Source: Acrocarpospora macrocephala | Lineage (GTDB): Bacteria; Actinomycetota; Actinomycetes; Streptosporangiales; Streptosporangiaceae | DNA: 64,000 bases | Direction: 5' to 3' | Assembly: GCF_009687865.1 (NCBI RefSeq) | Contig: NZ_BLAE01000010.1 | Coordinates: 103,992-167,991, forward strand | Shown: one piece after another, positions 1 through 64,000 of the stretch | Layout: each line of letters begins with the position of its first letter | Position numbering within the stretch: position 1 is the stretch's first letter | Position numbers and translations under genes: made by a program | Notes under the pieces: model-generated | Seen by the model: only the letters and a program-made list of their open reading frames with translations | Database searches by the model: none | What the model was told of the DNA's origin: nothing

Positions 1-668
1 ATCGCGAGATGACGGTCTGGCTCGTGCTCGACCGGTCGGCGTCGATGGCGGCGGGCCGGCCGGGACGCGGCAAGCACGAGGTCCTCGCGGAGCTCGCGCT
101 CGTCCTCGCCCGGCTGTTCGGCCGCGGCGGGAACCGCGTGGGCGCCCTGCTCTTCGACACGGGCGTGCTGCGGGTGGTGCCACCCGGCACGGACCGCAGG
201 CACGTGCTGCGCATCGGCGCCGAGCTGGACCGCACCGCCGCCGCGAGCAGCGGCCAGACGACCGATCTGGCCGCGATGCTCGACGCGGTCGCGCGCCTCG
301 CCCGGCGCCGCGGCCTGATCGTCGTCGTCTCCGACTTCATCGGCGACGGCGACTGGGAACGCTCGCTGCTGCGCCTGGCGCGACGGCACGAGGTCGTCGC
401 CCTCCGCATCGTGGACACCGCGGACGACGAGCTGCCGGAGGCCGGGCTCATCGTGGTGGAGGACGCGGAGACCGGCGAGCAGCTCATCGTCGATTCCGGC
501 GATCCGCTGTTCCGGGTTCGCTTCCGCGCGGCCGTCGACGCACGCGACGCCCGGCTGGCGGACGGCATGCGCGAGGCGGGGGTGCCGGTCCACCGCATCG
601 ACACCGATCGCGATCTCGCCGCGGCGCTCGTCGAGGTCGTCGCCCGGACCCGGGACCGGCGCACGTGA
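1..668 (+). CDS. DUF58 family protein, C-terminal part (5' end outside window)
   Basis: The reading frame is already open at the first base, and the ATG at 9 lies inside the conserved stretch before LVLDRSASM, so the gene begins upstream and only about 220 C-terminal residues are present. The VWA-like DxSxS motif (DRSAS) starts the visible part and is followed by an alpha/beta fold rich in VVVSDF and VVALRIVD strands. DUF58 proteins sit with MoxR-type AAA+ ATPases and membrane VWA proteins and are thought to help assemble or activate partner complexes at the membrane. The two VWA genes follow directly, the first overlapping this stop by 4 bp (GTGA). The domain call is fairly sure; the cellular substrate is unknown. 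Confidence 0.8.
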   Translation, partial: REMTVWLVLDRSASMAAGRPGRGKHEVLAELALVLARLFGRGGNRVGALLFDTGVLRVVPPGTDRRHVLRIGAELDRTAAASSGQTTDLAAMLDAVARLARRRGLIVVVSDFIGDGDWERSLLRLARRHEVVALRIVDTADDELPEAGLIVVEDAETGEQLIVDSGDPLFRVRFRAAVDARDARLADGMREAGVPVHRIDTDRDLAAALVEVVARTRDRRT

Positions 669-1606
669 ACCTTTATCTGCTCGCCCTCGGTCTGCTCGTC
701 ACCGCGGCGCTCGCCGCCGCGGCCGTCGTCTTCGCGCGCCGCCGGTCGGCCGCATGGGCCGCCGCCGGGATCACCGCGCCGAACCGCCGCCGTACGCAGC
801 TGGGCACCGGGTTCACCATCGGCGGCCTCGCGGTTCTCGCGATCGCCGTCGCCGGTCCGACCGCGTCCGTGCCCGTGCCACGGGCCTCGGGTACGGTCAT
901 CCTGGCCATGGACGTCTCCGCGAGCATGGGCGCCGACGACATCGCCCCCACCCGGCTCGCGGCCGCGCAGCAGGCGGCCCGGTCGTTCATCCAGGCGCAG
1001 CCGGCCAGCGTCGACATCGGCGTCGTCGCGTTCGAGCGGGGTGCGCTCACCACCGCGCGTCCGGACGCCGACCACTCCGCCGCCCTGGCGGCGATCGATC
1101 GCCTGAAGGTCACCGGCGGCACCTCGCTGGGGAGCGCCATCATCGCCTCGCTCTCCGCGATCACCGGCGAGCGGGTCGCCCTCGGACGCGACGGCGCCGC
1201 CCCTGACATCGGGTACTGGCCCTCGGCGACCATCGTGATGTTCTCCGACGGCCAGGACCTGGGCGGGAACGTCGACGACGCCGTGGCGGTGGCCGAGCAG
1301 GCGGGTGTGCGCATCCACACCGTCGGCATCGGCACCACCGCCGGGACCGCGGTGAAGGTCGACGGATTCAGCCTGCAGACCGCACTCGACGAGGACGCGC
1401 TCGAATCGATCGCGCAGGCCACCCGCGGCACGTACCATCCCGGCACCGACACGGGCCAGCTCGACGGGGTGGCCTCGACGATCGATCTGCGGCTCACCGT
1501 CAGCGACGAGCCGCTTCCCCTCGCCGGCGCGTTCATCGCGGTCGCCCTCGCCTTGCTCACCGCGGGGTCGGCGCTCACCGTCTTCCGGACAGGGCGGGTG
1601 GTCTGA
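665..1606 (+). CDS. membrane VWA-domain protein (BatA/BatB-like)
   Basis: This 313-residue protein has N-terminal membrane segments at about residues 4-23 and 48-65, a von Willebrand factor A domain from about residue 77, and a final membrane segment near residue 288. The MIDAS motif DVSAS is at 83-87, so metal-dependent ligand binding is likely retained. The GTG start at 665 overlaps the upstream stop and the next gene begins at the base after its own stop, so the three genes are one operon. In MoxR operons such proteins act as membrane adaptors for the AAA+ ATPase and the DUF58 protein. Function here is inferred from family and context. Confidence 0.85.
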   Translation: MNLYLLALGLLVTAALAAAAVVFARRRSAAWAAAGITAPNRRRTQLGTGFTIGGLAVLAIAVAGPTASVPVPRASGTVILAMDVSASMGADDIAPTRLAAAQQAARSFIQAQPASVDIGVVAFERGALTTARPDADHSAALAAIDRLKVTGGTSLGSAIIASLSAITGERVALGRDGAAPDIGYWPSATIVMFSDGQDLGGNVDDAVAVAEQAGVRIHTVGIGTTAGTAVKVDGFSLQTALDEDALESIAQATRGTYHPGTDTGQLDGVASTIDLRLTVSDEPLPLAGAFIAVALALLTAGSALTVFRTGRVV

Positions 1607-2689
1607 ATGTCCTTCACATGGCCCTGGGCGCTGCTCGCCCTCCTGGCCATCCCGCTGGTGTTCGCCATCTGGTGGCTGACGCGGCGGCGACGCCGGCGCG
1701 CCGCGATCCGGGTCACCTCGGTCGCGCTGGTCCGGGTGGCGCTGCCCGGACGCGTCCGCTGGCGGCGCTGGATCCCGGCGGCGCTGCTCGCGGCAGGGCT
1801 CGCCGTGCTCGGTTTCGGCGCCGCGCGTCCGCAGGCGACCGTACCGGTCCCGATGACCTCGGCGACGATCCTGCTCTCCCTCGACATCTCGGGCTCCATG
1901 TGCTCCACCGACGTGGACCCGAACCGCATCACCGCCGCCAAGGAAGCCGCCGCGGACTTCATCCGGTCTCAGCAAGGCGGACCGCGCATCGGCCTGGTCA
2001 CCTTCGCGGGCACCGCGGGCCTCGTCGTCCCCCCGACCGATGACACGCAGACGCTGCTCGACGCGCTCGAGAACCTGATCACCTTCCGTGGCACCGCGAT
2101 CGGCCAGGCCATCCTCGCCTCGCTCGACGCCATCGCGGAGGTCGATTCCTCGATCGCCCCGATCGGCGCCGAGCCCGCGGACCGTGGCCCGGGTTATGCG
2201 AGCAGCGCGATCGTCGTGCTCACCGACGGTGCGAACACCCAAGGCGTGGACCCGCAGACAGCCGCCCAGGAAGCCGCTCTCCGCCGCGTACGCGTCTTCA
2301 CCATCGGGTTCGGCACCTCCACACCCGGGCCCATGGTGTGCGACAGCTCGCAGTTCGACGGCGGCTTCGGCGCTCCCGGCCGCGGCGGCTTCGACCGGGG
2401 GCGCGGCTGGCGAACCATCGACGAGGACGCGCTCCGGCAGGTGGCCGACACCACCGGGGGGTCGTACTACCGCGCGCAGAACGCCGACCAGCTCCAAGAG
2501 GCCCTGGGCAAGCTGCCGGGCACGTTCACCGTCGTCAACGAGCACGTCGACGTCGCCGCCTGGTTCGCCGGCGCCGGCGGCCTCCTCATCGCGGCCGCCG
2601 TCGCGCTCTCGCTCTGGTGGAACAACCGGCCCTCCGGGGGAATCGGGAGCGCTCGGGCGGAAGGCGGCGCGCCACGCCGCGGAGGATGA
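1607..2689 (+). CDS. membrane VWA-domain protein (BatA-like)
   Basis: This is a 360-residue paralogue of the preceding gene: two N-terminal membrane segments (about 6-25 and 56-72), an RRRRRR cytoplasmic stop-transfer patch at 26-31, a VWA domain with MIDAS motif DISGS at 93-97, and a C-terminal membrane segment in the AAWFAGAGGLL stretch. The ATG at 1607 directly follows the previous stop. A glycine-rich insertion (GGFGAPGRGGFDRGRG) lies inside the VWA domain, so it is not a simple recent duplicate. It probably pairs with its neighbour in a MoxR-type complex. Confidence 0.85.
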   Translation: MSFTWPWALLALLAIPLVFAIWWLTRRRRRRAAIRVTSVALVRVALPGRVRWRRWIPAALLAAGLAVLGFGAARPQATVPVPMTSATILLSLDISGSMCSTDVDPNRITAAKEAAADFIRSQQGGPRIGLVTFAGTAGLVVPPTDDTQTLLDALENLITFRGTAIGQAILASLDAIAEVDSSIAPIGAEPADRGPGYASSAIVVLTDGANTQGVDPQTAAQEAALRRVRVFTIGFGTSTPGPMVCDSSQFDGGFGAPGRGGFDRGRGWRTIDEDALRQVADTTGGSYYRAQNADQLQEALGKLPGTFTVVNEHVDVAAWFAGAGGLLIAAAVALSLWWNNRPSGGIGSARAEGGAPRRGG

Positions 2690-2714
2690 TCTCTCCGCGC
2701 CGTATCATGCCCTC

Positions 2715-4133
2715 GTGATCGTGACGATCGTGCTATTCATCGTCGTTCTGGGCATTCCCGCCGCGCTCATGTGCGGGTCCGTGTTCCTCGCGGCGCGATC
2801 GACTTCTCCGCTCGTACGCCCCGGCTATCTGCTCTGGGGTGCCATCTTGGCGGCGATCGGCTATGCCGTCATGGCACACACCGCGTCGGCTACCTATGAG
2901 GACCAGCACTACGACGACTTCGGATCGTTGGGGACCGTGCTCTTGGGGTTCCTGGGCGCGGGAGTCTTCCTCCTCGGGCTCGGTCCCTTCATCCCGTGGC
3001 TGTTGCGCATGTTCGAGCGCCTCGCCGTACGGCTGCCGGTGCCGTTCCGGCTGGCGGCCCGCGACACGGGCGAGCGTCCCGTCCTCACGACGACCGCGGT
3101 CGCGATGACCATGATGATCACAGCCGTCACGGTCGCCGCACTGATCGCCTCGGCCGCCAGGACGGCCATGAACGAATTGGAATACCAGCCGCGAGCCCGT
3201 CCGGGAGCCCTCCTGGTGGACGAGTTCAGGAACGACCAGGCGGCCGCCGTTCAGGCCGCCGTCCAGCGCGAGCTGCCCACCGTGTCCATCGTGCCAAGCA
3301 ACGGTGAGAACGATTCCGGATATTTCATCGCCGAAGTCACTGACGGGCTGCTGGCCGACCCTGTCCATGTCGGTGACCCGGCACTGCTGCGCTACCTCAC
3401 CGGGGACCCGTCCGCGCCATTCCGCGAGGACACGGCGGTGGTCGTCACGGCGGAGGACGTCGCGATCAGCTCGGTGCCGATCGTGCACAACCTCTCCGGC
3501 GACCACGGCGACTACGCCGCCTACCCGCGCAAGACCATCCCGGCCGTCATCGCCCGCCCCGCCGACCCTCACGTCGAGGCGATCTTCATCCCGTCGAAGG
3601 TCATCCAGGACCTCGGCTTCCATCTGGTACCGAGACAGCTGATCGTCGACCCCGGCGTCCATCGGATCTCGCCGCTTGAGCAGGAGCGGCTCGAAGAACG
3701 TCTGGGCGGGACCGCGACCGTGTACGTCGAACGGGGATTCCAGCCCGCGACCGGTTGGCAGGCGTTCGTCGCGGTCATGGCCGTGATCGCCCTCGGCAGC
3801 GCGCTGCTCGCGACCGGCTGGACGTCCGCCGAGTCGCGGTCCACGCGCGTCCTGCTGAGGGTGAGGGGCGGCTCATCCGCGGCCCTGCGGCGGCTGGCCG
3901 CCTGCCGTGCGGGGATCGCCACCGCCTGCGGCACAGTCCTGGGCGCCACCGCCGGCTGTGCCATCGGCCTGCTGCTGAGGTGGCCGCTGACCACGTCGGC
4001 CGAGTGGGATCCGATCAAGCGACCGCCTTTCCCCGTCCCCTGGCCGGTCATCGCCGAGCTCGCCATCGGACTGCCTCTGCTCGCGGCGGCCATCGCGGCC
4101 CTCCTGACTCCCAGACGGACCGCTGAGACCTGA
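2715..4133 (+). CDS. FtsX-like permease domain protein, no cognate ATPase visible
   Basis: About 472 residues from the GTG at 2715 (GTGs at 2721 and 2730 are alternatives). The frame is open far upstream, but that part is antisense-like overlap with the VWA gene and has no permease character. Four hydrophobic segments lie in the first 150 residues, then a soluble region of about 230 residues, then three segments at the C-terminus. This is the MacB/FtsX layout with a large extracytoplasmic domain between helices. No ABC ATPase is adjacent and no good ribosome site precedes the start, so it may be a 5'-truncated member of the larger actinobacterial FtsX permeases. Family call moderate, role unknown. 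Confidence 0.6.
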   Translation: MIVTIVLFIVVLGIPAALMCGSVFLAARSTSPLVRPGYLLWGAILAAIGYAVMAHTASATYEDQHYDDFGSLGTVLLGFLGAGVFLLGLGPFIPWLLRMFERLAVRLPVPFRLAARDTGERPVLTTTAVAMTMMITAVTVAALIASAARTAMNELEYQPRARPGALLVDEFRNDQAAAVQAAVQRELPTVSIVPSNGENDSGYFIAEVTDGLLADPVHVGDPALLRYLTGDPSAPFREDTAVVVTAEDVAISSVPIVHNLSGDHGDYAAYPRKTIPAVIARPADPHVEAIFIPSKVIQDLGFHLVPRQLIVDPGVHRISPLEQERLEERLGGTATVYVERGFQPATGWQAFVAVMAVIALGSALLATGWTSAESRSTRVLLRVRGGSSAALRRLAACRAGIATACGTVLGATAGCAIGLLLRWPLTTSAEWDPIKRPPFPVPWPVIAELAIGLPLLAAAIAALLTPRRTAET

Positions 4134-4229
4134 TGGGCTGAGACGAATCTCAGCGGCGCTCAGCGGCGCCTCAGCGATGATCGGGCAGCGTGGAGGGCGG
4201 TCAATTCAGGTGGCCCGAGGAGGAATGCC

Positions 4230-5210
4230 GTGCTTGCCCATGTCGCGCGTCCAGTAGAGATCCTCAGCAGCCCTGCCGTCTCGGCCGGGCTGCTGCGGGT
4301 GGAGAACCGCATCCAACGGCTGAGCACCTCCTCCCGGTTGCCGCTCATCAACACGGCGGCCGGGAGGATCACCGGCGCCGGAGGCAAGCGGCTGCGCCCC
4401 GCACTGACACTGGCGACCGCGCTCGCCCTCGGTGGGCGGATCAACAACCGGGTGGTCACCGCGGCGGCGTGTGTGGAGCTGATCCACGCCGGGTCGCTGG
4501 TCCACGACGACCTCATGGACAACGCCGCCGAGCGCAGGGGGGTACGGACCGTCAACGCCGAGCTCGGCGACGCCCGGGCACTGGTCGTCGGGGACTTCAT
4601 GCTCGCCAAGGCCGGGCTCGCCGCGCTGTCCTCGGCGTCCAAACCGGTCGCCGAGACGCTCGCCGCCGTGGTCGTCGAGCTCGCCGAGGGCCAGTTCCAG
4701 GAGGCCGCCGAGCTGTTCGACCCCGGCCGCACTCCCGAGGACGCGCTGCAGTCGATCACCCGCAAGACCGCGTCCCTGTTCCGGGCGAGCTGCCTGGTGG
4801 CGCACCCCGCCGGACGGAGCATGGCAGCGTACGGCGAGCGGTTCGGCGTCCTGTTCCAAGTCCTCGACGACCTGCTGGACCTGGCCTCCACCGCCGAGAG
4901 GCTCTGCAAGCCGGTCGGCAACGACCTCAGACAGGGCGTCTACACCCTCCCGCTGCTCATGGCACTACGCCACGACTGCGGAGACGTCCGGCCGTTCCTC
5001 GGCCGGCGGCTGAGCCAGGATGAGATCACGTTCCTGCTCGCCCGTCTACGACGCAGCCGCATGGTCGACGACACCCTGGAGTACTGCCGGAGCCTGGCGT
5101 CCGACGCGCTGGCCTCGCTCCCCGACATCGCCGACCCGCAGATCACCGCCGCCCTGTACGGCCTGCCGACCGCCTACATCGACTGGGCGGAGTCGCTGGT
5201 CGTCAGGTGA
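4230..5210 (+). CDS. trans-polyprenyl diphosphate synthase
   Basis: A 326-residue isoprenoid synthase that should condense isopentenyl diphosphate onto an allylic diphosphate. The GGKRLRP substrate-binding motif is at 51-57, the first aspartate-rich motif DDLMD at 93-97 and the second, DDLLD, at 213-217, so both Mg2+-binding sites are intact. The GTG start follows a GAGGAGG ribosome site by about 8 bases. Its length fits the family. It stands alone, with no terpene cyclase, squalene/phytoene synthase or menaquinone gene beside it, so chain length and end product (quinone side chain or other) cannot be assigned. Confidence 0.9.
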   Translation: MLAHVARPVEILSSPAVSAGLLRVENRIQRLSTSSRLPLINTAAGRITGAGGKRLRPALTLATALALGGRINNRVVTAAACVELIHAGSLVHDDLMDNAAERRGVRTVNAELGDARALVVGDFMLAKAGLAALSSASKPVAETLAAVVVELAEGQFQEAAELFDPGRTPEDALQSITRKTASLFRASCLVAHPAGRSMAAYGERFGVLFQVLDDLLDLASTAERLCKPVGNDLRQGVYTLPLLMALRHDCGDVRPFLGRRLSQDEITFLLARLRRSRMVDDTLEYCRSLASDALASLPDIADPQITAALYGLPTAYIDWAESLVVR

Positions 5211-5270
5211 GGGCGACCGGCAGGGCCTCGGGCGGATCCGTTCAACCGACCGCCACGGCACAATTTCGTC

Positions 5271-5750
5271 ATGGACCCAGTGCGGGAGTATTTCGACGCC
5301 GTCGCCAACGACGACGTCCGCGACACGTTGCGGTGGCTTGACGAGGCCGGCTACCGGGTCACTTCGAGCCAGGGCGGGCCGGCTGAGCCGTTCGGAGATG
5401 CGCATCTGGTCTTCACCGGTCGCCGAGAGGTGGAGATCATTCGCGACCGTGGCCAGTGGATGATCAGCATCTCCCTCGCTCCCGGCGGAGAGCGTCTTTT
5501 TCTCGACGTTCTCATGGCAGCCCGGCACGGCGATGCTTGGGCGCCCTCACCGCATGGCCAGCCCTTGAGCAGCCCACTTCCGGACCAGCTTCCTGCGGAC
5601 GTCTCATGGAGTGCCTCGCTGCCGGATGTTCTGGGATGGCTCGATGAACCTGGCGCGGCGGAAGAGGCAGCGGCGGCGACCATGAAGGCTCGCGACTTGA
5701 CATGGCAATGGTCGCGCGACGCCGGCGGCGCGGGGACTGTGCGCGATTGA
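5271..5750 (+). CDS. hypothetical protein, 159 aa
   Basis: I do not recognise this family. It is acidic and soluble, with no signal peptide or membrane segment. The middle reads as alternating strands (HLVFTGRREVEII, QWMISISLAP) followed by a helical tail with a W-rich end. No Shine-Dalgarno sequence precedes the ATG, while a CACAAT hexamer at 5259-5264 ends six bases before it, which is the spacing expected for a leaderless actinobacterial transcript. It lies 61 bases before the start of the giant STAND gene on the same strand and could be a small partner or immunity-type protein, but that is only positional inference. Confidence 0.6.
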   Translation: MDPVREYFDAVANDDVRDTLRWLDEAGYRVTSSQGGPAEPFGDAHLVFTGRREVEIIRDRGQWMISISLAPGGERLFLDVLMAARHGDAWAPSPHGQPLSSPLPDQLPADVSWSASLPDVLGWLDEPGAAEEAAAATMKARDLTWQWSRDAGGAGTVRD

Positions 5751-5811
5751 GATCATCGGAGTTGGCGGTCCACCGGTCGGATGCACGGGTTTGGTGGATC
5801 CTGTTCGGGTG

Positions 5812-8800
5812 ATGTCCATCCCCTGGCAAGATCTTCGTGCGGCAGACGTGGAGGATCTGATCGCCGCGCTTCTCCTGCGGACCGTGGACGGCGCTGTGCG
5901 GATCGACGGTTCCGGGGGAGACGGCGGCGTCGACGTCGCCGTGCAGAGGCCGACCGGCAAACACGTCTTCGAGATCAAGAGCTTCAGCCGGCGTCTTACC
6001 GCCGCGCAGAAGCGGCAGATACTGAAGTCGCTGCGCACCGCGGTCGAACGGCAGCCGGACATGGTGGCCTGGACGTTGGTGCTCCCGCTCGACCCCAGTC
6101 CGTCCGAGGACAGGTGGTGCAGGGAAGTACTCGCCGCAGAGACGACCGCGGCGGTGACCTGGATGGGCCGTACCGCGGTGGAGGTGGCATTCGCCGAACA
6201 TCGCGATCTTGCCGACATGTTCTTGCCCGGGTTGGCCGAACGCGCTGAGATGCGAACCGGTTCCGTCTCGGCGACCGATCGCAGTGTCGCCGTCGGGATC
6301 AACTATGGGACCGTCCAGCAGGTATTCCTCGGCGGTGGACACCGCCGGTTGCGCGACGTCACGATCGATCTCGACCCGCTCCCCGGGGACCTGGGCCTCC
6401 TCGACCCGGTGGATCCGAGCAACGTGCTGGGGGCGTTCACCGGCCGGCGCTGGCTGGTCGAGGCCGTGGACCGATTCGTCGGCGACTGCGTCACTCGCAG
6501 GGTGGGCGGCTACCTGCTGATCGAGGCCGAGGCGGGCATGGGCAAGTCGGCGCTGGCCACCTATCTGGCGTTCGACCGGGATCGGGCCTGGCCGGCGCAC
6601 ATCAGCCGACTGGGTACGGTCACGGCCGAGGCCGCACGTGCCAACCTGGCCGCCCAGCTGGTCGCGCGTTGGGGACTTGACGAATCGGCGGACGGGCTGC
6701 TGCCCGACGGTCACGACAGCACGGCATGGTTGTACGCACGGCTGGTGGAGGCCGCCCGGCGCCGGGACGAGGTGGATCCGGACACGGCCGTGGTCCTCCT
6801 GGTCGACGGTCTCGACGAAGCCCCCGCGACCAAGGTGGGGGAGATGCCGTTCGGCCTTCCGCCCCGGCTGCCCCCGGGAACCGTGATCGTGGCGACCAGC
6901 CGGCCGGGAACCCCCCTGCCGACGGCGGTACACGTTGAGCGGATCGAGGTGGAAAGCGAGCCCAACCTCGACGACCTGAGAGAGCACCTGCTCCGGCTCA
7001 CCGGCCGCGACCCACGGCTGAGCGGGCCGCTGGCGGCGGCCGGGGTTTCCCAGGACCAGTTCACGCACATGCTGCTGGAGCGGTCCGGCGGGGTATGGAT
7101 CTACGCGGTGTCGGTGCTCGACCAGGTCCGGCACACGGGTCGCGTGCCCTCCGCACTCGACGACCTCCCCAGCGGGCTCGCCGGCTACTACGCCGACGTC
7201 GTCGGCCGCTGGGCGGAGGATCCCGCGTTGGACTGGCACAATGCCGGCGAGCCGCTGCTGGCGACGCTGGCCGCCTGCCAGGAACCCCAGCCCGCCAGGG
7301 TGCTGGCCCGGTGGGCGGGCGTACCGGAGCCACACGCCCGCAGGATCGTCCGCGGAGCCTTCAAGGCGTTCCTGTCCTCCCGCCCTCACGTGGACGGCGA
7401 CCCGGACGTCTACGCGCTGGGACACAAGAGTCTCCTGGACTTCTGCGAAGGCAGGCTGCCGGCCGCCATCACCGGCGTCAGCGCCGTCCGGGAACACGCC
7501 CACGACCTGGCCCGCGCCACCCGCGACGCCCACCGCCGCATCGTCGAGATCCTCACCCCGCCCGGTGACGCGGCCGGGAGAGACTGGAGCACGGCCGACG
7601 ACTACGCGCGCCGATACCTCGCCGCCCACGCCGCTGCGGCCGGGCTGCTCGACGAGCTGTGTCAGGACCCGGGGTTCCTGCTGTTCGCCGACGTCCCCGA
7701 ACTGCTGCGCCGGCGACGGCAGCTGACCACCGACGCGGGCCGGGCCGCGGTCGCCGCGGCGGAACTCGCCGCCAACAGCTGGTCGGACGAGCCTACCGAC
7801 CAGTTGCGGTGGCTGGAGGTATCCGCCCGCAAGACCGGAGCTCACGACCTCGCCCGCCACGCCGCCGGGCGCCACGACGGCCCATGGCGCGTCCACGCCG
7901 CGATCTGGTCGGGCGCCAGTCACCAAGTCCTGTTCAGCCGCGACCACGCGATCTGGATGACAGCGGCGGTGCCCCTGCCCGACGGACAGGTGATGGTCGC
8001 CTCCGGCGACTCGGACGGGACGGTGCGGCTGTGGGATCCCGCGACCGGAACCTCCCCCGGCACCTGGCTCAAGGTGCACCGCAGCGGAGTCACGGCGCTG
8101 GCCACGGTGCCGACGCCGGACGGAGGAGCGCTCCTGGTCTCGGGCTGCGACGATGGGAGAATACGCCGCTTCGACCCGGTCGCCGGCATGTCCGTCGGGC
8201 CGGTACGCAAAGCCCATAAGGGGCGGGTCACCGCGCTCGTGCCAATACCGCTGTCCGACGGGCGGACCGCGCTGGCCTCAAGCGGCGATGACGGGAAACT
8301 ACGGGTGTGGAATCCCAAGACCGGCAGGCCGATAGGCGATCCGGTCACCGCCCACGGCGAGATCATGGCCATGACCACCGTGTCCCTGCCCGGTGGGCGG
8401 GTGCTGCTCGCCACCGCCGACAACGAGGGCACGATGGGACTGTGGGATCCTGCGACCCTCCAATCCTTAAGGACGTGGAAGTGCCACGACAGCGGCATTT
8501 GGGCGGTCGCGGCCGTACCGCTGTCCGACGGGCGGGTTCTTCTCGCCACGGGAAGCATGGAGATCGCACGGCTGTGGGATCCGACGACGGGCAGACCTGT
8601 CGGCGAACCGCTGACCGGCCACGTGGAGATGGTGCACGCCCTCGCGGCGTTGCCGATGCCCGACGGCCGGACGCTGCTCGCCTCCGGCGACGAGGACGGC
8701 AGCGTACGCCTGTGGGACGCGGCCACCCGCGCACTCGTGGCCGGACCGTTCGGTGAGCACAACGGTCCGGTGAACACCCTGGCGGAGCTGCCGATGCCGG

Positions 8801-11800
8801 ACGGCCGGACCCTTCTGGTCTCCGGCGCCTTCGACGGCACCGTACGGCTGTGGGACTTCACCGCCGAACTCACCGACGGCGAACGGTTGGCCGGTCATTA
8901 CGGCGGGGTCATCTCGCTGGCCACCGTCCCAACGCCGGATCGAGGTGTCGCGCTCGCGTCCCTCGACGGCGCCGGCGACGTGCGACTGTGGAACCCGGCC
9001 GACGGCACACCCATCGACGAACCGGTCACCGCGTACATCACCGACGTGCGGGCCCTCGCGTCGACGTCGTCCCCGGCCGGTCCCGTGCTGCTGGCGACCG
9101 GGGGCGGCGACGGGTCGGTCCAGCTGTGGGATCTCGACGCTGCCGGGCGGGCGGGCGGACCGCTCATCGGTCACACCATGGGGGCGAGCCTCCTGGCGGA
9201 GCTGCCGATGCCGGACGGGAGCGTCCTGCTCGCCTCGGCGACGAGGCAAGACTTCTACCTGCGGCTGTGGGACCTGGCGACCAGGACGCAGATCGGCAAA
9301 CCACTCCATGTCAGCAGCGTCTACTCGCTCGCGGCGATACGGCTGGGCGACGGGCGAACCCTGCTCGCCGTCGGCGGGCACAGCGAGATCCAACTTTGGG
9401 ATCCCATCACCCGGACTCGGGTCGGCCTGCTCGGCGGACATTCCACCGCTGTACTGGCGGTAGCGGCGGTACCGCTGGGCGGCGGACGGACGCTACTCGC
9501 CTCCGGAGGCAGCGATGGGACGCTCCGGCTGTGGAACCCGGACACAGGTTCGCCGATCGGTGACCCGCTCGGCCAACCCCACAGCCACGTGCAGGCGGTA
9601 ACGGCCGTGCCCACGCGGGACGGGCGGGTTCTTGTCGCGTCCGGGCACCTCGATGGGACGGTGCGACTGTGGGACCCGGTCACCGTCACGGCCATCGGCC
9701 CCCCTCTCGTCGGACACACCATGGGTGTGACGGCACTGGCCACGGTCCCGCAGGCCGGTGAAAGCCCGCTGCTCGCCTCCGCCGGCGACGACAACACGAT
9801 CATCCTGTGGGACCTCGCGGACGCCCCGGCGCCGGCGATCGCGGACCGCGCAGTTCCCTCCCGGCCCAGCACGAACCAGCAGCCCCCGGACGCCGGCGCC
9901 GCGGCCGGGCCGCTGGACGATTACCTCGCGGAGCACCTGCCGGACCTGCTCGCGATGCGAGGTCCGCTGCTGAAAGCCTTGGCGGGCGCGAGCACCCGCA
10001 CGACCCCGGGGCCGATGCCGTCGCCCTCCTACCCGGCGGACATCTCCGCGGCGATCACCTACCGGCTCCGGTTCGCGCTCACCGGAGCGAGCCGGGAGGA
10101 CGAGCCACCGGGATTCCGGTCCGCCATCCCCCGCCTGCTGGACCATTCCCAGCCGTACGACCACCAAGCGCCGATAATGATCGACGACCCGGAGCAGGAA
10201 GCCCGCCTGTACCGATTGGCATGGTGGCTCGGCCAAGCTCACCTCGCCCGCCTCCGCCGTCCGGCCCTGCTCGTGCCCGACCTCGACCAGTCCGGCCATG
10301 TTCCGGACCTCGCCGTGGCCGACCTGCGCGGACTGGTCCGTGCCGCCGCGAGCGGACCCTTCGCCCGCCTTCGCCAGTGGGCCGCGGGCGCGAACACCGT
10401 ACCGGGCCCACCCTTCGTCGGACCGTATGGGCTCGGCCACGACCTCAGCGCGGACGTGGTCGCCCGCACCACCGCCCTCGTCTTTCTCACCTCGGAGCAT
10501 CCGGCTGAACTGACCGCGCCCGAACATGCCACGGCGTGGCTGCGCCGGCTGGTCGGCTCCGTCCTCGCCGACCGGCGCGGCATCCGCCACGTGGCTGTCT
10601 ACCTCACCCGCCAGGCCATAGGGGTCAGCTGGCCCATCGATCGCCTCCTGACCGTATGCGCCGGATCCGCGCCCCCGCGATCCCTATCCGAGCACCGGCA
10701 CGAAGTCCGCGCGATTCTCGAAAAGGCCGGCCGCCAGGCCCTCATCTCAGGCCAAGGCCTGCGCGATCGTGTGCTTTCCGGCCTGGACTTGCGCCAAACC
10801 GACCTCACCGGCGCGACCCTGGCCGGAGCACACCTGCACGACGCCGACCTGTCCGGCGCCGACCTCTCCGGCACCGACCTGACCGGGGCACGCCTCGTCC
10901 GGCCGCGGCTCACCGGAGCACGCCTCACCGGCAGTCGTTGGCACCACGCGGCGATCCTCGCCCCCGCTCTCGACGAGACCACCCGGGCGGCCCCGGAACT
11001 CGCCGCCGCCGCCATCACGGGTCGTGACCGGGCCGAGCCGGTGCTGCTCCCACCCGAGGGGACCGTACAAGATATCGCCTGGTCACCCGACGGAACCCTG
11101 CTCGCCGTCGCGACCGGCGCACACGTGCTGATCTTGGCGGCGGCGGATCTCCGTGTGCGCCGAGTCCTGCTCGGCCACGCCCGCTGGGTGTCCACGGTGG
11201 TGTTCTCCCCGGACGGCCGCCTGCTCGCCACCAGTGACGAGGGAGACGAACTCGGAGGCGCCGACGCGCGGGTGCGGATCTGGGAACTGCCCTCCGGCCG
11301 GTTACACACCGAACTCACCGACACCATCGGCCCGGCGAGCACGCCGGCGTTCTCCCCGGACGGCCGCCTGCTAGCCACCAGCCATCAAAGCGAGGACTCA
11401 GCGGGAACAGTGCGGCTGTGGGATCTGGCGACCGGCCGTCAGTCCGGTGAGCTGACCGGCCACGCCGGATCGGTACGCGCGCTCGCGTTCCGCCCCGACG
11501 GCCAAATCCTGGCCACAGTCGGCTACGACGAGCCGGTGCGGCTGTGGGACGTCTCCACCGGCCGCAGGCTCGGCAAGCTCATCGGTCTCAGCGGTTCGGT
11601 GCACACGCTGGCGTTCTCCCCCGACGGCCGCCTGCTCGCCACCGGCGACGCCGACACCTACTTCGATGTCGAGGAGGAGGATTACTACGGGACGGAGGTC
11701 CGGGTACGGCTGTGGGACCTAGCCTCCCACCGCCAGTGCGGCGAATTCACCGGTCACCTCGGCCAGGTGAACGCGGTGGCCTTCTCGCCCGACCGGCGCC

Positions 11801-13173
11801 TGCTCGCCACTTGCGACGGCGTCCCGTGGTCGGCGAATCCAGGGCGGATACGGCTGTGGGACGTGCCTTCCGGCCGCCCGGTCGGTGAACTCCCGGGCGG
11901 CGCAGGAGAGGTGAACGCGCTGGCGTTCTCTCCCGACGGCCGCCTGCTCGCCACGGACGCGACGGACGGAAGAGTACGGCTGTGGGACGTGACCACCGGC
12001 TGCCGGCTCGGCGAATCCACTCGCCAACCCGAGCGGACGACCGCGGTGCACGCGGTGGCGTTCTCCCCTGACGGCCGTTTCCTCGCCACCAGTTCCGGCT
12101 CCACCAGCAACATGGGCGCGGCCGGCGGCCGGGTACGGCTGTGGGAGGTGACCACCGGCTGCCGGCGCCGCGAGTTCACCGGCCACAACGGCGCCGTGAG
12201 GGCGCTCTCGTTCTCCCCCGACGGCCGTTTCCTCGCCACCGGCGACGGCACCTACCGGGGACGGAGTCAGGTGCGGTTGTGGAACGCGGCCACCGGCGAC
12301 CGGCACGGCGTGATCGAGCAGCGCGGCCACGTGCGGGCGCTGGCGTTCTCCCCCGACGGCCGCCTGCTCGCGACCGGCGCCGGCGAAGACGGCCAAGGCG
12401 GACAGGCTCAGGTGTGGGAGGTTTCCTCCGGCCGCCGGCACGCCGGCGCCGTTGAACACATCGGCCCGGTGGCCGCGTTGGCCTTCTCCCCCGACGGCGG
12501 CCTGCTGGCGAGCGGCGACTGCGGCCACGGGAACTCTCGCGGCGAGGTCCACCTCTCGGACCCGGCCACCGGCCACCGGCGCGGCAAACTCACCGGCCGC
12601 CTCGGCCATGTAACCGCACTGGCGTTCTCCCCGGACGGCCGGCTACTCGCCACCGGAGCGATCGGCGCGGGAGTACAGCTGTGGACGGTGCCCTCCGGCG
12701 AAGAAGTCCGCGCCCTCGACGGCACCTGGTATCCGCACTCGCTGGCGTTCTCCCCCGACGGCCGGTTCCTCGCCACCGCCGATGCCACGCGAGGCCCGGC
12801 CGGTCGGGTACAGCTGTGGGAGGTCTCCTCCGGACGGCAATGCGGCGAACTCGTCGCGCACACCGGCTCGATCAACACCGTGGCGTACTCCCCCGATGGC
12901 CACCTCCTCGTCGGCGGTGACGAACACGGCATCGTACGGCTCTGGAACGCGGCCACCCACACGCTGATCGCGACCGTCGCCGAGTTCGAGGACGGCTGGG
13001 CGGTCCTGCTACCGGATGGACACTACAAGCTGAGCGGCGATCCCGGAGGACACCTGTGGTGGGTGATGAACCTCCACCGCTTCGAACCCTGCCAAACCGA
13101 CGGCCTCGACCCATCCGTCCGCCGCCTCGACCCGGAAGCACCACTCCCCGGCCTCGATCACCACCACCGGTAG
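5812..13173 (+). CDS. giant Mrr-like nuclease / NACHT-STAND NTPase / WD40 / pentapeptide protein
   Basis: About 2453 residues from the ATG at 5812; an in-frame TTG at 5791 and GTGs at 5794 and 5809 are alternatives. Residues 5-130 resemble an Mrr-type PD-(D/E)XK nuclease, with GGDGGVDV (D37, D41) and FEIK (E54, K56). A NACHT-like STAND NTPase follows: Walker A GMGKS at about 242-246, Walker B LLVDGLDEA at about 329-337, then VIVATSRPG. Next come 14 WD40 repeats (about 714-1339), an unassigned region (1364-1645), pentapeptide repeats (1646-1709), 14 more WD40 repeats (1748-2394) and a tail with GWAVLLPDG. The order effector, NTPase switch, repeat sensor is that of Avs and bacterial NACHT defence proteins, so a ligand-triggered nuclease is the best inference. 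All visible nuclease and P-loop residues are intact. Confidence 0.85.
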   Translation: MSIPWQDLRAADVEDLIAALLLRTVDGAVRIDGSGGDGGVDVAVQRPTGKHVFEIKSFSRRLTAAQKRQILKSLRTAVERQPDMVAWTLVLPLDPSPSEDRWCREVLAAETTAAVTWMGRTAVEVAFAEHRDLADMFLPGLAERAEMRTGSVSATDRSVAVGINYGTVQQVFLGGGHRRLRDVTIDLDPLPGDLGLLDPVDPSNVLGAFTGRRWLVEAVDRFVGDCVTRRVGGYLLIEAEAGMGKSALATYLAFDRDRAWPAHISRLGTVTAEAARANLAAQLVARWGLDESADGLLPDGHDSTAWLYARLVEAARRRDEVDPDTAVVLLVDGLDEAPATKVGEMPFGLPPRLPPGTVIVATSRPGTPLPTAVHVERIEVESEPNLDDLREHLLRLTGRDPRLSGPLAAAGVSQDQFTHMLLERSGGVWIYAVSVLDQVRHTGRVPSALDDLPSGLAGYYADVVGRWAEDPALDWHNAGEPLLATLAACQEPQPARVLARWAGVPEPHARRIVRGAFKAFLSSRPHVDGDPDVYALGHKSLLDFCEGRLPAAITGVSAVREHAHDLARATRDAHRRIVEILTPPGDAAGRDWSTADDYARRYLAAHAAAAGLLDELCQDPGFLLFADVPELLRRRRQLTTDAGRAAVAAAELAANSWSDEPTDQLRWLEVSARKTGAHDLARHAAGRHDGPWRVHAAIWSGASHQVLFSRDHAIWMTAAVPLPDGQVMVASGDSDGTVRLWDPATGTSPGTWLKVHRSGVTALATVPTPDGGALLVSGCDDGRIRRFDPVAGMSVGPVRKAHKGRVTALVPIPLSDGRTALASSGDDGKLRVWNPKTGRPIGDPVTAHGEIMAMTTVSLPGGRVLLATADNEGTMGLWDPATLQSLRTWKCHDSGIWAVAAVPLSDGRVLLATGSMEIARLWDPTTGRPVGEPLTGHVEMVHALAALPMPDGRTLLASGDEDGSVRLWDAATRALVAGPFGEHNGPVNTLAELPMPDGRTLLVSGAFDGTVRLWDFTAELTDGERLAGHYGGVISLATVPTPDRGVALASLDGAGDVRLWNPADGTPIDEPVTAYITDVRALASTSSPAGPVLLATGGGDGSVQLWDLDAAGRAGGPLIGHTMGASLLAELPMPDGSVLLASATRQDFYLRLWDLATRTQIGKPLHVSSVYSLAAIRLGDGRTLLAVGGHSEIQLWDPITRTRVGLLGGHSTAVLAVAAVPLGGGRTLLASGGSDGTLRLWNPDTGSPIGDPLGQPHSHVQAVTAVPTRDGRVLVASGHLDGTVRLWDPVTVTAIGPPLVGHTMGVTALATVPQAGESPLLASAGDDNTIILWDLADAPAPAIADRAVPSRPSTNQQPPDAGAAAGPLDDYLAEHLPDLLAMRGPLLKALAGASTRTTPGPMPSPSYPADISAAITYRLRFALTGASREDEPPGFRSAIPRLLDHSQPYDHQAPIMIDDPEQEARLYRLAWWLGQAHLARLRRPALLVPDLDQSGHVPDLAVADLRGLVRAAASGPFARLRQWAAGANTVPGPPFVGPYGLGHDLSADVVARTTALVFLTSEHPAELTAPEHATAWLRRLVGSVLADRRGIRHVAVYLTRQAIGVSWPIDRLLTVCAGSAPPRSLSEHRHEVRAILEKAGRQALISGQGLRDRVLSGLDLRQTDLTGATLAGAHLHDADLSGADLSGTDLTGARLVRPRLTGARLTGSRWHHAAILAPALDETTRAAPELAAAAITGRDRAEPVLLPPEGTVQDIAWSPDGTLLAVATGAHVLILAAADLRVRRVLLGHARWVSTVVFSPDGRLLATSDEGDELGGADARVRIWELPSGRLHTELTDTIGPASTPAFSPDGRLLATSHQSEDSAGTVRLWDLATGRQSGELTGHAGSVRALAFRPDGQILATVGYDEPVRLWDVSTGRRLGKLIGLSGSVHTLAFSPDGRLLATGDADTYFDVEEEDYYGTEVRVRLWDLASHRQCGEFTGHLGQVNAVAFSPDRRLLATCDGVPWSANPGRIRLWDVPSGRPVGELPGGAGEVNALAFSPDGRLLATDATDGRVRLWDVTTGCRLGESTRQPERTTAVHAVAFSPDGRFLATSSGSTSNMGAAGGRVRLWEVTTGCRRREFTGHNGAVRALSFSPDGRFLATGDGTYRGRSQVRLWNAATGDRHGVIEQRGHVRALAFSPDGRLLATGAGEDGQGGQAQVWEVSSGRRHAGAVEHIGPVAALAFSPDGGLLASGDCGHGNSRGEVHLSDPATGHRRGKLTGRLGHVTALAFSPDGRLLATGAIGAGVQLWTVPSGEEVRALDGTWYPHSLAFSPDGRFLATADATRGPAGRVQLWEVSSGRQCGELVAHTGSINTVAYSPDGHLLVGGDEHGIVRLWNAATHTLIATVAEFEDGWAVLLPDGHYKLSGDPGGHLWWVMNLHRFEPCQTDGLDPSVRRLDPEAPLPGLDHHHR
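7951..9828 (+). repeat. WD40 block A, 14 repeats
   Basis: Fourteen consecutive units of about 45 codons share the pattern PDGRxLLASGxxDGTVRLWDPxTG. Counting the terminal WD/WN dipeptides from DGTVRLWDPATG to NTIILWDLADA gives 14, i.e. two seven-bladed propellers. The repeat DNA is visibly related between units (for example the recurring gtgcggctgtgggat). Confidence 0.9.
10747..10938 (+). repeat. pentapeptide-repeat segment
   Basis: About ten A(D/N)LXX-type pentapeptides (LSGLDLRQTDLTGATLAGAH, DADLSGADLSGTDLTGARL) form a short right-handed quadrilateral beta-helix between the middle domain and WD40 block B. Confidence 0.85.
11053..12993 (+). repeat. WD40 block B, 14 repeats
   Basis: Fourteen units with the consensus FSPDGRLLATGD...VRLWDVxTG, distinct from block A (which has PLPDGR rather than AFSPDGR). 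Several units have loop insertions, e.g. the acidic YFDVEEEDYYGTE. Fourteen again equals two seven-bladed propellers. Confidence 0.9.
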
Positions 13174-13266
13174 TCGCAGCCAGCTGGCATCTGCCTGCGT
13201 CAGCCAGCGGCCTATCCGACGGAGCATCTCGATTCTTCGGCGGCCCGCAGGAAAGCTGGATGATCA

Positions 13267-14826
13267 TCATGATAGTTCGCCTCCGGCTAGGAAGGTCTCC
13301 ATGTCCGTTCGCGTGTGCTCGTTGGGTTCGACGGCGGCGGCCTGACGTACCCAGTCGAGGGCCTGATCGGGGACGACAGGCCAGGCGGAGAGGGTTCGTA
13401 AGGCCATGTTCCTGACCCGGGTGACGCGGTTGCGCAACGCGACCTCGATCAAGGGAAGTCCGGTGCCGGGGAACGGCTGTAGCCCGGAGACGACGTAGTC
13501 GAGGACACGGTCGGCGGCGAAGTTGTCCCCGAAGCCGAAGTGGTCGCCGGGACCGTTGGCGAGGTCCGCGAGTGGGAGCAGGCGGGCGGCCAGTGCGGTG
13601 AGTTCGGCGGCTTCGGCCGGACCGGCCATGTTCATGGCATGCCACCAGACGAAATCGTCGAGTGGCCGGCGTTCGAGGCGAGTCGTGATCTGAGGAAGGA
13701 CGGGCAAGCGCAGGCGGCCTGCCGCCCAGAGGGCGCTGCCGAACCGGGGGTCGTCCGGGTCGGCCAGGTGCGCGAGCGTCAGTTCCGGCCAGCGCGATTC
13801 GGCGACGAGTTCCTCATACTGGCGGCGCAGGCTTGCGGGCCACCTGGGCTCGTCCTGGTTGTCCTGGAGGAAACCATGGATGGTGAGCAGGCTGTTCAGC
13901 CTGCCGAGCGTGGCCTCCCGGCCGGCGAGAAGGGTGGCCCACCGGCTCATCGCGGGCACGGCGTCAGGGTAGTCGTTCATGTCCTCGGCGGGACCGCCTT
14001 CGGCCAGCGCTTCCAGGATCTCCCCGGCGCTGTCCAGCAGCCCGGCGTCGACGTCCGGTTCCAGCAGGGCCGGATAGAGTTCGCCGGTCGTGGCGGCCAG
14101 GTGCGCCAGGTACTCGTTCATGATCCCGTTACGGAAGCCGTCTCGCAGCAGCCAGGCTTTGATGTCGGGATCGTCGCAGTCCTTGAGGCGTTCCACGGCG
14201 TGGATGCGGCCCCAGTCCTGAACCCGTCGGGCCAGCTCGAACACGGCCCGCTGCCCGTCGGTCTGGGTGCGGACCAGGGCGAGCACCGCGTACAGGGTGA
14301 ACTCTTCCAGCGCGCCGAGCAGGAGCAGGAGTTCCCGGTCGGATTCCTCGCCGCAGGCGCCGATGAGCACCAGGCCGATCTTCACGGCCTCGCGCCGGGT
14401 GCCGTACTCGGCCAGATGCCGGGCGACGACGTGAAGCCGGTCGCCGGGCAGTTCGCCGCGCCGGATCTGTTCGATCAGCTCGTCGGCGATGCCGAGCGCC
14501 GAGGTGGCGGCGAGGCGTTCGTGCAGCCGGACCAGGTCTGCATGGTCCGGCGGTCCGGTGACCAGCCGACTGAGCAGGGCGACGACGTCTGCCAGGGCAT
14601 CCGGGTCGTCCTGCCTGCCGAAATGGTGGCTTTCCACGCCGTCTCTGACGACGCTGGGGAAGTGCAGTCCCCCATTCGCCGGGCGGGGCGGCTCGTCGGG
14701 GAGCTCCCCGGCTTCCGCAGGCCAGGGCCCGGGGCCGTAACGGAGGGACATGGTGAGTGCGTGAGCGAGGAAAGTGGGGCGATCCCCGATAGGGTCGTCG
14801 CCCAGCTTCCAGATAGCGGCGCTCAT
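13267..14826 (-). CDS. hypothetical helical-repeat (HEAT-like) protein, 519 aa
   Basis: This soluble protein is almost wholly helical, with repeated pairs of amphipathic helices such as LLLLLGALEEFTLYAVLALV, HAVERLKDCDDPDIKAWLL and RVRNMALRTLSAWPVV, which suggests an alpha-solenoid of HEAT type. No catalytic motif or membrane segment is visible. It converges on the giant STAND gene with 93 bases between the stops. The intergenic stretch includes the palindrome GATGATCATC but no clear terminator. Function unknown; a protein-interaction scaffold is plausible. Confidence 0.65.
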   Translation of the reverse strand: MSAAIWKLGDDPIGDRPTFLAHALTMSLRYGPGPWPAEAGELPDEPPRPANGGLHFPSVVRDGVESHHFGRQDDPDALADVVALLSRLVTGPPDHADLVRLHERLAATSALGIADELIEQIRRGELPGDRLHVVARHLAEYGTRREAVKIGLVLIGACGEESDRELLLLLGALEEFTLYAVLALVRTQTDGQRAVFELARRVQDWGRIHAVERLKDCDDPDIKAWLLRDGFRNGIMNEYLAHLAATTGELYPALLEPDVDAGLLDSAGEILEALAEGGPAEDMNDYPDAVPAMSRWATLLAGREATLGRLNSLLTIHGFLQDNQDEPRWPASLRRQYEELVAESRWPELTLAHLADPDDPRFGSALWAAGRLRLPVLPQITTRLERRPLDDFVWWHAMNMAGPAEAAELTALAARLLPLADLANGPGDHFGFGDNFAADRVLDYVVSGLQPFPGTGLPLIEVALRNRVTRVRNMALRTLSAWPVVPDQALDWVRQAAAVEPNEHTRTDMETFLAGGELS

Positions 14827-15095
14827 CCGCAGGGGCGGTGGCCGCCCTTCCAGTCGGTCATGGCTGTCATAGTGGCCTCCCCGCGCCGCGAACGCAACCG
14901 CCGCCGGCGGCCTGTGGTCTGGGCTGCCCCCCGGTCATGCGCCGTAGAGTCAACGCGTCGCTCGCTACGCCACCGCCTGGCCCTGGGACGTTTCCCTGCC
15001 ACGACAAACGCCCAGGTGAACCCCGAGACCTACCCCCTGGTGATCGGTGAGCGACGGGGCGGGCGCCGAGAGCCGTCCGCCCCGTCTCGTTCCCC

Positions 15096-15920
15096 CTACT
15101 GCCAGGCCTTCACGTGCCAGCTGACCGCCGACTCCTGGCGGGTGCCGCCGGGGAGGTCCAGCAGGCCGTTGTCGACGATGCGATTCTGTTCCAGTTCGCG
15201 TTCGCCGGAGGCGTCGACGCTGATGACGTAGAACTTGGCGCGGATGCCGACCGGTTCTTTGAGGAGCATGCGGATCACGGTCGACTCGCCGATGCGGGTT
15301 TTGGCGATGACGGCTTTGACGTAGTACGCGGGGTGGGGATTGCGCACATCGACGTTGGGGACCTCTTCCACGATAAAGTAGCGGCGGTCGGGCGGCAGGC
15401 CGCATTTGACCTCGACGGTGACGTCCATCACCTCCCCGCTCTGCGGCGGGACATAAAGGGAGATGGGATAGTCGACGGCACATGGCGGCCTATCCGGGCT
15501 CTGGATCCAGATAACGATCACTGCGGCGATGAGGGCCACCATCCCGGCCAGGACCCCCGCAACCAAACGCACTCGCAGATTTCTTCGGGATTTTTCCGGT
15601 TTTTCTGGTTCGATTGCCGGCAGGGTCGCGGATTCGGTGCTCGCCCGCTCCCATAGGTCGAGCATGACCGAATCGTCCGTTCCGCATAACTGCGCCCAGC
15701 GCAGCGCCTGCTTCTGGTCGGGCAGCGCCCGGGCGTTCAGCCACCGGCTGACCGTGGCCTTGGACGAGAACATCTCCTTGGCCAGCTCTTGAAGGCTCAG
15801 ATTCGCCAGGTCCCGCCCCCGGCGCAGTTCGGTGACCAGAGCCGCGCGGGCGAGCGGAACGTCGGACGGCAACTGGTGGAGCCGCCCGGGACTGCGCCGG
15901 CGCGGCGGTTCTGAATCCAC
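15096..15920 (-). CDS. membrane-anchored helix-turn-helix protein
   Basis: The GTG at 15920 is chosen because AGGGAG lies 9 bases before it; a frame-compatible GTG at 15971 lacks a site. The 274-residue product has an XRE-like HTH at about 26-63 (LSLQELAKEMFSSKATVSRW), an acidic/lysine linker, one membrane helix at about 119-139, and an extracytoplasmic domain of about 130 residues with two cysteines (CAVDYP, VKCGLP) that may pair. Such one-pass DNA-binding proteins can link an external signal to transcription. Neither ligand nor target is evident. It is monocistronic. Confidence 0.75.
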   Translation of the reverse strand: MDSEPPRRRSPGRLHQLPSDVPLARAALVTELRRGRDLANLSLQELAKEMFSSKATVSRWLNARALPDQKQALRWAQLCGTDDSVMLDLWERASTESATLPAIEPEKPEKSRRNLRVRLVAGVLAGMVALIAAVIVIWIQSPDRPPCAVDYPISLYVPPQSGEVMDVTVEVKCGLPPDRRYFIVEEVPNVDVRNPHPAYYVKAVIAKTRIGESTVIRMLLKEPVGIRAKFYVISVDASGERELEQNRIVDNGLLDLPGGTRQESAVSWHVKAWQ

Positions 15921-16084
15921 TGCCTGGTTCTCCCTGTGACAAATGGGCACCTGGAACGTTCCGCAAGGCACTCTTTATGTCGGAAGACAGCGTGAAACGT
16001 TACGCGAGACGTCTTTGATTCCTCGTCGGCCTGGCCGCGCCAAGCCTGGGCCTGTACGCCGCCAAAATCGATCAGCAGGAGAAA

Positions 16085-16215
16085 CGTTGCCAGCCCGCTT
16101 CTTCATCCACGACCGGGACACAAGTTCACCGCCGCCTTAGACACCGTGTTCGTCGATGCGGCGTGAAGGTCGTCACGATGGGGATTCGGATCCCGCGGAT
16201 GAATTCGATCATGGA
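16085..16215 (+). pseudogene. transposase/integrase-core remnant
   Basis: Reading across two single-base losses restores FFIHDRDTKFTAALDTVF and DAGVKVVTMGIRIPRMN, which is the second-aspartate region of an rve-type DDE transposase (usual form RDRDxKFTxxFDxV...RxPRxN). One base is missing in the gacacaagttc stretch (ACC AAG expected) and one in gatgcggcgtg (GCG GGC expected). Nothing of the N- or C-terminal parts remains, so this is an old degraded insertion sequence within an otherwise gene-free interval (15921-16383). Confidence 0.6.
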
Positions 16216-16337
16216 TTCTCAGAGAGTCTCAGAAAGTACCGACATGCAGCTTGGCCTGGACATGAATAATCGGCCCCGCAGTGGCAATGATGCTCTCCTC
16301 ACCACGGGGTTTCCGAGTCGTCGTGTTGGGCAATGGC

Positions 16338-16374
16338 GAGATCCCGGCCCTCCCCCGCGGGGGGCCGGGATCTC
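16338..16374 (-). terminator. strong hairpin after the beta-helix gene
   Basis: Thirteen-base arms gagatcccggccc (16338-16350) and gggccgggatctc (16362-16374) pair perfectly around an 11-base loop, 10 bases past the stop of the minus-strand gene. There is no T-tract, which is common for actinobacterial terminators. Confidence 0.75.
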
Positions 16375-16383
16375 ATCGGATGG

Positions 16384-17508
16384 TCAGAGGCCCGCGGTGA
16401 CAGTCACGCCAGCGCCCACGCTGCGCTGGGTGGCGACCCCGGTCACGTTGTTGCCCGTGGAGACGACGGTGAGCGCGGTGGCGCCCCCCTTGCTGTAATA
16501 CAGGCCGGTGCCGGTCGTGCCCTTGCCGCGGATGACATTGTCCGCGACGGTGGCGAAGCCTGAGTTGTAGTTCACCTGGGAGATCCCGAGATAGCGGTAG
16601 GTGGAGCCGGCGACCTCGTTCTGGAAATTGAAGACGCGATTTCCGTTGATGGTCGTGGCGGCGTCCCCCTGAACCGTGGCGTTGATTCCGTAGTAGGTGC
16701 CGGTGGTGCTGTTCTGGCCGAAATCCTCGATGTAGTTGTCTGAGACGCTGGTGCCGAACGTGCGGTTGGCGTAGATGGCGTTGTTGGCCACGCCGTACAC
16801 ATGGTTGCGCTCGACGACCCAGCCGGCGGCGTTGTCCAGGTGAATTCCGTCGGCCCCGGAATCGGCGATCCAGTTATCGACGAGATACCAGTCGGTGACC
16901 GCGTTGCCGCTGTCCTGGACCCAGATGCCGGAACTGTCGGAGCCGGTGACGAAGACGTTGGCGATTCGGCCGTTGACCTGAGTATTGGTGATCTGGGTGC
17001 CGTTCACGCTCTCGTTGGTTACGCGGATGCCGTTGCCGCCGAACGCCAGCACCTGCAGATCCTCGATTGTGGTCTGCCAGGATCGCACGACCAGGCCGAT
17101 CGTCGCGGCGGAGTTGTTGGCCTTGTTTCCATCCAGCGTCAGGCTTCGCACCGAAACGGGCGTGTCGGTGGTCGTCGTGTTGTTGACCCATCCGGCGGAC
17201 GCCATGAGTGCGGCGAGATTGGCACCGTTGGCCTGCTTGAGTACGGTGCTCCGGCTGTCGCCCCGGTAGGAGCGGCTGGGTGACAGGACGATGGTGGCGG
17301 TGATGGAGCACGGCCCGTCGATGACGATTTCGTCACCCACCGCGCTCGATGAGATGGCCGAGTTGATGGTCGCCGCGTCCGTTGCTGAATTATTGCAGGT
17401 GGCGGTCACCCTGGCGGCGAAGGCCGCTTGCTGTATGGGGCCCAGGCCTACGATCAGTAGAAAGCCGACGGTGAGGAGAACGCCGGTCCTGATGGCGATG
17501 GATGACAA
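16384..17508 (-). CDS. secreted right-handed beta-helix protein
   Basis: The TTG start at 17508 has AAGGAG six bases upstream. Residues 1-31 form a signal peptide ending AAFA. The rest (374 aa in total) is a parallel beta-helix of the pectate-lyase-like superfamily, with repeated short strands of the type GIRVTNESVNGTQITNTQV, GIWVQDSGN, GIHLDNAAGW, AIYANRTFGTSVSDNYIEDF. It is Asn/Thr/Ser rich and lacks obvious catalytic residues, so carbohydrate binding or lyase activity cannot be decided. It has a 155-base upstream interval of its own and the strong hairpin downstream, so it is probably transcribed alone. Confidence 0.75.
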   Translation of the reverse strand: MSSIAIRTGVLLTVGFLLIVGLGPIQQAAFAARVTATCNNSATDAATINSAISSSAVGDEIVIDGPCSITATIVLSPSRSYRGDSRSTVLKQANGANLAALMASAGWVNNTTTTDTPVSVRSLTLDGNKANNSAATIGLVVRSWQTTIEDLQVLAFGGNGIRVTNESVNGTQITNTQVNGRIANVFVTGSDSSGIWVQDSGNAVTDWYLVDNWIADSGADGIHLDNAAGWVVERNHVYGVANNAIYANRTFGTSVSDNYIEDFGQNSTTGTYYGINATVQGDAATTINGNRVFNFQNEVAGSTYRYLGISQVNYNSGFATVADNVIRGKGTTGTGLYYSKGGATALTVVSTGNNVTGVATQRSVGAGVTVTAGL

Positions 17509-17663
17509 TGACTCTCCTTGAATCGGTGGCGATGTCCGTCAAGGCCTAGAGCAGCAAACCGCTATTTCGAAAAGGAAGCGCGTAGCGTCCCCACTCACGC
17601 CGAGTAACGTTTCCGGGCATTTGACCTGCTGAAATCTGAATCGGGCCGGAACGTTTCCCGCCC

Positions 17664-19493
17664 TCAGTGAAGCGCCGCAGGCTCCTGGAAGCCAGCGGCC
17701 TGGCGGGTGAACAGGCGGGCGTACTCGCCGCCCAATGCCATCAGCTGGTCGTGGGTGCCCTCCTCGGCGACCTTGCCCTTGGCGAGCACGATGATGTGAT
17801 CAGCTTGGCGTACGGTGTTGAGCCGGTGGGAGATCAGCAGGCTGGTACGGCCGGCGCGGCCGGCGCGCAGTTGCTCGGCGATCGCGTATTCGGCGTCAGG
17901 ATCCAGGCCGGAGCTCGGCTCGTCCAGGATGAGCAGGTCCGCCGATTCGGCGCGGAGCAGGGCCCGGGCGATGGCCACCCGCTGCCACTGCCCGCCGGAC
18001 AAGAGCACGCCCTGACCGGCCTCGTCTCCCGGTCCCGCGGCGAAGAAACGGGACAGGACGGTCTCGTATCCGAGCGGCAGTCCGGCGAGCGCCTCGTGGA
18101 CGCCCGCCTGGCTCGCCGCGACCTGGATCCGCCCGAAAGACTCGGAAGAGTCCAGCGCGGTCAGGTCGCCGATGGCGATGTTCTCGGCGGCGGTCAGGTC
18201 GTACGCGACAAAGTCCTGGAAGACCGCGCCGATCCGGCGGCGGAGGCCGTCGACGGGCAGGTCGCGCACGTCGGCGCCGTCCCAGTGGATGCCGCCGCGG
18301 TCGGGGTCGTACAGCCGGCACAACAACTTGACGAGCGTGCTCTTGCCCGCGCCGTTGAGCCCTACCAGGGCGACGGCCTTCCCGTACGGAATGGTCAGGC
18401 TCAGGCCGCTGAGCACCCACGGAAGGCCGGAGCCGTAACGGAACCAGACGTCGCGCACCTCGATGCCGCGCCGCAGCGTGGCGACGACCCCCGCGGGGGC
18501 CGGTTCCGGCAGGTCAGCCTGCGCGCGTACGACATGCTCGTAGTGGTGCACGAGGGTGAGCGCCTGCTGGAGCTGGCCGAGTTGGACCGTCATCGACGAC
18601 AGGCAGGACAGTACGCCCGCCACGGCGGCGGTGAGGACCGCCAGGTCGCCGACGCCGGCCCGACCGGCCCCGATCTGCGCCACCATCGAGATCAGCGCGC
18701 CGCCCGCGACGACGGCGGCGAGCAGGGTGAGCGCGCCGTTCCGGCGGACCGCGACGGTGTCGACGCGGCGCTCGGCGCGCTGTCCGGCGTCGAGTTCGGC
18801 GAGCATCCGGCCGCGCAGGAAGCCGCTGATCCCGAACAGCCGGATTTCCTTGGCCGCCTGGAGGTCCAGCAGGAGCAGCTGGTAGAAGATCCTGCGGCGT
18901 TCGAGGGGCGCGATCTCCCACATCATCCGCGTACGCGCCCTGCTGAGCCGAAGCTGGACGATCACGTCGGGCACGGCGGCGGCGGCCACGACCAGCGTGA
19001 GCCACAGGCTGAAGGTGCTGACGGCCCCGGCGAACCCCACCAGGGTCACGGCACCGCTGAGCAGGCTGAGCAGCGCGTTCACCACGATCTGCGGGGTCGC
19101 CTGGCCGGACTGCTGAGCCAGCTGGAGGCGGTCGCGGAACTCGGGGTCCTCCAGCCGGGCGAGCCCCGTGATCCGGGACACGGCCGTGAACAGCTCGTCG
19201 CTGGTCCGGCGAACGATCCGGCGCTGCTGCTCAGCCTGGACAAAGCCGGTGAGGTGCGGCAGCAGGGCCAGCACGCCCCCGGCGACCGCGAGCAGCAGGG
19301 CCAGCACGAGCGGGCTCGGCCCGGACCCCATGGTGAGCCGGTCGATCAGCAGCTTGGTCAGCCAGGCGAGCGCGACGGGCGCCGCGCCGCCGATGATCGC
19401 CCCGGCGAGCTGGGCTGTGGCGAGGACCGGCCCAGCCTGCCAGACAAGCGATCCGACGGCGAGCAGCGCGGCCCCCGTCCCCGGTGACCTCAT
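17664..19493 (-). CDS. ABC exporter, fused permease and ATPase
   Basis: The ATG at 19493 overlaps the stop of the redoxin gene by 4 bp (ATGA) and gives 609 residues; the frame continues upstream but that part shadows the redoxin gene. Six membrane helices fill residues 1-320. The ATPase has Walker A GLNGAGKST at 378-386, signature LSGGQ at 498-502 and Walker B LLILDEP at 520-526. There is no N-terminal C39 peptidase, so it would export but not itself cleave a leader. Translationally coupled to the redoxin and next to the six-cysteine peptide gene, it is the likely exporter of that peptide. Confidence 0.9.
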   Translation of the reverse strand: MRSPGTGAALLAVGSLVWQAGPVLATAQLAGAIIGGAAPVALAWLTKLLIDRLTMGSGPSPLVLALLLAVAGGVLALLPHLTGFVQAEQQRRIVRRTSDELFTAVSRITGLARLEDPEFRDRLQLAQQSGQATPQIVVNALLSLLSGAVTLVGFAGAVSTFSLWLTLVVAAAAVPDVIVQLRLSRARTRMMWEIAPLERRRIFYQLLLLDLQAAKEIRLFGISGFLRGRMLAELDAGQRAERRVDTVAVRRNGALTLLAAVVAGGALISMVAQIGAGRAGVGDLAVLTAAVAGVLSCLSSMTVQLGQLQQALTLVHHYEHVVRAQADLPEPAPAGVVATLRRGIEVRDVWFRYGSGLPWVLSGLSLTIPYGKAVALVGLNGAGKSTLVKLLCRLYDPDRGGIHWDGADVRDLPVDGLRRRIGAVFQDFVAYDLTAAENIAIGDLTALDSSESFGRIQVAASQAGVHEALAGLPLGYETVLSRFFAAGPGDEAGQGVLLSGGQWQRVAIARALLRAESADLLILDEPSSGLDPDAEYAIAEQLRAGRAGRTSLLISHRLNTVRQADHIIVLAKGKVAEEGTHDQLMALGGEYARLFTRQAAGFQEPAALH

Positions 19494-20014
19494 GCCCGCG
19501 CGAGGCGCCGCAGCGGGTCGAGTTCGTGGCCGGAGGCCAGGACCGCGCCGTCCGGCCCGACCAGGAAGAACAACGGATAGGCGGCGACCGCGAAGGCCGT
19601 GGCCACGGGGCCGCCCTCCGCTTCGACGACCACCTTGCCGACCGCGTCCAGCGCCTGCCGCAGGTCGTCCGCGGCCGTACGCCCCGCCGAGACGACGGCG
19701 AGCGCCGGGGTGGACGCGGCGGTGTCGGCGAAGTCGGGGGCCTTCGGCAGGCACGACCCGCAGTCGGTGGAGAAGAACCCCACCAAGGTGACGCCGTCGC
19801 GCAGGATCTCCTCGTCGACCGTCTCGCCCGTGGTCGTGGCGGCGGTGAACGAGGGGACCTTCGCCCCGTCGGCCAGACCCGGCTGCCAGCCGTCGGTGTG
19901 CCCGGCCCTCTCCCGCTCATATTCGCGCAGTTTCCTGATGATCCCGCCGGTCAGCACCAGGTTGACGGCGACGAGCCCGCACAGGACGAGCACGGCGGAC
20001 AGACCGATGGTCAT
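19490..20014 (-). CDS. membrane-anchored TlpA-like thiol oxidoreductase
   Basis: The ATG at 20014 is preceded by GGAAGGGGAA; an upstream in-frame start exists but has no site. The 174-residue protein has one N-terminal membrane helix (about 4-25), a linker, and a thioredoxin fold with CGSC at 85-88 (FFSTDCGSCLP) and the cis-proline region AAYPLFFLV. The topology places the active site outside the membrane, as in TlpA/MauD/ResA proteins. It sits between the peptide gene and the exporter, so forming or isomerising disulfides in the six-cysteine peptide is a natural role, though inferred. Confidence 0.85.
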   Translation of the reverse strand: MTIGLSAVLVLCGLVAVNLVLTGGIIRKLREYERERAGHTDGWQPGLADGAKVPSFTAATTTGETVDEEILRDGVTLVGFFSTDCGSCLPKAPDFADTAASTPALAVVSAGRTAADDLRQALDAVGKVVVEAEGGPVATAFAVAAYPLFFLVGPDGAVLASGHELDPLRRLARA

Positions 20015-20085
20015 GAGCGTTTCCCCTTCCGATCGTGGTGGTGGCTCCGGAGCCGCCATGGGTCCGGAGCCGTGGGTTCATACCG

Positions 20086-20292
20086 TCAGCACCGGCCGAG
20101 GTAGGTCCAGCTGCCGCACGTCGCCCGGGCGTAGGCCAGGCAGATGTTGCCCGTGGGGTTGGGGTAGCACTGCTTGTAGTGGTTACAGCCGCCGCTGGGG
20201 GAAGACTCGTAGCACAGGTCCGCCTGGGCCTCGGTCTTCGGCAGGAACGCGCTGAGGAGCCTGTCCCCCATTCGCGCGATTGTCCGGGTCAT
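20086..20292 (-). CDS. six-cysteine secreted peptide precursor, 68 aa
   Basis: The ATG at 20292 follows AAAGGAG by 6 bases, a strong ribosome site. The first 25 residues (MTRTIARMGDRLLSAF...TEAQA) look like a helical leader without a full hydrophobic core and end in AQA, an AXA-type cleavage signal before D26. The presumed 43-residue mature part has six cysteines at 27, 36, 42, 51, 59 and 68, is rich in Tyr/Gly/Asn and has no acidic cluster, fitting three disulfides. The redoxin and exporter follow on the same strand and a signal peptidase is divergent. I cannot assign it to a named family; a bacteriocin, signalling peptide or RiPP precursor are all possible. Confidence 0.75.
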   Translation of the reverse strand: MTRTIARMGDRLLSAFLPKTEAQADLCYESSPSGGCNHYKQCYPNPTGNICLAYARATCGSWTYLGRC

Positions 20293-20427
20293 GCATCGCT
20301 CCTTTCGGATGGTGACCGGCCCTGTCGGGCCGCCCCACACGATGGACGGCGCCGGCTGCGCGGCGGTGACGGGTGACGCGCGAGCCCGCGTAACCGGCGC
20401 GACACCGGGCGCGGCGACACTGGGCCG

Positions 20428-20859
20428 ATGGGATACCTGATCGCCGGCGTGCTGGTCGCCGCGGTGCTCGTGGCGCGGCGGCTCCTGGTCGTCGTCCAGG
20501 TCGCGGGGACGAGCATGACGCCCGCGTACCATCCGGGCGACCGCGTCCTCGTCCGGCGGGGCGGCGCGGGCAGGCTGCGGCGTGGCCAGGTGGTGGTGTT
20601 CCAGTCCGCCCACATGTGGGGGCTGGCGCCGCCCCGGCTCGGCGCCACCGACTGGTTCATCAAGCGGGTCGCCGCGATCCCTGGTGAGACCGTGCCGGAC
20701 TCGGTCGCGGCGCGGGTCGACGCGCCGCCGGGGAGCCTGGTCCCCGCCCGGCGGCTCGTCGTCCTCGGCGACAACCCGGCCAGCCGTGACTCCCGTGCGT
20801 GGGGGTATGTGCCGTACGACCGGGTGCTCGGCGTCGTGATCCACCGGATGCCGTCATAG
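20428..20859 (+). CDS. S26 family signal peptidase
   Basis: This short type I signal peptidase (143 aa) has one N-terminal membrane helix, the nucleophile in GTSMTP (S29), the general-base lysine in FIKRVAAIPGE (K79) and the box LGDNPASRDSRAWGYVP. It lacks the large insertions of housekeeping LepB, as do locus-dedicated S26 enzymes. It is divergent from the peptide gene with 135 bases between the starts, and its end overlaps the SARP stop by 6 bp. The AQA site in the peptide leader is the obvious candidate substrate. Confidence 0.85.
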   Translation: MGYLIAGVLVAAVLVARRLLVVVQVAGTSMTPAYHPGDRVLVRRGGAGRLRRGQVVVFQSAHMWGLAPPRLGATDWFIKRVAAIPGETVPDSVAARVDAPPGSLVPARRLVVLGDNPASRDSRAWGYVPYDRVLGVVIHRMPS

Positions 20860-23064
20860 CTCGGCGGTCAGCCGGGCCGTACGCAACGTGGCCAGGTTGC
20901 GCGCCATGATCTCTTCGCCCCACAGGTTGTCCGCGTGCCGGCAGGCGCGCAGGGCGCGCTCATGGGTGTCCGCCCAGTCCTCGTGCAGCCCTCGCGCGGC
21001 GTAGTAGTTGACCGAGCGGGCCGCGAGCTCCCAGGCCAGCTCGTGCTGCCCGGACGCGGCGGCCTGCGCGACGCACGCCCTGATGGCGGCGCGTTCGACG
21101 TCGAACCAGTCGAGGGCGTCCAGGACGAGGCCCCTGGCCCGCGCCGGCGTCATGTACCAGCGGGCGGCCACGCCGCCGATGTCCCAGGTGAGGCGTTCGG
21201 GGAGGGAACGGTCCGCGGCCTCGGCGAGCGCGAGCCAGCCGCCGATCGCCCGCCGCACCGCCCCCGCCCGCGGTTCGGGCGGTTCTTCGGCGGCGGCGCG
21301 TTCGCGGGCGTGCAGCCGTACGAGATCGGACAGGCGATAGCGCGGCCGGCCGCACGCGTCGGCGCCGGTGCAGTCCAGCAGGTGGACGTCGAGCAGCTCC
21401 TCGGTCAGCGCCTCCGCCTCCTCCAGAGAGACGTCGAGCAGCGCGGCCGGGACCCAGGACGCGAAGTCGGGGACGTCGAGCAGGCCGAGCAGCCGGTACG
21501 CCCGCCGGGTCGGCTCGCCGAGCGCGGCGTAGCTCGACCTGAGGCGGTCCCGTACGGACAGGTCCCCCGCGGTGAGCTCGTCGAGGCGGGACGGCTCCGC
21601 CCGCAGCCGGGACGCGAGACGGGTCAGGCTCAGATGCTCGTCCCCGGCCACCCGGGCGCCCGCGATCCGCAGCGCCAGGGGAAGCCGGTCGCAGAGCCGG
21701 ACGATCTCGGCGGCCGCCCATTCGTCCGCGCCAGGCTCGCCCGCCACCCTCGCGAACAGCTCCCGCGCCGCCGCCGGGTCGAGCACGGACAGCCGCATCG
21801 TCGGCCGGGCGCTCAGCGCGGCCAGCCTGCGGCGGCTCGTGACCAGCACCGCGCAGTGCGGGCCGCTCGGGATCAACGGCCGGACCTGCGCCTCGCTCGC
21901 GGCGTCGTCCAGGATCACGAGCACCCGCCGGGCCGCGGTCAGCGCCCGATATGCCTCCTGCCGCTCCTCCTGCGTGGCCGGGAGCGTACGGCAGTCCGCC
22001 CCCAGCGGCACGAGGAAGCGGCCGAGCACACGGCCAGGGGCGACCGGCCGGTCGCCGGACCCACCCAGTTCGGCATAGAGCTGGCCATCGGGGAACTGCT
22101 CGCGCAGCCGATGGGCCACGTGGACGGCCAGCGCGGTCTTGCCGGTCCCCGCCCCGCCGACCACCACCGCCATGGCTGCGCCGGCGGCCAGCGCGCGGCG
22201 CAGCGCCTCGGCCTGCTCCTGCCGCCCGGCGAAGTCGGCAAGATCGGGCGGCAGGAAATGGGGTGAAACCGGGTCCGCCCCGAAGGTGTGCCGGACGGCC
22301 GGAAGCGTCTCGCCCGGCAGCGTCACCGCGCCGTCGTCAAGGACGGCTTCGTGCACGCTCGTGAGTAGCCGGCCGGGCGCCACCCCGAGCTCCTCGCGCA
22401 GCGCCGTACTCGTGCGGTGATAGATCTCCAGCGCCTCGGCCCGCCGCCCGGTGTGGCACAGGGCGAGCATGAGAAAGGCGCAGAGCCGCTCACGGTACGG
22501 GTGGAGCGCGGCCAGCGGGGCGAGTTCGGCCGACACCTCGTCATGCCGGCCGAGGGCGAGCGTGACGGCGGCGCAGTCCTCGTGGACGCGCAGGTGCTCC
22601 TCCTCCAGCCGCCGGGCCTCGGCGGCGACCAGAAGCGGCTCCTCGATGTCGTCGAACGCGGGGCCGCGCCAGAGGGCGAGCCCCTGGCGGAAGAGCACGC
22701 GGGCCGCCTCCAGGGAGCCCCGTTCGACGGCGGCGCGCGCGTCCGCGGTCAGCTCGGCGAAGCGCAGCGCGTCCAGCTCGCCGGGCGCGACGACCACGGC
22801 GTAGCCGCCCGGGCCGTACGCGATGCGCCCCTGTTCGCCGATCAGCTGCCGGAGGCGCCGCACGTACACCTGGACGGTCTTGTGCGAGCCCCGAGGCGGC
22901 GCGTCGCCCCACAACGCCTCGATCAGCGTGGGCACCGCGACGGCACGGCCCGGCCGGCACAGCAGGACGGCCAGCAGCCGGCGCACCATCGCGGCGCCGA
23001 TCACGACGTGCGCTTCCCCGTGGCGCACCTGCACTGTGCCAAGAACGCCGAAGTCCGTGGTCAT
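20854..23064 (-). CDS. AfsR/SARP-type regulator with NB-ARC domain
   Basis: A 736-residue activator. It has an OmpR-type winged helix and bacterial transcriptional activation domain (about 1-250; GSHKTVQVYVRRLRQLIG is the recognition region), then an NB-ARC ATPase with P-loop GGAGTGKTALAV and Walker B RRVLVILDDA, then a helical C-terminus. It lacks the long TPR domain of AfsR. SARPs activate secondary-metabolite and peptide clusters by binding direct repeats. It converges on the signal peptidase and is divergent from the XRE regulator, so it likely controls the peptide locus. Confidence 0.88.
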   Translation of the reverse strand: MTTDFGVLGTVQVRHGEAHVVIGAAMVRRLLAVLLCRPGRAVAVPTLIEALWGDAPPRGSHKTVQVYVRRLRQLIGEQGRIAYGPGGYAVVVAPGELDALRFAELTADARAAVERGSLEAARVLFRQGLALWRGPAFDDIEEPLLVAAEARRLEEEHLRVHEDCAAVTLALGRHDEVSAELAPLAALHPYRERLCAFLMLALCHTGRRAEALEIYHRTSTALREELGVAPGRLLTSVHEAVLDDGAVTLPGETLPAVRHTFGADPVSPHFLPPDLADFAGRQEQAEALRRALAAGAAMAVVVGGAGTGKTALAVHVAHRLREQFPDGQLYAELGGSGDRPVAPGRVLGRFLVPLGADCRTLPATQEERQEAYRALTAARRVLVILDDAASEAQVRPLIPSGPHCAVLVTSRRRLAALSARPTMRLSVLDPAAARELFARVAGEPGADEWAAAEIVRLCDRLPLALRIAGARVAGDEHLSLTRLASRLRAEPSRLDELTAGDLSVRDRLRSSYAALGEPTRRAYRLLGLLDVPDFASWVPAALLDVSLEEAEALTEELLDVHLLDCTGADACGRPRYRLSDLVRLHARERAAAEEPPEPRAGAVRRAIGGWLALAEAADRSLPERLTWDIGGVAARWYMTPARARGLVLDALDWFDVERAAIRACVAQAAASGQHELAWELAARSVNYYAARGLHEDWADTHERALRACRHADNLWGEEIMARNLATLRTARLTAEL

Positions 23065-23100
23065 CAGATTATGGTGATCCGCCGAGGATGTCGCGGACAG

Positions 23101-23152
23101 GCAGTTGACCGGCAGTTGATTCGTGCCTGACGGGGCGGGCCGATGTCATAAT
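23101..23152 (+). promoter_or_regulatory. 11-bp-period direct repeats between two regulators
   Basis: GCAGTTG occurs at 23101-23107 and 23112-23118, and a looser copy GTGCCTG at 23123-23129, all spaced 11 bp, the period recognised by SARP proteins. A CATAAT -10-like hexamer follows at 23147-23152. The interval separates the divergent SARP and XRE genes. The spacing to the -10 is longer than in classic SARP promoters, so assignment is tentative. Confidence 0.45.
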
Positions 23153-23179
23153 GCGGCTTCGCGCCCCGAATCCAGCAGG

Positions 23180-25951
23180 ATGACCAGGATGACCGCTGCG
23201 CTAGTGATCACGCACCGGCGTCGGCTCGGCCTGACCCAGGAAGAACTCGCGGACAGGTCCGGCCTGAGCGTACGGGCGATACGCGACATCGAGTCCGGCC
23301 GCGTGGGCAGCCCGCGGCCGACCACGCTCCGCCTGCTCGCGGACGCCTTCGGGCTCGCGGACGACGACCGCGACCGCTTCGTCGGTTCCGCGCGCGTGCC
23401 CGCTCCCGCGCCGTCACGCGAGCCCGCAGGTGAGCGCCCGTGGCCGCGGGTGGCGCAGCTGCCGCCGCCGGCAGGCGTCTTCGTGGGCCGGGCCGAGCAG
23501 CTCGCCCGGCTGGACGCCCTACGGCCCGCGGGGCGGCGCCTTCCGGCACCCGTCACCGCCACGGTCGTGGGCGCCGCCGGGGTGGGCAAGACGGCCCTCG
23601 CCGTGCACTGGGCGCACCGGGCCGCCGCGCACTTCCCCGACGGGCAGCTCTACGCCAACTTGCGCGGGCACTCCGCCGAATCGTCCATGGCACCCGGGTA
23701 CGCGCTCGCGGGCTTCCTCCGCTCGCTCGAGGTTCCGCCCGAGCAGATCCCGCGCGACCTGGACGAGCTGGCGGCGATGTACCGTTCATTGACTTCCGGG
23801 CGGCGCATTCTGGTCCTGCTGGACGACGCCGGGACGCCCGATCAGGTGCGCCCGCTCCTGCCCGCCAGCGGCATGGCGCTGATCACCAGCCGGGACGAGC
23901 TCCGCGGGCTGGTCGCGCTCAACGGCGCGCATCCGGTCGTGCTGGCTCCGCTCCCGGCGGCCGAGTCGCTCGTTCTGCTCGGCCGCGTCCTCGGGCGGGA
24001 CAGGGTCGAGGCCGACCCGGGCGCCGCCGGTGAGCTGGCCGGGCTCTGCGCCCACCTCCCGCTGGCGCTGCGCATCGCCGCCGCCGACCTGACCACCCAT
24101 CCCGAGCTCACCATCCGTACGGCCGTGACCCGCCTGGCCGCGGACCGCCTGAACCACCTGGAGATCGCGGGAGACCCCTCGGCGGCGGTCCGCGTCAGCT
24201 TCGACCTCTCCCTCGACGCCCAGCCGCAGCCCGTCCAGCGGGTCTTCCGCCTGATGGGTACGGCCCCCGGCGGCGACATCTCGATTCCCGCCCTCGCGGC
24301 GCTGGCCGGGATCTCGACCGGCGAGGCGGCCGAAGCGGCCACGCTGCTGGCGGGCGCGCATCTCGTCGACCGCTCTCCCACCGGCCGCTCCGCCATGCAC
24401 GACCTGCTGCGCGCGTACGCCGTGGAGCGCGCGGCACGCGAGGACGGCGCGGCCGGCACGCGGGCGGCCCTGACCCGGCTCTACGACCACCTCCTCGGCC
24501 TGGCCGACGCCGCCGCCGACCTGCTCTACCCCGAGGTGCTCCGGCTGCCGCGACCGGCCTCGGGCTCCCGCCACGAGCACGAGTTCGAGGACAGCTTCGA
24601 GGACAGCTTCGAGGACAGCAAGGCCGCCGCCGACTGGCTGGAGGCCGAACGGGAGAACCTCGTCGCCGCCGTCATCCGGGCCGCGGCGGACGGCCCCCCG
24701 CATGTCGCCTGGACCCTCGCCGCCGCGCTGCGCGGCTACTTCTCCATGCGGATGCTCGCCGTCGACTGGTCGGCCTGCGCCGAGGCCGCGCTGGCCGCGG
24801 CCCGCGCGGCCGGCGAGTGCCGGCCCGCCGCCGTGCTCGAACTCGGCCTGGCCTGGCTGCACGTACGGCACAGCCGGGAGAAGGAGGCGATCGACCACTA
24901 CACGAAAGCGCTGGAGTACGCCGAAGAGGCCGGGTGGGTGGACTGCCAGGCCGCCACCCTGGGCGCGCTCGCTTCCGTGCACTTCTACTCCGGGCGGCTG
25001 GACCAGGCCGCCGACGGCTACGCGCGGTCGTTTCGGGCCAACGAGGAGGCCGGCAACGTCGGCGGCCAGGCCGTACAGTCGAGCAACCTCGGCCAGGTCT
25101 GCTACGAGCTGGGCCGGACCGCCGAGGCGGCCCACCACCTCGCCCGCGCGCTGGAGCTCTATCGGCGGATCGGCTCCCGATCCGGCGAGTCGCACACGCT
25201 CTCGGACCTGGGCGCGGTGTACTGCGTCGCGGGCGACTTCCGCCTGGCCGAGAGCCACCTCGACCAGGCGTGCGCCCTGGAGCGGGAGGTCGGCGACCGG
25301 CTCGGTGAGTCGGAATCGCTCCATCGGCTCGCCGCGGTCCACTGCGACACCGGCCGGCTGCCTCGCGCGCACGAGCTCGCGCAGGAGGCCATCGCCGTCG
25401 CCCAGGAGATCGGCCACCTACGCCTCCAGGTCCGGGCCAGGACCGTCCTCGGGACCGTACATTTCCACCTGGGTGACCACCAGCAGGCGTTCTACACCGA
25501 CCACGAGACGTTGCGGATCGCCCGCGACGCCGGAGAGCGCGTCCCCGAGATCACCGCGTTGATCGGCCTCGCCCGGGCAGGCCACCGGCTGGGCGACGAG
25601 CAGTCCCTGGACTACGCCACCGCGGCCCTCGCGCTGGCGCGCGGCACCGGCCACCGCGTCCTCGCGGCCCAGGCGATGACCGCCGCCTCCGAGATTCACC
25701 TCACGCGGGGCGAGACCGCGCTGGCCCTCAGCCGGGCATCGGACGCCATCGCCCTCCACGAGCAGACCGGCCACCGCCCCGGCGCCGCCCGGAGCCTGAT
25801 CGCGCTGGGCAACGCCCTGCGGCACGAGAACGGCACCGGCAAGGCCCGCCCGGTCTGGGACGCCGCCCGTGCGCGACTGGCCCAACTCGGAATGTCCGAC
25901 GAAGAGTTCCGCGACCTGGTCGACCCGCTGTACTGGAGCCAGCACGCGTGA
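23180..25951 (+). CDS. XRE / NB-ARC / TPR regulator
   Basis: The ATG at 23180 or 23189 begins an XRE helix-turn-helix (LGLTQEELADRSGLSVRAIR). Next come an NB-ARC NTPase (P-loop GAAGVGKTALAV, Walker B RILVLLDDAG, SRDELRGLVAL) and a C-terminal array of TPRs (about residue 560 to the end; e.g. AIDHYTKALEYAEEAGWVDC). This is a STAND transcription regulator of roughly 923 residues, typical of actinomycete secondary-metabolite loci. It is divergent from the SARP over 115 bases. A tandem FEDS repeat sits between NTPase and TPR parts. Ligand and targets unknown. Confidence 0.88.
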   Translation: MTRMTAALVITHRRRLGLTQEELADRSGLSVRAIRDIESGRVGSPRPTTLRLLADAFGLADDDRDRFVGSARVPAPAPSREPAGERPWPRVAQLPPPAGVFVGRAEQLARLDALRPAGRRLPAPVTATVVGAAGVGKTALAVHWAHRAAAHFPDGQLYANLRGHSAESSMAPGYALAGFLRSLEVPPEQIPRDLDELAAMYRSLTSGRRILVLLDDAGTPDQVRPLLPASGMALITSRDELRGLVALNGAHPVVLAPLPAAESLVLLGRVLGRDRVEADPGAAGELAGLCAHLPLALRIAAADLTTHPELTIRTAVTRLAADRLNHLEIAGDPSAAVRVSFDLSLDAQPQPVQRVFRLMGTAPGGDISIPALAALAGISTGEAAEAATLLAGAHLVDRSPTGRSAMHDLLRAYAVERAAREDGAAGTRAALTRLYDHLLGLADAAADLLYPEVLRLPRPASGSRHEHEFEDSFEDSFEDSKAAADWLEAERENLVAAVIRAAADGPPHVAWTLAAALRGYFSMRMLAVDWSACAEAALAAARAAGECRPAAVLELGLAWLHVRHSREKEAIDHYTKALEYAEEAGWVDCQAATLGALASVHFYSGRLDQAADGYARSFRANEEAGNVGGQAVQSSNLGQVCYELGRTAEAAHHLARALELYRRIGSRSGESHTLSDLGAVYCVAGDFRLAESHLDQACALEREVGDRLGESESLHRLAAVHCDTGRLPRAHELAQEAIAVAQEIGHLRLQVRARTVLGTVHFHLGDHQQAFYTDHETLRIARDAGERVPEITALIGLARAGHRLGDEQSLDYATAALALARGTGHRVLAAQAMTAASEIHLTRGETALALSRASDAIALHEQTGHRPGAARSLIALGNALRHENGTGKARPVWDAARARLAQLGMSDEEFRDLVDPLYWSQHA
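24584..24619 (+). repeat. 12-bp tandem repeat, three copies
   Basis: ttcgaggacagc is repeated three times exactly, encoding FEDSFEDSFEDS in the linker before the TPR domain. Copy-number change would keep the frame and only alter linker length. Confidence 0.9.
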
Positions 25952-26084
25952 CCGATGCGCGTCAGAGCGGGTCGAGGCGGGCCTTGAGCAAGCAGATTGG
26001 TTCCCAGCTGGAGGACCCGTCGGGCGGCTACGGTCCGCGGCATGGGGCATGCGAGCGGCTAACCGGTGTGATCGTCAAGACTTA

Positions 26085-26327
26085 TCAGGTGGCGATCGGC
26101 GACCGCGCCGCAGATGCTGGCCTGCCTCCAGCAGCTGCCCGGCCTCCCGGGCGATGCCGACGACGTGCTCCTCGATCGCCTCCAGGCGGCCGGTGGGCAG
26201 GACCACCTCGTCCTGGGTGAGCTCGGGGCGTGGCAGGAAGGTCAGCAGCTCGTTCTCGCGGTGCTCGCTGAAGCCGAAGCTGAGCACTCTTCCCCGGAAC
26301 GGGTCGTGCTCGGGATCGCCTGGACGA
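26085..26327 (-). pseudogene. AAA+ ATPase fragment
   Basis: Read on the minus strand this encodes DPFRGRVLSFGF, SEHRENELLTFLPRPEL, EVVLPTGRLEAIEEHVVGIA and LLEAGQHLRRG. This is the segment immediately before the P-loop in actinobacterial CDC48/FtsH-like AAA+ ATPases (LLYGPPGTGKT expected next). It stops after LRRG and the P-loop is absent. At the other end it is cut by the IS5 element at 26328. It is therefore an internal fragment of a lost gene, which marks a deletion or rearrangement. Confidence 0.6.
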
Positions 26328-28145
<1,818 letters not shown>

Positions 28146-28304
28146 AAGACGATATCGAGTAGCCTCTATCGATCCCGGTGCGGTTCATCCGCGTCATCAA
28201 GCGTGGCCTGAAGAGAATCGAGTACCGACCTTACTTTGTCGACCGACGCCCCACCGCAGACCTGCCTGACTCTCGCAGCAGCAGTCGACATTATGAATCA
28301 AAGA

Positions 28305-28946
28305 TCAGTACTCATCCGACCCGGCGGGCGCCGTGGGGGTCCAGGCGAATTCAGACAAAAAGTCGCTTGGATAGTAGTGGGCGATTGAAGCCCGGTGGGG
28401 TAACCCTTGATGAATATGGTAGTCTCGTAATCTGACGCCCGTGTATCGTTCGGCCAATGCAAACGCTCCTTCCAGATATTGGTCGAAAAACCCGTCGTCG
28501 TCTCCGCTCGATCTCACCAACATCCCCAAGTCCTCGAGATTTCGCCGAAGATCATCGGGCTCGCGGCTCGTATGCCACTCGGGAAACATTGGATCGAAAC
28601 TCGAGATCACATATCGATCCCGTGCGTGGACGAAACGTGATCGATGGTGGTCGCTTCGCGTAACGCTCGCTATCTCCGTTCCTTGAGACAACTGACGTAT
28701 GACGGGCAAGAGAACCCCCGCCTGCCCCCCATATTCAATCATGATCGCTCCGCCTTCGACGGTTCCGATCTGGACGGTATCGGGCCCTTGTCGACCGGGT
28801 TCTTCCCGCAACTCGAGTCGCTCGATAACGTCGCTGGACGCAAGCCCGGAAATAAAAGAGGCACAGAACCCCTGGCCGAATTTCCGGGCCTGAGGAACCC
28901 AATTGTAATCACCTACGGCGGCAAGGCCCTGACCTTCTGTTGTCAC
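28305..28946 (-). CDS. DUF6461-like protein, 213 aa
   Basis: Starts at the GTG at 28946 (GAGG about 9 bases before). The pattern DYNWVPQARKFGQGFCASFISGL, IGTVEGGAIMIEYGGQAGV and the hydrophobic/acidic ending resemble DUF6461 proteins of actinomycetes, often found singly near mobile or polymorphic-toxin genes. Local base composition is clearly lower in GC than the neighbouring chromosome, as expected for acquired DNA. The truncated toxin-like tail is just upstream on the same strand, so an immunity role is possible. Family assignment is from memory and only moderately sure. Confidence 0.55.
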   Translation of the reverse strand: MTTEGQGLAAVGDYNWVPQARKFGQGFCASFISGLASSDVIERLELREEPGRQGPDTVQIGTVEGGAIMIEYGGQAGVLLPVIRQLSQGTEIASVTRSDHHRSRFVHARDRYVISSFDPMFPEWHTSREPDDLRRNLEDLGMLVRSSGDDDGFFDQYLEGAFALAERYTGVRLRDYHIHQGLPHRASIAHYYPSDFLSEFAWTPTAPAGSDEY

Positions 28947-29001
28947 TGCTTCTACCCTCTCTGGATTTCGGCATATTTATTCAGAATTGCCTATAAACGC
29001 A

Positions 29002-29040
29002 TGCCTGCCCTGGGTGCGGGGATCCCACCCAGGGCAGGCA
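29002..29040 (-). terminator. perfect 15-bp hairpin
   Basis: tgcctgccctgggtg (29002-29016) pairs exactly with cacccagggcaggca (29026-29040) around 9 bases. It lies 17 bases beyond the stop of the minus-strand fragment ending at 29057 and before the DUF6461-like gene. Confidence 0.8.
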
Positions 29041-29056
29041 CTGTAGCATGGATTAG

Positions 29057-29230
29057 CTAGTTGTTGAAAAGATTTCCGGCGGCATTGTACAACCTAAGGA
29101 AGAAATCATCTTCGTCGATGATTCGATCATGTGAATAGAATCTCCCGAGCCCTTGACTCGTCCCCCAGTCGTAATTCTCTTGCGCGGGAATGAGCGCGAC
29201 AGAAATGTTCACCCCCCGGACGTAGCTACC
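29057..29230 (-). pseudogene. C-terminal tail of a truncated gene (possible toxin)
   Basis: Only about 55 residues are credible: a run through SYVRGVNISVALIPAQE and NYDWGTSQGLGRFYSHD to the end IIDEDDFFLRLYNAAGNLFNN. Upstream of about 29231 the same frame reads antisense to the rep relic, so the gene was cut there. The AT-rich, Asn/Phe-rich tail with its own terminator and a DUF6461-like gene downstream has the look of a polymorphic-toxin C-terminus with an immunity partner, but no named toxin fold is recognisable. Confidence 0.4.
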
Positions 29231-29723
29231 CGCCTTCGACGACGAACCGGGCCGTGTCCTACGCTGGGGCGCCCAACTCGACATCCGCCCCATCACCGCA
29301 TCAGGCGACCTCACCGAATCCGCGGTAGCGGCTTACGTCGCCAAGTACGCCACCAAAGCCGCCGAATGCGTCGGCACCCTCGACCGGCCCATACGGCTGA
29401 CCGACGACCTGGCCACCCTCCCGGTCCGCGACCACGCCCGACGCCTCATCGCCGAATGCTTCCGCCTCAACGGCCGGGAAGCGACGGCAGATCTCAGCAT
29501 CGCCCACTAGGCTCACATGCTCGGCTTCCGAGGGCACTTCTCGACCCGCTCCCGGCACTACTCGGTGAACATCGGCGACATCCGCGCCGAACGAACCGCA
29601 CACGCGCGTCTCCCGCTCTTCGACGAAACAACGGCCGAGTTCGTCGCTACATGGGACTACGTAGGTCGTGGCCTCTCCCTCGGTGACGCCCTCATCGCCG
29701 ACAGCCTGAGCGGTGCCCTATGA
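29231..29723 (+). pseudogene. replication initiator relic (RepSA type), amber-interrupted
   Basis: The frame reads FDDEPGRVLRWGAQLDI, AAYVAKYATKAAE, CVGTLDRPIRLTDDLATL, then AHMLGFRGHFSTRSRHYSVN and FVATWDYVGRGLSLGDALIA. This is the C-terminal half of the replication initiators of pSAM2-like integrative elements. The N-terminal half is missing, and TAG at 29508-29510 stands where these proteins normally have Trp (WAHMLGFRGHF). The stop overlaps the next gene by 4 bp, as in intact elements. Confidence 0.8.
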
Positions 29724-29905
29724 CCGGTCTCCTGCTGACCGTCGAAGAAGCCGCCGAGGCGTTGGCGATCTCGTCCAACAAGCTCGACCAGCTTCTCGAC
29801 TCCGGCGCCATCGATTCCATCCGCGCTGACGGGTGCCTCCTCATCCCCATCGGCTCCCTTCACCTCTACGTCCTCGGCCTGGCCTCTCTGGAGGCCGCCG
29901 TATGA
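29720..29905 (+). CDS. small helix-turn-helix protein of the integrative element
   Basis: 61 residues with an excisionase/MerR-like start (LLTVEEAAEALAISSNKLDQLLDSG) and a short wing. It overlaps both neighbours by ATGA. In pSAM2-type elements one or two such small DNA-binding proteins lie between rep and the excisionase/integrase genes. It appears intact although the flanking rep and int genes are broken. Confidence 0.75.
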   Translation: MTGLLLTVEEAAEALAISSNKLDQLLDSGAIDSIRADGCLLIPIGSLHLYVLGLASLEAAV

Positions 29906-30093
29906 AGCGGAATGACGAACTCCTCACCGTGCCGCAGATCCTCCGCGAACTCGGCGGAGTCTCCTGCCGGACGTTCTACCGCTGGCGCGAACTCGGCCAC
30001 GCCCCACGCGGCCTGAAACTGCCCAACGGCGAGATCCGCGTCTACCGAAGCGAACTCGCCGCCTGGCTCGACTCCCTGCGGGAGGCGTCGTGA
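29902..30093 (+). CDS. excisionase-type helix-turn-helix protein (Xis)
   Basis: The ATG at 29902 gives 63 residues: LLTVPQILRELGGVSCRTFYRWRELGHAPRGLKLPNGEIRVYRSELAAWLDSL, the standard MerR-like excisionase of actinomycete integrative elements, which bends att-site DNA to drive excision. It overlaps the preceding gene by ATGA and the integrase fragment by GTGA. The protein looks intact, but without an integrase it has no local partner. Confidence 0.82.
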   Translation: MKRNDELLTVPQILRELGGVSCRTFYRWRELGHAPRGLKLPNGEIRVYRSELAAWLDSLREAS

Positions 30094-30323
30094 ACCTGTC
30101 ATACGACGTCAAGCTGTGGGAGATCAAACGCAACCAGTCGAGCAAGGCACCGTCCTACGTGGTCCGCTGGGCGGTCGGGCGCAAGGAGAGGTCTCGGAGC
30201 TTTCGCACGAAGGCCCTTGCCGAAAGCTTCCTGTCCGACCTCCGCCAGGCGGCCAAGCGGGGTGAAGCCTTCGACATCGACACCGGTTTGCCCGTGTCCA
30301 TAGCCCAAAGCAAGAAGACGTGA
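30090..30323 (+). pseudogene. tyrosine integrase, N-terminal fragment
   Basis: The 77 residues (SYVVRWAVGRKERSRSFRTK, ALAESFLSDLRQAAKRGEAF, DIDTGLPVS) match the N-terminal arm-binding end of AICE integrases. The catalytic domain with its R-H-R-Y residues is missing: the frame stops at 30323 and the next DNA belongs to the convergent histidine-kinase gene. No tRNA gene or att repeat is visible beside it. Confidence 0.82.
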
Positions 30324-30364
30324 AAGGCCGGGGGTGGGCTGCCACCGTGAGATTCCGCAGTGTC

Positions 30365-31519
30365 CTAAGCGCCTGGCGGCGCCAGCGGCAGGCGGACGGT
30401 GAAGGTCGCGCCTTGGCCCAGGCCGTCGGACGTGGCCGTGATGCCGCCGCCGTGGGCGCGGGTGATGCCGCGCGCGATGGTCAGGCCGATGCCGCTGCCG
30501 CCCGCGGGGGCCGGGCGGCCGGGGTGCTCGACGCGTTCGAACCGGGTGAAGATCCGGGTGAGGTCGTGGGCGGCGATGCCGATCCCGTCGTCCTGGACGG
30601 TGATCTCCACATGCGGAGCCGGGCTGGCGCCGGTGCGTACGGTGACCGACACCCGGCCGCCGGGATCGCAGGCGCGCAGGGCGTTGCCCAGGAGGTTGAC
30701 CAGCACCTGGGCGATGCGGCCTGAATCGAGCCGGGCCTTGACCGGCGGGCCGGGGGTCATGGCGAGCGTGACCTGACCGTCGTCGAACTGAGGACGCAGC
30801 TTTTCGACGGTGGTCCGCGTCAGGGCCGTCACGTCGGTGAGCGAGTGTCGCAGGGTGAACGCGCCCTCCTCGACCCGGGAGAGGTTGGACAGGTCGTCCG
30901 TGAGGCGCCGCAGCCGGGTGAGATCGTCGGTGAGGGAGGCGAACATGGCGTCGTCGGGGGTGAAGATGCCGTCGGCCATCCCCTCGATCTGGCCGTTGAG
31001 GATGGTGATCGGGGTGCGCATCTCGTGGGCGATCTCCGAGACCAGGCGGGCGCGGCGCCGCTCGATGTCGGCGAGTGCGGCGGCCAGTCGGTTGACGTCC
31101 TCGACCAGCGCGGCGAGTCCCGGCTCGCGAGGGACGGTGAGGACATCGTCGTAGTGCCCGTCGGCGAGGCGGTGGGTCGCCGCGCTGACCTGGCGCAGCG
31201 GCCGTAGCAGGAACCGGGAGAACACGAGGGACAGGCCGAGCGCCGCGATCATGCCGACGGCCAGCGCGGGCACGACCATCTCGAAAACGATGTCTCCTTC
31301 GCCGGGGCCGACCAGCGCGGCCACCAGCGCTTCGAGGTCGGTACGCCCGGTGGCGGGCCCCTGGCGCCAGAACATGTCGGAGGTGGAGTTCATCACCAGG
31401 AGCGACACGACCAGGACCGTCAGGTGGGACAGCGTCAGGCGGATGGTCAGCGGCAGCGCCAGCAGCCGCCGTACCGCGGCCCAGGCGGTCCTCCGGGGGT
31501 GACGGGGCGGGCGGGTCAT
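30365..31519 (-). CDS. sensor histidine kinase
   Basis: 384 residues: two membrane helices (about 25-43 and 83-101) with a short extracytoplasmic loop of about 40 residues, a HAMP region, HisKA with phospho-acceptor H165 in SEIAHEMRTPIT, and HATPase with VNLLGNALRA (N box), DDGIGI (G1) and GGSGIGLTIA (G2). Its start overlaps the response-regulator stop by ATGA. The small loop suggests it senses the membrane or envelope, not a large ligand. It probably phosphorylates the adjacent regulator. Confidence 0.92.
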   Translation of the reverse strand: MTRPPRHPRRTAWAAVRRLLALPLTIRLTLSHLTVLVVSLLVMNSTSDMFWRQGPATGRTDLEALVAALVGPGEGDIVFEMVVPALAVGMIAALGLSLVFSRFLLRPLRQVSAATHRLADGHYDDVLTVPREPGLAALVEDVNRLAAALADIERRRARLVSEIAHEMRTPITILNGQIEGMADGIFTPDDAMFASLTDDLTRLRRLTDDLSNLSRVEEGAFTLRHSLTDVTALTRTTVEKLRPQFDDGQVTLAMTPGPPVKARLDSGRIAQVLVNLLGNALRACDPGGRVSVTVRTGASPAPHVEITVQDDGIGIAAHDLTRIFTRFERVEHPGRPAPAGGSGIGLTIARGITRAHGGGITATSDGLGQGATFTVRLPLAPPGA

Positions 31520-32214
31520 CCGGCGGGGCGGGCGAGGAAGCGGTAGCCGATGGCGCGCACCGTGCCCACGAACCGGGGCGCGCTCGCGTCGTCGCCGAGC
31601 GCGCGCCGCAGCGTGCGGATGTGGACGTCCACCACGCGTTCGTCGCCGAAGAAGTCACGGCCCCATACGTGCTCGATCAGCCCGCGGCGGGTGAACACCC
31701 GGCCCGGCGCGCGGGCCAGGGCCACCAGCAGGTCGAAGTCGAGCGCGGACAGCTCCACCGTACGGCCGGCGTCGCAGGTGACCGTACGCGTGCCGGGGTC
31801 GATGACCAGGCCGTCGAAGCGCAGCGTCCGTTCCTCCGTGGCCGGGGCTTCCGCGCGGCGCAGGATGGCCCGCGCCCGCAGGGCGAGTTCACGGGCGCTG
31901 AACGGCTTGGTGACGTAGTCGTCGCTGCCCGCGGTGAAGCCGATGACCCGGTCCACCTCCTCCGTCCGGGCGGTGAGCAGGATCACCGGAACCTGGCGGG
32001 TCGCCCGGATCCGGCGCAGCACCTCGAACCCGTCCAGGCCGGGCAGCATCACATCCAGCACGATCAGGTCAGGCCGCTCGCGGATGGCCGCGGCGAGGCC
32101 GGCCGGGCCGTCTGACGCCTCCAGGACCTCGAAGCCGTCCGCCTCCAGGTAGCCGCGCAGCGTCATCCGGATCTTGGGTTCGTCGTCAACGACCAGAATG
32201 CGCTGTGTGCTCAT
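31516..32214 (-). CDS. OmpR-family response regulator
   Basis: 232 residues from the ATG at 32214 (GGGAG before it). The receiver has acidic pair D9/D10, phosphorylation site D54 (LIVLDVMLPG) and K103 (VTKPF). A winged-helix DNA-binding domain follows (ALDFDLLVALARAPGRVFTR, VVDVHIRTLRRALG). The start lies 29 bp inside the end of the glycosyltransferase gene, so it is coupled to the upstream operon. Targets are unknown; the linked envelope genes are candidates. Confidence 0.93.
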   Translation of the reverse strand: MSTQRILVVDDEPKIRMTLRGYLEADGFEVLEASDGPAGLAAAIRERPDLIVLDVMLPGLDGFEVLRRIRATRQVPVILLTARTEEVDRVIGFTAGSDDYVTKPFSARELALRARAILRRAEAPATEERTLRFDGLVIDPGTRTVTCDAGRTVELSALDFDLLVALARAPGRVFTRRGLIEHVWGRDFFGDERVVDVHIRTLRRALGDDASAPRFVGTVRAIGYRFLARPAG

Positions 32215-33403
32215 GGTTCTCCCTGCCATGGGCCGTCGTGAGCTTGGCCGCTTCCTGATAGAGGGTTTCGAAGGCGTCCAGGGTGAGCCCGATGTCATGG
32301 CGGGCGACGATCTCCCGGCTGGCTTCGCCCATCCGCGTCCGGCCTTCGGGGTCGCCCAGGATCGAGCCGAGGGCCGCGGCCAGGGCCGGGACGTCGCCAG
32401 GCGGGAAGAGCAGTCCGTTGCGTCCTTGGTGCACCAGATGGGGCAGCGCCGTGGCGTCGGCTGCGACGCCGGGCTTTCCGGCGGCCATGGCCTCCATGGT
32501 AGCCAGGCTCTGCAGTTCGGCGGTGCCGGGCATGCAGAACACGTCGCAGCGGGCGTAGGCGTCCAGGAGCTCCTGGTCGCCGACCAGGCCGTGGAAGGTG
32601 ACGCGGTCGGCGACGCCGAGCGCGCGGGCCAGGTCCTCCGGGTCACGGCGGCGGGAGCCGTCGCCCACGATCTCGGCCGTGACCGGGAGCCGCGCGGGCA
32701 GCAGCGGCAGGGCGCGCAGGAGTTCGCCCACGTTCTTCTCCGCGTCCAGCCGGCCCACGAACAGGACGCGTAGTCCCTCGCCCTGGTGTTTCGCCGCAGG
32801 CTGTGCGAAGCGGCGCAGGTCCAGGCCGCAGGACACCGGGAAGACGGCGTCACCGGCGAGGCCGTGCTCGCGCATCAGCCGCACGGCGCGGGGGGTGGGG
32901 GCGGTGACGATCTGGGCGCGGTGGAAGACCCGTACGAAATCGCGCCAGGCCAGCCGGGACGCGGCGGCGGCGAGCCGGTCCGGAAGGGAGGTGTGGCCGA
33001 CGAGGTTCTCCGGCATGAAGTGGTTGGTCGCCACCACCGCGACGGCCGCGCGCCGCGCGGCGCTGATCAGTGTCCGGCCCACGGCGAAGTGGGACTGCAC
33101 GTGGACGACGTCGGGGGCGATCCGGTCCAGCAGCCGGGCGGCCGAGCCGCGGATCTGCCAGGGCAGGCAGACTCGGAAGGTGGGATGGAACGGGGTTCCG
33201 TGGGAGGCGAGCCGGTGCACGGCCGGACCGCCGGGCGTGGCGCGCTCGGGACCGGCGCCCGTGGCGGGGCAGATCACGTGCACGTCGTGGCCTCGGCCGG
33301 CGAGTCCGGTGGCCAGGCGGTGGGCGAAGTTCGCGGCGCCGTTGACGTCGGGCGGATAGGTGTCGGCGCCGATGACGATACGCCGGATGGTACTGCCGGA
33401 CAT
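32186..33403 (-). CDS. GT4 family glycosyltransferase
   Basis: 405 residues, GT-B fold. The N-terminal domain begins RIVIGADTYPPDVNGAANFA. The C-terminal nucleotide-sugar site has LFVGRLDAEKN, VTAEIVGDGS and the retaining-GT motif MPGTAELQSLATMEAMAAGKP. It resembles PimB/MgtA-type mannosyl- or glucosyltransferases acting on a lipid acceptor at the inner leaf of the membrane. The ATG at 33403 has AGGAG; the gene starts 130 bp inside the 3' end of the permease frame. Confidence 0.88.
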   Translation of the reverse strand: MSGSTIRRIVIGADTYPPDVNGAANFAHRLATGLAGRGHDVHVICPATGAGPERATPGGPAVHRLASHGTPFHPTFRVCLPWQIRGSAARLLDRIAPDVVHVQSHFAVGRTLISAARRAAVAVVATNHFMPENLVGHTSLPDRLAAAASRLAWRDFVRVFHRAQIVTAPTPRAVRLMREHGLAGDAVFPVSCGLDLRRFAQPAAKHQGEGLRVLFVGRLDAEKNVGELLRALPLLPARLPVTAEIVGDGSRRRDPEDLARALGVADRVTFHGLVGDQELLDAYARCDVFCMPGTAELQSLATMEAMAAGKPGVAADATALPHLVHQGRNGLLFPPGDVPALAAALGSILGDPEGRTRMGEASREIVARHDIGLTLDAFETLYQEAAKLTTAHGRENHEHTAHSGR

Positions 33404-34248
33404 GGGTGCTCCTGTCGTGCGGAAAGGGATAGGGGGAGGACGGCGCGGGAGAGGCGGACGACCCCGCCGACCGCGACGGCGGCGAAGGCCAGCCCCAGCG
33501 CGGCGATCGGCAGGGTCAGGCCGGGGGCCTCGCCGAGCAGGCCGATGCCGATGGTGACGGCGACCAGCGGGTCCACGACGGTGAGGGTCGCCACCGTGCT
33601 CTCGGGCGGACCGTCGGCGTAGGCGCGCTGCACGAGCCAGAAGCCGGCCAGGACCGTCGCCGCCAGACCGGCGAGCGTGCCGACCAGGGGCGCGCTGATG
33701 CCGTACGAGGCGAACTGCTCCGTCGCGGCCCGGATCAGCACGGAGGTGCAGCCATAGGCGGTGCCCCCGCCTATGCCCAGGACCAGGCACCGGGCCCGGC
33801 CCCTGAGCGGACGGGCGACCAGCAGGCAGGCGGCCACCACGGCGCAGACCAGCGCACCGGCCTGAATCTGCGCCGCCGTGGAGACCGGGCGGGGGACGGT
33901 GTTCAACGCGGCGAGCACCGCGAAGCCGCCCGTCCCGGCGAGGATCGCCGCCAGCGCGCGGCCGGTGTCCCACCGCAGCGGGGCGCGTCGCACCCGCAGC
34001 GCCCACACCACGCTGATCACGATCCCGAGCACCCCGGCCGGCTCGATCACGGTCACCGGAGCCAGCCGCAGCGCGTTGACCTGCAATACCGCCCCCGCCG
34101 CCAGCAGCGCAAGACCCGCCAGCCAGCGGGGCCGCCGCACCGCGGCCGCCAAGGACGCGCCACCCGCCGACGCGCCGTGCTGCAGCCAGGTCCCGGCCGT
34201 GAAGCAGCAGGCGTTCAGGACCGCCAGGCCGATGGCGAGCCAGGTCAC
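33274..34248 (-). CDS. EamA/DMT-type membrane transporter
   Basis: About 324 residues from the GTG at 34248, which overlaps the DUF998 stop (GTGA). It has eight to nine hydrophobic helices (LAIGLAVLNACCFTAG, VIEPAGVLGIVISVVWAL, TLTVVDPLVAVTIGIGLLG), as in drug/metabolite transporters or magnesium-transporter-like NIPA proteins. The last 43 residues lie in DNA that also codes for the glycosyltransferase and have no membrane character, so the useful protein may be shorter. Lipid or sugar translocation is possible in this context. Confidence 0.75.
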   Translation of the reverse strand: MTWLAIGLAVLNACCFTAGTWLQHGASAGGASLAAAVRRPRWLAGLALLAAGAVLQVNALRLAPVTVIEPAGVLGIVISVVWALRVRRAPLRWDTGRALAAILAGTGGFAVLAALNTVPRPVSTAAQIQAGALVCAVVAACLLVARPLRGRARCLVLGIGGGTAYGCTSVLIRAATEQFASYGISAPLVGTLAGLAATVLAGFWLVQRAYADGPPESTVATLTVVDPLVAVTIGIGLLGEAPGLTLPIAALGLAFAAVAVGGVVRLSRAVLPLSLSARQEHPCPAVPSGVSSSAPTPIRPTSTAPRTSPTAWPPDSPAEATTCT

Positions 34249-34901
34249 CTGCCCTCCCGGCTCGCCGGCACCACGCCGGCCAGCGTGAACAGCAGGCTCA
34301 TCTCCAGGGCGAGGGTGACCCGCTCGGCCAGCCCCAGCCAGCCGCCGATCTCCTGTACGGCCGGGGTCTGGGCCGGGGCCGTGGCGCACAGATGCGCGCA
34401 CATGAAAGCGAGGCAGCCCGCCACACTCGCCCAGGAGGTACGGCGCAGCGACCGCGCCGTCGCCTCCCAGCCGGGCCGTCGCCCCAGCCGCCGGGCGATC
34501 AGGAGTCCGGCGGCCGGGAGTGCCGCCACGGCTCCGCCCGCCGCGTACCGGTGCACCAGCCCGCCTATGGAGGGGACGCCCGGCGGATCGGTCCGGAAGA
34601 CCGCCGCGAGGGCCAGCCCGCCGCACCACGCGCCCAGCAGTGCGATCGCCGGCGCGCCGACCGGCAGCCTGGACCGTACGAGCCCGGCGACCAGCGCCGT
34701 CGATCCCATCGAGAGACAGGCCACGGTCCCGGCGAAGACCCGGTCCGCGCCCTCGTTCAGCGCGTAGTCGCTGAACACGTGCCGGACGGTGTCCACCTGC
34801 TTCGCCCAGCCGAGGTGCAGGGCGGCGGCGCCGACCAGCGACCCGGCCAGCCCGGCGTGCGCCGCGACCACGAGTTTTCGGGTGAGGGGAAAGCTGTCCA
34901 T
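34245..34901 (-). CDS. DUF998 family membrane protein
   Basis: 218 residues with six predicted helices and the family-typical pattern of an N-terminal helix, a loop with HVFSDYALNEGADRVF, a TDPPGVPSIGGLVHRYAAGGA loop and a final helix. DUF998 proteins are of unknown function. It is the first gene of a five-gene minus-strand operon (DUF998, EamA, GT4, response regulator, kinase), all joined by overlaps. Confidence 0.8.
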   Translation of the reverse strand: MDSFPLTRKLVVAAHAGLAGSLVGAAALHLGWAKQVDTVRHVFSDYALNEGADRVFAGTVACLSMGSTALVAGLVRSRLPVGAPAIALLGAWCGGLALAAVFRTDPPGVPSIGGLVHRYAAGGAVAALPAAGLLIARRLGRRPGWEATARSLRRTSWASVAGCLAFMCAHLCATAPAQTPAVQEIGGWLGLAERVTLALEMSLLFTLAGVVPASREGR

Positions 34902-34923
34902 GCCCCGACAGCGAACCGGGGCA
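34901..34923 (-). terminator. short GC hairpin between tetR and the DUF998 operon
   Basis: tgccccg (34901-34907) pairs with cggggca (34917-34923). It follows the tetR stop by about 50 bases on the minus strand and touches the DUF998 start, so it could be a weak terminator or an attenuating structure. Confidence 0.4.
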
Positions 34924-34974
34924 TCGTGTGGCGCGTACGACTTCGACCGTGAAGCTTCCGTGAAGCGGGCGCCG

Positions 34975-35598
34975 TCAACCGGCGGCCGTGAGGTAGCGGG
35001 TGAGCATGGCCACCAGCTCGTTCTCGAACCGGGGGATGTCGATGGGGTCGGGCGCGGCGATGAGCTGGTGCACGACCAGTTCGACGGTGCTGACGGTGAG
35101 CCGGGCGGCGGTCTCCGTGTCGCCGACCCGGACCTCGGGGTGGCGGTCGAGCAGCTCCCGCATGTAGGCGACGCGCTCCCGCTCGTGCCGGGAGATCTTG
35201 TCCAGCAGCGCGTGGGAGCGGGGCGCCTGTTCGACCATGACGCGCAGGAGCTGCGGGTCGTCGAGGTGGTTCTCGATCGCGGTCCGTACGTAGCGGCGGA
35301 CGATCTCCTCCAGCGAGCCGGGCAGCCCGTTCTCCTCCCGGCGCGCGAGATCGGCCATGCCGGCGTCGAGGTGCCGGGCCAGCAGCTCGACGAGGATCGC
35401 GTCCTTGTTCGGATAGTACTGGTACAGCGAGCCGATCGAGATCCGCGCCCGCTCGGCGATCCGGTTGGTGGTGCCGGCGGCGTAGCCGTGCTCGGCGAAA
35501 ACGTGAGCAGCGGCCGTGAGGATGCGCTGCCGGGTGAGCTCGGCCCGTACCTGGCGTGGCTGTTTACGTGGCTGAAGCCGCCGCTTGTCGGACGTCAT
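34975..35598 (-). CDS. TetR/AcrR family regulator
   Basis: 207 residues from the ATG at 35598 (GGGGGT before it; a longer in-frame start has no site). The N-terminal HTH is typical: ILTAAAHVFAEHGYAAGTTN, RIAERARISIGSLYQYYPNK. The rest is a helical ligand domain. It is divergent from the flavoprotein/reductase pair with a short AT-rich gap holding a direct repeat, so it probably represses that pair and itself. Confidence 0.9.
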   Translation of the reverse strand: MTSDKRRLQPRKQPRQVRAELTRQRILTAAAHVFAEHGYAAGTTNRIAERARISIGSLYQYYPNKDAILVELLARHLDAGMADLARREENGLPGSLEEIVRRYVRTAIENHLDDPQLLRVMVEQAPRSHALLDKISRHERERVAYMRELLDRHPEVRVGDTETAARLTVSTVELVVHQLIAAPDPIDIPRFENELVAMLTRYLTAAG

Positions 35599-35644
35599 GG
35601 CACCCCCTGGACGGCAGCACGAAAGCGAGTAGCGCACGAACTGA

Positions 35645-35661
35645 ATAATTGCTCATAATTG
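35645..35661. promoter_or_regulatory. AT-rich direct repeat, candidate TetR operator
   Basis: ATAATTG occurs at 35645-35651 and 35655-35661, a 10-bp period, within the divergent interval and in otherwise GC-rich DNA. The overlap with the only AT-rich, promoter-like stretch suits a repressor site. Confidence 0.5.
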
Positions 35662-35731
35662 TGCCATGACCTGCGCCGACGCGGCGCTCTTGATCGCGAA
35701 CGGCGATCCACCCCCAGAGAAGGAGTCCTTG

Positions 35732-36361
35732 ATGACGCATGCCCTCACGCGGCCCCGGCGGGTGCCGCAGGACGAGGTGCTCGCCCGGCTCGGGGAGCCC
35801 GAGCCCATGACCAAGGCCAAGATTTTCGACCGCGTCGACCAGCACTCCCGCCGCTTCATCGCCCACTCCCCCTTCCTGACGATGGCCACGGCGGACGCGG
35901 CGGGACGCGCCGACTGCTCGCCCCGCGGCGACTACCCGGGGTTCGTGAAGGTCCTCGACGACCGCACGCTCGCGATTCCCGACCGGCCCGGCAACAGGCT
36001 CGCCGACTCCTTCCGCAACCTCGCGGAGAACGACGGGATCGGGCTGCTGTTCCTCGTCCCCGGAGTGCGCGAGACGCTGCGGGTCAACGGCCGCGCCTAT
36101 CCCACGGACGAACCCGACGTGCTCGTACGGATGCAGACCGAGGCCAGGCAGCCGGCGCTGGCGCTCGTCGTCGAGGTGGCCGAGGTCTATCTGCACTGCG
36201 GCCGAGCGCTCATCCGCTCGAGGCTGTGGGATCCCGCGAGCCAGGCCCTCGCCGCGGAGATCCCGTCGGCGGGTGAGATCGCCATCGGCCAGCTCGGGCT
36301 CGACCTCGATCCGGAGCTCATCGACCGCAAGCTCGAAGCCGACTACCGCGAACTGTACTGA
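35732..36361 (+). CDS. pyridoxamine-phosphate-oxidase-like FMN protein
   Basis: The ATG at 35732 follows GAGAAGGAG. The 209-residue product has the split-barrel pattern of the MSMEG_1061/DR2398 group: SPFLTMATADAAGRADCSPRGDYPGFV (FMN-phosphate region), IPDRPGNRLADSFRNL, IGLLFLVPGVRETLRVNGRA, CGRALIRSRLW. Such proteins bind FMN or F420 and often reduce or sequester small molecules. Only 17 bases separate it from the reductase gene, which may supply electrons. Confidence 0.85.
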   Translation: MTHALTRPRRVPQDEVLARLGEPEPMTKAKIFDRVDQHSRRFIAHSPFLTMATADAAGRADCSPRGDYPGFVKVLDDRTLAIPDRPGNRLADSFRNLAENDGIGLLFLVPGVRETLRVNGRAYPTDEPDVLVRMQTEARQPALALVVEVAEVYLHCGRALIRSRLWDPASQALAAEIPSAGEIAIGQLGLDLDPELIDRKLEADYRELY

Positions 36362-36378
36362 CCCAAGGTGATCTTCCG

Positions 36379-37284
36379 ATGCAACTGACGATTCTCGACC
36401 GCGTGGACCGGGTCGCCGACGGCGTCCTCTCCCTCGTCCTGCGGGGCGCCGGCCCGCTGGCGCCATGGGAGCCGGGCGCGCACGTCGATCTGGCGCTGCC
36501 GAACTGGCTGACCCGGCAGTACTCGCTGTACGGGGACCCGGCCGACCGGGAGCGTTACCGCATCGCGGTACGCCACGAGCCGCTGAGCCGGGGAGGCTCG
36601 GAGTACGTCCACCTGTTCCTGCGCCGGGGCCGGACCCTGGAAGTCTCCTCGCCGCGCAACAACTTCCCGCTGCTGGCCGCGCGGGAGTATCTCTTCCTCG
36701 CCGGCGGGATCGGCATCACCCCCATCCTGCCGATGCTGCGGGCCGCCACCCGGGCGGGGGCCACGGCGAGGCTGGTGTACGCCGGGAGGTCGGCCGCGAC
36801 CATGCCGTTCACCGACGACCTGCGCTCCTCCTACGGCGACCGGGTATCCATCCTCGCCGAGGACGAACAGGGCAGGCCCGACCTCGCCGCTCTGGCGGCC
36901 GGCCTGAGCCCCCGCGCGCTGGTGTACTGCTGCGGCCCCGCGCCGATGCTCGCCGCGGCCGAGGCCGCCTTCCCCGCCGAACGCCTGCACATCGAACGTT
37001 TCCGCCCAACGGCCAGGACGTTCCCGCCCAACACCGCCTTCGAGGTGGTATGCGCCCGCTCGGGCCAGACGGTTCACGTCTCCCCGGAGGAGTCGATGCT
37101 GACCGCCCTGACGCACGCCGGGCACCCCGTGCCCTCCGGCTGCCGCGAAGGCGTGTGCGGAAGCTGCGAGCTCACCGTCCTCGACGGCGAACCCGAGCAC
37201 CGCGACGACATCGGCGCCCCAGCGAACCGCATGTACGCCTGCGTGTCCCGGGCACGCTCACCCCGCCTCGTGGTGAACCTCTGA
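36379..37284 (+). CDS. VanB-type oxygenase reductase (FMN/NAD + [2Fe-2S])
   Basis: 301 residues. Flavin domain with RQYSL at 46-50, NAD domain with GGIGITP at 109-115 and YCCGP, then a C-terminal plant-type [2Fe-2S] domain with C255, C260, C263 and C288 (CREGVCGSC). This layout is that of class IA oxygenase reductases such as VanB and PDR, which pass electrons from NADH to a Rieske oxygenase. No oxygenase lies beside it; the nearest one is 14 kb away in the catabolic island, so the partner is uncertain. Confidence 0.92.
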   Translation: MQLTILDRVDRVADGVLSLVLRGAGPLAPWEPGAHVDLALPNWLTRQYSLYGDPADRERYRIAVRHEPLSRGGSEYVHLFLRRGRTLEVSSPRNNFPLLAAREYLFLAGGIGITPILPMLRAATRAGATARLVYAGRSAATMPFTDDLRSSYGDRVSILAEDEQGRPDLAALAAGLSPRALVYCCGPAPMLAAAEAAFPAERLHIERFRPTARTFPPNTAFEVVCARSGQTVHVSPEESMLTALTHAGHPVPSGCREGVCGSCELTVLDGEPEHRDDIGAPANRMYACVSRARSPRLVVNL

Positions 37285-37335
37285 GGACTTGCTGCCCAAG
37301 GTGCGCATGCAGTACGACGAGCCCGGTCGTCAGCG

Positions 37336-38430
37336 TCAGTTGGTGTCTGTCGCGGCCAGCACCGACAGGGTCCGGCCGTCCGGGGTGACGACGGCCAGCC
37401 CGATGTCCCACGCGATCCTCTTGAACCATCCCGAGTCCGCCCCGAAGGTGAACCAGGCGCACTGCCCAGCCCGCTCCTCGACCTCGGCGGCGGTCGCGCC
37501 CTCCAGGGCGGCGCAGAGGCCGGCGAGGGAACGCCACGCGGCCAGCCGCCCGTAGGCGCCCCGGAGCCCGGAGTTGCGGGCGCCTCCGGTTGACGCGGCG
37601 GAAAAGAGCAGCCGCCAGGCACGGTCGGGCCTACCTGGGACGATCGTCGCGGGTTTCCCCTCCAGGCAGGCCAGCCCCAGTTCGGCGAACCCGCCGAGTG
37701 ACCCTGCCAGGGTGTACGTCCGCGCCTCGACGCGGCCGTTGGACTCCTCGGCCCAGTTGGCCACGGCGGCGGCGATCAGCGTGGCGGCCGCGTCCGTGGT
37801 CGTCTCCGTGACCTGCGTGGCCGCCTCGGATGGGACGCCCGTCTCGCCGGGGATCCCCGACCAATACGGGACGCTCCCGCCCCGGACACTGTACTGAGGC
37901 AGGGCCGGGTCCCCCTCGACGGCGCACAGGGTCAGCGGCAGCCACGACAGCGGGTGGGACCGCCAGTCCGGCGAGGCCAGCCAGCCACGCACCCCGGGAA
38001 TCTCCTCGACCGCCACCTTCCGAAGCACCAGCTCCTGAACCAGGCAGGCACGCAGATCGGCCGGGACGTCACGGCCGGTGAAGGCGACCGCCAGCTCCGC
38101 CGCCGGATGGCAGGCCGCCAGCAGCTCCATCCCGTGGTGCGCCAGCTTCGGAGCGTTCGTCTGATACGCCGAAACCAGCCGCAACGTCTGGGTTACCGCC
38201 TCCACGCCGGGCGCGAATGCCAGTAGCCGCAACAGACGGTGGCGCACAAGCCGTACCTGCCACGCCCGGGATTCGTCCGGCCCGGCGAGGGCAATCCCGA
38301 GGTCCGCGACGAAAGCGGCGTCCCCCCGGGCGAGCCGTTCCTCAGCCGCTGCCCACACGCCGGCGACCTTTGTCATGGCCGGTAACGCGGCGACAATCTC
38401 CTGGATCTCGTCGGTCACCTCACCGAGCAT
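37336..38430 (-). CDS. DUF6183-like protein, 364 aa
   Basis: A soluble, helical protein with the stretch RAWRLLFSAASTGGARNSGL and RGAYGRLAAWRSLAGLCAAL, which I associate with the DUF6183 family of actinomycetes. No catalytic motif is evident. It converges on the reductase gene and is monocistronic. Family recall is moderately sure, function unknown. Confidence 0.6.
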   Translation of the reverse strand: MLGEVTDEIQEIVAALPAMTKVAGVWAAAEERLARGDAAFVADLGIALAGPDESRAWQVRLVRHRLLRLLAFAPGVEAVTQTLRLVSAYQTNAPKLAHHGMELLAACHPAAELAVAFTGRDVPADLRACLVQELVLRKVAVEEIPGVRGWLASPDWRSHPLSWLPLTLCAVEGDPALPQYSVRGGSVPYWSGIPGETGVPSEAATQVTETTTDAAATLIAAAVANWAEESNGRVEARTYTLAGSLGGFAELGLACLEGKPATIVPGRPDRAWRLLFSAASTGGARNSGLRGAYGRLAAWRSLAGLCAALEGATAAEVEERAGQCAWFTFGADSGWFKRIAWDIGLAVVTPDGRTLSVLAATDTN

Positions 38431-38612
38431 AGGCGTACCGAACGCACCTACCGGGCGAACCTGAAAGCATGATCACCACGATTCTGGCCAGCATCGCGCT
38501 GCAGATTCGAAGTGATCATCTTCTGACGGGAAGGGCGCTTTTCCGTGCCCGGGACCGTCACGTTTCGGAACGGGCATCTGAGGATGAGGCCGACGGCGGT
38601 ACTACGCACGGC

Positions 38613-38651
38613 GGGCGGCGGAGGGCGCGAGATGCGCTTCCTCCGCCGCCC
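38613..38651 (-). terminator. strong hairpin after the DUF1593 gene
   Basis: gggcggcggagg (38613-38624) and cctccgccgccc (38640-38651) are perfectly complementary, with an inner gcgc/gcgc pair in the loop. It lies 18 bases past the minus-strand stop at 38669. Confidence 0.8.
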
Positions 38652-38668
38652 TAGGGGGTATCGGGTGC

Positions 38669-40237
38669 TCAGCTCTTCACGGTCAGTACGACACGCTGGT
38701 AGGAGGTGAGGGCGGGAGAACCGTTGTCCGTGCTCTGCAGGACCAGGTGGATGGTCTGGCCGGGCGCCGCGTCGTCGGGGACGCGGAACTGTACCTTGGC
38801 GAGGTCCCGGCCGGGCGAGCTCTGGGTGAGCGAGACGGTGCCGGGGTAGGTGTCCGCGTCGGTGTACTGCCACCACTTACTGGTGACGTCGTCTCGATCG
38901 GGATCCGTGGCGTGGCCGACGAGTGTGACCACCTGGCCCCGGCGGACGTCACGGTCTGGCTGTCCGCTCACCTTGACGCTGGGCCGGTGGTTCGCGGCGG
39001 AATATCTCGGGGTGACGGTCCACTTCATCCGGGCGGCGAAGTCCTCCTGAGCCGCGCCGAACCAGCGGGCCGAGGCGTAGTCGGATGAAGAGGTTCCGCT
39101 GGGGTCGACGTCGGGACCGCTCCGGCCGCCCCAGCCGCCGTAGCTCGCGTCGACGTAGCCGCGCAGTCCGTTGTCGAGCAGGTTCATGAAGATCGATGTG
39201 TCTCCTTCGGAGATCCACGATCCCTTCTCCTGTGGCGGAGTCCACACGATGTATCCCATCGCCCGGAGTTCCGCGGTCGTCAGGCCGGAGAAGCCGAAGT
39301 AGTCGAAGATGTCGCCGGGCACCATCTGCTTTCCGTCGCCCCAGACGCGGTAGAACGCGCCGAACGGTCCCACATCCGACACGTTGGCTTTCGTCCACGC
39401 CGAGGACAGATACTTGCCGTCCTCGGGCCGTACGGCATTGCGCGCGCCGTAGCCCCAGATCCTGGTGGACATCTGGCGGAACTCGATGTCCGGCCAGTTG
39501 GGCTTGATGTAGTTGGCGTAGGTGTTGTCCTGGTCGCCGAACGACTGGATGATCGCCTTCTGCGACACCTTCTGGTAAATGGCGGGCCACTGGGGCGTGT
39601 TCTCGTACTGGTCCTTGATGGACTTCAGTGCCCGGGCGATCGTGCTCTGACCGGCGCCGGTGAGCAGGTAGACAGGCCCGGGCCGGTTGTCCAGCAGCGC
39701 TCGCCTGACCAGGTCGGATCCGGGGGAATCCGTGGAGATGTCGCCGTCGAACTGGATGTTGCCGTTGAGGATTCTCGACGTCAGCTCTCGCGGGTCGGGG
39801 TATCCGTCGGCGTGCTTCCGCAGATTCGGGTACACCTGCTGGTAGATGTCGACCGCATCGTGAATGAAGCGTTCGCCGGGACTCCAGCGCCACGAAGTGC
39901 ACGGGCAGAGGTTCAGTCCGAACCTGGTGTACTCCCGCCCCGGCACGAACCATTTCGTGCCATTGCCGTCGCCGGCCCAGTGCACGCCGCTGCTGGAATA
40001 TATCAGCGCTTCGGTGCTGAACTCGTTGCTGTAGAGCAGGTAGCGGATAAGCGTGTTCTGGTCATCCAGTTCGGGGTCGTGCATAAGGATGACGCGCGGC
40101 TTGTCGTTGACCGGCCTTCCGGCACCGTCCGCCGAGGCGGGAGCGGCGGGCGTCATGCTGCACAGAACGGCGGCGGCCAGGCCCGGGATCGCCGCCCGCC
40201 TCAGGGCGGCGCGCAGCGATGATGCGGCTTTCTTCAT
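38669..40237 (-). CDS. secreted DUF1593 (nucleoside-hydrolase-like) protein
   Basis: 522 residues. A signal peptide (about 1-36, ending ASA) is followed by the nucleoside-hydrolase-like domain of the Sde182/DUF1593 family (PRVILMHDPELDDQNTLIRYLLYSNEF with its acidic metal-site run, LLTGAGQSTIARAL) and a C-terminal Ig-like domain from about residue 425 (HRPSVKVSGQPDRDVRRGQV). Members bind or act on plant polysaccharides and nucleoside-like substrates; the exact activity is unknown. It is monocistronic. Confidence 0.85.
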   Translation of the reverse strand: MKKAASSLRAALRRAAIPGLAAAVLCSMTPAAPASADGAGRPVNDKPRVILMHDPELDDQNTLIRYLLYSNEFSTEALIYSSSGVHWAGDGNGTKWFVPGREYTRFGLNLCPCTSWRWSPGERFIHDAVDIYQQVYPNLRKHADGYPDPRELTSRILNGNIQFDGDISTDSPGSDLVRRALLDNRPGPVYLLTGAGQSTIARALKSIKDQYENTPQWPAIYQKVSQKAIIQSFGDQDNTYANYIKPNWPDIEFRQMSTRIWGYGARNAVRPEDGKYLSSAWTKANVSDVGPFGAFYRVWGDGKQMVPGDIFDYFGFSGLTTAELRAMGYIVWTPPQEKGSWISEGDTSIFMNLLDNGLRGYVDASYGGWGGRSGPDVDPSGTSSSDYASARWFGAAQEDFAARMKWTVTPRYSAANHRPSVKVSGQPDRDVRRGQVVTLVGHATDPDRDDVTSKWWQYTDADTYPGTVSLTQSSPGRDLAKVQFRVPDDAAPGQTIHLVLQSTDNGSPALTSYQRVVLTVKS

Positions 40238-40799
40238 TTGTGCGTCTTTCTTTGCAGGGGGTGCTGTTACTGAGAATGAGTTTGCTGGAATTCGTGAGCG
40301 GAGGAAGGCTGCGGGAAGTCGGCAGCGTTTCTCCGGCTCCCGTCGATCTGCACGGCTAACGGAAACCGAAGGCCAGTAGTGAATTTTTATTCATGCCTGG
40401 TGGTTTATTCAGTAACCTGAAATTAACGTGCCGCCCCAAAGTTGTCAACGGCATCGAAGCGGCGCCGCGGACCTCCGGCCCCGGCTGCCGGTAGGCCGCC
40501 GAGTTTCCAGCCGGTGATCAGTGTGCGGCGGCGCGGAGGGGTCGACGCGATCTGCTCTGGCGTCGCGTGCCAGGGCGTCCCGTGACCGGGCAGACCCAGG
40601 ATGCGCGGATCTCGGCGAGGCGGCGCAGCGCGACTCGTGCGTTCCAGATGAGCCCATCTAGCGGCCAGAACTCCTCCGGGCCTGCTCGTCGGTGACGGCC
40701 ACGTGGCCGGGGAGTGGATCCCGACCGGCAGCGGGTGTCGGCCTCAAGGCCTGAAGATTGAGGTCGCTAAGGGGCCTTGTTGCCTGACCGGCCTACGGT
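40238..40799. other. intergenic stretch without a supportable gene
   Basis: About 560 bases. The first 200 are AT-richer (attttattcatgcctggtgg, tttattcagtaacctgaaat), probably promoter DNA for the secreted DUF1593 gene. The rest has short open frames only, none with a ribosome site or recognisable product. Confidence 0.6.
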
Positions 40800-40830
40800 T
40801 AACGTGACGTTACCAAGATTCTAGAAATGT
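40800..40830 (+). promoter_or_regulatory. stacked palindromes before the KstD-like gene
   Basis: TAACGT-G-ACGTTA (40800-40812) is followed by the palindrome TTCTAGAA (40819-40826), ending 24 bases before the start codon. The second half matches the TTCTAGAA core of the site before the Rieske operon (51086-51109). Confidence 0.55.
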
Positions 40831-40849
40831 CAATGCAAGCGGGTGGGCC

Positions 40850-42556
40850 ATGGATTCCACAACTGAGTCATTCGACCTCGTCATCGTCGGAAGCGGTGGA
40901 GGAGGGTTGACCGCGGCTTTGGCAGCGGCTGAAGCGGGACTCAAGCCGGTGGTCCTGGAAAAGCGGGAGGTTGTCGGAGGCTCGACATCGATGTCGGGGG
41001 GCGTCATCTGGATGCCGAACAATCCCTTGATGCGGGCCGCGGGTGTGCCGGACTCGTACGAGGCGGGACTGACCTACCTCCAGTCCGTGGTCGGGGAGCC
41101 GGACGACGCCTCGTCGCTGGAACGGCGGAAAGCGTTCCTCGCTCAAGGGCCCGCGATGATCTCGTTTATCCAGCGCAAGGGCGTCAAGCTCACCCGCTGC
41201 GAGGGCTACAGCGACTACTACGACAACCGCAAGGGCGGACACGCCCGCGGACGCTCGATCGAGGGGATCCCTTGGGACGGCAAGCAGCTCGGTGAATGGC
41301 ACAGCAGGATCAACCCGGGCATGGGTCGCAACCTCGATCTGGCGGTCATGACCAACGAGGTGCGGAACCTTCCCGCCGCGTTCCGTTCGGGTCGCTCGTT
41401 CCGAGCCGCGGCTCGCGTGGTGTTACGCACGAAGATCAGCAGGTTACTCGGCAAGGACCTGCTCACCAACGGCATGTCGCTGGTCGGCCAATTGACCAAA
41501 GCCTGCGTCGATGCGGGCATCCCGATCTGGCTGAACACAGAGGTGCGGGAGCTCGTGGTCTCCGAGAGCCGGGTCGTCGGCGTACGGGCCGAGCGTGACG
41601 GTGTGCCCACGGTCGTGACCGGCACCGGCGGGGTCCTGCTCGTGGCGGGTGGCTTTGAGCGCAACGGCGAGATGCGGCTCAGGTACAACGCGGAGACGCA
41701 GCCGAACGACGGTGAGCGAACCATGGGCAACCCGGGCAACACCGGCACGGTCTTGCAGGCCGCCATCGCGCTCGGGGCGAAGGTGGACTACATGGACGAG
41801 GCGGTCTGGAGCCCCGCCCCCCGGCGAGAGATCGCCATCTCGAACCTCACCACCGCCCGGCAGTTCCCCCACACGATCTTCGTGAACAAGTCGGGCCGGC
41901 GCTTCGTCAACGAGTCGAACTCCTACATCGAGGTGGTGAAGGCGATGTACGCGAACGATGCCGTGCCCGCCTGGCTCATCTTCGACGACGCGTTCCGGCG
42001 CAAGTACCCGTGGGGACGAGGCATGCCCAAGATCCGCAACCTCGCCTCGGTGCTTCCCGGCCGGCTGCCGGAGGAGTGGTTGTCCCAAGGCTGGATCAAG
42101 CGGGCCGACACAGTGGAAGAGCTCGCCCGGCTGATCGGCGTCGACCCGCGGACACTGGCCACCACCGTCGCGAACTTCAACGAGTACGCCGCCCGGGGGC
42201 AGGACCCGGAGTTCAACCGTGGCGTGTCACAGTACAACAAGGCGTTGGGAGACCCCGGGAACAAGCCGAACCCGGCCGTCGGCACGCTCGCCGAGCCGCC
42301 GTTCTACGCCACGGAGATCTTCGCCGCCGATGTGGGGACGATAGGCGGCGTCCTCACGAATCAGTACGCCCAGGTACTGGACCAGCAGCTCGAGCCGATC
42401 GCCGGCCTGTACGCCGCGGGCAACATGGCCGCGACGGTCGTCGGGCGGACCTACCCCGGGGCCGGCGCGAGCATCGCCCACACGATGACCTTCGGCTACA
42501 TAGCCGCCCACCACGTGGCTGACCTGCGGATGCAGGGCCGAGTCCCGGCGTCCTGA
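40850..42556 (+). CDS. FAD-dependent 3-ketosteroid-dehydrogenase-like oxidoreductase
   Basis: 568 residues. N-terminal FAD motif VIVGSGGGGLTAALAAAEAG (GSGGGG at 14-19), then VGGSTSMSGGVIWMPNNPLM, characteristic of KstD/fumarate-reductase flavoproteins, and the C-terminal FAD segment YAAGNMAATVVGRTYPGAGASI. It should insert a double bond next to a carbonyl in a cyclic ketone, or reduce one. Family members also act on non-steroid rings, and no other steroid genes are present, so the substrate stays open. It lies in the catabolic island and is followed after 15 bases by an MDR reductase. Confidence 0.85.
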   Translation: MDSTTESFDLVIVGSGGGGLTAALAAAEAGLKPVVLEKREVVGGSTSMSGGVIWMPNNPLMRAAGVPDSYEAGLTYLQSVVGEPDDASSLERRKAFLAQGPAMISFIQRKGVKLTRCEGYSDYYDNRKGGHARGRSIEGIPWDGKQLGEWHSRINPGMGRNLDLAVMTNEVRNLPAAFRSGRSFRAAARVVLRTKISRLLGKDLLTNGMSLVGQLTKACVDAGIPIWLNTEVRELVVSESRVVGVRAERDGVPTVVTGTGGVLLVAGGFERNGEMRLRYNAETQPNDGERTMGNPGNTGTVLQAAIALGAKVDYMDEAVWSPAPRREIAISNLTTARQFPHTIFVNKSGRRFVNESNSYIEVVKAMYANDAVPAWLIFDDAFRRKYPWGRGMPKIRNLASVLPGRLPEEWLSQGWIKRADTVEELARLIGVDPRTLATTVANFNEYAARGQDPEFNRGVSQYNKALGDPGNKPNPAVGTLAEPPFYATEIFAADVGTIGGVLTNQYAQVLDQQLEPIAGLYAAGNMAATVVGRTYPGAGASIAHTMTFGYIAAHHVADLRMQGRVPAS

Positions 42557-42571
42557 CGGGAGGGCGTACGG

Positions 42572-43528
42572 ATGCACAGTGAGGAACAGGCGCCTGCTGT
42601 CGGGCTCACGAGGTTCGGTGGACCGGAGGTGCTGCGCCTCGTCGGCGTCCCGATCACCGAGCCCGAGGGCGCGCAGGTCCGAGTGCACGTGAAAGCGGCC
42701 ACGGTCAACCCCACCGATGTGCTGTTCCGCACTGGCCGGATCACCGGCCGGCTCCGGGAGGACGGGGGCCCGCTCGTGCCTGGGATGGACTTCGCCGGGG
42801 TGGTGAGCGCGGTCGGTGACTCGGCGACCTGGTCGGTGGGGGACCGGGTGGTCGGCGCGACTCTCCCGGGCATGGAACCGGCGAGTGGCGCCTACTCGAG
42901 CCAGGTGATCGTCCAGGACGACTCCCTGACGACTCTCCCGGCGGGAAGCGACTTCGTCTCCGCCTCAACCCTGCTCATGAATGGGCTGACGGCCATGCGC
43001 GCGCTCGACGACCTTCCCCCCGGGGGCGTGCTCGGTGTGACGGGTGGCGCGGGCGCCGTGGGTGGCTACACGATCCAGCTGGCGAAGATCCGCGGCTGGA
43101 CGGTGGTCGCCGATGCGACGCCCGGGGACGTTTCGCTGATCGAGAGCCTGGGTGCTGACCGGGTCGTCGCACGTGGAGACGGTGTCGGCGCGCGCTTCAT
43201 GGCAGCAGCCGGGAGGCCCTTGGACGCGGTCGTGGATGCCGCCTTGGTCGGACCGGAGGACCTGATGCCGGCGGTCCGGGACAGCGGCTGGTTCGTGACC
43301 GTACGACCCGACGACTGGCAGCCCGAGCGCGCGATCACCAAGTTCATGACGGTCTGTGTCGCGTACTTCCACGACCGGGCGAAGATCGACTACCTCAGGG
43401 ACCGAGTCGAGGATGGTTCGCTGACTCTCCGGGTCGCGACGACGTTCGAGCCGTCCCAGGCGGCGGAAGCGCACCGTACCCTCGAACGCGGCCGCGTTCG
43501 AGGTCGGCTGGTGCTGGACTGGACCTAG
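42572..43528 (+). CDS. MDR-family NAD(P)-dependent quinone/enone reductase
   Basis: 318 residues of the zinc-independent quinone-oxidoreductase type: GroES-like N-terminus (VNPTDVLFRTGRI, GMDFAGVVSAVGD) and Rossmann domain with GVTGGAGAVGGYTIQLAK (AXXGXXG). No catalytic or structural zinc cysteines. GGGAGG lies before the ATG. It is in an operon with the KstD-like gene, so it may reduce the enone made or used by it. Confidence 0.85.
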   Translation: MHSEEQAPAVGLTRFGGPEVLRLVGVPITEPEGAQVRVHVKAATVNPTDVLFRTGRITGRLREDGGPLVPGMDFAGVVSAVGDSATWSVGDRVVGATLPGMEPASGAYSSQVIVQDDSLTTLPAGSDFVSASTLLMNGLTAMRALDDLPPGGVLGVTGGAGAVGGYTIQLAKIRGWTVVADATPGDVSLIESLGADRVVARGDGVGARFMAAAGRPLDAVVDAALVGPEDLMPAVRDSGWFVTVRPDDWQPERAITKFMTVCVAYFHDRAKIDYLRDRVEDGSLTLRVATTFEPSQAAEAHRTLERGRVRGRLVLDWT

Positions 43529-43536
43529 CGCAACGA

Positions 43537-44991
43537 TCAGGGCGCGGTCGCCGATTCGGTCACAAGCCCGCCATGTCCGTCCGGGAGCCGGTCGCGCCGC
43601 GGGATCGCGGTCGTCAGCAGTGCCGCTGTCATGGACAGCACGACACACGCCCAGAACAGCAGGTGGTAGGTCTCGGTGGTCGGATACTCGGTCCCGTCGA
43701 AGGTGACTGCGGTGAACGAGGTGACGGCTGCCATGCCGGCCGTGGACAACGACGTGCCGAGCATCCGGCAGAGGGTGTTGATGCCGTTGGCGGACGCGGT
43801 GTGCTCGGACGGGACGGCGGCCATGATGATCATCGGCATGGCCGACAGCGCGAGACAGGTTCCGACGCAGACGAGGACCGCGCCGAGGGCGATCTCGAAC
43901 ACCGATCCGTCGAGGAGGATCCGGGCCACGTAGCTGGCGGCCATGAACAACGCCCCCGCGATGAGCACCCAACGACCACCGAAGCGACGCAGCAGCCGGG
44001 CGGCGAGGGGCGACGCGGCCGCCACCGCACCGGCCGGGAACGCCATGACCAGTCCCGTCGCATCCGCTGAGAGGCCCAGGCCACCTGCCACGAATTCCGG
44101 CACGGCCAACTGCTGGCCGGCCAGGAAAAGGTTGATCAGCATCGCCATCGCGATGATGATCGCGACGATGTTCGTCAAGGCGACCGGTCTGAGCACCAGC
44201 AGCCCCAGATGGACGATGGGATCGCGCTGCCGCCGCTCCCAGGGCACCCACGCGAGGAAGGCGACGAGACTGAGCAGGGTCAGCCCGATGATCGGACGGC
44301 TCAGCCAGCCCCAGACGTTGCCCTGGGTGACCACGAGAATGAGAGGAGTCAGCGCGACGGTGAGGAGCAGCGCCCCGAACCAGTCGATCGACTGCTTCGA
44401 CTCGGTCACGCGCTTGGGCAGCATCGTCCAGACCAGGAACGCGAGCAGCGCGCCGAGGATCGCGAGCCCCCAGAACAGCGAACTCCAGCCCAGATGGGTG
44501 TACATGAAGCCGGCCAGCGGCAGTCCGAGCGCGGAGCCGGCGCCCAGCGTCCCACTCATCAGGGCCACCCCGAAGCCGACCCGCTCCGGTGGCAGCACGT
44601 GCTTCATCAGGCTCATCGCGACGGGCACGAGCGCTGCGGCCACTCCCTGGAGGGAACGGCCGACGATGGCCAGCGCGAAACTGTCGCTGATCGCCAGGAG
44701 CAACGAGCCCAGCACCAGGCCGATCAGCGTGGCCACGATGATCAGGCGCGCTCCGAACATGTCGGCCAGGCGCGTGAGGATCGGCGTCGCGAGCGCTCCC
44801 GCGAGCAGCGTGCTCGTGATGATCCAGGAGGCCGGCACGGCGCTGACGTCGTAGATCTCGGGAAGGCGCGACACCAGCGGAACGAGCAGGGTCCCCCCGA
44901 GCGCGGCCACGATGCCGACCATGCACAGGACCACGATGACCGCGTTCGGGCTGCTGGCGCGGCGCACGTACCCGCTTCGCATCAGCGCCAT
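43537..44991 (-). CDS. DHA2-type MFS transporter
   Basis: 484 residues with about 14 membrane helices and the EmrB-like pattern (TPILTRLADMFGARLIIV, SLQGVAAALVPVAMSL, GLPLAGFMYTHLGWSSLFW). Drug:H+ antiporters of this family export hydrophobic compounds. It converges on the MDR reductase with 8 bases between and starts opposite the transporter operon, with a perfect palindrome about 85 bases before its start. Confidence 0.9.
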   Translation of the reverse strand: MALMRSGYVRRASSPNAVIVVLCMVGIVAALGGTLLVPLVSRLPEIYDVSAVPASWIITSTLLAGALATPILTRLADMFGARLIIVATLIGLVLGSLLLAISDSFALAIVGRSLQGVAAALVPVAMSLMKHVLPPERVGFGVALMSGTLGAGSALGLPLAGFMYTHLGWSSLFWGLAILGALLAFLVWTMLPKRVTESKQSIDWFGALLLTVALTPLILVVTQGNVWGWLSRPIIGLTLLSLVAFLAWVPWERRQRDPIVHLGLLVLRPVALTNIVAIIIAMAMLINLFLAGQQLAVPEFVAGGLGLSADATGLVMAFPAGAVAAASPLAARLLRRFGGRWVLIAGALFMAASYVARILLDGSVFEIALGAVLVCVGTCLALSAMPMIIMAAVPSEHTASANGINTLCRMLGTSLSTAGMAAVTSFTAVTFDGTEYPTTETYHLLFWACVVLSMTAALLTTAIPRRDRLPDGHGGLVTESATAP

Positions 44992-45076
44992 CCCGCTGAG
45001 CGCGCGGTTGTCATTGTCATGTGACGGGGCCCTTCTCTCGTCGGGTGAGTCGCCTGTCTCCCCTTGGCGTAACCAG

Positions 45077-45100
45077 ATAGTTCCATGATTATGGAACTAT
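45077..45100. promoter_or_regulatory. perfect 24-bp palindrome-type operator
   Basis: ATAGTTCCAT (45077-45086) and ATGGAACTAT (45091-45100) are exact inverted repeats around GATT. The site is in the 443-base divergent interval (44992-45434) that holds no gene and serves both the MFS gene and the transport operon. Confidence 0.7.
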
Positions 45101-45274
45101 ACGACTTCGAACCGGTATGTAGCAGTGGGTGCGACCGGCTTAGTGATCTCGCCCACGGGAGGCACGCCCCTTGGAAAACGCCGAGTACCTCGGGCTTTTC
45201 GCGTCCGAGATCGCTCCCCGGCCCTGATCGGGACCTGCCGACCTCGGCTTCAAGATCGCCGCAGCTTAGTGACT

Positions 45275-45324
45275 ACTTCTATACATTTGGAAGCATTGAC
45301 ATGACACCTCGGCCGTCCTAGCGT
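45275..45324 (+). promoter_or_regulatory. promoter with overlapping operator for the transport operon
   Basis: TTGACA (45296-45301), a 17-base spacer and TAGCGT (45319-45324) form a credible sigma-70-type promoter. The inverted-repeat motif ACTTCTATACATTTGGAAG (45275-45293) lies immediately before the -35 box, ending 2 bases upstream of it. The same motif recurs before the second binding-protein gene and the ligase gene, so a shared repressor or activator is likely. Confidence 0.65.
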
Positions 45325-45434
45325 CGGGCCAAGCATTACAGCGGTGTTTCGGGCGGATTCCTGTGGTCAGCCGTCGTTCAAGTGCGTCGACCTGGCATCA
45401 GTACAAACACGTTCCCAACCAAAGGAGCAGGGAT

Positions 45435-46997
45435 ATGAGGGTCGGTCGACGGCTATCCCGCATGGTGGTCGCCCTCGTGGCGGCATCAACAGTTGCGGCA
45501 TGCGGCAGCAGCGCCGCGGAACCCAGCGGCGGAAGTGTTCCGAATGACGGGACGCCGCGTCAGGGTGGCGAGTTGACGATGTCCAGGCTGGGCCAGCTCA
45601 ACTCACTTGACTCGGCGCTGTGCTCGAGCAGCGCGTACTACATCTGTGCGGCGCTTTACGGGACGCTGGCGCGGTACAGCTTCGAGGATCAGAAGTTTGA
45701 GCCGGCGATGGCGGAGTCGTTCGAGTCCGCGGACGGCAAGGTGTGGACCCTGAAGCTCCGGTCCGGGACCAAATTCACCGACGGCACGCCCTACGACGCG
45801 GAGGCGGTCGCCTTCAATTGGGAGCGGCTGAAGGACCCGGCCCTGCTGTCGTTCGCGGGCTATTGGCTCTCCCAGATGACGTGGAAGGTCGTCGACCCGC
45901 TCACCCTCGAGATCACGCTGGCCAGCACGAACTACCAGTTCCCCTGGGCCCTGCAGTACGACCTCGGCTCGATCGGTTCGCCGACCGCGATCAAGGCCAA
46001 GGGAGAGAAGTTCGCGACCGAACCCGTCGGCGCGGGCCCGTTCGTGGTGGACACCTGGGTGCCGGGCTCCCAGATCCAGCTGAAGCGCAACCCCGGCTAC
46101 GTCGAGAAGGGCTTGCCGTACCTCGACCGCATCACCTACGCGACGGTGGTCCAGGATGACCAGCGCGTGAACGCGCTGCGGGCCGGCCAGGTCGACCTCA
46201 CCGCGACCTTCCTGAAGCGGTTCGGCCGCGAACTCCAGCCGGAAGGGTACGGAGTCCACGCGATCCCGCTGTTCGGCGGCACCGGTCTGGGCTTCAACCT
46301 GAAGGACCCGATCATCGCAGACCCGGACCTGCGCCAGGCTCTTCTGCACGCGTTCAACGCGCCCCAGTTGACGGCGGCCGCCTACCCGGGTGATGAGCCG
46401 CCGGACGCGTTCTTCCCGAAGAACAGCCCGTATCGCGATGCCGCCGTGACGTACCCGAAGTTCGACCTGACCGAGGCTCAGCGGCTCTTCGACGCGTATC
46501 TCGCCAAGACGGGAAAGACCAGCCTGGACTTGGAGATGCTCACCTACAGCCCAGCCCCGATCATGAAGCAGGTGGGCGAGGTCGTCGCGGCGCAACTCAA
46601 CAAGATCAATGGCCTCCACGTAGAGCTCAAGCCGACGGAGAACGCGGTCATCAGCCGGCTGTTCCGTGAGGGCAAGTTCCAGATCTCGGTGCACGCGTCG
46701 GTGATCAGCCAGTCCCCGGTGACCGTCTACCGCACCCTCTACACCGGCGGCGACCTCAATGTGTACGGCTACTCCAACCCGAGAGTCGACACGGCGCTGG
46801 ACACGACGATCCACTCGACGGACGCCAACGAGGTCGCCGAGGCGTGGAAGGTCGTGGGCGCGGAGATCTCCAAGGACGTGCCAAACCGGCTGTTCGCCTA
46901 TGAGCAGGACGTCATCTTGGCCGCCAAGCACGTGCACGGAGTCAACCCGGTCACGCTCTACGCGGCGTCGCCGGAACTCCTGTGGGTGGACAAGTAA
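45435..46997 (+). CDS. family-5 ABC substrate-binding lipoprotein
   Basis: The ATG at 45435 follows AAAGGAG and opens a lipoprotein signal with lipobox VAAC (C23). The 520-residue product has the SBP_bac_5 pattern (FEPAMAESFESADGKVWTLKLRSG, FTDGTPYDAEAVAFNWERL, FNLKDPIIADPDLRQALLHA). Such proteins bind peptides, nickel complexes, opines or other organic solutes outside the membrane and hand them to the permeases encoded next. It is closely similar to the protein at 55732. Confidence 0.93.
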   Translation: MRVGRRLSRMVVALVAASTVAACGSSAAEPSGGSVPNDGTPRQGGELTMSRLGQLNSLDSALCSSSAYYICAALYGTLARYSFEDQKFEPAMAESFESADGKVWTLKLRSGTKFTDGTPYDAEAVAFNWERLKDPALLSFAGYWLSQMTWKVVDPLTLEITLASTNYQFPWALQYDLGSIGSPTAIKAKGEKFATEPVGAGPFVVDTWVPGSQIQLKRNPGYVEKGLPYLDRITYATVVQDDQRVNALRAGQVDLTATFLKRFGRELQPEGYGVHAIPLFGGTGLGFNLKDPIIADPDLRQALLHAFNAPQLTAAAYPGDEPPDAFFPKNSPYRDAAVTYPKFDLTEAQRLFDAYLAKTGKTSLDLEMLTYSPAPIMKQVGEVVAAQLNKINGLHVELKPTENAVISRLFREGKFQISVHASVISQSPVTVYRTLYTGGDLNVYGYSNPRVDTALDTTIHSTDANEVAEAWKVVGAEISKDVPNRLFAYEQDVILAAKHVHGVNPVTLYAASPELLWVDK

Positions 46998-47075
46998 CAC
47001 GCGGGGGGACACGCCGACCGCGCCTTCAGGGACGGGCGGCGAGAAAGGGTGCGAACCGATGGCGAGGAAAATCTC

Positions 47076-48035
47076 GTGACCACATTGATCCGACGGCGGA
47101 TGTTCTCCATGGCGAGGTTCGTCCTCCTGCTCGTCATGGTGAGCGTCGCAACGTTCCTCCTGCTGGAGCTGATCCCCGGCGATCCGGTCGACGGGCTGCT
47201 CCCCGAAGGCGCCACGGAGGAGATGCGGCAGCAGCTCATCCAACTCTACGGGTTCGACCAGTCCCTGGTGACGCGATACGTCTCCTGGCTGGGAGATCTC
47301 CTCCACGGTGACCTCGGGACATCGTGGCAGACCAGGATCCCGGTGGCGACGACGATCGCCGAGCGGGCTCCAGTCTCTCTCGAGCTGGCCGTCCTGGCGA
47401 TGGCGCTCGCGCTCGCGGTCGCGATTCCCGTCGGGATATACAGCGCGTACCGCCCCGGCGGGATCGTCGACAGGATCGCGACGTTCATCGCGTCCGCGAC
47501 GCTGGCGACCCCGGCATTCGTCCTCGCGATCGTTCTCGTCTGGGTGTTCGGCGTCCAGCTCGGATGGCTGCCCATCGTCGGGTGGGTGCCGTTCAGCGAG
47601 GATCCGTTCCAGCATCTGAGGGCGGTCATCCTCCCGGTCATCTCCCTGGCCGGCGGTGAGTGCGTTCTGTTCATCAGGCTGCTCAAGGGCGACATGATGG
47701 CGACCCTGCAGCAGGACCACGTCCTGTCGGCTCGGGCGCGCGGCCTTCCGACCTGGCGGATCCTCGTACGTCACGCGTTGCGGCAGTCGTCATTCTCCCT
47801 GGTCACGGTCTCCGGCGTCGTGATCGGCCGGCTCATCGGCGGCGCCGTCATCGTCGAGATGATCTTCTCGATCCCCGGACTGGGTTCGCTTGTCGTCATC
47901 GCGATCAACAACCGCGACTTCATCACGGTCCAGGCGATCGTTCTGCTGAGCGCCCTCATCTATCTGGTTCTGAACAGCCTCGTGGATCTGGCGTACCCGC
48001 TGCTGGATCCGCGCGTGAGGAGGGCTACGACATGA
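47076..48035 (+). CDS. ABC permease, DppB/OppB type
   Basis: The GTG at 47076 follows GAGGAAA. The 319-residue product has the OppB layout: first helix, LELIPGDPVDGLLP loop, then five helices with the EAA loop (DHVLSARARGLPTWRILVRHALRQ). It ends with an ATGA overlap with the second permease. Confidence 0.92.
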   Translation: MTTLIRRRMFSMARFVLLLVMVSVATFLLLELIPGDPVDGLLPEGATEEMRQQLIQLYGFDQSLVTRYVSWLGDLLHGDLGTSWQTRIPVATTIAERAPVSLELAVLAMALALAVAIPVGIYSAYRPGGIVDRIATFIASATLATPAFVLAIVLVWVFGVQLGWLPIVGWVPFSEDPFQHLRAVILPVISLAGGECVLFIRLLKGDMMATLQQDHVLSARARGLPTWRILVRHALRQSSFSLVTVSGVVIGRLIGGAVIVEMIFSIPGLGSLVVIAINNRDFITVQAIVLLSALIYLVLNSLVDLAYPLLDPRVRRATT

Positions 48036-48934
48036 CGGATGTCGTCGGTCACACGGGCTCCGCCCTGTCAGTCCCGCCGACCGTGAAGTCGGCCGACGCC
48101 GCCCCGGTCGTCAAGCGGCGAAGGCGTCGGCGCGACTACGGGGCGCCGCTGGGCGCGGTGTGGCTCGGGCTTGTCGTCGTCGGGGCGATCACCGCGGATT
48201 GGCTTCCGCTGGCCGATCCCAATGAGATCGGCAACGTCTTCAGTGCCACCCCTGGCTTGGGCGATCATCTTCTGGGCACCGACATCCTGGGACGCGACAT
48301 CCTCTCGAGGTGCGTCTACGGTGCCCGGATCTCCATGGCGGTCGGGCTTGGCGCGACCGCGCTCGCCATGGTGGTGGGTGTCGCCTTCGGGATGGCCGCG
48401 GGTTATTTCCGCGGAGCCGTGGACTCCACGATCTCGCTGTTCGTGAACTTCCTGATGGCGTTCCCCCCGCTGATGTTCCTCATCGCGCTGGTGGCCGCCA
48501 TGCGACCGAGCCTGACGAACCTCGTCCTCGGCTTGGCTCTCCTGGGCATCCCGAACTTTGCCCGTATCGCTCGCGCGAACACCATCGCCTTCGCCGAGCG
48601 GGAGTTCGTCACGGCGTCCAAGGCGCTCGGCGCGAGCCCGTTCCGGGTGCTCACTCGCGAGCTGCTGGCCAACGTGATGCTCCCGGTCATGTCGCTGATG
48701 CTCGTGGTGATGGCCGCGCTCGTCGTGGCGGAGGGAAGTCTCAGCTTCCTGGGACTCGGCGTGCCGCCGCCGACCCCGAGCTGGGGAGGCATGCTCGCCG
48801 ACGGCCGCAGCCAGATGAACGAACATCCGCATCTCGTCATGATCCCCGGGCTGTTCTTCTTCCTCACGGTGTTCGCGTTCAACAGGCTCGGTGACTGGGC
48901 ACGGGGCCGAATCGGCAGGGAGTCGTCGCTATGA
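48032..48934 (+). CDS. ABC permease, DppC/OppC type
   Basis: The ATG at 48032 has AGGAGGG before it and overlaps the previous stop. 300 residues, with the OppC N-terminus, HLLGTDILGRDILSRCVYGAR, and EAA loop EFVTASKALGASPFRVLTRE. It forms the membrane channel with the preceding permease. Confidence 0.92.
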   Translation: MTDVVGHTGSALSVPPTVKSADAAPVVKRRRRRRDYGAPLGAVWLGLVVVGAITADWLPLADPNEIGNVFSATPGLGDHLLGTDILGRDILSRCVYGARISMAVGLGATALAMVVGVAFGMAAGYFRGAVDSTISLFVNFLMAFPPLMFLIALVAAMRPSLTNLVLGLALLGIPNFARIARANTIAFAEREFVTASKALGASPFRVLTRELLANVMLPVMSLMLVVMAALVVAEGSLSFLGLGVPPPTPSWGGMLADGRSQMNEHPHLVMIPGLFFFLTVFAFNRLGDWARGRIGRESSL

Positions 48935-50031
48935 GCACCATCGAGGCCCGGACTGCTTCTCGGCTACTTCTTCAGGTGAGAAACCTGAAGGTCTGGTTCG
49001 ACACACCTCGTGGCCTGGTACGGGCCGTCGACGGAGTCGATCTCGATCTCCGGGCGGGCGAGACCCTGGGGATCGTGGGCGAGTCAGGCTCGGGCAAGTC
49101 CGTGCTCTCCCGGTCGATCATGAAGATCCTCGCACCGAGCGCCCGGGTTCTTCCGGGAAGCGAGATCCGGCTCAAGGGCCTCGACCTGGCCACGGTTTCG
49201 CCGAAGCAGAACAAGCACCTCTGGGGTGTCGACCTGTCCATGGTCTTCCAGGACCCTATGACGTCGCTCACACCGGTGCTGACCGTTGGCGCGCAACTCA
49301 CCGAGACCCTCCGCTTCCACCTCGGGCTGAGCCGCGATCAGGCCGAGGAGGAGGCGATCCGCCTGCTCACGCTGGTGGGGATCCCGGAGCCGGCCAAGCG
49401 CGCCAAGCAGTACCCGCACAACCTGTCCGGCGGCATGCGCCAGCGTGTCACCATCGCCCTCGCGATCTCCTGCTCGCCCGAACTGCTGATCGCGGACGAG
49501 CCGACGACGGCGCTCGATGTGACGGTCCAGCACCAGATCCTCAACCTCCTCGAGCGGCTGCAGGCGGACTCGGGCATGGGCATGGTGCTCATCACCCACG
49601 ACCTCGGGGTGGTCGCGGGACGAGCCGACTCGATCGCCGTGATGTACGCCGGGCGGATCGTCGAGAAGGCGCCCACCAAGCGGCTGTTCTCGAACATGCG
49701 GCATCCGTACACGCGGGCGCTCATCGACGCGATCCCCCGGATCTCCCACCCCAGCCACACCCGGCTGGCCTCGATCCCGGGCCGCCCACCTGTGCTGATC
49801 GATCCACCGCAAGCGTGCGGCTTCGCACCGAGATGTCCGTCGGCGCAGCCGCGCTGCCTCAGCGAGACCCCTGTCCTGGAGCCCACACCGATCGATCCCG
49901 CCCACGCGTCGGCCTGCTTCTTCCCGCTGGGAACTCCGGCCGGCGACGCGGCACGAGAGAACAACATCAAGGCCGGCGTCAACGCAGCGGGCACCGCCGT
50001 GAACGCAGGGGAGTCAACTGATGGCCGGTAG
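48931..50031 (+). CDS. ABC ATPase, DppD/OppD type
   Basis: 366 residues with Walker A GESGSGKS at 50-57, the Q-loop [10 protein letters not shown], signature LSGGMRQR, Walker [13 protein letters not shown] and the C-terminal OppD cysteine region ([14 protein letters not shown]) usual for peptide importers. Coupled to the permease by ATGA. An extra Ala/Asn-rich tail of about 30 residues follows the last cysteine. Confidence 0.93.
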
Positions 50032-51052
50032 CGGTACTGCCCACCTTCGTGCCAGCGACGACGTGGTCCTGGACGTACGCAACCTGACCGTCGAGTACGT
50101 CGGGCGGCGCGGCGAACGCGTGTTCGCTGTCTCCGATGTGAGTTTCGACGCGCGCCGAGGCGAGACCGTAGGGCTCGTCGGCGAGTCTGGTTGCGGAAAG
50201 TCGAGCGTGGCCAAAGCGATCATGCAGCTGCCTCCGCCGACATCGGGTTCGGTCCTGGTCGACGGCGTCGAGGTCACCGCGCTCAAAGGTTCGGCGCTGC
50301 GGCGGCGGCGCGACAAGCTCCAGATGATCTTCCAGGACCCGATCTCCTCCCTGAACCCGCTGCGCAGGGTCAAGGACATCATCGCCGAGGGCCTGCGCAT
50401 CCACGGCGAGCTGAGCAAAGGCGAGATCGAGACGCGGGTACGCACGATCATCGAGCGGGTCGGACTCGACCCTGACACCGCTCCCGACCGCCGGCCGCAC
50501 GAGTTCTCGGGGGGCCAATGCCAGCGAATCTCCATCGCTCGCGCCATGGTCCTCGACCCCCAGGTGGTGATCTGCGACGAGCCGGTGTCCGCCCTGGACG
50601 TCTCGGTGCAGGCGCAGATCATGAACCTTCTCGAGGAGATGAAGGCGCGATACGAACTCACGATGGTCTTCATCGCGCACGACCTCGCGGTGATCAAGAA
50701 CCTCAGTGACCGCGTCGTGGTGATGTACCTAGGCAAGATCTGTGAAGTGGCCGACTCCGACGCCTTGTTCGCCGCGCCGCTCCACCCGTACACCCGCGCC
50801 CTGATCCAATCCATCCCCGAGCCTGACCCGGAAGCGGGCATACAGGAAGCCGCGCTGTCGGGCGATCTTCCGTCGCCGTCGAACCCTCCAAGTGGGTGTC
50901 GATTCCGGACGAGGTGCCCTCGCGTCCAGGACATCTGCTCGCGAGAAGAACCCGAGATTCGGGAAGCGGCTCCGGGGCGGTTCGCCGCGTGCCACTTCCC
51001 GCTCCTGGAAGCCGCGACTGCTCCTGAGCAAGGCGAACTCGCGTCGGCGTGA
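50021..51052 (+). CDS. ABC ATPase, DppF/OppF type
   Basis: 343 residues with Walker [25 protein letters not shown], signature [14 protein letters not shown], Walker [13 protein letters not shown] and C-terminal [14 protein letters not shown]. It overlaps the previous gene by 11 bp and completes a full importer (binding protein, two permeases, two ATPases). Confidence 0.93.
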
Positions 51053-51085
51053 CCATTGCCCGAAGCTGGAGCCCGCGTTACGTTA

Positions 51086-51109
51086 AATCTATATTTCTAG
51101 AATCATAGA
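51086..51109 (+). promoter_or_regulatory. TTCTAGAA-centred operator before the Rieske operon
   Basis: TCTAT-AT-TTCTAGAA-TC-ATAGA (51088-51109) is symmetric apart from the two-base spacers. It closely matches the site before the arsR gene (AATCCATAGATCTAGAAACAT) and shares its core with the one before the KstD-like gene. Confidence 0.65.
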
Positions 51110-51118
51110 AGGAGTTGT

Positions 51119-51412
51119 ATGTTCAGAGCGAGCACCGTCCAAGACGTTGAAGTGAGCGGCGAGTCGGGCTACGTTGACGCGCTCCTCGCGAAACTCCTCG
51201 ACATCGATCACCACCGCATTGCGGCCAACGATTCTCTGGTGCTCCGCAAGGCCGTCCTCGGCCTGCTCGAGATCGTGGCCGAGTTGGAGCGTCGCCTGAT
51301 CGCCCTCGAAGGGCCCGATGTGCGTACCGAATGGACTACGCGGCTGGAGGAGCACCTGTCCGCCGCTCAGCCGGTGTACGCGACGACTGATGACAAGCAG
51401 ACCGCGCAGTGA
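51119..51412 (+). CDS. small helical protein, unknown
   Basis: 97 residues, AAGGAG before the ATG. It is mostly amphipathic helix (YVDALLAKLLDIDHHRIAAN, LVLRKAVLGLLEIVAELERRL) with a polar tail. I do not recognise it. It is the first gene of the Rieske operon, 37 bases before the oxygenase gene; it is too small and has the wrong fold to be an oxygenase beta subunit. A regulatory or scaffolding role is possible. Confidence 0.65.
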   Translation: MFRASTVQDVEVSGESGYVDALLAKLLDIDHHRIAANDSLVLRKAVLGLLEIVAELERRLIALEGPDVRTEWTTRLEEHLSAAQPVYATTDDKQTAQ

Positions 51413-51449
51413 GTTGTCAGCCCGAGACGAGAAAACAGGAGGAAGAACA

Positions 51450-52847
51450 ATGACTGTCACTGATCCGCGAACCAGCACCCCGGCCAAGGTCACGCCGATC
51501 GGGCCGAACGGCGAGGAGGTGACCTCGAAGGTCCCGTTCCACATGAAGGACTCGCTGCATGTGCCGGCGGAGCGTTACTACTCCCGCGAGTTCTACGACC
51601 TGGAGAAGGAGAAGCTCTGGTCGCATGTGTGGCAGATGGCGTGCCGCGAGGAGGAGATCCCGGACCCGGGTGATTTCGTGGAGTACGAGATCGTGGGAAA
51701 GTCGTTCCTGCTCGTGCGCCAGAACGACGGTTCGGTGAAGGCGCTGCACAATGCGTGCCGGCATCGGGGCACTCAGCTGGGCAAGGGGTCCGGTCGGTTC
51801 CCGGGCGGTCAGATCGTGTGCCCCTTCCACGGGTGGCGGTGGAAGACCGACGGGCAGTGCTCGCATGTGTTCGGCCGGGAAGGTTTCTCCGACGGCGTGC
51901 TGTCCCGGGACGAGATCGACCTGCCTGAGTGCCTCGTCGACACCTGGGGCGGGCATGTGTGGATCAACATGGACCGCGACGCCGGGCCGCTCCGCGAAGC
52001 CCTGTTCCCGGTCGCGGACATTCTGGACCATGTCAACGTCGGGAACATGCGGGTGAAGTGGTGGAAGGAAGTCGTCCTCAACTGCAACTGGAAGCTGGCG
52101 CAGGAGGCCTTCTTCGAGAGCTACCACGTCAAGCAGACACACCCCCAGCTGTACACCCAGCACAACCAGGACGACGCCGACGAGACCAACCGCTCGCTCC
52201 CCGAATACCAGTCGTTCGTGAACGGGCACGGGCTCTTCCAGGGCGGTGACGCCCAGCGGGGAAGCACCCACGGGAACGCGACCAACCTCCTGGAGATGGC
52301 TCGGGTGCTGTGGTCGGGTCAGGACGCCATGACCCTCGAGCGTGACCTGTGGGTCATGGAGAGCGTCTCCGGCAAGGTCGACCCGACGGACCCGCAGTTC
52401 GGGCTGGCGACGGTCGACGCCCTGTTCGAGTACTGGGAGAGCGCCGGCATTCCGGCCTACGAGCGGCGTCCGGAGGCCCTCAAGCTGTGGGGCGGGGACG
52501 TGTTCATGTTCCCGAACTATCTGATGCTGCCGATGTACAACAACTGCCTCTGCTACCGGGTGACGCCGTACAACGACGACCCCGAGCAGTGCAAGTTCGA
52601 GGTCTGGTCGCTGACGGCCTACCCCGAGGGCAACGAGCCGGGACGGCCCGAGTCGCTCGGAAGGTTCGACAAGGATGACGCGGATCACTGGGGTCTCATC
52701 CCACGGCAGGACTTCTCCAACATCGAGCGGATGCAGCAGGGGATCAAGGCGCCGAGCTTCACCGAAACTCGGCTGGCGGCGAAGTGGGAGTTGACGATCT
52801 CCAACATGCACGAGGAGCTCGACCGCCGGTTGGCGGCCGAGTACTGA
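51450..52847 (+). CDS. Rieske ring-hydroxylating oxygenase alpha subunit
   Basis: 465 residues from the ATG at 51450 (AGGAGGAAG before it). The Rieske [2Fe-2S] ligands are C103/H105 (NACRHRG) and C124/H127 (CPFHGW). The mononuclear iron site is in NWKLAQEAFFESYHVKQTHP (H226, H231). It should hydroxylate or dealkylate an aromatic or alicyclic substrate using electrons from the ferredoxin encoded next. No beta subunit gene is present, so it is probably a homotrimer. The C-terminal pocket gives no substrate clue by eye. Confidence 0.9.
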   Translation: MTVTDPRTSTPAKVTPIGPNGEEVTSKVPFHMKDSLHVPAERYYSREFYDLEKEKLWSHVWQMACREEEIPDPGDFVEYEIVGKSFLLVRQNDGSVKALHNACRHRGTQLGKGSGRFPGGQIVCPFHGWRWKTDGQCSHVFGREGFSDGVLSRDEIDLPECLVDTWGGHVWINMDRDAGPLREALFPVADILDHVNVGNMRVKWWKEVVLNCNWKLAQEAFFESYHVKQTHPQLYTQHNQDDADETNRSLPEYQSFVNGHGLFQGGDAQRGSTHGNATNLLEMARVLWSGQDAMTLERDLWVMESVSGKVDPTDPQFGLATVDALFEYWESAGIPAYERRPEALKLWGGDVFMFPNYLMLPMYNNCLCYRVTPYNDDPEQCKFEVWSLTAYPEGNEPGRPESLGRFDKDDADHWGLIPRQDFSNIERMQQGIKAPSFTETRLAAKWELTISNMHEELDRRLAAEY

Positions 52848-52941
52848 CCTCGGATTGACGGCTGGGCTCGAACCGGTGCGGTCGTGCCCAGCCGCTTTCG
52901 CGGCGAAATTTCCAGTCGAAACGTCTCCGAAAGTGGGGCCA

Positions 52942-53292
52942 ATGATGCCGTGGGTCACTGTTGAGCCTTCGGGTGTGCGGTTCGAGGTGCGCGAGGGCGA
53001 GTCCGTAGCCGAGGCCGCTTGGCGACAGGGCTACGTATGGCCGACGAAGTGCTGGGGCCAGGCGGACTGCATGTCGTGCTTCACGAAGATCGTGGATGGC
53101 GAGCTGTCCGCGGTGCCGGCGGGCACGGAGGAACTGGACGCCATGCGCTTGAAGATGGTGGCCCGGGTGCGAGGCCCGATGGTGCGACTGGCCTGCCGGT
53201 TGACGGTCAAGAAAGACGGCTTGGTGTTGCACAAGCAGGGCGTGCGGGTTCCGGAGGACGTACCCAACTCCAACCAGGCCATAACAGGTTAG
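52942..53292 (+). CDS. [2Fe-2S] ferredoxin
   Basis: 116 residues (ATG at 52942; a second ATG follows directly). Ligands C37, C43, C46 and C85 in C-x5-C-x2-C...C (CWGQADCMSCF) are those of plant/vertebrate-type ferredoxins. A 24-residue tail follows the domain. Placed right after the oxygenase, it is the probable electron donor; no ferredoxin reductase gene lies in the operon. Confidence 0.88.
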   Translation: MMPWVTVEPSGVRFEVREGESVAEAAWRQGYVWPTKCWGQADCMSCFTKIVDGELSAVPAGTEELDAMRLKMVARVRGPMVRLACRLTVKKDGLVLHKQGVRVPEDVPNSNQAITG

Positions 53293-53319
53293 GGCAGGAC
53301 ATCAAACGGCAGGGAGAAT

Positions 53320-54315
53320 ATGAGTGACATAGCGCAGCTGACCAGTTCGCAACTGAGCAGCATGTACGAAGTGATGTGCAAATCCCAGGCATTGGAGTTG
53401 CGGATCCTCAAGGGGATGCGCAGCGGTGAATTCGCCACGATCATCTGGCCCGCGCGTGGCCAGGAAGCGGTCGCCGGAGCACTCAGTCTTGCCTTGCGCC
53501 CTGACGACCGGCTGATCACGACCTACCGCGGACTGCATGATCACGTGGCGAAGGGCGTTCCGCTGGTCGAGATCGCGGGCGAGGTGCTCGGGACATCCGT
53601 CGGCGCGTGCAAAGGCAAGGGCGGGACGATGCACATCGCCGCTCCCGAGCAGGGGCTGATGATGTCGACCGGCATCGTCGGCTCCGGGCTGCCGGTCGGC
53701 GTCGGACTGGCCCTGGCCGCTCGGTTCCAGAAGAGTGATCGCGTCACCGCCGTCACCTTCGGCGACGGAGCGACGAACACGGGGTCCTTCCACGAGGCGG
53801 TGAATCTCGCCGCGACGTGGAAGCTGCCGGTGGTGTTCGTCTGCCAGAACAACCTCTACGCCGAGATGACGCCGGTGGAGGAGACGATGGCGATCCCCCA
53901 CGTGGCGGACCGGGCCAAAGGGGTCGGGATGCCTGGCATCACGGTGGACGGGAACGACCCGGTTTCGACGTACCTGGCCATCCGGGGAGCCGTTGACCGG
54001 GCCAGGGCGGGCGAGGGCCCCACCCTCGTGGAGGCCGTCACCTTCCGATTCGAGGGCCACTACGCCGGCGACCAGATGAAGTACATCCCGGCCGAGCAGC
54101 TGGAAGAGGCCAAGAAGCACGACCCCATGATCACGTTCCGGGAGACGCTGCTCAGCCACCCGGAGATCACGGAGGAACATCTGGCCGCCATCGAGGCCAG
54201 GGCGGCTCAGGAGGTCGACGAGGCGGTCGAGGCCGCCAAGGCGGCACCTCAGCCGGATGCGGCAGAAATCGAGCGGGACGTGTACGCCGAGAGATTGGTG
54301 GCTGGCAATGTCTAA
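53320..54315 (+). CDS. 2-oxoacid (or acetoin) dehydrogenase E1 alpha subunit
   Basis: 331 residues. The thiamine-diphosphate motif begins GDGATN (GDG at 148-150) and ends NNLYAE at about 177. Other E1 alpha marks are ARGQEAVAGALSLAL, TTYRGLHDHVAKG and GKGGTMHIAAPEQG. It should decarboxylate a 2-oxo acid, or cleave an acetoin-like diketone/ketol, and reductively acylate a lipoyl domain. It overlaps the beta gene by 8 bp. Confidence 0.9.
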   Translation: MSDIAQLTSSQLSSMYEVMCKSQALELRILKGMRSGEFATIIWPARGQEAVAGALSLALRPDDRLITTYRGLHDHVAKGVPLVEIAGEVLGTSVGACKGKGGTMHIAAPEQGLMMSTGIVGSGLPVGVGLALAARFQKSDRVTAVTFGDGATNTGSFHEAVNLAATWKLPVVFVCQNNLYAEMTPVEETMAIPHVADRAKGVGMPGITVDGNDPVSTYLAIRGAVDRARAGEGPTLVEAVTFRFEGHYAGDQMKYIPAEQLEEAKKHDPMITFRETLLSHPEITEEHLAAIEARAAQEVDEAVEAAKAAPQPDAAEIERDVYAERLVAGNV

Positions 54316-55300
54316 GAAAGCGACGATCCGCGAGGCCATCAACTCCGCGCTGGACGAGGCGCTGCGCACCAGCGCGCAAGTCTTCCTGCTCGGTGAGGAC
54401 CTGGCCGATCCGGCCGCGGGAGTCAACGCCGTGACGCGCGGCCTGGCCCTGGAGCACGGTCATGACCGTGTCCTCAACACTCCGATCTCCGAGGCCGCGA
54501 TCGTCGGTGCGGCCGTGGGCGCCAGCCTTGAGGGCATGCTGCCAGTAGCGGAGATCATGATCATGGACTTCATCGGGATCGCGATGGATCAGATCGTCAA
54601 CCACGCGGCCAAGTTGAGGTATATGTCGGCGGGTCGTACGACGTCGCCGATCACGGTGCGGGCGGTGGTGCTCGAAGGCTCGGGCGCCGGTGGGACCCAC
54701 TCGCAGTCCCTGGAGGGATGGTTCATGCACATCCCGGGTCTGAAGGTGGTGTACCCCAGCACTCCGGCCGACGCGAAGGGCCTGCTGCTCTCGTCGATCT
54801 TCGACCCGGACCCGGTCCTGTTCATGGAGGCGTCGCGCCTGTACGGGAAGCGCGGTCCGATGCCGACCGAGGATGGATTCCGCATCCCGATCGGCAAGGC
54901 CGACGTCAAACGCCAAGGTCGGGATATCACGATTGTGACGTACGGCCCCGCCACGTGGGAGGCACTGGAGGCTGCCGAGGCACTCAGCGCCGAGGGGATC
55001 GAGGCTGAGGTCGTCGATCTTCGCACCTTGCTTCCGCTGGACCTGGAGACGGTCCTCGCGTCGGTGGCCAAAACGCGACGCGCGGTCGTCGCGCACCATG
55101 CGGTCACATTTGGCGGCCCAGGCGCGGAGGTGGCGTCGCAGATCACGGAGGCCCTGTTCAACGAGCTCGTTGAGCCGGTGGTGCGGGTCGGCGCCAAGTT
55201 CAGTCCGATCCCGGCGCGCGCGTCAGAGGCCGCGGTAACGCTGGGGACCGGAGACATCGTGGCCGCGGTCAAGAAGGTGGCGGGAGCGGTACGTGTCTGA
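54308..55300 (+). CDS. 2-oxoacid (or acetoin) dehydrogenase E1 beta subunit
   Basis: 330 residues from the ATG at 54308. It contains VFLLGEDLADPAAGVNAVTR, TPISEAAIVGAAVGASLEGM, EIMIMDFIGIAMDQIVNHAA and EVVDLRTLLPLDLETV, all standard for E1 beta. It pairs with the alpha subunit into a heterotetramer. The following lipoyl-protein gene starts 8 bp before its end, so the three proteins are made together. Confidence 0.9.
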   Translation: MSKKATIREAINSALDEALRTSAQVFLLGEDLADPAAGVNAVTRGLALEHGHDRVLNTPISEAAIVGAAVGASLEGMLPVAEIMIMDFIGIAMDQIVNHAAKLRYMSAGRTTSPITVRAVVLEGSGAGGTHSQSLEGWFMHIPGLKVVYPSTPADAKGLLLSSIFDPDPVLFMEASRLYGKRGPMPTEDGFRIPIGKADVKRQGRDITIVTYGPATWEALEAAEALSAEGIEAEVVDLRTLLPLDLETVLASVAKTRRAVVAHHAVTFGGPGAEVASQITEALFNELVEPVVRVGAKFSPIPARASEAAVTLGTGDIVAAVKKVAGAVRV

Positions 55301-55541
55301 GCGGATTCCCGTGAGCATCCCGAAGGTGTCGATGGCGATGACCGAGGCCATGTTCATCGAGTGGCTGGTCGAGGACGGGGTCATTGTCACCGCGGGCGAC
55401 CACATCTACTCGGTGGAGACCGAGAAGGTGGAGGTGGAGGTGGAGGCCGCGGTGAGCGGTGTCCTTCGCCATGGGATCGCCCAGCCCGAAGAGGTGTATC
55501 CGGTGGGTACCGAGATCGGATTTATCGATAGCCAGGCCTGA
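55293..55541 (+). CDS. stand-alone lipoyl-domain protein
   Basis: 82 residues making up just one biotinyl/lipoyl domain: MAMTEAMFIEWLVEDG, then VETEKVEVEVEA with the modified lysine at K45, then SGVLRHGIAQPEEVYPVGTEIG. A normal E2 continues into a subunit-binding domain and an acyltransferase core; here the stop follows the domain directly. The carrier would swing the acyl group from E1 to an acceptor encoded elsewhere or of a different kind. GTG start inside the E1 beta end. Confidence 0.85.
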   Translation: MSERIPVSIPKVSMAMTEAMFIEWLVEDGVIVTAGDHIYSVETEKVEVEVEAAVSGVLRHGIAQPEEVYPVGTEIGFIDSQA

Positions 55542-55697
55542 CCGGTCGCTGGGGCGGGGCGAGGCCTCGCATCTGTCGCACCCCCTACGAGGTGCGGCTG
55601 GTCAGGCAGTCTGCGGCGGGGTACGCGCTTGAGGCGCGTGCTCCGCCCACGCGCGCGTTGGACGTTGTCATGCGAGGCAGGTTGATTCCGGGCAACG

Positions 55698-55719
55698 ATT
55701 CGATACATTTGCAAGTGCC
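55698..55719 (+). promoter_or_regulatory. operator-like site before the second binding-protein gene
   Basis: ATTCGATACATTTGCAAG repeats the motif found at 45275 (ACTTCTATACATTTGGAAG), 13 bases before the start codon of the next gene and over its ribosome-site approach. The CGATTCGATA half also matches the palindrome at 58191-58216. The 55542-55731 gap holds nothing else but a weak hairpin near 55577-55596. Confidence 0.6.
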
Positions 55720-55731
55720 GAAGGAGAGGGC

Positions 55732-57297
55732 ATGAAGGCAAGTCGGCGAGCGCTCCCGCGAGCCGTGGTCGCGTTGGCGATGGCCGCGGTTATAGCGGGG
55801 TGCGGCGGAGTTTCGAACAAGAACGGTGCGGAAAGCGTCGGAGACGGATCCCCCAAAAGCGGGGGTGAGGTTACCGGCGTGGTGCTGAGCAATCCGATCC
55901 CGGACTCCGCAAGATGCGGCACGCCGACCGCGTGGATCTACTGCGAGCCGATCTACGGCTCGTTGATGCGTTACGTGGCGAAGGACGACAAGTTCGAGCC
56001 GGCGATGGCCGAGTCACTCGAATCGTCGCCGGACGGCAAGGTGTGGACCCTCAAGCTGCGGAGCGGCATCACGTTCACCGACGGCACTCCCTACGACGCG
56101 GACGCTGTCTCGTTCAACTGGGAGCGGGCGAAGAACCCCGCCCTGCTTTCGCCGGCCCTGTATTGGCTGGCGCAGATGACGTGGCAGGTAGTCGACCCCC
56201 TGACGATCGAAGTCACGCTGAAAGGACCGAACTACAACTTCCCCTGGGCGCTGCAGTACGAGCTCGGCATGATTGGTTCTCCCAAGGCGATCCAGGAGAA
56301 GGGCGACGCGTTCGGGAAAGAGCCGGTCGGCGCGGGTCCGTTCATCCTCGAGCAGTTCGTGGAGAACTCATATTTGCGCTACACCCGGAATCCTGACTAC
56401 ATCGAGAAAGGGCTGCCTTATATCGACAAGCTCACGCTCAAGCTGATCCCGGGTGACGACGTGCGTATCAACGCCTTCCGCGCCGGAGAAGTCAATGTGC
56501 ACCGAACCTACATCAAACGGGACGCGAAGGCGCTTGAGGACGCGGGCAACAACGTGCACCGGATGGTGGTCTGGGGTGGCACGGCCTTGGGCTTCAACGT
56601 GAAGGACCCGGATCTGAAGGACAAGGACCTTCGCGCCGCGCTGATGCACGCCTTCGACAACGCGCAGCTCACCGCTGCCATCTATCCGGGTGATGTGGCG
56701 CCCGACTCCTGGTACGCACCCGACAGCCCGTACCGGGAGGATAACGTCAAGTATCCGGCGTTCGACCTTGCCGAGGCTCAGCGGTTGTTCGACGGGTACC
56801 TCGCGAAGACGGGGAAGACGAGTCTCACACTCGAGCTCATCGGCTTCGGGACAGCGCCTGTGGCGAAGCAGGCGATCGAAGTGATCGGGGCGCAGTTCAA
56901 CAAGATCAATGGGCTCACGGTGAACGTGCGGCCGCTTGACAACCTGGTGTTGACGCAACGCTGGCGGGAGTCTGACTTCCAGCTGTCGTACGTCTCGTCG
57001 GCCAACAGCCAGACGCCCGAGAGTATGTTCCGCGCGTTCAGCACCAACGGGGACCTGAACTACTACGGCTATTCCAACCCCACGCTGGATGAGGCGCTCG
57101 AGACCACGCGGCGAACGACGAATGCGGACGAGCTGGCGGCGGCATGGAAAGCGGTGGGCGCCGAACTGTCCAAGGCAGACGCTCCGGTCCGGCTGTTCGC
57201 CTACGAGCATGACATGGTGATCGGGGCTCCGACCGTGCACGGAATCAACCCGGTAAACGTCGGGGCCGCGACGTGGGAGCGGGTCTGGGTCGACTGA
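55732..57297 (+). CDS. family-5 ABC substrate-binding lipoprotein, paralogue
   Basis: 521 residues, AAGGAG before the ATG, lipobox IAGC (C24). Close relative of the protein at 45435: for instance KVWTLKLRSGITFTDGTPYD against KVWTLKLRSGTKFTDGTPYD. No permease or ATPase follows, so it probably feeds the transporter encoded at 47-51 kb with a second, related ligand. Confidence 0.92.
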   Translation: MKASRRALPRAVVALAMAAVIAGCGGVSNKNGAESVGDGSPKSGGEVTGVVLSNPIPDSARCGTPTAWIYCEPIYGSLMRYVAKDDKFEPAMAESLESSPDGKVWTLKLRSGITFTDGTPYDADAVSFNWERAKNPALLSPALYWLAQMTWQVVDPLTIEVTLKGPNYNFPWALQYELGMIGSPKAIQEKGDAFGKEPVGAGPFILEQFVENSYLRYTRNPDYIEKGLPYIDKLTLKLIPGDDVRINAFRAGEVNVHRTYIKRDAKALEDAGNNVHRMVVWGGTALGFNVKDPDLKDKDLRAALMHAFDNAQLTAAIYPGDVAPDSWYAPDSPYREDNVKYPAFDLAEAQRLFDGYLAKTGKTSLTLELIGFGTAPVAKQAIEVIGAQFNKINGLTVNVRPLDNLVLTQRWRESDFQLSYVSSANSQTPESMFRAFSTNGDLNYYGYSNPTLDEALETTRRTTNADELAAAWKAVGAELSKADAPVRLFAYEHDMVIGAPTVHGINPVNVGAATWERVWVD

Positions 57298-57334
57298 ATC
57301 GGCCGACCTGGGTGGTACCCGGTGGGTGCCGCAT

Positions 57335-57359
57335 TCTATGATATCAAAAATATCGAAAG
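57335..57359 (+). promoter_or_regulatory. AT-rich inverted repeat before the SDR gene
   Basis: GATAT (57340-57344) and ATATC (57350-57354) flank CAAAA, just before the AAGGAG ribosome site. It is AT-rich like the other island operators but only loosely similar in sequence. Confidence 0.4.
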
Positions 57360-57370
57360 AAGGAGTTCCC

Positions 57371-58132
57371 ATGGGGCGTCTGGATGGCAAGGTCGCGCTG
57401 ATCACCGGCACCGGTGGTGGGCAGGGCAGGGCGGCGGCCGAGATCTTTGCCCGTGAGGGTGCGATGGTGATCGGCTGCGATCTGAAGGTCGAGGGAAACC
57501 GGGAGACAAAGGAACTGGTCGAGGCGGCCGGCGGCACCATGCTCGCGGCCGCGCCGGTGGACCTGGGCGATCCCAGGAGCGCCGAGGAGTTCGTCGAAGC
57601 GGCCGCGGCCGAGTGGGGCGGGCTCGATATCGTTTACAACAACGCGTCGGCGCAGAAGTTCAGTCCGTTCGCGGAGATCTCGCTGGACGAGTGGGCGTTC
57701 ACGATGCGCAACGACCTGAATCTCGTCTTCTACGTGACCCGGGCGGCCTGGCCCCACCTCGTGGCTCGCGGGGGCGGCTCGATCATCAATACCGCGTCCG
57801 GCGCCGGTTTAGGTGCTTCCAAGACGACCCCCACGGTGGCGCATGCCACCGCGAAGGCCGGTGTCATGGGATTCACGCGTGCCCTGGCCGCTGAGGGCGC
57901 TCCGCTGGGGATCCGCGTCAACAGCATTGCTCCCGGTCTCATCGAGACACCCGTCTTGAAAGAGCACCTGACTCCCGAACTGGTCGCGACGCTCTCCGCC
58001 TCGATCCCGCTGGGACGGATCGGCAAGCCGGAGGACATCGCCAATTTCGCGCTATACCTCGCCTCGGACGAGTCCACCTTCGTGACCGCCACCACCTTCG
58101 TAATCGACGGTGGCACTACGACGATCCATTGA
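57371..58132 (+). CDS. SDR family oxidoreductase with His at the catalytic Tyr position
   Basis: 253 residues with nucleotide motif TGTGGGQG (13-20) and NNAS at 90-93. The active-site serine is S143 (NTASGAG). The YxxxK position reads H158-A-T-A-K162, so Tyr is replaced by His. In 2,4-dienoyl-CoA reductases of the SDR fold a similar HAxxAK is seen, so a CoA-thioester enone reductase role is one reading and a changed mechanism another. It is separated from the binding-protein gene by the AT-rich site. Confidence 0.85.
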   Translation: MGRLDGKVALITGTGGGQGRAAAEIFAREGAMVIGCDLKVEGNRETKELVEAAGGTMLAAAPVDLGDPRSAEEFVEAAAAEWGGLDIVYNNASAQKFSPFAEISLDEWAFTMRNDLNLVFYVTRAAWPHLVARGGGSIINTASGAGLGASKTTPTVAHATAKAGVMGFTRALAAEGAPLGIRVNSIAPGLIETPVLKEHLTPELVATLSASIPLGRIGKPEDIANFALYLASDESTFVTATTFVIDGGTTTIH

Positions 58133-58135
58133 ACG

Positions 58136-58186
58136 GGGGACGAAGTAGTCGAACACTTCCCGGCGAAGGTCGTAGTGGTAGAAGCG
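58136..58186 (-). pseudogene. fragment of a second ArsR-type regulator
   Basis: The minus strand encodes RFYHYDLRREVFDYFVP, almost the same as RFYHYDLRTDVFDYFVP in the ArsR protein at 63018. Only this C-terminal piece remains; the helix-turn-helix is absent. It lies between two convergent genes and beside a perfect palindrome, suggesting a deleted or rearranged regulator copy. Confidence 0.7.
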
Positions 58187-58190
58187 GTCT

Positions 58191-58216
58191 GTCGATTCGA
58201 TAGTTATCGAATCGAC
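58191..58216. promoter_or_regulatory. perfect 12-2-12 palindrome
   Basis: GTCGATTCGATA (58191-58202) and TATCGAATCGAC (58205-58216) are exact inverted repeats around GT, the geometry of ArsR/SmtB operators. It lies between convergent genes, so it may instead or also act as a bidirectional terminator. Confidence 0.6.
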
Positions 58217-58217
58217 C

Positions 58218-59468
58218 CTAGGACTTGTGGCCGCCGATCTCGTAGACGCTCGTGTCCCGGCTTGTGAGGCGAAGGAGCGCCCCGGCAAGGACGAGTGCTG
58301 CGGTCATCACCAGACTGAGCGGAAGAGCCGTCTTGACCCCGATGGCCCCCACGAGCGGGGCGACAAGGCCCCCCGTTCCCGACTGCAGGCAGCCGAGAAC
58401 GGCCGCCGCGAGTCCGGCTTTCACGCCATGGCGATGGAGCGCGAGCGCGGGCGTATTGGGAAGCACCATCCCGATGGTGAACAGCACGACTCCCATCGGA
58501 ATCGCCGCACCGGCTGGCCCGCCGATTTCACCCAGGGCCAGTACCACCGCGCTGAGCGCGGCCAGCAGGCCGACGAGATTGGCGGCCATCATGACCCTGA
58601 TCAGGGGGAACCGGGAGATCAGGAGCGGGTTCAACTGCGCCCCGGCCAGAAAGAGTATCGCGTTGATCCCGAAGACCAGGCCGAACTCCTGCTCCGAGAG
58701 ACCGAAGCCGTCCTGGAATACGAACGAGGACGCCCCGATGTAACTGAACACCGCGGCAGCGGTGAGGCCACCGATCATCGCCAATGAGATGAAGGTACGG
58801 TCTCGCAGAATCTCAAGATACGACGACGCCACCGCGCGGGGACGCGACGACCGGCGACGCTCCCGGGGAAGCGACTCGTCAAGAAACATGAACGCGCCCA
58901 AGGCGAGCACGAGACCGATCACCAGCAACGTGGCGAAGATCCCGCGCCAGTCTGTGAAGCGAAGTAATTGGCTGCCGAGACTCGGCGCGAGGATGGGAGC
59001 CATCGCGACCACGAGCATGTTGCGCGAGATTATCCGCGCCATCGCGGTGCCCTGGAACCGGTCCCTGATGGTAGCCATGATCACCACCGATACCGCGGCC
59101 GCGCTGAGCCCTTGGAGGAGCCGCAACGCCGCGAGCACCTCGATGTTCGGCGCCACCGCGCAGAGGAGCGAGGCGCTCGCATGGGCGAGCAGACCGAACA
59201 GCAGCGGTGGCCTGCGGCCCACCGCATCTGAGAGCGGGCCGACGATCAACTGGCCGAGTCCCATCCCGAGAAGCATCCCGGTGAACGTGAGCTGCGTCAT
59301 CGAGTCGGTCGCCTGCAGATCGTCACGGACCTGCGGCAACGCCGGGAGGTAGAGATCGACGCTCAGCGGCGGCAGGGCGGTCAGGCAGCCGAGAAGCAGT
59401 ACGAGTCGGACGTACTGCCATCCTGTCGCCGCTGAGGATTCGGAACGTATTTCGGGTTCGGCGGACAT
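58218..59468 (-). CDS. Bcr/CflA-type MFS exporter
   Basis: 416 residues, 12 helices, with the Bcr/CflA start (VRLVLLLGCLTALPPLSVDLYLPALPQV) and the A-loop GPLSDAVGRRPPLL. Proton-driven exporters of this family expel hydrophobic compounds. It is the last gene of a minus-strand series ligase - MFS - MFS. Confidence 0.9.
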   Translation of the reverse strand: MSAEPEIRSESSAATGWQYVRLVLLLGCLTALPPLSVDLYLPALPQVRDDLQATDSMTQLTFTGMLLGMGLGQLIVGPLSDAVGRRPPLLFGLLAHASASLLCAVAPNIEVLAALRLLQGLSAAAVSVVIMATIRDRFQGTAMARIISRNMLVVAMAPILAPSLGSQLLRFTDWRGIFATLLVIGLVLALGAFMFLDESLPRERRRSSRPRAVASSYLEILRDRTFISLAMIGGLTAAAVFSYIGASSFVFQDGFGLSEQEFGLVFGINAILFLAGAQLNPLLISRFPLIRVMMAANLVGLLAALSAVVLALGEIGGPAGAAIPMGVVLFTIGMVLPNTPALALHRHGVKAGLAAAVLGCLQSGTGGLVAPLVGAIGVKTALPLSLVMTAALVLAGALLRLTSRDTSVYEIGGHKS

Positions 59469-59496
59469 GGTTCCTCAGAAAGGTAGTTACGAAGAT

Positions 59497-60792
59497 TCAC
59501 TCGCCCGAGTAGCCGGGCGCCTCGCGAGGACCGGTCGCCGCCACGAAGGCGGCGAAGACCGCCGCGACGCCGGCCGAGCACGCGACCGCGGCCGGTGCGC
59601 CGATCAAGCTCCCCGTCGCGCCGAGCACCAGCGCTCCGATGGGGACGAGGCCTCCCCACGCCACGATGTACAGGCTCGTGATGCGACCCCGCGCATGTTC
59701 CGGCGCGACGTAGTGCAACGTCGTCTGGAGCGAGGTCATGACCGAGAAGTTGCAGCCCGCGACCAGCGCGGAAAGCCCCAGGGACAGGGGCAAGTAGGGT
59801 GACGCCGCGAACGCCATCAGGGCGAGCGCCATGAGAAGCATGCGCAGGGCGATCGCTCGAAGGCTGAGGAGCGTGCGGCGTGAGCTCGTTGTGAGCGCGC
59901 CGACCGCGGCCCCCACTCCGGTCAGCACAAGGAGAAGGGTGAATGTGGTGTCGTCCCCGCCGAGGATCGTGTACGCGAACACGGGAAGCTGGGAGACGTA
60001 CGCCGAGGCGAAGAGCGCGCAGACGGAGGTCACGAGCAGGGCGAGCAGGGCCGGTGGCCGCTCCCGGGCTATGCGGATGCCCTCCGCGATCCGCCGCAGC
60101 GCCGACGCCTCATCGCGCGCCAGCTTGATCGGCCGAATCCTCGCCCGTGAGACGATCGCCGAACTCAACAGGCTGGTGGCGGCGAACACCCCGAACGAAG
60201 GGCGGGCGCCCCATGCGACAAGGAGTGGAGTGGCGAGCGCCGGACCGGCGATCCTGGAGAGGTTCAGCCCCACGGACTGGAGCGCGACGGAACTCGCGAC
60301 GTCGGCCGGCGGGACAGAATTGACCATCACCGCCGAACTCGCCGGCGCGTTGAGGGCCTGCAGGGTGCCGAGACCGAACGCGAACGCGAAAACCACCGCG
60401 ACGCCTACCCGGTCCCCCAGCATGCTGAGCACGAACACGAGCGCCAGTGAGAGCAAGCCGATGAGGGCCTGGGCCATGACCACGATGCGCTTACGCTCGA
60501 ACCGGTCGACGAGCGTTCCGGCGTACGGCGCGAAGAACAGCAGCGGGCAAAGATTGAAGAAGTAGAGCAGCCCCAACATGAACTCGTCGTTGCCCGAGAG
60601 CCTCGATACGAGCCACTGCATCGACACATTGGAGACCCAGAAGCCTCCTTGGGTTAACAGGAAGGTCGACCACAGCAGGAAGTAGGACTGGTGACGGAGG
60701 CTGCTCAGCGCACCCGTCTGTGGCAGCTTGGCGAGAACCCGCGCCAAGAGCCCGGGCGTGGGTTCCGGCGCGGACCCGGCCTCGGCGACCAT
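59497..60792 (-). CDS. MFS transporter (MFS_3/EntS type)
   Basis: 431 residues, 12 helices; the LVSRLSGNDEFMLGLLYFFN start and GTLVDRFERKRIVVM loop place it with MFS_3 exporters. 28 bases before the Bcr-type gene and 119 after the ligase stop. Together with the DHA2 protein the island has three exporters, which fits a toxic substrate or intermediate. Confidence 0.88.
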   Translation of the reverse strand: MVAEAGSAPEPTPGLLARVLAKLPQTGALSSLRHQSYFLLWSTFLLTQGGFWVSNVSMQWLVSRLSGNDEFMLGLLYFFNLCPLLFFAPYAGTLVDRFERKRIVVMAQALIGLLSLALVFVLSMLGDRVGVAVVFAFAFGLGTLQALNAPASSAVMVNSVPPADVASSVALQSVGLNLSRIAGPALATPLLVAWGARPSFGVFAATSLLSSAIVSRARIRPIKLARDEASALRRIAEGIRIARERPPALLALLVTSVCALFASAYVSQLPVFAYTILGGDDTTFTLLLVLTGVGAAVGALTTSSRRTLLSLRAIALRMLLMALALMAFAASPYLPLSLGLSALVAGCNFSVMTSLQTTLHYVAPEHARGRITSLYIVAWGGLVPIGALVLGATGSLIGAPAAVACSAGVAAVFAAFVAATGPREAPGYSGE

Positions 60793-60911
60793 CAGCTCGG
60801 CCCGCTCCGCGTCAGCCTGGTCCTACTGACGGGAAACCTGCTCAGCAGACTGCCACCCCACTGTCGTGCCTGGTCAGGACCGTAGTGGCAGTCCATTTAG
60901 CAACCTTTCCA

Positions 60912-62585
60912 TTAGTAACCGACCTTCGACCCGCTCAGCCGGGCGTCCACGAGTGCTTTGACGTGGCTGAGGACCGGCTTGCTCGTCGCCGTCATCTGGA
61001 GGTCGGACTCCTCGACGAAGAAGATCTGCCTCGGGATCTTGTAGCTTGCCAGGCGGTCCTTGAGGTAGGCCTTCACACCGTCCTCGGTGAGGCTGGCGCC
61101 GTCACGGGGCACGACCACGGCCACGATGGCCTCGCCGACGGCCGCGTCCGGCACGCCGATCACGGAGGTGATCCGGACATCGGGGTTCTCGTAGAGCGCG
61201 GACTCGACCTCGCCCGGAGACACATTGGCCGCATTGGTACGGATGATCGCGGACATCCGGCCCGTCCAGTGAAGGTAGCCGTCCTCGTCCAGGTAGCCGC
61301 CGTCATTGGTGTGGTAGAAGCCCTCGGCATCCAGGTAGTCCTCCGGGAACACCTTGTGGTAGCCGCGCATCAGGCCGGTGCCCTTGAAGACGATCTCCCC
61401 GAACGTGTTCGGTGGGAGCTCCTCGCCCGTCTCCTGGTCGACGATCTTGAACCTCATCCCCGGGAGCGGCCGGCCGTGGGTGCTGGTACGCAGCTCCACG
61501 GGCGAGTCCCAGGGGATTGCGGCGGCCAAGGTGAGCGCCTCGGTCAGCCCCAGCGAGGCGCCGCCGAACGGACGGTCGGGCGGCAGGTCGGTGTAACCGG
61601 CCAGCGCCGCCCGCGGGAAGATCCGGAGCGAGGACAGGTCGGCGGGGTTCTCGTCCAGCACCTCCTCAATCTGCGTGAGCTGTGGCGGCGTCACATGGAT
61701 GACCGTGATCCCGCACTTTTCGATCAGGCGGACCGCCTCGGCCGGGTCGAACCACTCCTGCATCACCAAGGTGGCGCCGGACGCGATGGCCGAGCCGAGC
61801 ACCCAAGCGACTCCCGCGCTCCAGAACAGCGGATAGGTCCCCCAGATCACGTCATCCGGGCGAAGGCTGAACATGTCCGGCAGCCGGTCGAATTGGACCC
61901 GCACGCTCCGGTGGGTGTGAATGACCCCCTTCGACGGTCCCGACGTGCCGGAGGTATAGATGACGAGGGAGTCGTCGGTCGGGTGGATCTCATCTTCAAG
62001 AGCCCGCAGGTACTCAGGAGATAGACCGGGGGCCCGTGCGAGCAGGTCGTCCCACCCGATGACCTGCCCACCGACGGCGCCGTCCCCGACGTGCACCACA
62101 TGGCGCAGGTACGGGAGCCGCGGGTCGTAGAACGGTTCGGAACCGGCCAGCCCGGGGAACGCCTCCACCAGGTCGTCGAGGTAGGCATGCCGGAGCAGGC
62201 GATCCTGCAGGATCAGGATCGAGGCGTCCGCGTGCCGCAGCAGCTGGTGCCGCTTGACCGCCGGCTCGTACGTGCTCAGCGGAATGCACACCGCGCCGAT
62301 CGACATCGTCGCGAAGCAGGCGACCACCCACTCCGGCCGTCCACCCATGAGGAGGGCGACCCGCGTCCCCTTTCCGGCGCCGAGGCCGATGAGCGCCGCC
62401 TCGAACTTGGTGACCTCCTCGTAGAGACGGCGGTACGTCCAGCTCTCGTCACCGAAGACAAGCGCGGTACGGTCCCCGTGCTGCTCGGTGATCGCGCGCA
62501 GAAATACCGGGAACGTCAGGTCCGGGTCGACGTGAATCTGCTGCAAGGTCACGACTGTCACGCTCTTCGTATCCGCGCGCCGCAT
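60912..62585 (-). CDS. acyl-CoA/aryl-CoA ligase (AMP-dependent synthetase)
   Basis: The ATG at 62585 is used; a GTG at 62591 and others near 62552-62561 are possible. The adenylation motifs are A3 SLVIYTSGTSGPSKGVIHTH, A5-like SLGLTEALT, A8 TGRMSAIIRTNAANVSPGEVE and the A10 lysine in MTATSKPVL. It forms a CoA thioester from a free acid, a usual first step of aromatic or alicyclic acid degradation. It resembles cyclohexanecarboxylate- and fatty-acyl-type ligases; the acid is unknown. An operator-like site precedes it. Confidence 0.88.
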   Translation of the reverse strand: MRRADTKSVTVVTLQQIHVDPDLTFPVFLRAITEQHGDRTALVFGDESWTYRRLYEEVTKFEAALIGLGAGKGTRVALLMGGRPEWVVACFATMSIGAVCIPLSTYEPAVKRHQLLRHADASILILQDRLLRHAYLDDLVEAFPGLAGSEPFYDPRLPYLRHVVHVGDGAVGGQVIGWDDLLARAPGLSPEYLRALEDEIHPTDDSLVIYTSGTSGPSKGVIHTHRSVRVQFDRLPDMFSLRPDDVIWGTYPLFWSAGVAWVLGSAIASGATLVMQEWFDPAEAVRLIEKCGITVIHVTPPQLTQIEEVLDENPADLSSLRIFPRAALAGYTDLPPDRPFGGASLGLTEALTLAAAIPWDSPVELRTSTHGRPLPGMRFKIVDQETGEELPPNTFGEIVFKGTGLMRGYHKVFPEDYLDAEGFYHTNDGGYLDEDGYLHWTGRMSAIIRTNAANVSPGEVESALYENPDVRITSVIGVPDAAVGEAIVAVVVPRDGASLTEDGVKAYLKDRLASYKIPRQIFFVEESDLQMTATSKPVLSHVKALVDARLSGSKVGY

Positions 62586-62630
62586 GTGCACGCTTGAGAT
62601 CGTTGGCTCGGCAAGTTGGGCTCCTCGTAT

Positions 62631-62652
62631 ACTTCTATAGTTCCCGAAGCAT
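62631..62652. promoter_or_regulatory. operator-like site before the ligase operon
   Basis: ACTTCTATAGTTCCCGAAGC shares ACTTCTATA...GAAGCAT with the site at 45275 and ATAGTTCC with the palindrome at 45077. It is 46 bases before the ligase start, in the gene-free interval 62592-63017 between the ligase and arsR. Confidence 0.6.
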
Positions 62653-62810
62653 CATTCGTAACCTACTTCAACATGTCAAGAGATCGACAGGCCATCGCTT
62701 CCACGAGCTGGGACACGAAGGTTCGCGTCGCAGGCCCCGGCTCCGGAAGCCAGTCGTGGGGTGTGCGCAGGTCGGCATCTCAGGTTGAGTCCATCAGGCA
62801 ATTCGACTAC

Positions 62811-62832
62811 ACTTCGATGTTACTGGAAATGT
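62811..62832. promoter_or_regulatory. third copy of the ACTTC...GGAA motif
   Basis: ACTTCGATGTTACTGGAAAT follows the consensus ACTTC(T/G)ATA...TGGAA of the sites at 45275 and 55698. It lies in the same gene-free interval, which I see no credible coding sequence in. Confidence 0.45.
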
Positions 62833-62955
62833 ACACGCCGACCATTGGGCGGGGCCCCCTCTTCGATCGACACGGCGCCTTGGCGGCGAATCTCACTCAG
62901 CTCTCCCAAGCGCGAGAGCTGAGCTGAACATGCTCCAGAGTCGAGGGTTTGCATG

Positions 62956-62981
62956 AATCCATAGATCTAGAAACATGATAG
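62956..62981 (+). promoter_or_regulatory. ATCTAGAA-centred operator before arsR
   Basis: AATCCATAGATCTAGAAACAT aligns base for base with AATCTATATTTCTAGAATCAT before the Rieske operon except for five or so changes. Placed 37 bases before the arsR start, it is the likely autoregulatory site. Confidence 0.65.
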
Positions 62982-63017
62982 AGTTGGGCGGACAAAAACC
63001 ATGACTGGATAAGGAAA

Positions 63018-63356
63018 ATGCCTCGAGTCAATGCCGCCCCGAAACAGTCTCCCCTGGAGAAGTCGCAGGAAGCCCAGTACATCAGCATCTTCCGCGCGCT
63101 CTCCGAGCCGCTGCGGCTTGAGATCCTCTCCCTCTTCGACGACGAAGGCCGCTGCGCCTGCACCCATCTGGAGGAGCGGTTGCCCATCTCCAAGTCGACG
63201 ATCTCGTACCACATCAAGATCCTTTACGAAGCGGGCCTGATCAACATCCGCAAGGAGGGTCGCTTCTACCACTACGACCTGCGTACCGACGTATTCGACT
63301 ATTTCGTCCCTGACCTCCTGGAGAGAGTCCGGGGCGAGCGCTCGACACGCGTCTAG
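63018..63356 (+). CDS. ArsR/SmtB family regulator
   Basis: 112 residues, AAGGA before the ATG. Winged helix: FRALSEPLRLEILSLFDDEG, CTHLEERLPISKSTISYHIK, AGLINIRKEGRFYHYDLR. The helix-3 CxC (CAC) near residue 47 resembles a metal-binding ArsR site (ELCVCDL), but here it lies in RCACTHL; organic-ligand ArsR proteins also exist. It is the only regulator gene in the island and its own upstream site recurs elsewhere there, so it is the best candidate for controlling the whole island. Confidence 0.88.
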   Translation: MPRVNAAPKQSPLEKSQEAQYISIFRALSEPLRLEILSLFDDEGRCACTHLEERLPISKSTISYHIKILYEAGLINIRKEGRFYHYDLRTDVFDYFVPDLLERVRGERSTRV

Positions 63357-63440
63357 CGAGCGCCGTCATCGCCCGTACGTTCATTTCGGGAATTGTCAAA
63401 TAATCGCGGCCGTCCGCCGCGGTGAGGTGAGGAGGCACCC

Positions 63441-64000
63441 ATGGCCGAGGAACTCGACACGTCCGACATTGACCGTTGGGTCGGCGTCCCGCTCAGCCAG
63501 AGCGGCCTGGTCGAACCGATCCAGCTCAACGACATCCGCCGGTGGGCGCAGGCGATGCACCATCCGAACCCGCTGTACTACAACCCGGAATACGCCGCGG
63601 CGAGCCGTTTCGGCCAGATCGTTGCCCCGCAGTCCTTCACCGTGGTCTGCGAGGCGGGACACGGCGCCCGGCCCTCAACCCAAGGCCACATCCCGGAGTC
63701 GCACATGCTCTTCGCCGGCGACGAGTGGTGGTTCTTCGGGCCGCGAATCTTCCCGGGGGACCGCGTCACCATCGACCAGATGGTCTTCGACTACCGCAAG
63801 ACGACGACGAAGTTCGCCGGGCCGACCGTCGTCCAGCGCGGCGACAACCACTACGTGAACCAGCGCGGCGAGCGGATCGCGATCCAGCGCTCATCCGCGA
63901 TCCGCTACCAGCCCGCGGCGGCGCGAGCGACGGCCGCTTTCGACGAGCACGACGAGGAGACCGACTGGAGTGACGACGACCTGGCACGCATCACCAAGGA
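63441..64000 (+). CDS. MaoC/FAS1-like dehydratase, N-terminal part (3' end outside window)
   Basis: The ATG at 63441 follows GGTGAGGAGG; the frame is still open at the last base, giving about 186 residues. The hot-dog pattern IQLNDIRRWAQAMHHPNPLYYNPEYAAASRFGQIVAPQSF and WWFFGPRIFPGDRVT, FDYRKTTTKFAGPTVVQRGDNHYVNQRGE matches the MaoC_dehydrat_N/FAS1-like dehydratase family. It would hydrate or dehydrate a CoA-bound enoyl intermediate, in keeping with the ligase and SDR of the island. Confidence 0.85.
   Translation, partial: MAEELDTSDIDRWVGVPLSQSGLVEPIQLNDIRRWAQAMHHPNPLYYNPEYAAASRFGQIVAPQSFTVVCEAGHGARPSTQGHIPESHMLFAGDEWWFFGPRIFPGDRVTIDQMVFDYRKTTTKFAGPTVVQRGDNHYVNQRGERIAIQRSSAIRYQPAAARATAAFDEHDEETDWSDDDLARITK

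Follow-up and report, generated by a model that had tools for sequence, protein, structure and literature searches.

The window, by which we mean the whole 64 000-nt stretch of DNA analysed from the soil actinobacterium Acrocarpospora macrocephala, contains a gene for a small peptide with six cysteines, set among genes for a thioredoxin-fold protein, an ABC exporter, a signal peptidase-like protein and regulators. The question is whether these genes form one route to a secreted peptide and, if so, what kind of peptide it is. The reading we favour from sequence comparison, with a probability of roughly 0.78, is that the locus makes, exports, trims and disulfide-bonds a secreted peptide of a large family sharing a leader. 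The features are listed here in map order.

17664..19493, (-) strand: ABC exporter half-transporter, 609 aa, with a 4-base overlap with the TlpA gene
19490..20014, (-) strand: TlpA/MauD-like thioredoxin-fold protein, CGSC
20043..20071, (-) strand: stem-loop between the peptide and TlpA genes
20086..20292, (-) strand: precursor peptide gene, 68 aa, six Cys, all in the core
20089..20220, (-) strand: core, 44 aa (D25-C68), framework C-C-C-C-C-C
20221..20292, (-) strand: leader, 24 aa, amphipathic, no Sec-type hydrophobic core, EAQA end
20428..20859, (+) strand: compact S26 peptidase, proposed leader peptidase, 143 aa, Ser29/Lys79 dyad
20854..23064, (-) strand: SARP (BTAD) NB-ARC regulator, BTAD and NB-ARC domains
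23123..25951, (+) strand: XRE-NB-ARC-TPR regulator

The precursor peptide

The first-pass annotation, made from the sequence, had described a 68-aa peptide with an AQA cleavage site and six cysteines, and this is what the gene encodes (Cys 27, 36, 42, 51, 59 and 68). It had also expected a mature peptide of 43 residues; the core that follows the 24-aa leader has 44, and with three disulfides its computed monoisotopic mass is 4816.01 Da, against 4822.06 Da when reduced. That annotation would have given way if the peptide were not conserved in homologous loci or were the N-terminal fragment of a larger gene, and neither is the case. Conservation of the peptide extends as far as the stop codon in both Acrocarpospora catenulata and Microbispora (46-85% identity), and its gene context is conserved along with it in both genera. 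An open frame of 252 codons passes antisense through the S26 gene and ends with the peptide, and this suggests a spurious small ORF or a piece of another gene. The long frame is not retained in relatives, where it measures 85 codons (A. catenulata) or 106-127 (several Microbispora), so the peptide is a complete gene and not a fragment. Together with its own start, stop and AAAGGAG ribosome site 6 nt upstream of the ATG, the conservation in two genera and dN < dS in all 15 pairings of Microbispora copies, this refutes the explanation, to which we give a negligible probability.

Leader dN exceeds core dN in 12 of the 15 pairs among six Microbispora copies, so rapid core change is not seen at short range. 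AlphaFold modelled the precursor poorly (pLDDT 47, pTM 0.20), and the model therefore gives no disulfide map. The stem sequences of the stem-loop are also present at the A. catenulata locus (L040), and its stability is not clearly greater than that of shuffled sequences (z -1.1 and -1.8). A scan of promoters and terminators found 0 and 0.

Database searches gave the peptide no family. There was no match in plasmids, one weak match in PHROGs (E 0.067, for one of the four peptides searched), and no family model in Pfam and NCBIfam for 17 family members scanned (best E 0.09). Three peptide profiles searched against the PDB had best E-values of 0.24 (fd gene 3 protein), 0.28 (trefoil factor 3) and 8.3, and returned no convincing sequence relative.

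The putative processing genes

The TlpA-like protein falls narrowly short of the Redoxin and AhpC-TSA cut-offs in Pfam, and on the family TlpA profile it reaches 185 bits, in agreement with its earlier description as a TlpA-like CGSC oxidoreductase; an N-terminal hydrophobic stretch probably anchors it in the membrane. The exporter has an ABC_tran domain and, at a score under the Pfam cut-off, a membrane domain; the domain scan gave no match to a C39 peptidase, as expected of an exporter that had been described as lacking a leader peptidase. MauE is absent at the window locus and present at a second locus in the same genome.

The divergent S26 signal peptidase of the first-pass annotation was likewise recovered, as a compact protein matching Peptidase_S26 at 7.7e-22. 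It carries a Ser/Lys dyad in the S26 fold, as a type I signal peptidase-like S26 protein should, and Ser29 and Lys79 are invariant in 82 of 82 rows of the family alignment. Matches in Pfam, NCBIfam and the PDB are to signal peptidase I, the best being to bacterial signal peptidase I. We did not take it for the general signal peptidase, because the host has a tandem pair of housekeeping signal peptidases whose scores on the locus S26 profile are 34-55 bits, whereas the locus type exceeds 100.

Leader and cysteine pattern in the family

The leader is recognisable family-wide, and the cores are very different, with 4-10 cysteines at spacings that differ from core to core (8-10 in 29 of the 112 distinct peptides). 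Every one of the 112 has an [AG]x[AG] motif ahead of the first Cys of the core, with A at -3 in 108 and at -1 in 108, the leader profile having been refined on leaders with an AxA-like motif. The hydrophobic moment of the leader is 0.63, against 0.31 when shuffled. Its longest run free of D, E, K, R, H, N and Q is at most 7 residues in 105 of the 112 peptides and 9-11 in the other 7, and a Sec-secreted peptide is rejected on the shortness of these uncharged, non-polar runs.

The number of cysteines is even in 111 of the 112 peptides (an extra Cys within the leader of L099 being left uncounted) and in 57 of 57 dissimilar cores; among other small ORFs that have four or more Cys, the figure is 308 of 467 (66%). 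The single odd count, in L055, is caused by a C-terminal extension. Knottins (inhibitor cystine knots) have a C-C-CC-C-C framework with a I-IV, II-V, III-VI knot. That framework occurs in 20 of the 57 dissimilar cores and not in the window peptide.

Family size and recurring genes

Among 341 genomes from the host's family, the leader profile picks up relatives in 141, the host's own included (E<=1e-3); at most 15-17 first-look candidates were scored per genome, which makes absence weak evidence. The family is large and apparently uncharacterised. Ninety peptide loci were compared. Ten belonged to the initial set and 80 were hand-picked, chiefly high-ranking matches in the family-wide leader list plus a few from the search that had shown the peptide in A. 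catenulata and Microbispora, with many lower-scoring or same-genome rows omitted. Selection was by leader match, so that 90 of 90 match the leader by construction; the partner genes played no part in it. The controls were 20 stretches lying 0.1-1 Mb away, each in a different one of these genomes.

With four gene profiles trained on the case loci themselves (up to 80 sequences, 60 for ABC), the locus-type S26 (> 100 bits) was found in 82 of the 90 loci, the exporter (> 300 bits) in 83, TlpA in 75 and MauE in 59, each against 0 of 20 controls. At a looser cut the controls yield one S26, of housekeeping type, and five ABC. The loci without a partner number 8 for the locus-type S26 (including A. 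catenulata L040), 15 for TlpA, 7 for the exporter and 31 for MauE; some are cut by contig ends (L068, L078, L093, L102, L125, L127 and others). MauE is also present in 58 of the 75 loci with TlpA-type genes. In the family alignments TlpA Cys85 is found in 76 of 76 rows, Cys88 in 75 of 76, and the MauE CxC in 57 of 59. This co-occurrence supports the earlier proposal that the parts supply oxidation, export, leader removal and control.

Clustering of GC3-based gene calls showed that the genes recurring in the 90 loci are ABC, S26, SARP, TlpA, MauE and the peptides, of which there may be several different ones in a locus (7 in L087); every other cluster reaches at most 6 loci. No modifying enzyme, immunity gene, conserved receptor gene or metal gene recurs across the 90. 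Lanthipeptide, YcaO and radical-SAM families were absent from the 33 window ORFs scanned (48 genes called; one listing at E<=1e-8 only) and form no recurrent cluster, and RiPPs of these kinds are rejected. Because the cysteine parity is even and no modifying enzyme recurs, disulfides may be the only modification, as had been suggested when no such enzyme was noticed nearby.

The first-pass annotation had placed both regulators in the locus. A SARP-type gene cluster recurs in 51 of the 90 loci and 0 of the 20 controls. The XRE-NB-ARC gene, which lies outside the range first given to the locus, is not a general component; of 10 loci inspected, three have a separate gene of this type, namely L040, L046 and L048 (35-38% identity in the latter two). 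It is probably accessory, adjoining few related loci.

Phylum-wide, the profile search matched 7 of 396 genomes, namely the host, one (G363) that is real by its context, and five others with none of the four partner genes in loci of ~3 kb. The S26 profile matched 13 of 396, including the host and G363; the remaining 11 score 71-83 bits, show no TlpA, MauE, ABC or leader match in loci of 2-3.5 kb, and are taken as other S26 enzymes rather than family members. These searches scored at most 15-17 (first) or 10 (S26) candidates per genome, and absence is again weak evidence.

Proposed route and alternatives

We propose that translation yields a precursor bearing an amphipathic leader of 24 aa, whose composition is not that of a Sec signal, and that the ABC exporter recognises this leader and carries the precursor across the membrane. 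The constant site and the invariant Ser/Lys pair suggest that the compact membrane S26 peptidase cleaves after A-x-A. Pairing of the six cysteines would then fall to the TlpA protein, whose likely electron partner, MauE, may at the window locus be supplied from the genome's second locus or replaced. The SARP regulator would switch the locus on. The role of the peptide is the least certain step, and we put antagonism of competitors, in the manner of a bacteriocin and the likeliest role, at about even odds. The lack of a recurrent immunity gene in the 90 loci is awkward for a bacteriocin. It is possible, though we are doubtful, that the whole resembles the conotoxins, a shared leader and one machine for export, trimming and oxidation serving diverse multi-disulfide weapon peptides, many with the knottin-type framework. 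Were that so, these peptides would form a distinct bacterial class of disulfide peptides, in which ABC-exported precursors lose their leader to a signal peptidase of bacterial type.

The same maturation could instead yield a secreted signal to the producer or its kin, with SARP and NB-ARC proteins acting in the response. The frequency of SARP-type regulators and the missing immunity gene both fit a signal, but the cores vary greatly among loci, one locus can encode several different peptides and no conserved receptor gene recurs, and we consider it unlikely. Two further explanations concern the cysteines themselves, and each seems to us quite improbable. They might bind metal and be kept reduced by TlpA, the product being a metallophore or metallothionein-like peptide; many cysteines lie within a short chain, and TlpA-like proteins can work as reductases. 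Even parity, spacings that vary from core to core and the lack of a recurrent metal gene argue against this, as does the frequent presence beside TlpA of MauE, which has been linked to methylamine dehydrogenase disulfides (PMC7794033). Alternatively the peptide might be a full RiPP, with an enzyme encoded elsewhere converting its cysteines to thioethers or other links. Its leader-core layout is RiPP-like and similar clusters are listed as candidate RiPPs by decRiPPter (PMC7794033); against it, no modifying enzyme is found in the scanned window ORFs or recurs in the 90 loci. Export, trimming and disulfide bonding remains our preferred reading.

Comparison with known systems

The first-pass annotation could not match the peptide to a described class; this needs amending in that decRiPPter (2020) had flagged mauE/mauD clusters with Cys-rich precursors. 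Those clusters were mined in Streptomyces only and filtered for a transporter, regulator and peptidase, and the families likewise combine mauE, and in one case mauD, with a predicted precursor of 8 or more Cys (PMC7794033). In the text consulted there is no mention of a shared leader, an AxA site or an S26 peptidase (0 occurrences of S26) (PMC7794033). By the traits mauE and at least 8 Cys our family may overlap with these in part, MauE being in 59 of 90 loci and 8-10 Cys in 29 of 112 peptides; the window locus has no MauE and six Cys. A similar operon, of TlpA, an 8-Cys peptide, MauE, TlpA, ABC and S26 and with a BTAD regulator transcribed divergently, occurs in a genome (L180) from another taxonomic family of the same class.

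In 2026 a RiPP leader peptidase was reported that resembles the signal peptidase SipW, so that in LPP RiPPs too an enzyme of signal-peptidase type takes off the leader (PMC13381572). These differ in their archaeal-type SpI, RRE dependence, mostly Bacillota hosts and linear polyphosphorylated peptides, and 'disulfide' has 0 occurrences in the text (PMC13381572). Here the general domain scan found no RRE-type family among the locus proteins, and no small partner recurs in the 90 loci. TMcins share leader proteolysis, a dedicated thiol oxidoreductase, an ABC transporter and a disulfide required for activity, but have a transmembrane-helix precursor, an S2P-clan protease, a DsbA-like enzyme and one disulfide (PMC13252029); our leader has no hydrophobic helix and the locus proteins include no S2P-clan protease, and a TMcin is rejected. 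Actifensins are actinobacterial, with a 69-residue propeptide, a disulfide-bonded defensin-like core and ABC genes nearby, and differ in a conserved G-x-E motif before the mature part and in an operon (afnB-I) that includes a LuxR gene and one for a subtilisin-like protease, with 0 occurrences of 'thioredoxin' in the text (PMC6989792). An actifensin is rejected, as our leaders end AxA and no protease/LuxR set recurs (a LuxR-type gene is in 5 loci). A C39-exported class II bacteriocin with a double-glycine leader is rejected on the motif common to all 112 peptides, the EAQA leader end and the exporter's lack of a C39 match.

Methylamine dehydrogenase maturation also pairs MauE with a TlpA/MauD-like protein. 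Its substrate is an enzyme subunit, however, and we know of no ABC exporter, S26 peptidase or leader family there like those described here. MauE has been speculated to serve the disulfides of the beta-subunit (PMC7794033).

Relative to this prior art, the unifying leader, the compact S26, the cysteine parity and the breadth of the family are new. If our reading is correct, a large set of actinobacterial secreted disulfide-rich peptides that lacks a Pfam or NCBIfam model can be found with one leader profile, and there is a natural, leader-addressed route to export and oxidise diverse multi-disulfide peptides. It would also become possible to test whether small peptides are oxidised by MauE/TlpA pairs and whether a bacterial-type S26 can serve ABC export.

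Locus layout

We consider it well supported that the locus is real and belongs to a large family of paired-cysteine peptides that apparently has no name yet. Its genes in the window are as follows.

Genes of the window locus
17664-19493, minus (same strand as the peptide gene): ABC exporter, with Pfam support
19490-20014, minus, downstream of the peptide gene: TlpA-like, a little below Pfam cut-offs, 185 bits on the family profile
20086-20292, minus: precursor peptide, 68 codons, preceded at 6 nt by the ribosome site AAAGGAG
20428-20859, plus: compact S26 peptidase, with Pfam support
20854-23064, running towards the S26 gene: SARP regulator, with Pfam support

The TlpA-like and ABC exporter genes share 4 overlapping bases, and 135 bases separate the peptide gene from the divergent S26 gene. 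Pfam found no C39 match in the exporter. The first-pass annotation had described a compact locus for a secreted six-cysteine peptide, and the locus is as it described, except that the mature part has 44 residues rather than 43. A stem-loop lies right behind the peptide stop codon (20043-20071), with an identical stem in L040, one of two Acrocarpospora catenulata loci; it could allow higher expression of the peptide than of the enzymes. Elsewhere in the window are a 2460-aa open frame packed with WD40 repeats (5791-13170, plus) and, right of the locus in a lower-G+C stretch, an IS4/5-type transposase fragment (DUF4096; 26783-27217, minus).

The leader family

In a 17-row alignment of leader-sharing peptides, M1, D10, R11, P18, A22 and A24 of the leader are invariant, and both core length and cysteine number vary. 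At E<=1e-3 the profile built from it hits 141 of 341 genomes of the host family, spread over 28 of 68 genera, and a single genome has as many as 9 matches. In a sample of 396 genomes from across the phylum only 7 match, five of which look unrelated. The genuine case beyond the host family (genome G363, same class) is a full operon of TlpA, 8-Cys peptide, MauE, TlpA, ABC and S26 genes, with a BTAD regulator in the opposite orientation; its leader is more diverged (11.4 bits). One locus, L087 (G208:C28:341581-358569), encodes seven different leader peptides.

The longest stretch of leader free of charged or strongly polar residues is at most 7 in 105 of 112 peptides and, judged by composition, the leader is predicted not to be a Sec signal. 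It is amphipathic: its hydrophobic moment is 0.63 versus 0.31 in shuffles (p<0.05 for 89/112).

Partner genes

We sampled 80 stretches of ~15 kb around leader peptides plus 10 close loci, with 20 stretches of the same genomes as controls. In the 90 loci, where selection had required a leader match, the leader profile found 114 peptides; it found none in the controls. Each partner gene was absent from all 20 controls and frequent in the peptide loci: exporter above 300 bits in 83/90, locus-type S26 above 100 bits in 82/90, TlpA in 75/90 and MauE in 59/90, with all four in 55. At a looser cut (E<1e-6) ABC genes appeared in 86 peptide loci versus 5 controls, and S26 in 83 versus 1, that one being of the housekeeping type. 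TlpA (71/75), MauE (53/59) and ABC (78/83) genes mostly lie on the peptide strand; S26 does so less often (54/82).

GC3-based gene calling and clustering of the same 90 loci and 20 controls recovers ABC, S26, TlpA and MauE, and a SARP-type regulator (51/90 versus 0/20) whose representative has BTAD and NB-ARC. Aside from the peptides and those five clusters, none occurs in more than 6 of the 90 loci, and no recurrent modifying enzyme was found among them.

The following positions are kept: Ser29 and Lys79 of S26 in 82/82 rows, TlpA C85 in 76/76 and C88 in 75/76, and CxC in 57/59 MauE. On the S26 profile the locus type stands far above the two tandem housekeeping signal peptidases of the host, which reach 34-55 bits.

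Cysteines and cleavage site

Cysteines beyond residue 18 are even in number in 111 of 112 distinct peptides (4 in 25, 6 in 57, 8 in 24, 10 in five and 5 in one), and in 57/57 dissimilar cores. The fair background for parity is not one half, and we used instead other small ORFs of the same DNA with at least 4 Cys, of which 308/467 are even; by our own arithmetic 57/57 would then arise by chance at ~5e-11. Pairing of the cysteines is the simplest explanation.

Ahead of the first core cysteine stands an [AG]x[AG] motif in 112/112, with Ala at -3 in 108 and at -1 in 108, a count partly built in by refining the leader profile on leaders with such a motif; the 17-row alignment, older than that refinement, gives the same AxA-like site. 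Type I signal peptidases would be expected to favour alanine at -3/-1.

The most frequent framework among dissimilar cores is C-C-CC-C-C (20/57), the spacing type to which knottins and many conotoxins belong; C-C-C-C-C-C, that of the window peptide, is second (15/57). Profile searches gave no convincing sequence relatives of the peptides in the PDB, and an AlphaFold model of the window precursor was too poor for use.

Close relatives and selection

The window peptide as query gave 12 full-length matches, itself included, in 11 of 341 host-family genomes, the host among them; weaker matches share only the leader. Besides A. catenulata, of the same genus as the host, the nearest loci are in Microbispora. 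All 10 of these close loci have TlpA, ABC and a SARP-like gene nearby, and 8 of the 10 have S26. It is missing from L040 and L049, but the second A. catenulata locus, L047, has it.

Six Microbispora copies have dN below dS in 15/15 pairs (e.g. 0.013 versus 0.198), with leader dN above core dN in 12/15. Between the window and L040 the leader has dN 0 and dS 0.12, and the core 0.139 and 0.149; the core outpaces the leader in 6/6 comparisons of L047 with Microbispora. In these comparisons of short genes, purifying selection acts on the core at short range, and over longer distances the core diverges; they do not reveal an arms race.

The missing MauE

There is no MauE in the window. A second complete locus in the host genome (L161, G000:C3:112500-128500; at about 5780-9646 of L161) has a six-Cys peptide with a diverged leader, TlpA, S26, MauE and ABC in a row, and MauE might be supplied to the window locus in trans. 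In the ~140 bases between the peptide and TlpA genes of L047 (10208-10346), one stretch matches MauE residues 35-47 and another frame weakly matches the MauE end (E 0.005 in a 250-base search). These possible remains of a deleted gene suggest that mauE was lost in the A. catenulata/window lineage.

Comparison with known systems

Our literature search, covering best-ranked titles and abstract openings with subscription journals mostly outside its scope, recognised no description of the leader family. PMC7794033 (2020) reports three candidate Streptomyces RiPP families that have mauE, one of them mauD as well; the precursor predicted for each carries at least 8 Cys, and the authors propose that mauE/mauD take part in modifying it. 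According to PMC13381572 (2026), LPP RiPPs of Bacillota lose their leader to a SipW-like signal peptidase, an enzyme type stated to be previously undescribed in RiPP pathways; the accessible text of a review of RiPP leader proteases (PMC10885120) does not contain the terms S26, signal peptidase or disulfide. TMcins are described in PMC13252029 and actifensins in PMC6989792. The peptides of our family are flanked by genes that would supply their maturation steps, namely export by ABC, trimming by S26 and oxidation of thiols, and the known kind to which the family belongs is leader-directed export of disulfide-rich peptides.
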